Of a DNA stretch of 31,519 bases, positions 1 to 31,519 are shown piece after piece. The stretch covers positions 1 to 31,519 of IMG/VR virus record IMGVR_UViG_3300037460_000072, one strand, 5' to 3'. Each line of letters begins with the position of its first letter. The stretch's first letter is position 1. This DNA comes from a virus. The position numbers were made by a program, and so were the translations under genes. The notes below the pieces were generated by a model that saw nothing but the letters and a program-made list of their open reading frames with translations, did no database searches and was not told the DNA's origin.

Positions 1-72
1 CTCGAGCGCAATGCGTTTCTCGATCAATACAAAGAACTGACACAACAAACCGAGGAAACGCCGCGTGATTGA
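1..72 (+). CDS. C-terminal end of an unidentified protein (partial, 5' end outside window)
   Basis: Frame 1 is open from the left edge and reads LERNAFLDQYKELTQQTEET followed by PRD and a TGA at 70-72. The 23 visible residues are polar and look helical. The stop overlaps the GTG start of the next gene by 8 nt, the same tight overlap seen through the rest of the operon, which supports a real gene end. It lies just before the lysis/membrane cassette and could be the tail of an endolysin or of a virion protein, but too little is visible to say. Confidence 0.5.
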   Translation, partial: LERNAFLDQYKELTQQTEETPRD

Positions 73-367
73 ATCAACCAAAGTCGTGAAAATGGGAGCG
101 CTGGCAGCAGCAGTCGTCGCAATTGCCGGGCTGACATTTTGGGGCGTTCCGTTTTACATCAAAACGCAGGTCGTCGCGGAGGTGCGAACTGAACTCGCAC
201 AGGCTGGCGTCGACGCGTTGAACGACCAGGCAGACGGCAACAGCGCAATCGGCACCGCAATCATCACGCGCCTGGACAGCATCGAAAAACGCATGATCGA
301 ACGCGACGCGATGTTCATCGCGTACCTCGAGCGGCAGGCTGAACTCGCTGCGGCCCGTGGAAACTGA
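65..367 (+). CDS. Small single-span membrane protein in lysis region
   Basis: This 100-residue protein has one strong hydrophobic segment at about residues 10-31, then a polar helical tail rich in Ala, Glu and Arg. The GTG start at 65 is preceded by a GAGGA-like ribosome site about 9 nt upstream and overlaps the preceding stop. It lies four genes upstream of the outer spanin gene, so a holin, antiholin or other lysis-timing role is plausible by context only. I recognise no specific family. The charged C-terminal half (residues 35-100) is long for a simple holin and could be a cytoplasmic or periplasmic coiled coil. Confidence 0.6.
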   Translation: MIESTKVVKMGALAAAVVAIAGLTFWGVPFYIKTQVVAEVRTELAQAGVDALNDQADGNSAIGTAIITRLDSIEKRMIERDAMFIAYLERQAELAAARGN

Positions 368-629
368 CGACAAGATCCTGACATTCGCCGCGCGGCTGAA
401 TGCGCTGCGCATAGTGCCTCGCGCCCTCGTGATCGGGTACGGCTGTTTCGTCGCCATTTTCGCGTATGACCTGTTCGACTGGATCCGCGCATACGATTTC
501 GCATCGCTCGAATCAGAGGCTGTCGCGCTGGCGATTGTCGCGTTCCCGACAGGCGTCCTCGGCGTGATGGCCGGTGTGCTGGGCGGCATGGTGAACAATT
601 ATTTCAGGACAGGCGGCAACGGCACATGA
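357..629 (+). CDS. Holin-like membrane protein
   Basis: The 90-residue protein begins at GTG 357, inside the end of the preceding gene. It has two hydrophobic stretches, about residues 20-41 and 57-80, separated by a short acidic linker, with a Gly-rich tail. Two transmembrane helices, small size and a position directly before the spanin pair match a class II-type holin, which would form the inner-membrane lesion that starts lysis. The holin call is an inference from topology and context; several other small membrane genes nearby are competing candidates. The stop overlaps the next ATG (ATGA). Confidence 0.55.
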   Translation: METDDKILTFAARLNALRIVPRALVIGYGCFVAIFAYDLFDWIRAYDFASLESEAVALAIVAFPTGVLGVMAGVLGGMVNNYFRTGGNGT

Positions 630-1006
630 TGGACAAGCTCGCAATGTACGGCCTGATCGCTGTCGCACTCGGCGGTCTGGGCTGGCTGTTCAACCATCAA
701 ATCGCCGCGCGCGTGCATGCCGAGACGCGAGCGACGCAGGCAGAGCTCGTCGCCACGATTGCCGAACGTGAACGTGATCGAATGGCGCAATCAGTCGAGG
801 ACGAACGCGAACGCGCCGACGACCTGGCCGATGAACTCGACGCAGCTCGCGTCCAGGAACAGGCCTCGATTGCGGTCCTCGCTGACAGGCAACGATTCGA
901 AACGCTGACAGGCGCGAAACCTGGACTGCTGGAAATCAAAGCGCAGAAGGCGACGACACGCGTGTGGCAAACCATCGAGGACGAAAGCAATGCGCGTCCT
1001 GATTAG
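626..1006 (+). CDS. Inner-membrane spanin (Rz-like)
   Basis: A 126-residue type II membrane protein with an N-terminal transmembrane segment at about residues 6-24. A long charged heptad-like region at about 28-90, rich in Glu, Arg, Ala and Asp, should form a periplasmic coiled coil. This is the standard Rz/i-spanin architecture. The outer partner starts at 990 in another frame within the last codons of this gene, which is the usual overlapped i-spanin/o-spanin arrangement. Together they would fuse inner and outer membranes at the last stage of lysis. Either of two adjacent ATGs (626, 629) could start it; 626 overlaps the previous stop. Spanins diverge quickly, so the call rests on architecture rather than identity. 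Confidence 0.75.
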   Translation: MMDKLAMYGLIAVALGGLGWLFNHQIAARVHAETRATQAELVATIAERERDRMAQSVEDERERADDLADELDAARVQEQASIAVLADRQRFETLTGAKPGLLEIKAQKATTRVWQTIEDESNARPD

Positions 1007-1328
1007 CCTCGCGATATTCGCAACACTCGCAGCGTGCGCCTCGCGCCCGCCACCGATCACAATCGACGAACCCGCGCCGCCTGTCGTATGCACGCAGGAA
1101 CCTCGGCCCGATTTCGTCGACATGCAAGACACTCCCCCGCGTGTGGTATTTGATGCAGAGACGGAAATATGGGGCTATTGGTTTTCACCCGCCGAATACG
1201 CCGCACTCGCCGAAAACCTGCAAACCTTGCGCCGGTACGGTCGCCAACTGCGCGCGGTGGGAGCTTATTACAAGGCCTGCATTGACGATCACAATCGTCG
1301 GCTGGCCGAGGACGTGCCTGCCGGGTAG
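990..1328 (+). CDS. Outer-membrane lipoprotein spanin (Rz1-like)
   Basis: The 112-residue product starts with a short signal peptide and a lipobox Leu-Ala-Ala-Cys ending at Cys16 (TLAACASRP), followed by a Pro-rich stretch at about 19-33. This combination marks an outer-membrane-anchored o-spanin. It overlaps the i-spanin gene by 17 nt in a different frame. The C-terminal half (about 65-105) is helical with a YYKACIDDHN segment, so the protein is longer than lambda Rz1. The lipoprotein and the whole pair imply a host with an outer membrane. A non-spanin lipoprotein is possible, but the pairing argues against it. Confidence 0.75.
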   Translation: MRVLISLAIFATLAACASRPPPITIDEPAPPVVCTQEPRPDFVDMQDTPPRVVFDAETEIWGYWFSPAEYAALAENLQTLRRYGRQLRAVGAYYKACIDDHNRRLAEDVPAG

Positions 1329-1361
1329 TATTCGACCACGACAAAAACAGGGGATCGCAAC

Positions 1362-1556
1362 ATGCTGAAATCACTCACCGTTCAATTGATCGTCGCGGCA
1401 ATCGTCGTCGCGCTGCTGTTTTTCTTTTGGCCTGGTTTCACGACAACGCTCGTGATCGGCATCGCTGCAGGCATGGTGCTGGCGAACATATCCAAACCGA
1501 TCGAGGCGTACGTCGAAAGCCTGATCGCGCGGTTTCCCGGCAGGGATAAGATCTGA
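1362..1556 (+). CDS. Small two-span membrane protein
   Basis: A 64-residue protein made almost entirely of two hydrophobic segments (about residues 7-23 and 27-44) joined by a tight WPGF turn, with a short amphipathic, positively charged tail. ATG 1362 has an AGGGG-type ribosome site 8-12 nt upstream. It could be a second holin, an antiholin or a host-membrane modifier. No family is recognised. It belongs to the cluster of tiny membrane genes between the spanins and the DUF1064 gene. Confidence 0.6.
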   Translation: MLKSLTVQLIVAAIVVALLFFFWPGFTTTLVIGIAAGMVLANISKPIEAYVESLIARFPGRDKI

Positions 1557-1557
1557 C

Positions 1558-1719
1558 ATGCATCAACCTGACGACCCGGGCCTGGACGACTACGATCCGA
1601 CCGGATACTACGAACGCAAAACGAAACATCGCGAGGAAATGCTGCCCCTGCTGGGGATCTGCTTTGCCCTCGGCCTGGTGTGCGTGTGCATCGCGCTGGC
1701 GATTCAGGTGTTCCAATGA
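1558..1719 (+). CDS. Tiny membrane protein with acidic N-terminus
   Basis: ATG 1558 follows the previous stop by one base. It encodes 53 residues: a polar acidic N-terminus (MHQPDDPGLDDYDPTGYYER), a basic patch (KTKHR) and one Cys-containing transmembrane segment at about 28-51. The stop overlaps the next start by four bases (ATGA), implying translational coupling. Its position and topology suggest a lysis or membrane accessory gene. The function is unknown. Confidence 0.5.
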   Translation: MHQPDDPGLDDYDPTGYYERKTKHREEMLPLLGICFALGLVCVCIALAIQVFQ

Positions 1720-1826
1720 GGCCCGGTTTCAAATGGCTGATCGCGCTCCTGCTGCTGTCGATCCTCGTCCTGGTTGTCGGCGTGCCGCTGTGGGGATTTG
1801 TATTCGGCCCCGGGTTCGATCCGTAA
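1716..1826 (+). CDS. Tiny single-span membrane peptide
   Basis: ATG 1716 overlaps the preceding TGA. The 36-residue product is a basic N-terminus (MRPGFK), one strongly hydrophobic helix at about 7-30 and a short Gly/Pro tail ending FGPGFDP. The stop (TAA 1824-1826) shares a base with the next ATG. The coupling on both sides makes translation credible despite the size. A pinholin-like or regulatory membrane peptide is possible, but this is speculation. Confidence 0.45.
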   Translation: MRPGFKWLIALLLLSILVLVVGVPLWGFVFGPGFDP

Positions 1827-1963
1827 TGGCTCACAAGCGAGGCGAATCGAACAACGGCACACGCGAGGGTCGCGGCGCGCAGATCTGGTTCAACAAAAAC
1901 GTCGCAAAGCGCAGGCGCAGGACAAAGCTCGCGACACAATCGAAGCGGCGAAACCGATGCTGA
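1826..1963 (+). CDS. Very basic 45-residue protein
   Basis: ATG 1826 shares a base with the preceding TAA. The product is dominated by Arg and Lys, with a run AKRRRRTK near residues 30-37 and a C-terminal RRNRC, and only a few hydrophobic residues (QIWF) in the middle. It has no membrane segment, unlike its neighbours, so nucleic-acid binding is the simplest guess. The reading frame is open further upstream, but the coupled ATG fits the operon pattern. It overlaps the next gene by seven bases. No family recognised. Confidence 0.4.
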   Translation: MAHKRGESNNGTREGRGAQIWFNKNVAKRRRRTKLATQSKRRNRC

Positions 1964-2118
1964 TTTCGAGAGGACTTCTGGCGCTCGGCCTCGGCGGCTT
2001 CTGGATCCTGACAGGTCATGCGACCGGGTACCCGACCACGGGCCTGACCATCGGGATCCTGGCCGCCTGTTTTATTTTCATCTGGACACACCCGCGCTGG
2101 GTGAAATTCAACGCATGA
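1957..2118 (+). CDS. Small two-span membrane protein
   Basis: From ATG 1957 this frame gives 53 residues with two hydrophobic segments (about 5-20 and 28-44), a Gly/Thr-rich loop (TGHATGYPTTG) and a short basic-aromatic end (HPRWVKFNA). The frame is open further upstream, but the upstream part is Arg-rich, antisense-like sequence overlapping two coupled genes, so I chose the internal ATG. It overlaps the previous and next genes by a few bases. It is another holin-size protein with no recognised family. Confidence 0.5.
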   Translation: MLISRGLLALGLGGFWILTGHATGYPTTGLTIGILAACFIFIWTHPRWVKFNA

Positions 2119-2258
2119 CGAATCGACGCAGAGGCGGCAAGCGTACGAAACGGCAAAAACCGCCCGTCCAGGTAACGCGCCCGCCGCCGCCACAAATGAC
2201 CAGGCCGCGCGTGTCACCGATCACCATCGCTGTGCATCGTGCGATCATCAGGCCGTAA
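2115..2258 (+). CDS. Very basic, proline-rich 47-residue protein
   Basis: ATG 2115 overlaps the preceding TGA (ATGA). The N-terminus is packed with Arg and Lys (TNRRRGGKRTKRQK), then a polyproline stretch (RPPPPQ) and a short hydrophobic end. It overlaps the DUF1064 gene by 20 nt. It may be a nucleic-acid-binding peptide or an accessory to the nuclease-like neighbour; neither is shown. Because it overlaps the next start, it could instead be a leader that couples translation into that gene. Confidence 0.4.
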   Translation: MTNRRRGGKRTKRQKPPVQVTRPPPPQMTRPRVSPITIAVHRAIIRP

Positions 2259-2631
2259 GCCGCACAAATACCACGCGCAAGCGACCACGATTGACGGCAT
2301 CAAATTCGCGTCGAAAGCAGAGGGCAGGCGGTATTCAGATCTGAAACTGCTCGAACGTGCTGGCGAGATATCAGGCCTCGAGCTGCAGCCCGAATACCCG
2401 CTCGTGATCCCGCGCCTGGTCGACGGCAAACTGACGAACGTCGCTGTCAGGATCCGCAGCGCAAAGCGGCCGAACGGCACTCGAACGAAATACACCGCCG
2501 ATTTCAGATACCAGGACAAACGCACCGGGCGGCAGGTCGTCGAGGACGTGAAAGGCGTCGACACGACCGCATCGAGGCTCCGTCGCGCTGTCGTTGAGTG
2601 CATCTATGGGATCGAAATCGTACTGATTTGA
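2239..2631 (+). CDS. DUF1064 family nuclease-like protein
   Basis: A 130-residue protein with the hallmarks of DUF1064, a small phage family related to PD-(D/E)XK nucleases. Visible features are KYHAQATTIDGIKFASKAEG at residues 10-29, GEISGLELQPEYPL at 42-55, TADFRY at 86-91 and VVEDVKG at 100-106. Asp88 and the Asp103-Val104-Lys105 triplet are the likely metal and catalytic residues, with Glu28 upstream. The family is known as an endonuclease or resolvase candidate, but biochemistry is sparse. GTG 2239 is used. It lies immediately before the promoter of the methyltransferase gene, so a functional link to DNA modification or packaging is possible but unproven. Confidence 0.8.
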   Translation: MRSSGRKPHKYHAQATTIDGIKFASKAEGRRYSDLKLLERAGEISGLELQPEYPLVIPRLVDGKLTNVAVRIRSAKRPNGTRTKYTADFRYQDKRTGRQVVEDVKGVDTTASRLRRAVVECIYGIEIVLI

Positions 2632-2659
2632 TCTAAAACGGAACGAAACGGTGCGCAAA

Positions 2660-2689
2660 TTGGCACGATCAGATCCGATTCGGTACGAT
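2660..2689 (+). promoter_or_regulatory. Candidate sigma70-type promoter before methyltransferase
   Basis: TTGGCA at 2660-2665 matches five of six -35 consensus bases, and TACGAT at 2684-2689 matches four of six -10 bases, with an 18-nt spacer. It sits in the longest gene-free stretch of this part of the window (2632-2745) and points into the methyltransferase gene. The two copies of the GGYACGATCAG repeat overlap the -35 and -10 elements. Confidence 0.4.
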
Positions 2690-2692
2690 CAG
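2662..2692 (+). repeat. Phased direct repeats (putative operator)
   Basis: The 11-mer GGYACGATCAG occurs at 2662-2672 and 2682-2692, start to start exactly 20 bp apart, about two helical turns. A weaker relative (TGCACAATCCT) starts at 2703, another 21 bp on. The repeats overlap the candidate promoter elements, so a bound protein would block transcription. The ParB-like N-terminus of the downstream protein is one possible ligand; a repressor from outside the window is another. Confidence 0.4.
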
Positions 2693-2735
2693 GCCGCACA
2701 ACTGCACAATCCTGCAACGATTCAGTGAGTGAACC

Positions 2736-2740
2736 GGAGG
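2736..2740 (+). promoter_or_regulatory. Ribosome binding site that fixes the methyltransferase start
   Basis: GGAGG lies 5 nt before ATG 2746. The in-frame GTG at 2725 lies upstream of this site and the GTG at 2743 is only 2 nt from it, so ATG 2746 is preferred. Confidence 0.7.
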
Positions 2741-2745
2741 CCGTG

Positions 2746-4182
2746 ATGGCTGAAAACAACGAACAACCGCAAGAGAATGACGACGACAACCGCCCAGACC
2801 TGCTGACAATCGCGCAGGACATCGCACCCGAAATTCAAATCGAATATGTCGACCGCACGACGCTCGAGCCGTATGCGCGAAACAGTCGCACCCACAGCGA
2901 GGCGCAGATCGAGGAAATCGTCGCGTCGATCCGTGAGTTCGGTTTCATCGATCCGATACTGAGGCGCGGCAACATGATCGTCGCAGGCCACGCACGCAAC
3001 CAGGCAGCCGAGCGCGCAGGCCTGACGCGTGTGCCGACCATCGACCTCGATCACCTGAGCATGAACCAGGCGCGCGCCCTCGTGATCGCGCACAATCGCA
3101 TCGCTGAGCGGGCCGGGTGGGATCACGACATGCTGCGCCTCGAGGTCACCGAGCTGCGCGAGGAACAGTTCGACCTCGCCGTGCTGGGATTCGATCTGCC
3201 CGAAATCGACGCCATGATCGGGCCTGAGGACGAACCCGCTGTGCCTGAGCCAGAAGCGCCACCCGACGAACCCCAGTGCATGCAGGGCGACGTGTGGATC
3301 CTCGGCGACCACCGCATCATGTGTGGCGACTGTCGATCTGACGAGGACATGGTGCGCCTGTTCGGCGAACGTCGAATCGATATCGCGATCACGTCGCCGC
3401 CGTACGCCTCGCAGCGCAAATACGACGAGACATCAGGATTCGAACCGATCAAGCCTGAGGACTTCAGCGACTGGTTCGACGCCGTCCAGGACAACATCGC
3501 GACGCACCTGGCTGACGACGGCTCGCTGTTTCTCAACATCAAGGAACACTGCGAGGAGGGGCAGCGCCTGCTGTACGTCAAGGATCTGACGCTCGCGTTC
3601 GTGCGCCGGTTCGATTGGTTTTTCGTCGACGAATACTGCTGGACGCACGGCGGCACGCCGATGAACGTGATCAACCGATTCAAAAACGGGTGGGAGCCGG
3701 TGTTTCACTTTTCGAAGGGCAAGCACAAATTCAGGCCTGAGCATGTGCGCCACAAAACCGACCACGAAATCGACTGGGGCGGCAAACACCCATCGCAACG
3801 CGACGGCCTGGTCGACATGGGTTTCGACAAAGACCAGGCGACCGATCACATGGCGAAACGTGACTACGTGGTCGGCATGGCGTATCCGTCGAACGTCCTC
3901 AAGATGGGAACGAATACCGAAAACTGGGCGCACGGCGCGATGTTCCCGGTGTCGCTGCCTGAGTTTTTCATCAAGGCGTACACCGACGAGGGCGACAACG
4001 TGTTCGATCCGTTCATGGGATCTGGCACGACGGTGATCGCCGCGGAAAAGCTCAAGCGCATATCGTTCGGCATGGAAATCAGCCCCGGGTATTGCGACGT
4101 GATCATCACCAGGTGGATGGAATTCACCGGCCTGACGGCGACCCACGAGGACACGGGCGAATCATTCGTCGTGGCTGAATGA
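2746..4182 (+). CDS. ParB-like domain / DNA methyltransferase fusion
   Basis: From ATG 2746 the product has 478 residues. Residues 30-150 form a ParB/Srx-like domain: ARNSRTHSEAQIEEIV, a conserved GFIDPI and the loop GHARNQAAERAG at 81-92. A Pro/Glu-rich linker (about 160-178) leads to a beta-class amino-methyltransferase. The catalytic motif TSPPY is at 216-220, and the AdoMet-binding DPFMGSGTT is at 421-429, near the C-terminus. TSPPY is typical of N4-cytosine enzymes, though some N6-adenine enzymes also carry it; the recognition site cannot be read from sequence. No clear cognate restriction enzyme is present, so it probably protects phage DNA or marks it for packaging, consistent with the terminase genes one base downstream. 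It has its own promoter region and strong ribosome site. Confidence 0.9.
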   Translation: MAENNEQPQENDDDNRPDLLTIAQDIAPEIQIEYVDRTTLEPYARNSRTHSEAQIEEIVASIREFGFIDPILRRGNMIVAGHARNQAAERAGLTRVPTIDLDHLSMNQARALVIAHNRIAERAGWDHDMLRLEVTELREEQFDLAVLGFDLPEIDAMIGPEDEPAVPEPEAPPDEPQCMQGDVWILGDHRIMCGDCRSDEDMVRLFGERRIDIAITSPPYASQRKYDETSGFEPIKPEDFSDWFDAVQDNIATHLADDGSLFLNIKEHCEEGQRLLYVKDLTLAFVRRFDWFFVDEYCWTHGGTPMNVINRFKNGWEPVFHFSKGKHKFRPEHVRHKTDHEIDWGGKHPSQRDGLVDMGFDKDQATDHMAKRDYVVGMAYPSNVLKMGTNTENWAHGAMFPVSLPEFFIKAYTDEGDNVFDPFMGSGTTVIAAEKLKRISFGMEISPGYCDVIITRWMEFTGLTATHEDTGESFVVAE

Positions 4183-4183
4183 C

Positions 4184-4684
4184 ATGGCGCGCAAAAAATC
4201 GATCACAAAACGGCGGCGCGTCCTGTTCCTGGACAAGCTCGAAATATCTGGCAGCGTGACGCAGGCGGCAATCGTCGGCGAGATATCGCGGCGTGCCTGG
4301 TACGACCTGCGCGACCGGGATCCTGATTTCTGGCAGCTGTGGGACGATGCCGAGGCGACGTTCATGGATCGCGTCGAAACCGAGGCGATCAGGCGTGCGG
4401 TGTTCGGCGTCAACGAGGAAAAGCCGTACACGCACATCGACGAAAAGGGCAACAAGGTCACGCAGTTTCACACCGTCAATCACAAATCAGATCGGCTGAT
4501 CGAACTGTGCCTGAAATCCCGCCACCCATCGTACAAGCCCGTCAAGGCCATTGAGGTGACCACACCTGACGGTTCGATGTCGCCTGACAAAGGCAAGGTC
4601 GCTGACTACAGTGCGCTGGACGACGACGAAATCGAAACGCTGACGATGCTGCAACGCAAAGCGAATGCAGTCGACCGCGATTGA
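4184..4684 (+). CDS. terS: Terminase small subunit
   Basis: A 166-residue protein with a basic N-terminus and a helix-turn-helix-like region at about 22-50 (SGSVTQAAIVGEISRRAWYD), resembling phage terminase small subunits that recognise packaging sites. Residues 55-80 form an acidic/aromatic helix (DAEATFMDRVETEAIRRAV), and the KPYTHIDEKG and RLIELCLKSRHP segments are common in this family. It starts one base after the methyltransferase stop and overlaps the large subunit by 20 nt, the expected terS-terL arrangement. The HTH would bind phage DNA and the oligomeric ring would regulate the large-subunit ATPase. Confidence 0.85.
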   Translation: MARKKSITKRRRVLFLDKLEISGSVTQAAIVGEISRRAWYDLRDRDPDFWQLWDDAEATFMDRVETEAIRRAVFGVNEEKPYTHIDEKGNKVTQFHTVNHKSDRLIELCLKSRHPSYKPVKAIEVTTPDGSMSPDKGKVADYSALDDDEIETLTMLQRKANAVDRD

Positions 4685-6188
4685 ACAAATCGATGATCGC
4701 AACCTCGAGGCGCAGCTTGCCGAACGATGCGAAAACAACCTGCACCTGTTCACGCGTCAGGCATGGGAGTGGCTCGATCCTGTCGCGTTCGTAGACGGGC
4801 GACACCTCGCCATTCAGGCCGAATACCTCGAGGCGTTCATCGCTGGCGAAATCCCGCGCCTGCTGCTGAACGTGCCACCAGGTCATATGAAATCGCTGTC
4901 GGTGTCGGTGCTGTTGAACGCATGGGCCTGGACGAAAAAGGAACGCACCGGCCTGCGGTTCATGGCGACATCGTATCGCGGCGATCTGGCGCTGCGTGAC
5001 GCTGACAAAACTCGCAACCTGATTCGCTCGCCGTGGTATCAGGCCCGGTGGGGTGACACCGTCGGCGCATTGCGCGACACGAAAATGGCTATACGCAAGG
5101 GCCAGGACGTGAAAAGCCGATTTCAAAACGAGCACGGCGGGTACCGATTCAGCACCGCTGTCGGCGGCATCATGGGCGAGGGTGGCGATTTCGTGATCCT
5201 GGACGATCCGCACAATGTCGAGCAGGCCGAAAGCGACGACAACCGCGACGAGGTCGTTCGACGCATTCGAATGGCATTGCCGACACGCGTGCGATCCAAG
5301 AATGGCGGGGTCTGCGTGATGATGCAGCGCCTGCACAGTCGTGACTATGCTGGCGAAATGATCGCTGACAAGGCCGACCTGGTTCACCTGTGCCTGCCCG
5401 CGCGATACGAGAAAAAACACCCGCACGTCGCTGTTCCGATCACGCTCAAAAAGACAGGCCGCAAACTGCCGGGTGATTATCGCGCAACTGAGGGTCAGCT
5501 GCTGTGGCCCGAACTGTTCGACGACGAACGATTGCGCACCCTCGAGGTCGAGCTGGGCGCGTATGCGAAAGCGGGACAACTGCAACAGCGACCGGTGCCT
5601 CGCGGCGGCGGCATGTATAAGCTCAAGTGGTTTGCGGGCAAATTCGTCGACGCTGCAGACGTGCCTCGAGGCGGCAAAATATGTCGCGGCTGGGATCTGG
5701 CAGCGACCGCCGAAAACACGAAAGGCCAGGGCGATTACACCGCAGGCGTGCGCGTCAGGCGTGTTGGTGGTAAAACGTACGTCGAGGACGCAATACGGTT
5801 CCGTGGCAGCCCGCTGCAAGTAGAACAACAAATGAAAATGCAGGCTGACCAGGATGGCAAAGTTGTGCATATCGACTTTCCCCAGGATCCCGGCCAGGCG
5901 GGCAAATCGCAGGCCGAAAACCTGGCCGGCATGTTTCCCCGGTCGCGCGTGCACTATTCGCCCGAGACCGGAAGCAAGGAAACACGTCAGGACGCCCCTG
6001 CTGCACAGGCAGAGGCGGGAAACGTCTACATCGTGCGCGGCGCATGGAACCGGGACTGGCTCGAGGAGGTGTGCGCATTTCCTAACGGCGAGTACGACGA
6101 TCAGTGTGATGCCTTTGCGAGGGCATACCACCGAACATGCAAACAGCCGGGCGGTGTTCGTTCCGGTGGCTACAAAGGAGCCTCGTGA
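4665..6188 (+). CDS. terL: Terminase large subunit
   Basis: The 507-residue packaging motor has an N-terminal ATPase and a C-terminal nuclease. Walker A is NVPPGHMKS at 69-77, Walker B is VILDDP at 177-182 with Asp180/Asp181, and a coupling-type segment VMMQRLHSRD is at 218-227. The RNase H-like nuclease domain begins with RGWDLAAT (341-348, Asp344), continues with HIDFPQDPGQAG (402-413) and ends with YDDQCDAFA (477-485), supplying three acidic positions for metal binding. The length is normal for the family. ATG 4665 lies within terS. It cuts concatemeric DNA and drives it into the prohead through the portal encoded next. The ends left by packaging (cos or headful) cannot be told from this window. 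Confidence 0.95.
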   Translation: MQSTAIEQIDDRNLEAQLAERCENNLHLFTRQAWEWLDPVAFVDGRHLAIQAEYLEAFIAGEIPRLLLNVPPGHMKSLSVSVLLNAWAWTKKERTGLRFMATSYRGDLALRDADKTRNLIRSPWYQARWGDTVGALRDTKMAIRKGQDVKSRFQNEHGGYRFSTAVGGIMGEGGDFVILDDPHNVEQAESDDNRDEVVRRIRMALPTRVRSKNGGVCVMMQRLHSRDYAGEMIADKADLVHLCLPARYEKKHPHVAVPITLKKTGRKLPGDYRATEGQLLWPELFDDERLRTLEVELGAYAKAGQLQQRPVPRGGGMYKLKWFAGKFVDAADVPRGGKICRGWDLAATAENTKGQGDYTAGVRVRRVGGKTYVEDAIRFRGSPLQVEQQMKMQADQDGKVVHIDFPQDPGQAGKSQAENLAGMFPRSRVHYSPETGSKETRQDAPAAQAEAGNVYIVRGAWNRDWLEEVCAFPNGEYDDQCDAFARAYHRTCKQPGGVRSGGYKGAS

Positions 6189-7693
6189 TGGCCGACAACA
6201 AAGCACCGACAGACATCGAAACGCGACACCCGGAATTTGTGATCAAGGACAAAGACTGGATCGTGATGGAAGACGGTCACGAGGGCGAACGGAAAATCAA
6301 GGAACGCACGACGGTGTATCTGCCGACGACAAGCGGGCAGCGTGCGCTCAATATCGCGTCAGGCAAAGAGGGCGCCGAACTGTATGCCGCGTATCTGCTG
6401 CGCGCGAATTATTCGACGATCCTCAAGGACACTGCGAACGCACTCGTCGGCGTGATGAACAAAGAGCCGCCGATCATCACCCTGCCGAAAGCGCTCGAGG
6501 ACATCGAAAACCACGCCACCGCACGCGGCGAACCGCTGATCGGCCTGGTGCGTCGATTGCAATTGCGGCAGCTGCTGTTCGGTCGCACAGGCATCCTCTG
6601 CGATGTCGACGCGGCTCGCGACCTGCCGTACCTGGTTGACTACAGCGCGCGACAAATCATCAATTGGGACGACGAGGTGGCCGATGTCGAATCAGCCGAA
6701 CGACGCGTCACGCTCACGACGCTCGACGAATCGCGGTACGTGCGCGACGGTTTCACCTGGTCATGGAAAGACAAATTCCGTGCGCTCGAGCTGATCGACG
6801 GCAAATACAACGTCACCGTCGAGGACGGCGGCGCACGACAGGCGGCAATGCAACCGTCGATTCAAGGCACGACGCTCGAGCAGATCCCGTTCGTGTTCAT
6901 CAATGACGCGGATCTGACGCCTGAACTCGGCGATATTCCGCTGCTGGGGCTCGCCAGATTGGCCCTGACGATATATCGCGGCGATGCCGACTACCGGCAA
7001 GCCTTGTTCATGCAGGGCCAGGACACGCTCGTGGTGATTGGCGAGGACATCGACAGCGAGGATCCCGATCAGCAGCTGATCGTCGGCGCGGGCGCGCACA
7101 TCAACATTCCGAACGAAAACGGCGACGCCAAGTTCATCGGCACCGATTCGCAAGGCCTGCCCGAAATGCGCAATGCGCAGGAGAATGATTTCGAACGTGC
7201 GCACAACTACGGCCTGCAGATGATGTCGAAAGGCGGCGGCGCAGAGGCGGCAGAAACGTTGAAAATCAAAGTCGCTGCACGCACGGCGACGCTCGTCAAC
7301 ATTGCCGAAACCAGTGCCGCAGGACTCGAAAACGCGCTGCGGATCTGTGCCGAGTGGATCGGCGCGGATCCTGACGAGGTCAGCGTCGAGCCGAACACCG
7401 ATTTCATCGACGAGACAATGCCAGCCGCCGAGCTGCTCGGATACATGAACGCCAAGTCGCGCGGCGCACCGCTGAGCGAACGGTCGATTCACAATCTGAT
7501 GCGAAAGGGCGACGTGACGGCACTCACGTTCGACGAGGAGAAAAAGGAAATCGACAGCGAGCCGCCGCCTGACGACCTGACAGGTGTCGGTGAACCGGGC
7601 GAGGTCGACGAGGACGGCAATCCGATCAAGGCCGTACCTGGACAGCAGCAACCAGGCGCGAAACCGGGTGACGACGAAAACGACGACGAGTAG
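6188..7693 (+). CDS. Portal protein (DUF4055-type)
   Basis: A 501-residue protein starting at ATG 6188, which has AAAGGAG seven bases upstream; the frame is open to an ATG at 6137, but that one lies inside terL with no such site. It shows DUF4055 family features: YLPTTSGQ at 44-51, the LPYLVDYSARQIINW block at 146-160, IPFVFIND at 233-240 and a following helical stem region. DUF4055 proteins are phage portals by position and predicted fold. The C-terminal 60 residues are Pro/Asp/Glu-rich and probably disordered. It follows terL and precedes the minor head protein, as expected for a portal, which forms the dodecameric DNA channel. Confidence 0.85.
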   Translation: MADNKAPTDIETRHPEFVIKDKDWIVMEDGHEGERKIKERTTVYLPTTSGQRALNIASGKEGAELYAAYLLRANYSTILKDTANALVGVMNKEPPIITLPKALEDIENHATARGEPLIGLVRRLQLRQLLFGRTGILCDVDAARDLPYLVDYSARQIINWDDEVADVESAERRVTLTTLDESRYVRDGFTWSWKDKFRALELIDGKYNVTVEDGGARQAAMQPSIQGTTLEQIPFVFINDADLTPELGDIPLLGLARLALTIYRGDADYRQALFMQGQDTLVVIGEDIDSEDPDQQLIVGAGAHINIPNENGDAKFIGTDSQGLPEMRNAQENDFERAHNYGLQMMSKGGGAEAAETLKIKVAARTATLVNIAETSAAGLENALRICAEWIGADPDEVSVEPNTDFIDETMPAAELLGYMNAKSRGAPLSERSIHNLMRKGDVTALTFDEEKKEIDSEPPPDDLTGVGEPGEVDEDGNPIKAVPGQQQPGAKPGDDENDDE

Positions 7694-7696
7694 GCC

Positions 7697-8839
7697 ATGC
7701 CTGCGAACGACGACATTCGCGACGAGCTAGTTCGGCACAGGGTCGAGCTGCAACGATTCGCGAACGGCCTCGCATCACGCGTTCGCGCGATCATCAACCG
7801 CGCCGAACCGGCATTGCGCGCGAAACTGAAAGCGCGCCTCGAGCGCGAACTGCGCGGCAATCCTGTGACAGCGGTCCTCGAAACCAAGCGCATGCTGGCG
7901 CTCGCCCGTTTCGTCAAGTCGTTGAACGAGGAAACGTTCGCGGAGGTCAACCAGGTGATGCGCGCCGAGCTGACGCAGCTCGTCAAGCTCGAAGCCGCCG
8001 CCGCTGCTGCGATCATCGAAGGTTCGCTGCCTGTCCTGGTCAACCTGTCGATACCTGACGCGCGCGCGTTGCGATCAATCGTATTCGCTCGACCTATGCA
8101 ATCGAAAATTCTGCGTGATTGGCTGAATCAGTACTCGGCAAACGACCGTCGACGTTTCATGGATGAAATCAGGCAGGGGATGATATTCAGCGAAACGCCG
8201 ACGCAGATCAGCAGGCGCATATTCGGCACCGCTGCGCTCGGCGGCACCGACGGCGTGCGGCAGATAACCAGGCGAGGCGCTCAATCGATGGCGAACACGA
8301 CGACAGCGGCGATTTTCAACGGCGCGCTGCAGGCACTGTATGCGGCGAACCGCAAAATCGTCAAAAAGGAACTGTACGTCGCGACGCTCGACAGCCGCAC
8401 GACGCCGATCTGTCAATCACTCGACGGCAAGGTGTTCAAACGCGGCAGCGGGCCTGTGCCACCGATTCACATCAACTGCCGGTCGATCCGCGTGCCTGTG
8501 ATCAATGGGCGTGCCGTGGGCACTCGTCCTGCAAACGCGACGACCGAACGCAACCTCGGGGATCTGCGCGGCCCTGCGCGTCGACGTGCTGTTGAAAAAC
8601 TCGTCGGCCAGGTGCCAGCCGACACGACCTATCAGCAATGGCTGTCCAGGCAAAACGTCGCATTTCAAAATGACGTACTCGGCCCGACGCGTGGCGTGTT
8701 GTTCCGCAAAGGCGGTCTGACGCTCGATTCGTTCGTCGATAGCAGCGGCAGTCAGTACACGCTGCGCGAACTATTCGAGCGCGAGACATCGGCATTCCGT
8801 CGCGCAGGCGTCAAGGCGAGCGACCTGCCTGCATTGTGA
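7697..8839 (+). CDS. Minor head protein (SPP1 gp7 / Mu F-type)
   Basis: The 380-residue product carries the signature of the phage head morphogenesis family: ATLDSRTTPICQSLDG at 229-244 followed by PPIHINCRSIRVPV at 255-268, including the paired Cys positions typical of the family. The N-terminal 200 residues are mostly helical. Such proteins bind the portal, enter the prohead in few copies and may be ejected with DNA. The gene sits directly after the portal, the standard place. A small candidate promoter region follows it. Start ATG 7697 lies three bases after the portal stop. Confidence 0.85.
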   Translation: MPANDDIRDELVRHRVELQRFANGLASRVRAIINRAEPALRAKLKARLERELRGNPVTAVLETKRMLALARFVKSLNEETFAEVNQVMRAELTQLVKLEAAAAAAIIEGSLPVLVNLSIPDARALRSIVFARPMQSKILRDWLNQYSANDRRRFMDEIRQGMIFSETPTQISRRIFGTAALGGTDGVRQITRRGAQSMANTTTAAIFNGALQALYAANRKIVKKELYVATLDSRTTPICQSLDGKVFKRGSGPVPPIHINCRSIRVPVINGRAVGTRPANATTERNLGDLRGPARRRAVEKLVGQVPADTTYQQWLSRQNVAFQNDVLGPTRGVLFRKGGLTLDSFVDSSGSQYTLRELFERETSAFRRAGVKASDLPAL

Positions 8840-8843
8840 TTTG

Positions 8844-8873
8844 TTGCACGCACCGGGATTGTGCGCCTATACT
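8844..8873 (+). promoter_or_regulatory. Candidate promoter for scaffold and capsid genes
   Basis: TTGCAC (8844-8849) and TATACT (8868-8873) are separated by 18 nt; the -10 matches five of six consensus bases, while the -35 is weak. The -10 lies between two TGCGCC copies (8862-8867 and 8873-8878). Placement in the 86-nt gap ahead of the scaffold and capsid genes, which need high expression, supports it. Confidence 0.4.
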
Positions 8874-8880
8874 GCGCCGA

Positions 8881-8901
8881 CGCTGACCGAGACGGTCAGC
8901 G
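8881..8901 (+). promoter_or_regulatory. Perfect 8-bp inverted repeat in the leader of the scaffold gene
   Basis: CGCTGACC (8881-8888) pairs exactly with GGTCAGCG (8894-8901) around a 5-nt GAGAC loop. No T-run follows, so it is unlikely to be a simple terminator. It would lie at the very 5' end of a transcript from the preceding promoter and may stabilise the mRNA, or it may be an operator. Confidence 0.45.
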
Positions 8902-8912
8902 GTTCCCGTGAT

Positions 8913-8917
8913 AGGAG
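8913..8917 (+). promoter_or_regulatory. Ribosome binding site favouring a TTG start
   Basis: AGGAG at 8913-8917 is 8 nt before TTG 8926. The only other upstream in-frame start, GTG 8908, would place this site inside the coding region, so TTG is preferred. Confidence 0.55.
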
Positions 8918-8925
8918 CAAAATCT

Positions 8926-9753
8926 TTGGAACTCGCAGACAATTACGAAAACCTGGCCGCAGTACCGGCTGAACACGCCGCGCTGTACATCGAAAAAGAC
9001 GGCAAGGCAGTCCTCCAGCTGACAGGAATCAAAACGCAGTCTGATTTCGACGCGTACGCCACAGCGTTGAAAGCACGACTCGCAGACGCAGCGGGCGACC
9101 TCAAGGCAGCGAAAAATCAGGGCATGTCTCGTGACGAGATAACCGCACTGATCCAGGAAGTCGCCACCAAGTTGAAACCACCTAACGGCGACGGCCAGAA
9201 AAAAGGTGACGACGACGACTCCGCGCTGGCGCTGCGTGTTCACGACCTCGAGCGCGAGCTTGCGTCGACCAAAGAAAAACTCGACACCTCCGAAACCGAA
9301 GGCAAAAAATCGAAAGCGACGGCGACGAATACAACAATTCGAAACGCACTGAGCGGCGCAGCAGTCAAGGCGGGTGTATTGCCCGCAGCTGTCGACGGCC
9401 TGGTGCAATTGTTGTCTGACAACTTCGAAATGTCTGCTGACGGCAAGGTGGTGACGAAACTCGAAGGATCTGCAGTGCCGGGCGTGACGCCCAACACTGC
9501 GCCCGAACCGTTCATGGCGGCGATACAACGCGCGTCTGATTTCTCGCACTTCTGGCCTGGTTCAAAGGGCGGCGGCGCGGGCGGTGGCGGTGGCGGCGGC
9601 GGTGGTGGCGGCGCTGGCGGCGACAATCCGTTTTCGCTTGCTGGGTGGAATTTGACGGCGCAAGGTGCGCTCGTTCGATCCGACCGTGCCGAGGCCGACC
9701 GATTGGCGAAAGCCGCAGGCACAACTATCGGCGGTGGCAAGCCCGCAAAATAG
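8926..9753 (+). CDS. Probable capsid scaffolding protein
   Basis: From TTG 8926 the product has 275 residues. The N-terminal part (HAALYIEKDGKAVLQLTGI) resembles the start of many phage scaffolds. It is followed by long charged helices: about 40-70, and a coiled-coil segment at 100-135 rich in Lys, Glu and Asp. A Gly run is at 215-232, and the C-terminus is short and basic. Its position immediately before the major capsid gene, acidic helical composition and size fit a scaffold that guides capsid assembly and is then lost or cleaved. I see no protease motif. The glycine tract is unusual for this role, so a structural capsid partner remains possible. Confidence 0.6.
   Translation: MELADNYENLAAVPAEHAALYIEKDGKAVLQLTGIKTQSDFDAYATALKARLADAAGDLKAAKNQGMSRDEITALIQEVATKLKPPNGDGQKKGDDDDSALALRVHDLERELASTKEKLDTSETEGKKSKATATNTTIRNALSGAAVKAGVLPAAVDGLVQLLSDNFEMSADGKVVTKLEGSAVPGVTPNTAPEPFMAAIQRASDFSHFWPGSKGGGAGGGGGGGGGGGAGGDNPFSLAGWNLTAQGALVRSDRAEADRLAKAAGTTIGGGKPAK
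9568..9621 (+). repeat. Glycine-codon repeat tract
   Basis: Eighteen codons, nearly all GGC or GGT with two alanines, encode a poly-Gly segment at residues 215-232 of the probable scaffold. Such tracts can change length by slippage and would act as a flexible linker. Confidence 0.8.
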
Positions 9754-9815
9754 CGCGTATATTCACATCGAACGCGCCGTGAGGGTGCATCCACAATTTC
9801 ACAGGAGAACACCTC

Positions 9816-10814
9816 ATGGCCCTCGTGCAGATCGCTGATGTCGTAGTACCAGAAGTTTTCACGCCGTACGTGCAACTCACCACCGAGCAAAAATCACGCG
9901 TCATTCAGTCGGGTGCCGCGATCCGAAACGGTCAATTCGATTCGAGCCTCGCAGGCGGTGGCCTGACGTTCAATGATCCAAGCTGGAACGATCTGGCAGA
10001 TGATGCTGACAACATCGGTGACGATTCCGAGACGCCGGCAACGCCGAACAAGCTGACCTCGAACCAGGAGGTGCAGGTTCGCCTGTCCAGGAACCAGCAC
10101 TGGAAAACCGCTGACCTGTCTGCCGCACTGGCTGGCAGCGATCCGTCGACCGCAATCGCAAATAAGGTCGCAGGCTACTGGGCGCGACGCATGCAGGCCG
10201 CACTCATTGCCACAATGACCGGCGTTTTCGCTGACAATACGGCGAACTATGCTGGCGACTACACGAACGACATCTCAGGCGCATTCAGCGCAGGCGTGAC
10301 GGATTTCTCAGCCGAGGCATTGATCGACGCAGTCGCCACCGCAGGCGATTCGCTCGAAGATTTCTCGATGCTGATGGTGCATTCAATCGTGTACGCGAAA
10401 ATGCGCAAAAACAATCTGATCGATTTCATCCGCGACAGCGACAACGACACGCGCATTGCGCGGTTCGGTGACCTCGAGGTGATCGTCGACGACGGCATGC
10501 CTGTTGCGACGCAGGACTATGACAGCTGGATTTTCGGACCTGGTGCAATTCAGGTCGGCGTCGGCACGCCGAAAGTGCCAACCGAAGTGACGCGCGAAGC
10601 GCTGCAAGGCTTAGGCGCAGGCACTGAGGTGTTGTCGTCCAGGCTCGAGCAGATCCTGCACCCGGCAGGTCACGCGTACACCGGAACCGCCGCAAACGGT
10701 GGCCCGAGCAACGCAGCAACCGCGCAAAACCTCGCGCACGTTGACAGCTGGGATCGTGTCTACCCCGAGCGCAAGCAAATCAAAATCGCTCGCCTGATCA
10801 CGACCGAGGCCTAA
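9816..10814 (+). CDS. Major capsid protein
   Basis: A 332-residue protein beginning at ATG 9816 after a strong CAGGAG site. It starts IADVVVPEVFTPYV and has the layout of HK97-fold coat proteins: an N-terminal arm, a long helix near residues 105-130 (IANKVAGYWARRMQAALIAT), a central FSMLMVHSIVYAKMRKNNLI segment at about 186-205 typical of the coat-protein family, and a loop VIVDDGMPVA that often precedes the A-domain. It follows the scaffold gene and is closed by a hairpin terminator. The fold assignment is by family resemblance. No internal protease site or fused scaffold domain is visible. Confidence 0.85.
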   Translation: MALVQIADVVVPEVFTPYVQLTTEQKSRVIQSGAAIRNGQFDSSLAGGGLTFNDPSWNDLADDADNIGDDSETPATPNKLTSNQEVQVRLSRNQHWKTADLSAALAGSDPSTAIANKVAGYWARRMQAALIATMTGVFADNTANYAGDYTNDISGAFSAGVTDFSAEALIDAVATAGDSLEDFSMLMVHSIVYAKMRKNNLIDFIRDSDNDTRIARFGDLEVIVDDGMPVATQDYDSWIFGPGAIQVGVGTPKVPTEVTREALQGLGAGTEVLSSRLEQILHPAGHAYTGTAANGGPSNAATAQNLAHVDSWDRVYPERKQIKIARLITTEA

Positions 10815-10837
10815 GCCACGGAGAAACAGCAACCGGA

Positions 10838-10863
10838 GGGGCCGACCATTTTGGTCGGCCCTT
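10838..10863 (+). terminator. Hairpin terminator after major capsid gene
   Basis: GGGCCGACC (10839-10847) pairs perfectly with GGTCGGCCC (10853-10861) around an ATTTT loop, 24 nt after the capsid stop codon. Only two T residues follow the stem, so termination may be partial, which would step down expression of downstream genes relative to the capsid. Confidence 0.65.
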
Positions 10864-10885
10864 ACTGCAACCAGGAGACCCGGCA

Positions 10886-11644
10886 ATGACTGACGAAAAA
10901 GACACGCCCGAAAATGATCCAATCGAAAGCACTGGCGACGGTGCACCAGCAGCTGACGCGACACCCGCTGTCGACACGCTGCCTGACGACGACGCATCAC
11001 CGATAGTTGAGCAGCCCGACGCACCTGCCGCCGATGGCGGCATCGAGGGCGAAGCGGCAGCAGCCGCCGCCGCAGATCCTGCCGCAGCGTCTGAACCCGC
11101 TCAGCCAGCCACGCCCGCGCCCGAACCCGAACCTGCACCTGAGGCGAAACCAAAGGTCGCGAAAGGAAAGGCCGCAGCGACATCTCGCAAGCGACAAACC
11201 GCAGGCAAGAAAAGCACCGACACCGCAGCGAGCGTCGCACACTTAGCCGCGAAAAAGGCCGCACGACCTGAGGCGAAACCCGCACCCGAACCGACCGAGG
11301 ACGAGAAAGCCGAGGCCGAGGCGAAAGCGGAAAACCGGCAACGCCTGCGCGACATCAAGGACGAAATCGCTGACCTGGACGAACAGCGCGCAGCGCTTGT
11401 CGAACAGCAGCAGCACCTTGCGACGTTCGGCGGGCGAGCTGCAGCTGACAATCGACCGCATCATGTTCGGCACCAGGAAGTCCTTGCACGCTCGAAGGAA
11501 TTGCGCGAGCAACGCAAAAACGACCGCCTGAAACTGTTGGCAGCGAGTGCAGGCAAGTCGCCGCTCGACCGTGCAATGGGCGAAGGGCCTCGCAAATCAC
11601 AGGCAGCCGCTGACGCGAAAACCGCCGACGAAAAATCGGAGTAG
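10886..11644 (+). CDS. Low-complexity charged structural-region protein
   Basis: The 252-residue product (ATG 10886, AGGAG at 10873-10877) is strikingly blocky. Residues 1-86 are acidic and rich in Ala, Pro, Asp and Glu. Residues 88-130 are basic and Ala/Lys-rich (AKGKAAATSRKRQTAGKK), resembling histone H1-like tails. Residues 135-180 form a Glu/Ala coiled coil (DIKDEIADLDEQRAALVEQQ), and residues 185-225 are basic again. It sits between the capsid protein and a beta-rich structural protein. It may be an internal head protein that contacts packaged DNA, or a second scaffold-like factor. No family is recognised, and composition alone limits certainty. Confidence 0.6.
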   Translation: MTDEKDTPENDPIESTGDGAPAADATPAVDTLPDDDASPIVEQPDAPAADGGIEGEAAAAAAADPAAASEPAQPATPAPEPEPAPEAKPKVAKGKAAATSRKRQTAGKKSTDTAASVAHLAAKKAARPEAKPAPEPTEDEKAEAEAKAENRQRLRDIKDEIADLDEQRAALVEQQQHLATFGGRAAADNRPHHVRHQEVLARSKELREQRKNDRLKLLAASAGKSPLDRAMGEGPRKSQAAADAKTADEKSE

Positions 11645-11649
11645 CGGCA

Positions 11650-12279
11650 ATGGCTGCGGGCGACGAGCGCGAAGCCTACTACCGCCGACAAAACACAAAG
11701 CAACGGCGCGCGGTAGTTGCATGGCTGGCTGACAACAAACCCGATCAGACCGGGAAATTATTCGGCGTCCTGAATGCGGGCGGCGCTGATTACGTTGTCG
11801 GCGACATCGGCACGATCACAGGCGGCACATTTACTGAGCAGGCGGTATTTCGCGTCGAGGCGGTATCTGGCGGCGCTGTCACTGCCGTTGGCATATTGGA
11901 TCGAGGCGCGTACACGGTGAACCCGGGCGTCGGCGCGGCGACTGTCGCGACAACTGGCATCGGCACAGGCCTGACGATTGACACGTCGCTCGGTGACGTA
12001 TTCACCGGCCAGGTGTTCGCAGGCACGCGCGCAAAAACCGCGATCACTGGAATTCAGGCACGCAAGAAAAACGGCCTCGGCGTACTGCAGCTGCGCGTTG
12101 CAGGATCAGACGTCGGCGTGATTGCGGTCGGCCCGACATACACCGCACTCGGCAATGTCGCGGCGAATGCGCTTGTCGAAATATCGATCACGACAGGTTT
12201 CGCGGGCGTTGAATATATCGATTTGATCGACAGTCGCGGCAATCCGATGGGGCGCGGCGTGATCAATGCAGGGCCATAA
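11650..12279 (+). CDS. Beta-rich structural protein with YVVG module
   Basis: A 209-residue protein with a basic N-terminal helix (about 5-28) and then Gly/Thr/Val-rich beta strands. Residues 41-98 hold a module NAGGADYVVGDIGTITGGT ... ILDRGAYTVNP that recurs in the structural gene at 24175. The C-terminal half (about 125-209) looks like a separate beta domain. Its place after the capsid gene suggests a head decoration protein or fibre base. It has no transmembrane segment. It is separated by two bases from the next gene, and nothing enzymatic is visible. Confidence 0.6.
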   Translation: MAAGDEREAYYRRQNTKQRRAVVAWLADNKPDQTGKLFGVLNAGGADYVVGDIGTITGGTFTEQAVFRVEAVSGGAVTAVGILDRGAYTVNPGVGAATVATTGIGTGLTIDTSLGDVFTGQVFAGTRAKTAITGIQARKKNGLGVLQLRVAGSDVGVIAVGPTYTALGNVAANALVEISITTGFAGVEYIDLIDSRGNPMGRGVINAGP

Positions 12280-12281
12280 CC

Positions 12282-12716
12282 ATGATCAGCGTTTGCTTTT
12301 ATGTCGAGGCGACAGGCACTTGCGGAAAGCAACTCAGGGTTGATAAATGGACTGCGCTGGCGCAGTCATTCGGTGTCGATCGGATGCTGGTTGTTGATCG
12401 AACCGGCCTCGAGTGCTTCGACCCACAATCGCAAATCGACTTGACCGTTCACAAAAACCTGAACGATGCGCTGAGCCAGTTTCCGCAGGCGACAGTGGTG
12501 CTGGCAGACAAAAACAAAGGCGTCGCGTACCACGATTATCAGCAGCCCGACGGCGACGTGATCTACTGCTTTGGATCTGACACGGCAGGATATCGAGGCG
12601 AAGCGCCCGACGATTGCGATTGGATCACCGTACCGTCTGACACAAAATATGAGCTATGGGCCGTCCAGGCGGCGACTCTGGTGATGGGAGACAGGTGGCG
12701 TCGTGGCAATCCTTGA
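12282..12716 (+). CDS. SPOUT (TrmH/TrmJ)-methyltransferase-like protein in head operon
   Basis: The 144-residue protein resembles a compact SPOUT RNA methyltransferase. It has a TAKAFGV-like block (KWTALAQSFGVDRMLVVD at 22-39), an Ala/Leu helix with fxdAL (NDALSQFPQATVVLAD at 61-76), a motif II-like VIYCFGSDTAGYRG at 93-106 and a motif III-like DCDWITVPSDTKYELWAVQA at 111-130. The Ser-Leu-Asn of canonical motif III is not present, so catalysis is doubtful and it may be a fold reused for structure or regulation. It lies among structural genes. The family call is mine by pattern only. It overlaps the next gene by 14 nt. Confidence 0.5.
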   Translation: MISVCFYVEATGTCGKQLRVDKWTALAQSFGVDRMLVVDRTGLECFDPQSQIDLTVHKNLNDALSQFPQATVVLADKNKGVAYHDYQQPDGDVIYCFGSDTAGYRGEAPDDCDWITVPSDTKYELWAVQAATLVMGDRWRRGNP

Positions 12717-14517
12717 TAACAGGACGCTGATTGCTGACGCAGAGGTCGTCGACCCTACAGGCAACGGTATATGGGAGGACGAGACCGGCTCGAACATGGG
12801 TGTCGGCACCAACACCATCCACATCGAGGGCAGCGGATCAATCAGCAAACGAATATCTGCCACGCTTGGCGCGATCCTGTTCAACTACGAGGCGTCGACA
12901 GATCTTAGCGGTTCAGTGATATATGCGTGGATCAATGTATCGACTCCTGCGGCGCTCGACACGTTTGCAGGCGGCGGCATTCGCATGCGTTTCACCGGGA
13001 ATACCGTCACTGACTGGTTCGACGTTTTTCTGGAAGGCTCAGACACTTACAACGGCGGGTGGCTGATGCTGGTTGTTGACGTTGACGACGCGAAAACTGC
13101 ATCGGATGCAGTCAACGGAACACCGCCAGCGACGACCGCAATTGAGCGCGTCGGAATCGTATTCGATGTAACTGGCATGGCGGCGGGCGCTGATGATAAC
13201 TGCCTGGTCGATGCCATGTGGAGCCTCGCAGCTGCCACGCCCGGCATCATTGTCGCCGGTCAAAATGCAAGCAACCCCTGGACGTTCGAGGACATTGTTC
13301 AGGCAGCGGATGTCGCCGACGACACGAAAGCGTGGGGAACGTGCAGCCGACTAAGCAACGGCACAATCGCGCTCAACACGCCCGTGCAATTTGGGCAGGA
13401 CGACAGCACGCAGGACGAGTTCGAGGACTTCAACGAGGTGATCGGCTTTGACCTGAATCCTGTGCCTGACGGTTTCTATGGCCTGTCACAAGTTGCTGGA
13501 ACGGGGCAATCTGACGTGACAATGGGAATCAAAACCGGCAGCGGTGACGACGCCACAGGCGCGCAGGGCATTGTCGTCACGTCAGGCGGGCCGCGATGGT
13601 TTATGGATTTCAACGATCCGGACATCGACAGTGCCGGATTCTACGGCTGCCAGCTGCAGCACGGCGGCGATTTCCTGCTCGACGATGTCGCTGTCGAGGT
13701 GATTTCGACGAACTATATCGACTGCGTGTATGCGCTGATTTCGAATTCGTTGCAGCTGCGGATCGCGAGCATCGCACCTGCCACCGCTGACGGTGTCGCG
13801 TTCATGCAGACCGACCAGCTCGACGATATTCGGTACTCGAGGTTCGAGTTCCTGGACGGCCACGCGATTGAGCTTGTGACGCCCCTGGACGCGACCCAGG
13901 CGAGCGTCGAGAATGTCTTTGACGCTGGGTTCGGTGCCGACGGAACGAACGATGCGGCGCTGTACAACAACCAGGCGGGCGCGGTGGTGATCAGCCGCAC
14001 GGGTGGCACAGCGCCGACCGTACGCAACGGCACGAGCGCATCGACGACGATCAATGCGACAGTGAATTTCGAATTGTCGAACGTGGTCAGCGGCACGACA
14101 TTCAACCTCGACGGCATTTTCACGCTCGCCACTGCAGGCGCGACGTGGAACGACACGGGCGACAGCATCATTCGAATGACGGCCAGCGTGCCGTCTAGCT
14201 TTGCGACCTCGGGCGACGTGCGCCTGTGGAATGGTACATACTACGAAACGTATGCATACACCGGGATCAGCGGCACCGATCTCACAGGCGTGACGCCGAC
14301 ACTGTCGCAGGACTTCTCTGCGGCGAAAGCGCTCCTCGTGATGATAGCGCCGAAATCAATCACACTGGATCCACACACTGAAAACGTCGAAGCGAATCAA
14401 CAGTTCGAGGCAATGCTGGCAAATGGCAGCGGCAGCCCAGTGTACAAGCCAGAATTTTTCGAAGATAACGCGGCAGCAGGATTTTCAAGACGAGTCGCAC
14501 AAATAGAGGACGCATAA
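12703..14517 (+). CDS. Large beta-rich virion protein A (capsid-region fibre candidate)
   Basis: GTG 12703 gives 604 residues with no recognised enzyme motif. The N-terminal 170 residues contain alternating hydrophobic strands and Asp/Gly loops, like a carbohydrate-binding or jelly-roll domain. Residues about 190-480 have the repetitive Asn/Asp/Gly/Val character of a right-handed beta-helix (for example VAVEVISTNYIDCVYALIS). Residues 494-550 hold a module (GDVRLWNGTYYETYAYTGIS) shared with the next gene. The position after head genes and the long beta architecture suggest a head fibre or decoration. No signal peptide or membrane segment is seen. The gene ends one base before the related next gene. 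Confidence 0.55.
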   Translation: MAILDNRTLIADAEVVDPTGNGIWEDETGSNMGVGTNTIHIEGSGSISKRISATLGAILFNYEASTDLSGSVIYAWINVSTPAALDTFAGGGIRMRFTGNTVTDWFDVFLEGSDTYNGGWLMLVVDVDDAKTASDAVNGTPPATTAIERVGIVFDVTGMAAGADDNCLVDAMWSLAAATPGIIVAGQNASNPWTFEDIVQAADVADDTKAWGTCSRLSNGTIALNTPVQFGQDDSTQDEFEDFNEVIGFDLNPVPDGFYGLSQVAGTGQSDVTMGIKTGSGDDATGAQGIVVTSGGPRWFMDFNDPDIDSAGFYGCQLQHGGDFLLDDVAVEVISTNYIDCVYALISNSLQLRIASIAPATADGVAFMQTDQLDDIRYSRFEFLDGHAIELVTPLDATQASVENVFDAGFGADGTNDAALYNNQAGAVVISRTGGTAPTVRNGTSASTTINATVNFELSNVVSGTTFNLDGIFTLATAGATWNDTGDSIIRMTASVPSSFATSGDVRLWNGTYYETYAYTGISGTDLTGVTPTLSQDFSAAKALLVMIAPKSITLDPHTENVEANQQFEAMLANGSGSPVYKPEFFEDNAAAGFSRRVAQIEDA

Positions 14518-14518
14518 A

Positions 14519-16390
14519 ATGGCACTTACAAAAGGCGACTGGAGTGTCGCAGCGAACGGAGACATTCGCGAGGTCGCGGGAAGCACGCAGCATGAGGTGA
14601 TTGAGATGCACCGATGGCTGATGGATCTGCTCGACGATACGAGCGCAACGGGCGACGACCTGGTCGACGTTTCGAACGGTATCATTCCGAGCGCACGGTC
14701 GACCGACAACATCATTGCGTTGAACACGCCGTACAACATCGACAAAACGGTGTCGGAGCGTTTCTACAACGGCAGCATGTCGTACAACGACGGCGACGAC
14801 CTGTACTCAGGCCTGCGCGTCGTGGGCACCGTTTCAGGAACCACCGAGATTGAAATCATCCAGGACAACGCGCTCGTCACCGATTACTGGGGAACCGGTC
14901 TGAATGCCGTGCCGGCCGAATCGATCCTGCTGCAGATCATGCTCAAAACCCGCACGGCGGGCGCTGACATCGATGGCAAGCGACTCAGGTGTCAGGCGCG
15001 CGAGCTGGGCGACACGTACGCCGAATTCAGCGTCACGCTCGGCACCGCATTCGGTGTCGCGGCACTGTTCACCGGTACGGATGATTTCTACCAGTCGAGC
15101 GAACCGACGATTTCCGGATGGTCTGACATCGTCGTCACTGAGGGGTACGTGCAGATCGATGTCGATGGCAACTCTGTCGACGAAAACTACATCTGCAGCA
15201 TTGATCAGGGCACCCGCACGACGGCGAATATGTACGAGCGCGGCAAGTGGATCGGGCGACGTGGAACGGTGACGACCATTTTCGGTCTGAACGGCGCGCT
15301 GTTCCGAGGCATCACGCACGATGTCGATGTGACCGGCATCGCGTCAGGCCCATTGACGCAGTCTGAGGAGCTTACCTGGACGGAGGCTGGCACGGTGTCG
15401 TCAGGTCAATTGCTGGCAGCCGATTCGCTCGCTGCGCCTGGTACGTTGTGGATCCAACTCACGACAGGCATTGCGCCGACCAACGGCACGGAGCTGACAG
15501 GTGGCGCGTCAGGCGCGACGCTCGATGTCGACACCGGCGGCACGACCTCGAGGACGATCAATACGAACAGCTGGCTCGGCAACTACGCTGGCTCGCTGAC
15601 AGGCAATTTCGGCATCGGTGTCGAGGCAGCAGATCTGACGAACATCAACGACAGTCTGCGTGCGCTGGACAACATCGCCAGGAACCCGCCGAACAACGTG
15701 CAACTGATCGCGACGGCACTCGTCGTCGGTGACATTTTGTTCGCTGCAAAAACAAAGGAACACACCAGCACGGTGTCAGGCGCGCATTCGATTGGCGACA
15801 CGACGCTGACGCTGGCGGGCGGCATTCCTGTCGACTACGACACAATCGGTCGCATCGTCGTCGACGGCATCGAGCATACGTTCACCGGGTATTCGGGCGC
15901 TGACGTGACAATCGGCGGCAGCGGATTGAAAGCGGCGCTCGCAGGCGGCGAAGACATTTCGGTGATCCAGTTTTTCAACGACGAATTCCTGACAACCGCA
16001 GACGCTGGCACGGTCAACGGATCAGGCGACGTGATTGTCGAATTCACCGTTGCACCTGGTTCGGCATGGCCGTCGAGCGGCATCGTGTGGTTGTGGGACG
16101 GCGTCGACCGATATGACGAATACTCGTACACGTCGATCAGTGGTGATCAACTGCTCGGCATTTCGCCTGCGCTGACGCAGTCGTACGGATCGATCCCCGG
16201 GTATATTCCGTTCGTATCGGAAGTCGCAGCGGCGGCGAGCATATCGAAAACAATCGTGTACCCAGGATCCGCGGTGCCTGGACGCTGGCGGCTGTACAAC
16301 TCGGCAGCGAACATCACGCCGTTCGAGGTGGCGTTCAGCATCGAGGCCACGGGCAGCAGCACGCCCATGACGAGGATCAGCGATGCCTAG
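14519..16390 (+). CDS. Large beta-rich virion protein B (capsid-region fibre candidate)
   Basis: A 623-residue protein starting at ATG 14519, with its ribosome site (AGAGGA) in the end of the preceding gene. It is beta-rich throughout. The first 100 residues include a recurring IALNTPYNI-type segment, also echoed in protein A (IALNTPVQF). A phage IGDTTLTL-type module lies near 420-480, followed by the shared module SSGIVWLWDGVDRYDEYSYT at 519-538 and ISGDQLLGISP at 540-550. The short C-terminal endings of A and B are also alike (QIEDA and RISDA). It is probably a structural partner of protein A. A tail role is less likely, as connector genes intervene before the tail module. Confidence 0.55.
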   Translation: MALTKGDWSVAANGDIREVAGSTQHEVIEMHRWLMDLLDDTSATGDDLVDVSNGIIPSARSTDNIIALNTPYNIDKTVSERFYNGSMSYNDGDDLYSGLRVVGTVSGTTEIEIIQDNALVTDYWGTGLNAVPAESILLQIMLKTRTAGADIDGKRLRCQARELGDTYAEFSVTLGTAFGVAALFTGTDDFYQSSEPTISGWSDIVVTEGYVQIDVDGNSVDENYICSIDQGTRTTANMYERGKWIGRRGTVTTIFGLNGALFRGITHDVDVTGIASGPLTQSEELTWTEAGTVSSGQLLAADSLAAPGTLWIQLTTGIAPTNGTELTGGASGATLDVDTGGTTSRTINTNSWLGNYAGSLTGNFGIGVEAADLTNINDSLRALDNIARNPPNNVQLIATALVVGDILFAAKTKEHTSTVSGAHSIGDTTLTLAGGIPVDYDTIGRIVVDGIEHTFTGYSGADVTIGGSGLKAALAGGEDISVIQFFNDEFLTTADAGTVNGSGDVIVEFTVAPGSAWPSSGIVWLWDGVDRYDEYSYTSISGDQLLGISPALTQSYGSIPGYIPFVSEVAAAASISKTIVYPGSAVPGRWRLYNSAANITPFEVAFSIEATGSSTPMTRISDA

Positions 16391-16730
16391 ACTCGACAAG
16401 GACACGTTCGACGCGTGTCGCGCGTATCACGATCTGCGGTACTCGCATTGGCCCGACGACGCGCGCGAGGCGCGTCGCGCGGCCTGCGTTCGACAGTTGA
16501 AAAACCTGCCGCCCGAGCGTCAGGAAAAGTATCGTGACGATGTCGCGTTGTTCATGGAAAAAAACGGTCACCTGCTGACGCAGATCGAGGAGGCACGGAA
16601 AACGATCCAGCACAATCAACGCACCGAGGCATTGTTGCAAATGCCTGTCGAGCGGCGCGACGCACTTCTGCGCAAGCACGGTGGCAATGTGAATGCTGTC
16701 CTGGACGAGGTCTGTGGCCGTTACCATTGA
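16383..16730 (+). CDS. Small helical protein of unknown function
   Basis: ATG 16383 overlaps the end of protein B by 8 nt. The 115 residues are highly charged and helical (DAREARRAACVRQLKNLPPE, then EEARKTIQHNQRTEALLQMP) with few hydrophobic residues and no transmembrane segment. It could be a small chaperone or an internal head component. It has no recognised family and overlaps the next gene by 17 nt if that starts at GTG 16714. Confidence 0.5.
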   Translation: MPRLDKDTFDACRAYHDLRYSHWPDDAREARRAACVRQLKNLPPERQEKYRDDVALFMEKNGHLLTQIEEARKTIQHNQRTEALLQMPVERRDALLRKHGGNVNAVLDEVCGRYH

Positions 16731-17265
16731 CAACATACGCGTCGAATTTTACGCGAGCCCGCAACCGCTGATCACGTTCCTGCAGGGTCGTGATATGTCG
16801 GTGCCGACGATTCGCGACACGCTTCGCGAGATTGAGGAAACAATCGAGGGTCGACATCACTCAGGCAGCGTGTCAGGCGCACCCAGGAACACCGGGCGCG
16901 GTTGGATCTGCGAGGCGACCGGTAACATCACAACACCCGCCGACGAGCTGATCGCGCTGTCAGTGATCCTGAACGTGCCGTTTCAGGCGCAATTCGAGGC
17001 AGGTGCGATCCCGTTCATTTCGAAGGACGGCAACCTGTACGGGGATCTGCTCGACAGTCCTGGCGCAATCGTCGTGATCAACAACAGCGTCGGCCTGCTG
17101 GGCAGCAGTGAAATCGAACAGATCAAAAACGTTGTCGAGGCCGACCAGGTCAAGGGCAGCGGGCAATTGCAGACGCGACTGCGCGGCACGACAACCGAAC
17201 TGATCCCACGAAAGGACGTGACAGGCGACAGCGGCCCGGCGAATGTTACGATCACCGAGCCGTGA
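16714..17265 (+). CDS. Structural-region protein of unknown function
   Basis: The frame is open from ATG 16693, but GTG 16714 has GAGG three bases upstream and fits the overlap pattern, giving 183 residues (either start is possible). The product begins VAVTIDNIRVEFYASPQPLI. The N-terminal third is mixed helix and strand, with a HHSGSVSGAPRN loop (about 47-58) and a GDLLDSPGAIVVINNS segment mid-protein. It precedes the acidic microprotein and a tail-like Ig protein. No family is recognised; by position it is probably a virion or head-completion protein. Confidence 0.55.
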   Translation: MAVTIDNIRVEFYASPQPLITFLQGRDMSVPTIRDTLREIEETIEGRHHSGSVSGAPRNTGRGWICEATGNITTPADELIALSVILNVPFQAQFEAGAIPFISKDGNLYGDLLDSPGAIVVINNSVGLLGSSEIEQIKNVVEADQVKGSGQLQTRLRGTTTELIPRKDVTGDSGPANVTITEP

Positions 17266-17462
17266 GCCTGCTCGCCGGGTATTTGTTGTTCACCGGCACA
17301 GGCGGCGGCGGTGCAGGTGTACAGGTTATTTTGAGCGACTTGGAGGCCGTTATGGCTGGCGAAGTTGAGGCGGAAATTGAACCGGTCGAAATTGTTGCGG
17401 AGGTCGACGGCGAGGTCGCAGCAACGGTCGAGAGCGAAATTGAGGGCGAGGTGGACTGCTGA
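17262..17462 (+). CDS. Small acidic repeat protein (two possible starts)
   Basis: GTG 17262 (GTGA overlap with the previous stop) encodes 66 residues: a hydrophobic Gly-rich start (MSLLAGYLLFTGTGGGGAG) and then an acidic Val/Ile/Glu alternation (EVEAEIEPVEIVAEVDGEVA) to the end. An in-frame ATG at 17352 with GGAGG at 17342-17346 would give a 36-residue acidic form. The pattern of alternating hydrophobic and acidic residues predicts a beta hairpin or ribbon. No function is known; one of the two forms may be the real product. Confidence 0.5.
   Translation: MSLLAGYLLFTGTGGGGAGVQVILSDLEAVMAGEVEAEIEPVEIVAEVDGEVAATVESEIEGEVDC
17342..17346 (+). promoter_or_regulatory. Strong internal ribosome site
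   Basis: GGAGG lies 5 nt before the in-frame ATG 17352, inside the acidic protein gene. The GTG at 17262 has no comparable site, so internal initiation is favoured or shared. Confidence 0.5.
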
Positions 17463-17839
17463 TGGCTGCTAAAGGACCAGAGATAAGATACACGCGCGGC
17501 GACACTGTGCCGCATCGATTGCACCTGACGCAGGACGGCAACGATTTCGATCTGACCGGGTTCACGACGATTGAGATTGTCGTCAACACCGAGGAGGAGC
17601 CTGCCGACATCACGAACGAACAGTTTCGCCAACCAGGCACGCTGACAGGCACGCCGATTGACGGGCGCATCGATTTTCAACCTGCAGGCGCGACGGTCGG
17701 TGATCGCAAAACGGAGTCGGAGGCATACGTGCCCGGCGAGTATTTCTACGATGTCCAGGCTGACGATGCAGCTGGCGAGCGCGTGACGTTGCTCCTGGCT
17801 GGCGCGTTCGTCGTGCTGCAGGACATCAACAAATCATAG
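17462..17839 (+). CDS. Ig/BppU-like beta-sandwich structural protein
   Basis: The 125-residue protein (ATG 17462, sharing a base with the previous stop) starts with RGDTVPHRLHLTQDGNDFDL and continues TGFTTIEIVVNTEEEP, followed by a GRIDFQPAGA segment. This order is like the N-terminal beta-sandwich of baseplate/tail proteins such as BppU, which have an RGD(T/A) start, a DLTG strand and a terminal beta strand. It is short, with no visible extension. It lies before the connector genes, so it may be a head- or tail-associated decoration domain. The family resemblance is modest. Confidence 0.5.
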   Translation: MAAKGPEIRYTRGDTVPHRLHLTQDGNDFDLTGFTTIEIVVNTEEEPADITNEQFRQPGTLTGTPIDGRIDFQPAGATVGDRKTESEAYVPGEYFYDVQADDAAGERVTLLLAGAFVVLQDINKS

Positions 17840-17848
17840 GGGAACGCT

Positions 17849-18406
17849 GTGGCGATTGAGTTTGTGCACGAAACCGGAACAGGCAGCGCCACGTCGACGA
17901 GCTATGCATTCGACACCGAGGCCGACCAGTACATGGAAAACACAGGCCGAAAGGACGAGTGGAAATCATTCAGCTCGAACGAGCGCAAAGCGGCACTCAA
18001 CGCCGCGACGTTGTACATGGACGACACGTACGGCGACAGGTATTGCGGCGTGCTGCCTGAGTCGACAAAAGACATTCAGGCACTGCTGTGGCCTCGCGAG
18101 GAGGTGCCGAACAATCGCGGCGGTTTCTACCCGGGCCTCGGCTCTGAAATTCCCGATGTCGTGCACGAGGCATGCACGGAATTCGCGCTCGCATACCTGC
18201 AAAACGGCAATCAGTCGCTGTACCCGGCGACCGTCCAGGACGGGCGCACAGTCAAGCGCGCGCTCGTGCGTGTCGAGGGTGCCGTCACAAAGGAAACCGA
18301 ATACGACGGCGGCATCACGCAACCGGCGAAACGATCCTACCCGCTCGCGAATGCCAAAATTCGTCAGGTGATCACACCTGTGTCGCGATACCTGCTGAGG
18401 GCCTAA
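17849..18406 (+). CDS. DnaT-like head-tail adaptor
   Basis: A 185-residue protein with the features of the phage DnaT-like family: an N-terminal strand, TSYAFDTEADQYMENTGR, a WKSFSSNERKAALNAATLY helix, DTYGDRYCG and QALLWPREEVPN. Families of this type occur as the first connector (adaptor) binding under the portal ring. GTG 17849 is preceded by AGGGG. Its position ahead of the closure and gp10-like genes fits the standard order adaptor, stopper, tail-completion, terminator. Confidence 0.75.
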   Translation: MAIEFVHETGTGSATSTSYAFDTEADQYMENTGRKDEWKSFSSNERKAALNAATLYMDDTYGDRYCGVLPESTKDIQALLWPREEVPNNRGGFYPGLGSEIPDVVHEACTEFALAYLQNGNQSLYPATVQDGRTVKRALVRVEGAVTKETEYDGGITQPAKRSYPLANAKIRQVITPVSRYLLRA

Positions 18407-18407
18407 C

Positions 18408-18791
18408 GTGTCAGCCGCCGACGAAATCGAACTACAGGAGGCCGCGCAGGAGCTGGTCGCGGAATTCGGTCGCGTCATTCAGCTGATCCCGCCCGGTTCG
18501 ACCGACGTGTCGGCGACCGAACCGTGGAAAGGGCAAACGGGCGACGGCACCGCTGTCGACGTGCCTGTTGTGTTTCAGGCGCTGAACAAAGAACTCGTGA
18601 CCGGCACAGCGATCCAGATCGGTGACACCCTCGGAATAATCGCAAGCACGGCACTGTCAGGCCTGCAAATCACCGCTGCGTGGTCGATTATCGACGGATC
18701 CGCACGATGGTCGATTGTCGCGCCTGTCGAAATTCGACCAGGTCGCAGCTCGTTTGTGTGGTTCCTGCACCTGCGTCAGGCGGGCGTCTGA
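18408..18791 (+). CDS. Probable head closure (stopper) protein
   Basis: A 127-residue protein starting at GTG 18408. It has an N-terminal acidic helix (DEIELQEAAQELVAEFG), a strand pair around VIQLIPPGSTDVSATEPWKG, a central beta barrel-like region (VPVVFQALNKELVTGTAIQI) and a strand ARWSIVAPVEIRPG near the end. Size, beta content and location between the adaptor and the HK97 gp10-like gene match head-closure connectors. The sequence match to a named family is weak. Confidence 0.55.
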   Translation: MSAADEIELQEAAQELVAEFGRVIQLIPPGSTDVSATEPWKGQTGDGTAVDVPVVFQALNKELVTGTAIQIGDTLGIIASTALSGLQITAAWSIIDGSARWSIVAPVEIRPGRSSFVWFLHLRQAGV

Positions 18792-19258
18792 TGGCAGCGA
18801 AAAAGGAATTCGACGCGCTCGAAATCATCGAGTCATTGACCGACGAACTGGAAATCGACGTTCGGAAAACGGGCCTCGCCGTGCTGGCAGCGGTCGTCCA
18901 GGCAACGCCTGTCGGAGATCCGAAGATCTGGCAAAACCCTGTCGCGCCTGCCGGTTATGTCGGCGGGCATGCGCGCAGGAACTGGGCCGTGTCGACCACA
19001 CGACCTGTCGACACCGTCAAAGGCAATCCCGGCAAGGGAGGCGGCAAAGGCCGCGCGACGCAGCAGGCGATCAGTGCCGGTACGAAAAAAATCGAGTCGT
19101 ACAAGGTCGCCACCCGCCGCATCATTATTCAAAACAACGTGCCGTACATCGTGCCGTTGAACAACGGCCACAGCACGCAGGCACCGATCAATTTTGTGCA
19201 GACAGCAGTCATGGCAGGGCGTAATGTGGGCCGCAACGACCGCAAGGAGCTTCCATAG
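18791..19258 (+). CDS. HK97 gp10-like tail-completion protein
   Basis: ATG 18791 shares a base with the preceding TGA, giving 155 residues; an upstream start at 18680 would fall inside the previous gene. Features are a helical N-terminus, TPVGDPKIW and GGHARRNWAVST (the family's gain-of-order loop), a Gly/Lys-rich linker, RRIIIQNNVPYIVPLNNGHS and a final APINFVQTAV. This layout is typical of HK97 gp10-type proteins, which link the connector to the tail tube. It overlaps the next start by one base. Confidence 0.75.
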   Translation: MAAKKEFDALEIIESLTDELEIDVRKTGLAVLAAVVQATPVGDPKIWQNPVAPAGYVGGHARRNWAVSTTRPVDTVKGNPGKGGGKGRATQQAISAGTKKIESYKVATRRIIIQNNVPYIVPLNNGHSTQAPINFVQTAVMAGRNVGRNDRKELP

Positions 19259-19692
19259 TGGGAACGGCCACACAAACGACGCAGGACGTGCACGACGCGT
19301 TGAACGCCGCATTCCTTGCTGCATGGGAGCTGGCGGGCGAATCGCGCGATCACATCGCATGGGATACCGAGGATTTCGACACCGAACAGGTCAGCGACTT
19401 TGTGCGATTCGGATTTCAGCACGCGACTGGCGAGCATGCATCGCTCGGCGCAGGGAATTCGCGGTTCATCCGTCGGTTCGGTATTATCAGCGCCGTTGTA
19501 TATGTTCGACAGGGAAAGCAACCAGCACGACGGCACGCACTCGTCGAAATTGTCCTGGATTTTTTGGAGCTGGTAGACACTGCCGGCATTTCGGTCGAAA
19601 ACCCGGGCGCACTCGAGGACGGATTGCAGGACGGTTGGAACCAGGTCAACTGCACGGGCGAAGCCCACTACGACATCATTCGGACGGCGTGA
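19258..19692 (+). CDS. Tail terminator-like protein (DUF4128-type)
   Basis: GTG 19258 gives 144 residues: a helical start (DVHDALNAAFLAAWE), a segment FVRFGFQHATGEHASLG, a strand ISAVVYVRQGKQPARRHA and an amphipathic helix ALVEIVLDFLELVD. This arrangement and the size match phage tail terminators, small proteins that cap the tail tube next to the head. The location between the gp10-like gene and the tail tube supports it. The family name is a resemblance. Confidence 0.7.
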   Translation: MGTATQTTQDVHDALNAAFLAAWELAGESRDHIAWDTEDFDTEQVSDFVRFGFQHATGEHASLGAGNSRFIRRFGIISAVVYVRQGKQPARRHALVEIVLDFLELVDTAGISVENPGALEDGLQDGWNQVNCTGEAHYDIIRTA

Positions 19693-19720
19693 CGCCGCGC
19701 ACTAACAGGAGAACGGCACC

Positions 19721-21271
19721 ATGTCAGATACAAATCGAGTCGGCGTAAGAATTGCCAGGAGTCCTGCTCGTACGGCTCCGATTTTGAACCCACAGCTGAA
19801 CCTGCAGGCGCTTAGATACACGGGCGCACCCGGTCTGGCTTTCGCACCATCGACAATCGTGTCAGAGGAAATCCGCGCTGATCGTCAAACCAGTGACTTG
19901 ATCCTGGTCGGCGGCGAGGCGGGCGGCGACACGAATTTCGAGCTGAGTTTCGGCGCGTTCGATCTGCTGATCGAGTCAGCGCTGATGTCGTTGTATTCGG
20001 TCAACAAATTTCTCGTCGGCGCGACCGACATCGTCAGTTTCGCGGCAGGCGATATCGTGTTGAACACGGGCGAGGGCGACGACTACGAGGAGGGCCACAT
20101 ACTGCGCCTCGAGGAGCTTGCCACGGGCGAGCCTGATCAGGGCGTGTATGACCTGGACACGATCACGACCGACACGCTCTCGTGCACACCGTTCGGTGGA
20201 TCCACGAACGCGATCCTCGGAACGTGGACACCAGGAGCCGAAACCCGCCTCGGCGTTTGCGGATTCCGCGCGCTGGCGGTTGGCGACATCACAATGGCGG
20301 CACCTGCGTCAGGTGAAATCGTCGCAACGTTTGCGAACATGAACACGTTGTTCGACAACGCACGCGGCGGCGCAACAGACACACCGCTGACCGCTGGCAT
20401 GTGGGTCAAAATGTCTGGATGGCCTGTCGCCGGGAACAATGTCTGGTCGCGGATCAAGGCCGTTGACCTTGCTGCCCGCACCGTAACGTTCGACGCACAA
20501 ACCGACATGGCGGTCGACGCAGCTGCTGCTGAGCGCGTCGAGTTCTATTTCGGCGACCACGTCGAAAACGGTGTCGAGGCTGTCGCTGATCATCAATTCG
20601 CAGTCGAGCGTCGATTCGAGGATCAGACCGAGGTATTGCGCGAACTGTTTCTCGGCATGGCACTGAACAATTTCAGCCTGGCGCTCGCGCCTCAGGACAT
20701 CGCGAAAGGTGCTGTGACGTTTTTCGGATTCGCGAGCGCGACGCAGGTCGAGACGGCGAACGCGCACGTCGGCACCGTGCCGCCTGCGTTGTACGAAACC
20801 GAACCGACAGACCTCGAGGCCGCATCGAACCCGGTGTACAACACCTCGAGCAACGTCGGTCGACTCGGTCGCGGCGTTGACGCTGTCGACAAAGCCGGTG
20901 TGAATTTCGTCCTCGAGGCGAGCATCGATCTGACGAACAACCTGCGCAGGCAGGAGGCGGTCGGCGTATTCGGTGCAGCGGGCATCGGCGTCGGCGAGGT
21001 CGGCGTGACAGGAACATTGCGCACGTATTTCGACAACAAGGAAATCCTCGACCTGATCCTGAACAACACCGAAACGTCGCTCGACGTGTCGACTGTTGAC
21101 AGCAACGGTCGCGCGATGTTGTTCGACATGCCGCGCATCAAGTTTTCAGGCGGCGCGCCTGACGTACCTGGCAAAAATCAGGACGTGACAATTCCGGGAG
21201 CTTATACGGCAATCCTCGACCCGGATTTGGGATACACGATATCGGCGCAGCGTTTGCATTTCGTGAGGTAA
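19721..21271 (+). CDS. Major tail tube protein
   Basis: The 516-residue protein follows an ACAGGAG ribosome site and has the Phage_tube_2-like pattern: SEEIRADRQTSDLILVGGEA (48-67), GAFDLLIESALMSLY (about 77-91), a long insertion at about 110-400 and a C-terminal FSGGAPDVPGKNQDV. It is longer than minimal tube proteins; the middle probably forms a surface Ig-like or beta-rich projection (for example WPVAGNNVWSRIKAV). Many copies would stack to form the tube around the tape measure. No sheath gene is present, so the tail is non-contractile. Confidence 0.8.
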   Translation: MSDTNRVGVRIARSPARTAPILNPQLNLQALRYTGAPGLAFAPSTIVSEEIRADRQTSDLILVGGEAGGDTNFELSFGAFDLLIESALMSLYSVNKFLVGATDIVSFAAGDIVLNTGEGDDYEEGHILRLEELATGEPDQGVYDLDTITTDTLSCTPFGGSTNAILGTWTPGAETRLGVCGFRALAVGDITMAAPASGEIVATFANMNTLFDNARGGATDTPLTAGMWVKMSGWPVAGNNVWSRIKAVDLAARTVTFDAQTDMAVDAAAAERVEFYFGDHVENGVEAVADHQFAVERRFEDQTEVLRELFLGMALNNFSLALAPQDIAKGAVTFFGFASATQVETANAHVGTVPPALYETEPTDLEAASNPVYNTSSNVGRLGRGVDAVDKAGVNFVLEASIDLTNNLRRQEAVGVFGAAGIGVGEVGVTGTLRTYFDNKEILDLILNNTETSLDVSTVDSNGRAMLFDMPRIKFSGGAPDVPGKNQDVTIPGAYTAILDPDLGYTISAQRLHFVR

Positions 21272-21289
21272 TGCAGAAAGGGTGAGTGT

Positions 21290-21706
21290 GTGAATATATA
21301 TGAGGCGTTCGAAACGAGCGACGAACTGACGGAGAAAGGCAGGTGGATCGAGTTGGAATTTGCGGGTGCGGTTTTAGCATCGATCAGGATTCGCAGCGCG
21401 AGTCCAGATCTGAACGCAGACCTGCGCAAAGCAATGGCCGAGGAAGCGGTCGCCACCATCGCGACGATGCAAGGCCTGACCGACTCGGTCGCAGATCCCG
21501 AACTGGAGAATCGATTGTTCGGCGAGGCTGTCGTCACCGCATGGAAAGGCATCACGGATCGCAAAGGCAAGGCGATCAAATGCACGCCGAAAAATGTCGC
21601 GAAGGTGTTCAAGGATCTGCCGCTGCTGGCGCAACGCGTGAAGCGCGAGGCGTACAAGTGGACGAACTTCCGCACGCAGTTCGAGGAAACCGCACTGGGA
21701 AACTGA
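21290..21706 (+). CDS. Tail assembly chaperone G
   Basis: A 138-residue protein starting at GTG 21290 after an AAAGGG-type site. It is helical and charged (SPDLNADLRKAMAEEAVATI; KAIKCTPKNVAKVFKDLPLL), as expected for a G-type chaperone that holds the tape measure before tube assembly. Its position between the tube and tape-measure genes is standard. The gene ends with GGGAAAC and a stop one base later, and the overlapping -1 frame continues as the T part, so this is the shorter of two products. Confidence 0.8.
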   Translation: MNIYEAFETSDELTEKGRWIELEFAGAVLASIRIRSASPDLNADLRKAMAEEAVATIATMQGLTDSVADPELENRLFGEAVVTAWKGITDRKGKAIKCTPKNVAKVFKDLPLLAQRVKREAYKWTNFRTQFEETALGN

Positions 21707-22071
21707 CCGAGGTTTTGCGGCACGGTCTGCGAGGCATGGCAGATCCGCAAGACCAGGACAACATCGCGAAAAGTTACATCGAACGAGGCCTGCCAGTTCC
21801 CGAACGCATCACCGCACCGCCGCGGATCGCGCCCGAGCATCAGCTGTACTGGACGGCATACGCCGACCTGCAACACGACAGGCCAGATCCCGGCTTTCGT
21901 GGCGGCATGCGCCGCATTCCGTGGGGAGCGATTGCGCGATACGCGTCGCACTACGGTTTGAACGTCGACGAGCTGAAACGATTCATCTGGGCGCTCGACT
22001 CGGAATTCCTCAACGCGACAACGACACCACCTGTCGACGACGACAACGACAAGGATCCCGACAATGGCTGA
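21290..22071 (+). CDS. Tail assembly chaperone G-T fusion by -1 frameshift
   Basis: Slipping one base back at GGGAAAC (21697-21703) lets the ribosome enter the -1 frame, which is open past 21706 and adds 122 residues (LTEVLRHGLRGMADPQ ... PDNG), for about 260 residues in total. The extension is helical with WTAYADLQHDRPDP and ARYASHYGLNVDELKRF segments, and ends 8 nt inside the tape-measure gene. Lambda-like phages make G and G-T in a fixed ratio this way, which is required for tail assembly. No independent strong start exists for the second frame. Confidence 0.8.
21697..21703 (+). other. -1 ribosomal frameshift slippery site GGGAAAC
   Basis: In frame it reads G GGA AAC, the classic X XXY YYZ heptamer, placed directly before the G stop codon (TGA 21704-21706). 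The -1 frame is open on both sides of it. A weak 5-bp stem (21705-21709 with 21723-21727) follows; it is too weak to call a stimulator. Confidence 0.8.
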
Positions 22072-24163
22072 ACGCGTCATACGAATTATCCTCGACGCCA
22101 ACGACCTGAAAAAAGGCCTCGACCAGGTCAAGGGGAAAATGAAAGGTGTCGGCGACCAGACGAAAAAAACTGGTGAGTCGATGCGCGCATTGCGTTCGGT
22201 CGCAGGCGGTTTGCTGGCGGCGCTCAGTGTTCGCGAACTCGGTCGCGCTGCCGATGCATACACGAACATCGGCAACCGCATTCGCCTGGTCACCGATTCG
22301 ACAGAGGAATTCAACACCGTCCAGGCTGAGGTCGTTGCACTCGCACAGCGCACGCGCACCGACCTCGGCGCGACTGCCGAGCTGTATGCACGCGTCGCGC
22401 GATCAACCGAGGATCTAGGCGCGACACAGCGCGAGGTTTTGACGTTCACCGAAAGCGTCAACCAGGCATTGCAGATCAGTGGCGCGACAGCCGCCGAGGC
22501 GGGCGCAGGTGTCATACAATTTGCACAGGGTCTGGCAAGTGGGGCTCTTAGGGGTGACGAGCTAAGATCCGTCATGGAACAAATGCCTCGCCTCGCCAGC
22601 GCACTCGCTGACAATCTTGGCATCACGATTGGCGAACTGCGCAAGCTGGGCGAACAGGGCAAGCTGACATCTGAGGCAGTGTTCGACGCGATCCTGAAAG
22701 CAGGACCGGAGCTGCAGGCCGAATTCGAACAGATCACGCCGACACTCGGGCAGGCGATCACCACCGTGAAAAACTTCGCAACGGTCGTGATCGGTGAATT
22801 CAACGACGCCGCAGGCATCACGACAGGCCTCGTCGACATTTTCAAATTGACCGACGAACAGACCGTCGAGCTGGGCGCTGCGGTTCGCAACCTGGCGCTC
22901 GATTTCCGTGAGTTCACTGAGGTGGCGGTCGTCGCTGTTGCGAACCTGATCGAAAAGGTCGCGCCCGCGTTCAACGTAGTGCAGGCCGAAATCGTCAAAA
23001 TCATTGCAGCGATCACACGCGACGAGGCATTGTTCGCGGCGGCGCTGGCTGGGCAAGATGAATTCCTTGCGCGCATCGATGAAATAGAAACAAAGCTGCA
23101 GGACGAGTTCGACGCGATACGTCGCAACGCCGCAGCACGTCGCGCCGATGCCGAGGCAGCAGGCGCTGACCTGGACGCCGCACGAGGCGGCGGCGGTGCA
23201 GCTGGATCCGCGCCGCTGACCGAGGCGCAGAAAAAACTCATAAAACAGCAGGACGACCTGCTCGAAAAATTGATGATGCAGGAGGCCGCACTTGTGATCG
23301 TGGCCGACACCGGTCGCGAATACGCCGACGTGATGCTGGAAATGCAGATCAACACGCTGGCGGCATCGAATGCGAACCTCGCTTTCGCGTTCGATGCGAA
23401 CGAAACACGCGAGGCGATCATCGCGTTGAACGAGGAAATCAAGGCAGCTGGCGACGCTGAAAAGGAACGACAGAATCGCATTGCCGAGGCAGCTGCTGTC
23501 ACTGCTGACGCACGCACCGAGCAGGAGATTTTCAACGACGAAATCGAACGACTGCAGGGGCTGCTCAAAGATGGACTGATCAGCGAGGAAACGTTCGAGC
23601 GCAGCGTGCAAAACCTGAACGACTTCGACGACAATTTTCAGGCGTTCCTGGACAGGGCAAAAGAGAACAGTCAGGACATACTCGCTGAATTTTTCTCGGG
23701 CGGATTCGAATCGCTCGACGACTTCGGGGAGGCATTCGCCAAGATGTTGCAACAACTCGCAGCGCAGGCGCTCGCCGCTGGAATTTTCAAGGCGCTATTC
23801 GGCGAGGGGCAGGGCGGTCAAAGCAACGCAGGTGCGGCGATTGGCGCGCTCGGTTCGATCCTCGGCGGTGCTGGTCGACAGTTCGGTGGCGGCGTCCAGG
23901 CAGGGCAGGCAGTGACCGCTGCCGAGGGCGGCAGGTTCGGATCTGAGGTGTTCGTGCCGAACCAGGGCGGCAAGGTCATTCCGATTGGCGGCGACCGTGG
24001 CGGCATGGCGGCAGCTGCGCCGCCTCAGGTGAACGTGACATCGGTCAATGCATTAGACGATTCGGAAATCGTCGGCAGCTTCCAGGAGGGCGCTGGCGAC
24101 ACCGTCCTGCTCAATCGCATGAGTGTGCGCCGCAACGCGTTCAAACGTGCGCTCGGTATCTAG
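22064..24163 (+). CDS. Tape measure protein
   Basis: A 699-residue helical protein in the position and with the motifs of a phage tape measure. It starts MAERVIRIILDANDLKKGLD, has the tape-measure N-terminal domain (about 35-220: AGGLLAALSVRELGRAADAY, then EVVALAQRTRTDLGATAELY and GDELRSVMEQMPRLASALAD), then long coiled-coil stretches and a Gly-rich break near residue 370. The C-terminal DDFGEAFAKMLQQLAAQALA region is typical. By the usual rule of about 0.15 nm per residue, the tail would be roughly 100 nm. It overlaps the G-T end by 8 nt. No lysozyme or peptidase domain is visible. Confidence 0.9.
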   Translation: MAERVIRIILDANDLKKGLDQVKGKMKGVGDQTKKTGESMRALRSVAGGLLAALSVRELGRAADAYTNIGNRIRLVTDSTEEFNTVQAEVVALAQRTRTDLGATAELYARVARSTEDLGATQREVLTFTESVNQALQISGATAAEAGAGVIQFAQGLASGALRGDELRSVMEQMPRLASALADNLGITIGELRKLGEQGKLTSEAVFDAILKAGPELQAEFEQITPTLGQAITTVKNFATVVIGEFNDAAGITTGLVDIFKLTDEQTVELGAAVRNLALDFREFTEVAVVAVANLIEKVAPAFNVVQAEIVKIIAAITRDEALFAAALAGQDEFLARIDEIETKLQDEFDAIRRNAAARRADAEAAGADLDAARGGGGAAGSAPLTEAQKKLIKQQDDLLEKLMMQEAALVIVADTGREYADVMLEMQINTLAASNANLAFAFDANETREAIIALNEEIKAAGDAEKERQNRIAEAAAVTADARTEQEIFNDEIERLQGLLKDGLISEETFERSVQNLNDFDDNFQAFLDRAKENSQDILAEFFSGGFESLDDFGEAFAKMLQQLAAQALAAGIFKALFGEGQGGQSNAGAAIGALGSILGGAGRQFGGGVQAGQAVTAAEGGRFGSEVFVPNQGGKVIPIGGDRGGMAAAAPPQVNVTSVNALDDSEIVGSFQEGAGDTVLLNRMSVRRNAFKRALGI

Positions 24164-24174
24164 GAGAAAACGAA

Positions 24175-25518
24175 ATGCCGTGGATTGAACAACAACTGAT
24201 CGCAGACGGTGTCACCGCTGAGGGTCGCATCGTCGTCAATAAGGCGATCCTCGAAATGATCACGAATGACCAGGTGCTGACGCTCGCTGTGAACGCAGGC
24301 GGCACCGGGTACGTGGTCGGCGAAACATTCGACATCGTCGGCGGCACGGCGCTCGCTGTGAACGGTGCGACGTTCAACGCGACAGGACGTGTCACCGCGG
24401 AATCAGGCGGCGTCGTGTCAGGCATCGAGATTTTGTCCTCAGGCGCATATTCGGCAGATCCGACACTGACAGGCGCGACAACGACGAACGCGAGCGCAGC
24501 GGGCAATGACGACCTCACAGTCGACATCACGATGCAGACCGCACGCTGGACTCAGGACGAAAGCGACTACGTCGACCTGCTGACGAATTTCGAGTGGTTG
24601 GGCACGTCGGTCAAATCAACGAACGCGCCCACGATTGGCGGGCAGTCGCAGCTCAGCGGCGCGAATGACGGCATTCGCATCCAGATCGCGAGCGGATACG
24701 ATTCGGGCTCGACCTGGTTGGCGCAACCTGGTGCGCCGCCGTCGAATAACTTCTACGTCAATTTGCCGAACGGCGATCCGCAACTGTACGTGTCGATCAC
24801 CGAGCGCCGCGTCAATTTCATGGTGTCGAACGGATCGAACCACCAGTACGGCGGCATGGGTTTGTTCATACCGATCACTGACGTGGCCGGCAACTATCCG
24901 TTCCCGGGTTTCGCTCACGGTCAATCGACAACCGTGCGCGCAATTACCGAGTCGCGCAGCGCGTCATTGAACAGCGGCCTGGTGAATCCTCTCGACAACG
25001 GTGGATTCGGCCCGTACCAATATCGCGATAATCTGTCGTCGCTGTGGTTCTCAATATCCAACAACAACAACGGCGGCGCAGAGTCGTCGAATGCGCAGAT
25101 CTGGCCTGATCAAAGCGAGTGGGGAAATTGGGAATTCAACTACGCGCCCGTGCCTGCGGGCAGCACGGCAACGGCGGTAATGATGAATCCACTGACGCAA
25201 AACAAGCGAGCCGAATGCGCGTTTCTCGAGAGCGAGTGGTTCGAAACCGCGGCACCGCCTGGCACGTTCGATCAACCGCAAGGACCGCAACCGCTTGGGC
25301 CTGGCAATCAGCTGCATTTCACATGCGTGGCGCACATCATTAGCAACAAGACAAACGAATCAATGATCATCGGCTACGTCGACGGATGGGAAAACGTGCA
25401 CGGTCGCGGGCTGACTGTGTTCGACGAAATCGCAACAGCGTCAGGTCGACGATACCTCGTATTTCAAGACACCGGATCCACCGAGCTGTGGCGCTGGGTC
25501 GCAATGGAGAAACTCTGA
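24175..25518 (+). CDS. Tail structural protein A with YVVG module
   Basis: A 447-residue beta-rich protein with ribosome site GGAGA. Residues 1-37 are a short helix/strand start (WIEQQLIADGVTAEGR). Residues 38-96 hold the NAGGTGYVVGETFDIVGGT ... ILSSGAYSADP module also found in the 11650 protein. The rest has a SITERRVNFMVSNGSN segment and ends with GRRYLVFQDTGSTELWRWVA, both echoed in the next protein. Located after the tape measure, it is likely a tail-tip or side-fibre component. No cleavage or catalytic site is visible. Confidence 0.6.
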   Translation: MPWIEQQLIADGVTAEGRIVVNKAILEMITNDQVLTLAVNAGGTGYVVGETFDIVGGTALAVNGATFNATGRVTAESGGVVSGIEILSSGAYSADPTLTGATTTNASAAGNDDLTVDITMQTARWTQDESDYVDLLTNFEWLGTSVKSTNAPTIGGQSQLSGANDGIRIQIASGYDSGSTWLAQPGAPPSNNFYVNLPNGDPQLYVSITERRVNFMVSNGSNHQYGGMGLFIPITDVAGNYPFPGFAHGQSTTVRAITESRSASLNSGLVNPLDNGGFGPYQYRDNLSSLWFSISNNNNGGAESSNAQIWPDQSEWGNWEFNYAPVPAGSTATAVMMNPLTQNKRAECAFLESEWFETAAPPGTFDQPQGPQPLGPGNQLHFTCVAHIISNKTNESMIIGYVDGWENVHGRGLTVFDEIATASGRRYLVFQDTGSTELWRWVAMEKL

Positions 25519-26792
25519 TGCCGTACCGTACAGGCAGCACGCCGTTCACTGGCGACGACGATATGGCCGACTTTTTGGTTGACGTGTGGATACCGTTCGC
25601 GACCGACTCGTTCGTGGCTGGCGGGCTCGCATGGATATCGCAAAGCCCAGACGGCGGAGCGCCACCGGGCGGCGGCGGCACGCATCCGAATTATCAGCGC
25701 ATGGTCAGTCGTGGCGGCGTCGGCACCGAGGCGCCACCGTTTATCAATTTCCAAACGAGCGCGAAAACGCTTTTCATTTTCAGCGGCACTGACGTGAACA
25801 CCGGGCAGGAGCCATACGATCAACCAGGCAACCCTCAAAACGGGCCGATTGACGCAGTGTTCGGCGACCCGGGCCACAACATCGAACTGCAATGTGCCGG
25901 GCTGACAACAATGGTCGGCCCTTTCGATTCGTACTGGTTGTTCGGCGGGCCGTCGGCAGAATATCTGCACTGCGTGATCAAAGTCAGCGCGCGGCAGTAT
26001 CGTCATTTCCACGTCGGCATGATCACGCCGCTCGATCCTGATTTGCATGCGGATAGTTTCTACATCACGCAGCACCGATGGAATTTCCTCGAGCCTGACA
26101 ATTTCTCGATGCAACAAAGCGGCACCGTGAATTCGCTAAACAGCGAGCATCAGCCGTACCAAAGCGGGCACATCATGCCGTTTCGAAACAACGGCACCGG
26201 CGTGAACGTCGCTGTCGGTCAGGATTTCCGTCAGTCGGGCCTGTGGCTCTATTCGCCCGGGTATGGCACGGAGGCATACGACTGGTGGATGGCAGTCGGT
26301 ACGCGTCGCTGCCCAGACGCTAGCGGCGGCGGCGGTGGCACGAGCGTACCTGGACGGGCGCAAAACGTAAGCCAACCGGCATCGACGCGCAGTGTGATCG
26401 CGACGACGAAAGTGATCGGCGACGTGAACGAGGCAGCCGACGACGTGTTGTTCGGCGCAGCGTTTGTGTCTGGGTACGACGCCACGCTCGGGACGGTTCC
26501 GTGGGCTTGCGAGCCGACGTTTGTCACCGACGGCGTGCCGCTGATCCCGATCTACGTCGGCCTGCCGACTGACTTCGAAAGCGCCTTGCGATGGGGCCCG
26601 GTCGCGCAGGTGCCTGACGTGTTCCGCGTGAATATGAAAAACCTCGATGCCGAGGAGGAAATCACGGTCGGATCCGACACGTACATCGTGTTTCCAATGA
26701 TCAACAAGGACAGCGCGAACACGCTCGACAACGAGGGATACAGTGGATACGAGGGCCTCGCGTACAAAAAAATCACAGCTGACGCGAGCTAG
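25518..26792 (+). CDS. Tail structural protein B, related to preceding protein
   Basis: ATG 25518 shares a base with the previous stop, and the frame gives 424 residues; an upstream in-frame start at 25386 falls in the previous gene and is rejected. It is beta-rich with GGGG linkers (near 50-56 and 270-276). The C-terminus SDTYIVFPMINKD is the counterpart of the preceding GRRYLVFQDTG, and SARQYRHFHVGMITPLD resembles SITERRVNF ... MGLFIPI. The two are probably diverged paralogues that form adjacent parts of the tail tip. The function is otherwise unknown. Confidence 0.55.
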   Translation: MPYRTGSTPFTGDDDMADFLVDVWIPFATDSFVAGGLAWISQSPDGGAPPGGGGTHPNYQRMVSRGGVGTEAPPFINFQTSAKTLFIFSGTDVNTGQEPYDQPGNPQNGPIDAVFGDPGHNIELQCAGLTTMVGPFDSYWLFGGPSAEYLHCVIKVSARQYRHFHVGMITPLDPDLHADSFYITQHRWNFLEPDNFSMQQSGTVNSLNSEHQPYQSGHIMPFRNNGTGVNVAVGQDFRQSGLWLYSPGYGTEAYDWWMAVGTRRCPDASGGGGGTSVPGRAQNVSQPASTRSVIATTKVIGDVNEAADDVLFGAAFVSGYDATLGTVPWACEPTFVTDGVPLIPIYVGLPTDFESALRWGPVAQVPDVFRVNMKNLDAEEEITVGSDTYIVFPMINKDSANTLDNEGYSGYEGLAYKKITADAS

Positions 26793-26800
26793 GCACTGAC

Positions 26801-28474
26801 GTGGCCGATCATGGCGCAACACGATTCGGAATCGTCTTCTACGAACCGACGAACCCGGAATTTCCGGTACTGCCTGACGGTGTAGTATCTGGGCACCCGA
26901 TCCTGTTCGTCACGACGCCTGGACTGCGTGAGCCGCGAACGATAATCGATGAAATCGAAACGCGGCGGGCGACCGATTCAGCGTTCCACGATTGGTTCCT
27001 GGACGGCATATGGCGCACGCCGAACCCGGTTGATTTCGGAAACATCACGGCGAGCAAACAGCGCACCGTCACGATCCACAACACGCACCGCACCGACCAG
27101 AGCCTGACGACAATTGACCTCGGCGGCATCACTGGGCTGTCGGTATTGTCACCCGGGCTGCCTGTGACGATTCCAGCGTTCGACAGCATCGATGTGCTAT
27201 TCGAGGCGACGACAACCGGTGACCCTGATTTCGACGACCTGGTGACGTTCACTGTCAGCGGCACCGATGTGACCGTGCGCATGCTCGGTCGGCGCGTGAT
27301 TATTTGGAACACGATCCCGCAGCGACCGATCATCGAGCGCCTCTCCTGGTTGACCGACAACATGGTCGCAATGGACGGCACCGAACAGTCAATGAGCTTG
27401 CGCGCAGCGCCACGCACGAAAGTGACACTGACCGAACGCCTGCAGGACGATGTCGACAGGACAACGAAAATGGCGACGATCCTCGGCGCTGGGTTTTTGC
27501 GTCAAGGCGTGCAGCTGTGGTGGCAGTCCAGGACGGTGATCAATGCGGCGCTGTCGACCGCAACTGTCGTCGACGTGAACACAGGCAGCATGGAAATCGA
27601 GATAGGTCGCGAGCTGAGTTTCGTCACGCCTGCAGGTATCGCAATCGAGGGCGAGGTTTTGACATTCGACCCGACGAGCGTGCAGCTGACGCAGGAAATC
27701 GGAACAGCGCTGCCGCTCGGCACGAGCGTCATGCCGCTGACATACGGGTTCATGGCGAACAAGGCCGATTTCGCTGCGTTCGCGACTGCCGTCGAGGATC
27801 AGCGCATCACGTTCGACCTGATCGAATACAGCGACATCGGTGCGCTGGACATGGCCTATTTCGACACGCACCCGACCGACGGCCTGCCGATTGTCACGCA
27901 CGACCTGTTTTTCCGTGGGCAGTCCAGGCGCGCGAACATCACGCAGGACAATCAACGCATCGACGGATCGACAGGCGACATGCAGGTGTTCAGGCAGGAG
28001 CTGCTCGGGCGATGGGGCCAGCCGATGCTCGTGCACTGCAACACGCTCGACGATCAACACGCGTGGCGACAGTTTTTGCATTTTATTCGCGGATCCTGGG
28101 GCCGCTTCTACGTTCCGACCGGCACTCGCGACCTGCCGCTCGACTCGAATTTTACGCTCGGCGGCAACACGTTCACGGTGCCGCACATGGGCATCGAATC
28201 GCTGATCGGAAACGTCGCGCCGCGTCGTGACATATGGATGAACATCGCAGGCACGATCTACTATCGACGCATCACGAATGTTTCAGACAACGGCGTGATC
28301 GAGACGATCACAATCGACGGCGTCATACCAGGATCTGGAAGCGTGCCGAGCGCCGATGTGCGAGTATCTTGGCTGACCCTGTGCCGCCTGGTCGGTGATG
28401 TCGCGACGTTCAGACACGAGCGCCTCGGCAAAGCTGAGCTGCGGTTCAACATTCGCGGAGTGATTGAGGCGTGA
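26801..28474 (+). CDS. Tail tip protein with Ig-like domain
   Basis: GTG 26801 gives 557 residues. An N-terminal HGATRFGIVFYEPTNP start is followed by an Ig-like beta domain at about 75-165 (FGNITASKQRTVTIHNTHRT, PAFDSIDVLFEATTTG). Then come blocks typical of tip proteins preceding DUF2163 hubs: LSWLTDNMVAMDGTEQSMSL, a FRGQ segment, and HAWRQFLHFIRGSWGRFYVP. The C-terminus is beta-rich and overlaps the next start. It would bind the distal tube and the hub. It fits the general pattern of distal tail proteins in GTA-like systems. Confidence 0.6.
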   Translation: MADHGATRFGIVFYEPTNPEFPVLPDGVVSGHPILFVTTPGLREPRTIIDEIETRRATDSAFHDWFLDGIWRTPNPVDFGNITASKQRTVTIHNTHRTDQSLTTIDLGGITGLSVLSPGLPVTIPAFDSIDVLFEATTTGDPDFDDLVTFTVSGTDVTVRMLGRRVIIWNTIPQRPIIERLSWLTDNMVAMDGTEQSMSLRAAPRTKVTLTERLQDDVDRTTKMATILGAGFLRQGVQLWWQSRTVINAALSTATVVDVNTGSMEIEIGRELSFVTPAGIAIEGEVLTFDPTSVQLTQEIGTALPLGTSVMPLTYGFMANKADFAAFATAVEDQRITFDLIEYSDIGALDMAYFDTHPTDGLPIVTHDLFFRGQSRRANITQDNQRIDGSTGDMQVFRQELLGRWGQPMLVHCNTLDDQHAWRQFLHFIRGSWGRFYVPTGTRDLPLDSNFTLGGNTFTVPHMGIESLIGNVAPRRDIWMNIAGTIYYRRITNVSDNGVIETITIDGVIPGSGSVPSADVRVSWLTLCRLVGDVATFRHERLGKAELRFNIRGVIEA

Positions 28475-29385
28475 CATTCGAGGCATACGAAACGGCAGAC
28501 GGCTCGCCCGTAGAGCTCGTCACGTTCAAAAACGGATCACTGGTGTTCCGATACACGAATGCCGTGTTTCCTTTCAGCATCGGCGCGTCGACGTATAACC
28601 CGCTCGCATACAAGCGCTCGAGGTTCGCGCAGTCAAAGGACAGCGACGACAACAACATCACGCTGACGGCGGCAGGCGACATGGAGGTCGCGCAGCTGTT
28701 CAACGGCATAATGACATCGAACATCACGACGGTGACGATTGAGCGCATCCATCGTGACGATGCCGACGAGCAAGTGCAGGTCGCATGGCGAGGCCGCGTC
28801 GTTGCGATCAATCACAAAAACGCGATGGTCGACCTGCTGCTGCAACCGATCACGCACGGCGGTGAATCAACACCTCGAGACGTATTCTCGGCGCTGTGCA
28901 ACGCGTTCCTGTTCGACACACCTGGTTGTCGCCTCCTGCGCGCTGACTGGTCGTTCAACGGCACCATCGACGGCATATCGGTCGACGGCATGGACATCAC
29001 AATCAACGGCGCACGCGTCCAGGCAGCGGCGCTCGACACTGCACAGGGCGGGCCGACCGGGCCGCTCACGTCAGGCGAGCTGGATCTGTACTGGCAGGGC
29101 GGGTATCTGCAGCTGCTCAACGGCGAGGTGCGCGACGTTGTCGAGGGCAACATCGCAGGCGACCCTGATGTCGTCAGGCTCGACCAACCGTTTCGAGCAA
29201 TAGCGACGAGCGACCTGGTCACGCTGTACGCTGGGTGCGATCTGACGCGCCAGACGTGTCACAAAAAATTCGACAACGTACTCAATTTTCAGGGGTATCC
29301 AGACATTCCCGAAATCGATCCAGCAAACACTGAAATGCCGCCCGGCACTCGTACGTCAGGCAGCAAATTCGCGGGGCCTCAATAA
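28471..29385 (+). CDS. Baseplate/tail hub protein (DUF2163/BR0599 family), possible [4Fe-4S] protein
   Basis: A 304-residue protein with the DUF2163/BR0599 architecture. It opens with EAYETADGSPVELVTFKNGS, continues RYTNAVFPFSIGASTYNPLA and has the C-terminal AGCDLTRQTCHKKFDNVLNF followed by QGYPDIPE. The paired Cys sites Cys143 and Cys153 (ALCNAFLFDTPGC) and Cys256 and Cys263 match the spacing pattern of known hub proteins (lambda gpL, RcGTA hub) that hold an iron-sulfur cluster. The start GTG 28471 overlaps the preceding stop. The cluster is inferred from cysteines alone. No peptidase gene follows, unlike in GTA systems. Confidence 0.8.
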   Translation: MTFEAYETADGSPVELVTFKNGSLVFRYTNAVFPFSIGASTYNPLAYKRSRFAQSKDSDDNNITLTAAGDMEVAQLFNGIMTSNITTVTIERIHRDDADEQVQVAWRGRVVAINHKNAMVDLLLQPITHGGESTPRDVFSALCNAFLFDTPGCRLLRADWSFNGTIDGISVDGMDITINGARVQAAALDTAQGGPTGPLTSGELDLYWQGGYLQLLNGEVRDVVEGNIAGDPDVVRLDQPFRAIATSDLVTLYAGCDLTRQTCHKKFDNVLNFQGYPDIPEIDPANTEMPPGTRTSGSKFAGPQ

Positions 29386-31519
29386 TGTGGTGGCGACTCC
29401 TGATCTGGGTGATCACGACGATCCTCACGGATCTGATGACAAAGGTGCCGCCCGACGCTGTCGCGGCAGGTGTCGGCGATTTTTCGATTCCGACAGCAAC
29501 CGAGGGTCGCGTCGTGTCGATCTGCCTCGGTGGCAACATTCGAATCAACGCGCCGAACTGCATCTGGTATGGCGACTATGCGGCAATCGAACGGATCCAG
29601 ACCACGGGCGTGATCATCAAAAAGGATCACGTCATTGGATACACGTACGAGCTGGCGCTGGCATACGCGTTGCTGAAAGGCGAATGCGCAGGCCTCACAA
29701 AGGTGTGGATCGGTGACGAGCCGGTTTTCGATCATGTCCTGGACAACGGCGGCGTGCCGGCCACTGTCGTCGACGTTGACGTTGACGACCTGTATGGCGG
29801 CAAAAACCAGGGCGGCGGGTTCATCGGCAGGATCCGATTGTTCAGCGGCGGCGAGCAGCAAGGCGCGTCGGCATTCATGTCGTCCAGGATCACCGAGGGC
29901 GTGCCTGCCTATCGTGGCACCACGTATGTCGTCGTCACCGACCAGTCAGAAACGAAAGGCGCAGACATAGGCGAGGCGCCGAATCTGCGGTACATGCGAT
30001 TCGAGGTTCAAATGTGGGACACCGTCGCGAACGGTGGCCTCGGCGACGTGATGGGCCTCGCCAACGATCACCATTTCATCGGCGACGACGCGAACCCGAT
30101 ATCGATTGCGTACGACCTGTTCACCAGTGAGCGATGGGGTCGCGGCCTGCCTGTGTCTGACATCAACCTGAATCAGTTCAAGGCGGCAGCGGAGGTGATC
30201 TACACCGAGGGCATCGGTTTTTCGATGCTGATCGACGAGTTCACAAGCACCGAGCAGATCCAGGACTACATCGAACAGCATTGCGACTGCTACATCGGCC
30301 CGAACGCTGTCACCGGTCAGTTCGAGGTCAACCTGGCGCGCCCTGATTACGTGCTGGGCGACCAATACCAGGCGAACGAATCGAACATCGTCGGGATCCC
30401 GACATGGAATAAGGGCGACTGGTCGCAGACGTTCAATCGCGTGCGCATGCGATTTGCTGATCGCGCGAAAGATTGGGACGAAACGCATGCCGTCGCAAAC
30501 GCACCGTCGAACCGCATCATTCAGGGTCGCCTGAAATCGCAGGAGGTCAGATACCCGGGCGTGCACTCGGCATTCGTCGCGAACAAGATCTGCGCGAGGG
30601 AAAAGAAAAACCTCGCACGACCGGCACGCAGCGGCACAGTCGAACTGAATCGAACGGCGTGGCAGCTCCGTCCAGGACAGGTGTTTTCTCTGACGAGCGC
30701 GACCGTCGAGGAAACGGATCTGCCGTGTCGCGTCACGAAAACCGAAATCGGAGACCCGAAAAACAATACGCTGATCTGCGAGGTCGTCGAGGACATTTTC
30801 GACAACGAAACGCCGACCGTTGCAGATCCACCCGACACCGATTTCATACCGCCGATTCAGACGGTTGACCCGTTCCTGGCTGCCGATCAGTTCGGCATCG
30901 AAGCGCCGTACATGATGATCCGACAGGATCCAACCGCGCCGAATGTCAAAGGCCGTCTAATGACAGGGGCCCGCCTCGCCACTGGTGCGCCCACTGAATA
31001 CGAAATCAGAGTTCGCGACCCGGGCGGATCTGGTTTGTACGTCAGCTCGACGTTCATCACTGGCGGCTTTATGACGGTCGGCACGCTGCGCAACAACGAG
31101 GTCGGCCTGCTGTCAGGCAACGGCGGCAAGACATTGCAGATCGATCCTGTCGCCGGGTCGCTCGATGCTCTAATTGCTGAGCAAAACCCGTCCACCGGTA
31201 ACATGACCGGCGTCGCGGTAGTCGACCCGGGCGGCACGAACGAGGAGTGGATTGTATTCACCAGCATCGTCGACGACCTGACCGGCATTCGGCTCGAGGG
31301 CTTGTATCGCGGCTCGCTTGATACGTCGCAATACACGCACGCAATCGGTGATCGCGTTTGGTTCATCTGGACGGGCGGCATGGGCCTCACTGATCAGACG
31401 TTCGCCCTGAGCGCCAGCATCGATGCGAAACTCCTGCCGCGTTCGCCCACTGATGCGGTGCTGGAAGCTGCCGCAACAGAAATCTCGCTGATTCCATTCC
31501 AGGCGGGCCGCGCTCGGTA
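29385..31519 (+). CDS. Large tail tip / receptor-binding protein (partial, runs off right edge)
   Basis: ATG 29385 shares a base with the previous stop. The frame stays open to the window edge (711 codons), so the C-terminus is missing. The product starts with a hydrophobic MWWRLLIWVITTILTDLMTK, then GDFSIPTATEGRVVSICLGG and NAPNCIWYGDYA, as in the phage tail-tip family of GTA megatron/TipJ-type proteins. Later it has AYDLFTSERWGRGLPVSDIN and a FEVNLARPDYVLGD strand, then a fibronectin-like module with the GIRLEGLYRGSLDTSQYTHA segment near the end. It would attach host-contact domains to the hub. The receptor-binding end cannot be seen. Confidence 0.8.
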   Translation, partial: MWWRLLIWVITTILTDLMTKVPPDAVAAGVGDFSIPTATEGRVVSICLGGNIRINAPNCIWYGDYAAIERIQTTGVIIKKDHVIGYTYELALAYALLKGECAGLTKVWIGDEPVFDHVLDNGGVPATVVDVDVDDLYGGKNQGGGFIGRIRLFSGGEQQGASAFMSSRITEGVPAYRGTTYVVVTDQSETKGADIGEAPNLRYMRFEVQMWDTVANGGLGDVMGLANDHHFIGDDANPISIAYDLFTSERWGRGLPVSDINLNQFKAAAEVIYTEGIGFSMLIDEFTSTEQIQDYIEQHCDCYIGPNAVTGQFEVNLARPDYVLGDQYQANESNIVGIPTWNKGDWSQTFNRVRMRFADRAKDWDETHAVANAPSNRIIQGRLKSQEVRYPGVHSAFVANKICAREKKNLARPARSGTVELNRTAWQLRPGQVFSLTSATVEETDLPCRVTKTEIGDPKNNTLICEVVEDIFDNETPTVADPPDTDFIPPIQTVDPFLAADQFGIEAPYMMIRQDPTAPNVKGRLMTGARLATGAPTEYEIRVRDPGGSGLYVSSTFITGGFMTVGTLRNNEVGLLSGNGGKTLQIDPVAGSLDALIAEQNPSTGNMTGVAVVDPGGTNEEWIVFTSIVDDLTGIRLEGLYRGSLDTSQYTHAIGDRVWFIWTGGMGLTDQTFALSASIDAKLLPRSPTDAVLEAAATEISLIPFQAGRAR

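Follow-up and report, generated by a model that had tools for sequence, protein, structure and literature searches.

SPOUT methyltransferases belong to a superfamily whose families differ in their active sites and redesign them; by the account of a 2007 survey, none of its known members lacked enzymatic activity (PMC1829167). Among its members is TrmL (YibK, COG0219), a tRNA Cm34/Um34 2'-O-methyltransferase. In the E. coli enzyme, residues Asn14, Glu102, Ser130 and Asn132 lie at SAH or contact it (PMC3763551). We found these four residues, as well as Arg20 and Arg129, to be invariant in 22 out of 22 aligned TrmL sequences.

Here, we analyzed a gene located at positions 12282..12716 (+ strand) of the window, i.e. 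the whole stretch of 31,519 nucleotides of viral DNA under study. The gene extends from an ATG at 12282 to a stop at 12716 and encodes a protein of 144 aa, hereafter P0001. It lies in an operon of structural genes, all on the forward strand, with terminase, portal, head morphogenesis, scaffold and major capsid genes upstream, and neck, tail-tube and tail-assembly genes downstream. The head cluster is anchored by the major capsid protein (9816..10814, + strand; PHROG 247, E=1.5e-99). Directly upstream of P0001, g209 (11650..12279, + strand) codes for a putative head-decoration protein (PHROG 9703, a weak match at E=0.0013), and P0001 starts 3 nt past its stop at 12279. Directly downstream, the GTG start of g604 at 12703 overlaps the end of the P0001 gene by 14 nt. 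A sequence-only reading of the window had placed a 144-residue protein amid structural genes, and the ORF proved to be real, with g209 before it and a 604-aa gene after it.

Other features of the window were recorded along the way. The g209 product exceeds its homologues in close relatives (about 124 aa) by about 85 residues, and by eye this extra part looks similar to a segment within the structural gene at 24175. That gene belongs to an adjoining pair (24175-26792) that looks like a tandem duplication, both members matching the structural-protein profile PHROG 687. Region 2725-4182 encodes an adenine-type DNA methyltransferase fused to a ParB-like domain (PHROG 498, E=6e-97). Finally, in region 21290-22071, a 138-aa ORF occupies the tail-chaperone position just upstream of the tape measure gene and shares part of its sequence with a longer ORF read in a different frame, an arrangement comparable to that of tail assembly chaperones produced by programmed frameshift.

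Sequence comparisons support well the view that P0001 is a genuine, remote SPOUT homologue. The Pfam SpoU_methylase profile (PF00588) matched residues 49-134 with E = 4.6e-6, at a score of 27.2 bits that is 2.5 bits under the curated membership cut-off of 29.7. The NCBIfam TrmL model TIGR00185 provided a weak second witness, with 16.1 bits against an equivalog cut-off of 190.6. SPOUT HMM profiles were then built from 76 cellular SPOUT proteins, with two negative controls: 2,000 shuffles of P0001, and 8,197 natural ORFs taken from contigs of related phages. P0001 outscored all 2,000 shuffles in every profile tested. TrmL was its best single-family match (17.1 vs 7.4 bits for the shuffles), and the RlmB/TrmH, TrmJ and all-SPOUT profiles gave 12.2 vs 6.3, 7.6 vs 5.0 and 20.5 vs 8.4 bits, respectively. 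The significant match spans residues ~45-141 and covers motifs 2 and 3. Furthermore, the all-SPOUT profile produced only two outliers among the 8,197 phage ORFs: P0001 and an ORF of contig L063.

The L063 ORF (L063:6192-6569) encodes a protein of 125 aa and lies in a contig whose major capsid protein is 51% identical to that of the window. This relative reached 26.0 bits against the SPOUT profiles (shuffles, at most 6.6), its best match being the RlmB/TrmH HMM (23.5 bits), and hhalign aligned it with TrmL (89%, E = 2.1e-6); it had no match in Pfam. P0001 and the L063 relative are 26% identical. Compared directly, they show weak similarity (28% over 60 residues; E = 2e-6 when taken as one comparison), and the score of 26.9 bits exceeds the best of 2,000 shuffles (25.8 bits) by a narrow margin. 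Both proteins share the last-helix signature [WY]EL[YW]AxQAA. It is the combination of signature, profile and position that makes their kinship probable, and they are the only two members of this SPOUT-like family that were found.

A profile combining the two phage proteins pushed the SPOUT match out to residue 26, leaving the N-terminal 25 residues of P0001 unaligned, and matched TrmL over 116 columns (hhalign, 92.6%, E=4.6e-7). When this profile was searched against all PDB sequences, SPOUT enzymes (SpoU methylase, TrmL, TrmJ, TrmH and rRNA methyltransferase) accounted for 7 of the 9 matches with E up to 10; individually these matches are weak (best SPOUT E = 0.023), and their register agrees. 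Profile similarity is significant over the knot region, which places P0001 in the SPOUT superfamily by homology. The resemblance first noticed by eye thus exceeds chance with PF00588, with our HMMs against shuffles, in profile-profile comparison and in the PDB profile search. All three blocks quoted in support of that resemblance are present in P0001, but the one designated motif I was not matched by single-sequence profiles.

Alignments with TrmL revealed that the active site is not preserved. Motif 2, the AdoMet-pocket loop, was located by HMM and hhalign alignment to TrmL and reads FGSDTAGY in P0001 (residues 97-104; 12570..12593, + strand); it conforms to the FGx[ED]xxG pattern with both glycines present, TrmL Glu102 being replaced by Asp. 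The motif 3 region, VPSDTKYELWAVQAA (residues 117-131; 12630..12674, + strand), was aligned with the L063 relative and TrmL. The SpoU-type Ser-x-Asn is absent from it, the corresponding residues being Glu-Leu-Trp in P0001 (TrmL Ser130 to Glu, Asn132 to Trp) and Glu-Leu-Tyr in the L063 relative, and no counterpart of TrmL Arg129 is kept in P0001. The earlier observation that motif III lacks Ser-Leu-Asn was therefore correct. The Asn14 of motif 1 (NxGxxxR) is absent from P0001 in both alignments examined; the column of the catalytic Arg20 corresponds to Ala25 in hhalign, and to Arg19 in the other alignment, where the Asn is replaced by Thr. In the L063 relative, motif 2 reads FGASNELM: its second glycine and its acid are gone, and the segment linking strand 2 to strand 3 is missing as well. 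Both phage proteins have a pI of 4.6 and a net charge of about -7 to -8.

Judged from these alignments, catalysis has likely been lost in P0001, and its acidity and residue losses are at odds both with tRNA binding and with a conserved site for a cofactor. The idea of a phage RNA methyltransferase acting on host tRNA or rRNA finds no support: P0001 has neither the Ser and Asn of motif 3 nor the Asn of motif 1, the L063 relative lacks a motif 2 glycine, both proteins are acidic, and the 31.5-kb viral window contains no tRNA gene. Since P0001 misses the family cut-off and has lost the motif 3 residues, we did not file it as a SpoU methylase.

P0001 could instead have diverged while remaining active, as an AdoMet-dependent enzyme whose active site has been rebuilt and whose substrate might be a protein, such as the g604 product or a capsid protein. 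The well-preserved FGSDTAGY loop would suit such an enzyme, and the acidic yeast SPOUT protein Sfm1, whose surface charge is reversed, methylates a protein (PMC9508554). Another, unusual chemistry is conceivable, since active-site redesign is documented for SPOUT families (PMC1829167). However, the loss of the motif 3 Ser and Asn and of the motif 1 Asn argues against an active enzyme, as does the L063 relative, in which the acid and second glycine of motif 2 are lost along with the strand 2-3 segment, so that the AdoMet site is not conserved across the family. We therefore consider a retained methyltransferase activity unlikely.

We observed that the P0001 gene and g604 form a conserved pair. 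g604 (12703..14517, + strand) encodes a beta-rich, virion-type protein of 604 aa, 39% identical over 445 aa (E~1e-82) to its homologue at L063:6562-8217. In L063 too, the stop of the SPOUT-like gene overlaps the start of the g604 homologue directly downstream. The virus Rctr197k has no SPOUT-like gene and encodes a g604 homologue of full length. The L063 and Rctr197k homologues matched the structural protein gp54 of Syn5 (E = 8e-12 and 6e-13, respectively), which is reportedly a horn component; g604 itself gave no significant direct match to gp54, so that the link is indirect via L063 and Rctr197k. No g604 homologue was found in bacterial genomes, in a search run without a positive control. 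The g604 product is a probable virion appendage component. Furthermore, g604 is followed by g623, g115 and g190 (14519..17265, + strand), which complete the module and have homologues in L191 (71%, 32% and 47% identity, respectively, order kept). L191 is an unrelated phage with a different portal, in which a g604 C-terminal domain precedes these three homologues (L191:2874-8021). Since the same gene order occurs in an unrelated phage, the block is a structural module that moves between phages. The suggestion that a SPOUT fold serves here as a structural part is favoured by the association with a gene of virion type, which is conserved together with the overlapping ends; P0001 may be present in the virion, as gene position and pairing suggest.

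The P0001 gene is absent from the close relatives that cover the region (L003, L004, L005, L007 and L008; capsid proteins 77-85% identical), and in L008 the decoration gene leads straight to a g604-like position. A tblastn search of P0001 against phages and plasmids returned nothing useful, and scanning contigs of viruses and bacteria for peptide patterns revealed no relative. PF00588 had no match in 50 related records, which did not include L063; as the L063 relative has no Pfam match, this negative result leaves room for diverged members. No SPOUT family occurs among the 38,880 phage protein families of PHROGs, and we found no description of a SPOUT-like protein in a virion in the open-access literature.

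Several candidates were rejected. The FGSDTAGY DNA pattern hit 15 stretches of viral contigs, all in wrong frames or in unrelated genes. The best weak matches of P0001 in 398 genomes from the phylum of a Methylococcaceae genome were chance similarities or cellular TrmL (L101). Matches of E. coli TrmL and TrmH in phage records were mostly deposited bacterial sequence, as judged from record names and, for several, 90-100% identity. The TrmL genes of two IMG/VR viral contigs (L186 and L187) are host genes flanking prophages, beside integrase or glycolysis genes; naive counts of viral SPOUT proteins would therefore be inflated by bacterial prophage flanks. Given these two host flanks and the lack of SPOUT families in PHROGs, phage-borne SPOUT-like proteins appear to be rare.

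The P0001 gene could also be accessory cargo lodged in a structural operon, its product acting in the host outside the virion, for example as a decoy binding RNA or a tRNA enzyme. Among the 25 genes compared, it is lowest in G+C (0.56) and deviates most in codon use, and it is missing between g209 and the next gene in L008 and from the other covering relatives. Conversely, the gene has stayed adjacent to g604, with overlapping ends, in two phages with capsid proteins as distant as 51% identity, and P0001 is acidic and would therefore bind RNA poorly. We consider a cargo gene improbable.

Structure predictions were too poor to show a knot, AlphaFold giving a mean pLDDT of 54.9 for P0001 alone and 44.8 for P0001 with four TrmL fragments. 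The single-sequence model (pLDDT 55) had a strand/helix order compatible with SPOUT over its first two thirds, and a fold search with it returned only weak, uninformative matches, to universal stress and Rossmann-type folds. These matches, the Pfam score under cut-off and the unaligned N-terminal residues could suggest a Rossmann-like alpha/beta protein resembling the C-terminal half of SPOUT by chance, but this is very unlikely, as two independent phage proteins each score far above shuffles in SPOUT profiles and the phage-only profile draws mainly SPOUTs from PDB in the right register.

The SPOUT homology, the loss of motif residues and the conserved overlapping gene pair form the observed basis of our interpretation. 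Because the active site is lost and the gene is paired with one for a probable virion appendage, P0001 has probably been reused for a function other than RNA methylation. We tentatively propose, as a reading that falls just short of probable, that P0001 is a SPOUT-derived, non-catalytic protein working through g604 as a dimerising adaptor or assembly chaperone. Its ancestor would be a minimal SPOUT 2'-O-methyltransferase of the TrmL/TrmH type, of which P0001 would be a remote, degenerate descendant. Of the C-terminal half, which is knotted in SPOUT enzymes, P0001 keeps the core of the sequence, last helix included, and its own fold would be truly knotted. In TrmL-type enzymes, this last helix makes the dimer. 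The residues that hold AdoMet and catalyze the transfer have been lost, and P0001 presumably binds no AdoMet. Co-produced with the g604 protein, P0001 would most likely act via this appendage protein, to which the gene pairing suggests that it binds. Against this explanation, P0001 might still bind AdoMet, as both glycines of its motif 2, and an acid, are still in place. The family of only two members, the narrow pairwise margin, the g604 of Rctr197k without a SPOUT-like gene and the failure of either model to give a confident knot also count against it.

More broadly, a knotted SPOUT enzyme domain captured by phages may have given up catalysis to serve an appendage protein of the capsid or tail as a structural partner or chaperone, founding an uncatalogued phage family; this wider claim is possible but somewhat doubtful. 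If true, a phage lineage would carry the SPOUT core without an active site, indicating that the knot is usable as a scaffold, and would offer a natural test of what the fold must keep when selection for catalysis is lifted.

Compared with known systems, the pair recalls the gp53/gp54 horn module of Syn5, as gp54 shares a domain with g604-type proteins via L063 and Rctr197k; unlike the window, the Syn5 genome has no SPOUT-like gene. P0001 resembles the protein-arginine SPOUT methyltransferase Sfm1 in its reversed, acidic surface (PMC9508554), but Sfm1 needs its own C-terminal domain for activity and no sequence match between the two was found. The likeness to the TrmH/RlmB family (COG0566), which provided the best match of the L063 relative, is clear in the C-terminal helix, whereas Ser-Leu-Asn, the NxGxxxR motif and the extension domains of that family are missing from the phage proteins. 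TrmL differs by its invariant Asn14, Arg129, Ser130 and Asn132, which the acidic P0001 does not keep, and by its invariant Arg20, which falls on Ala25 or Arg19 of P0001 depending on the alignment; in contrast, the two proteins are alike in consisting of the SPOUT domain only (157 vs 144 aa), in the predicted strand/helix order of the first two thirds, in the FGx[ED]xxG loop and in the [IV]P before the last helix.
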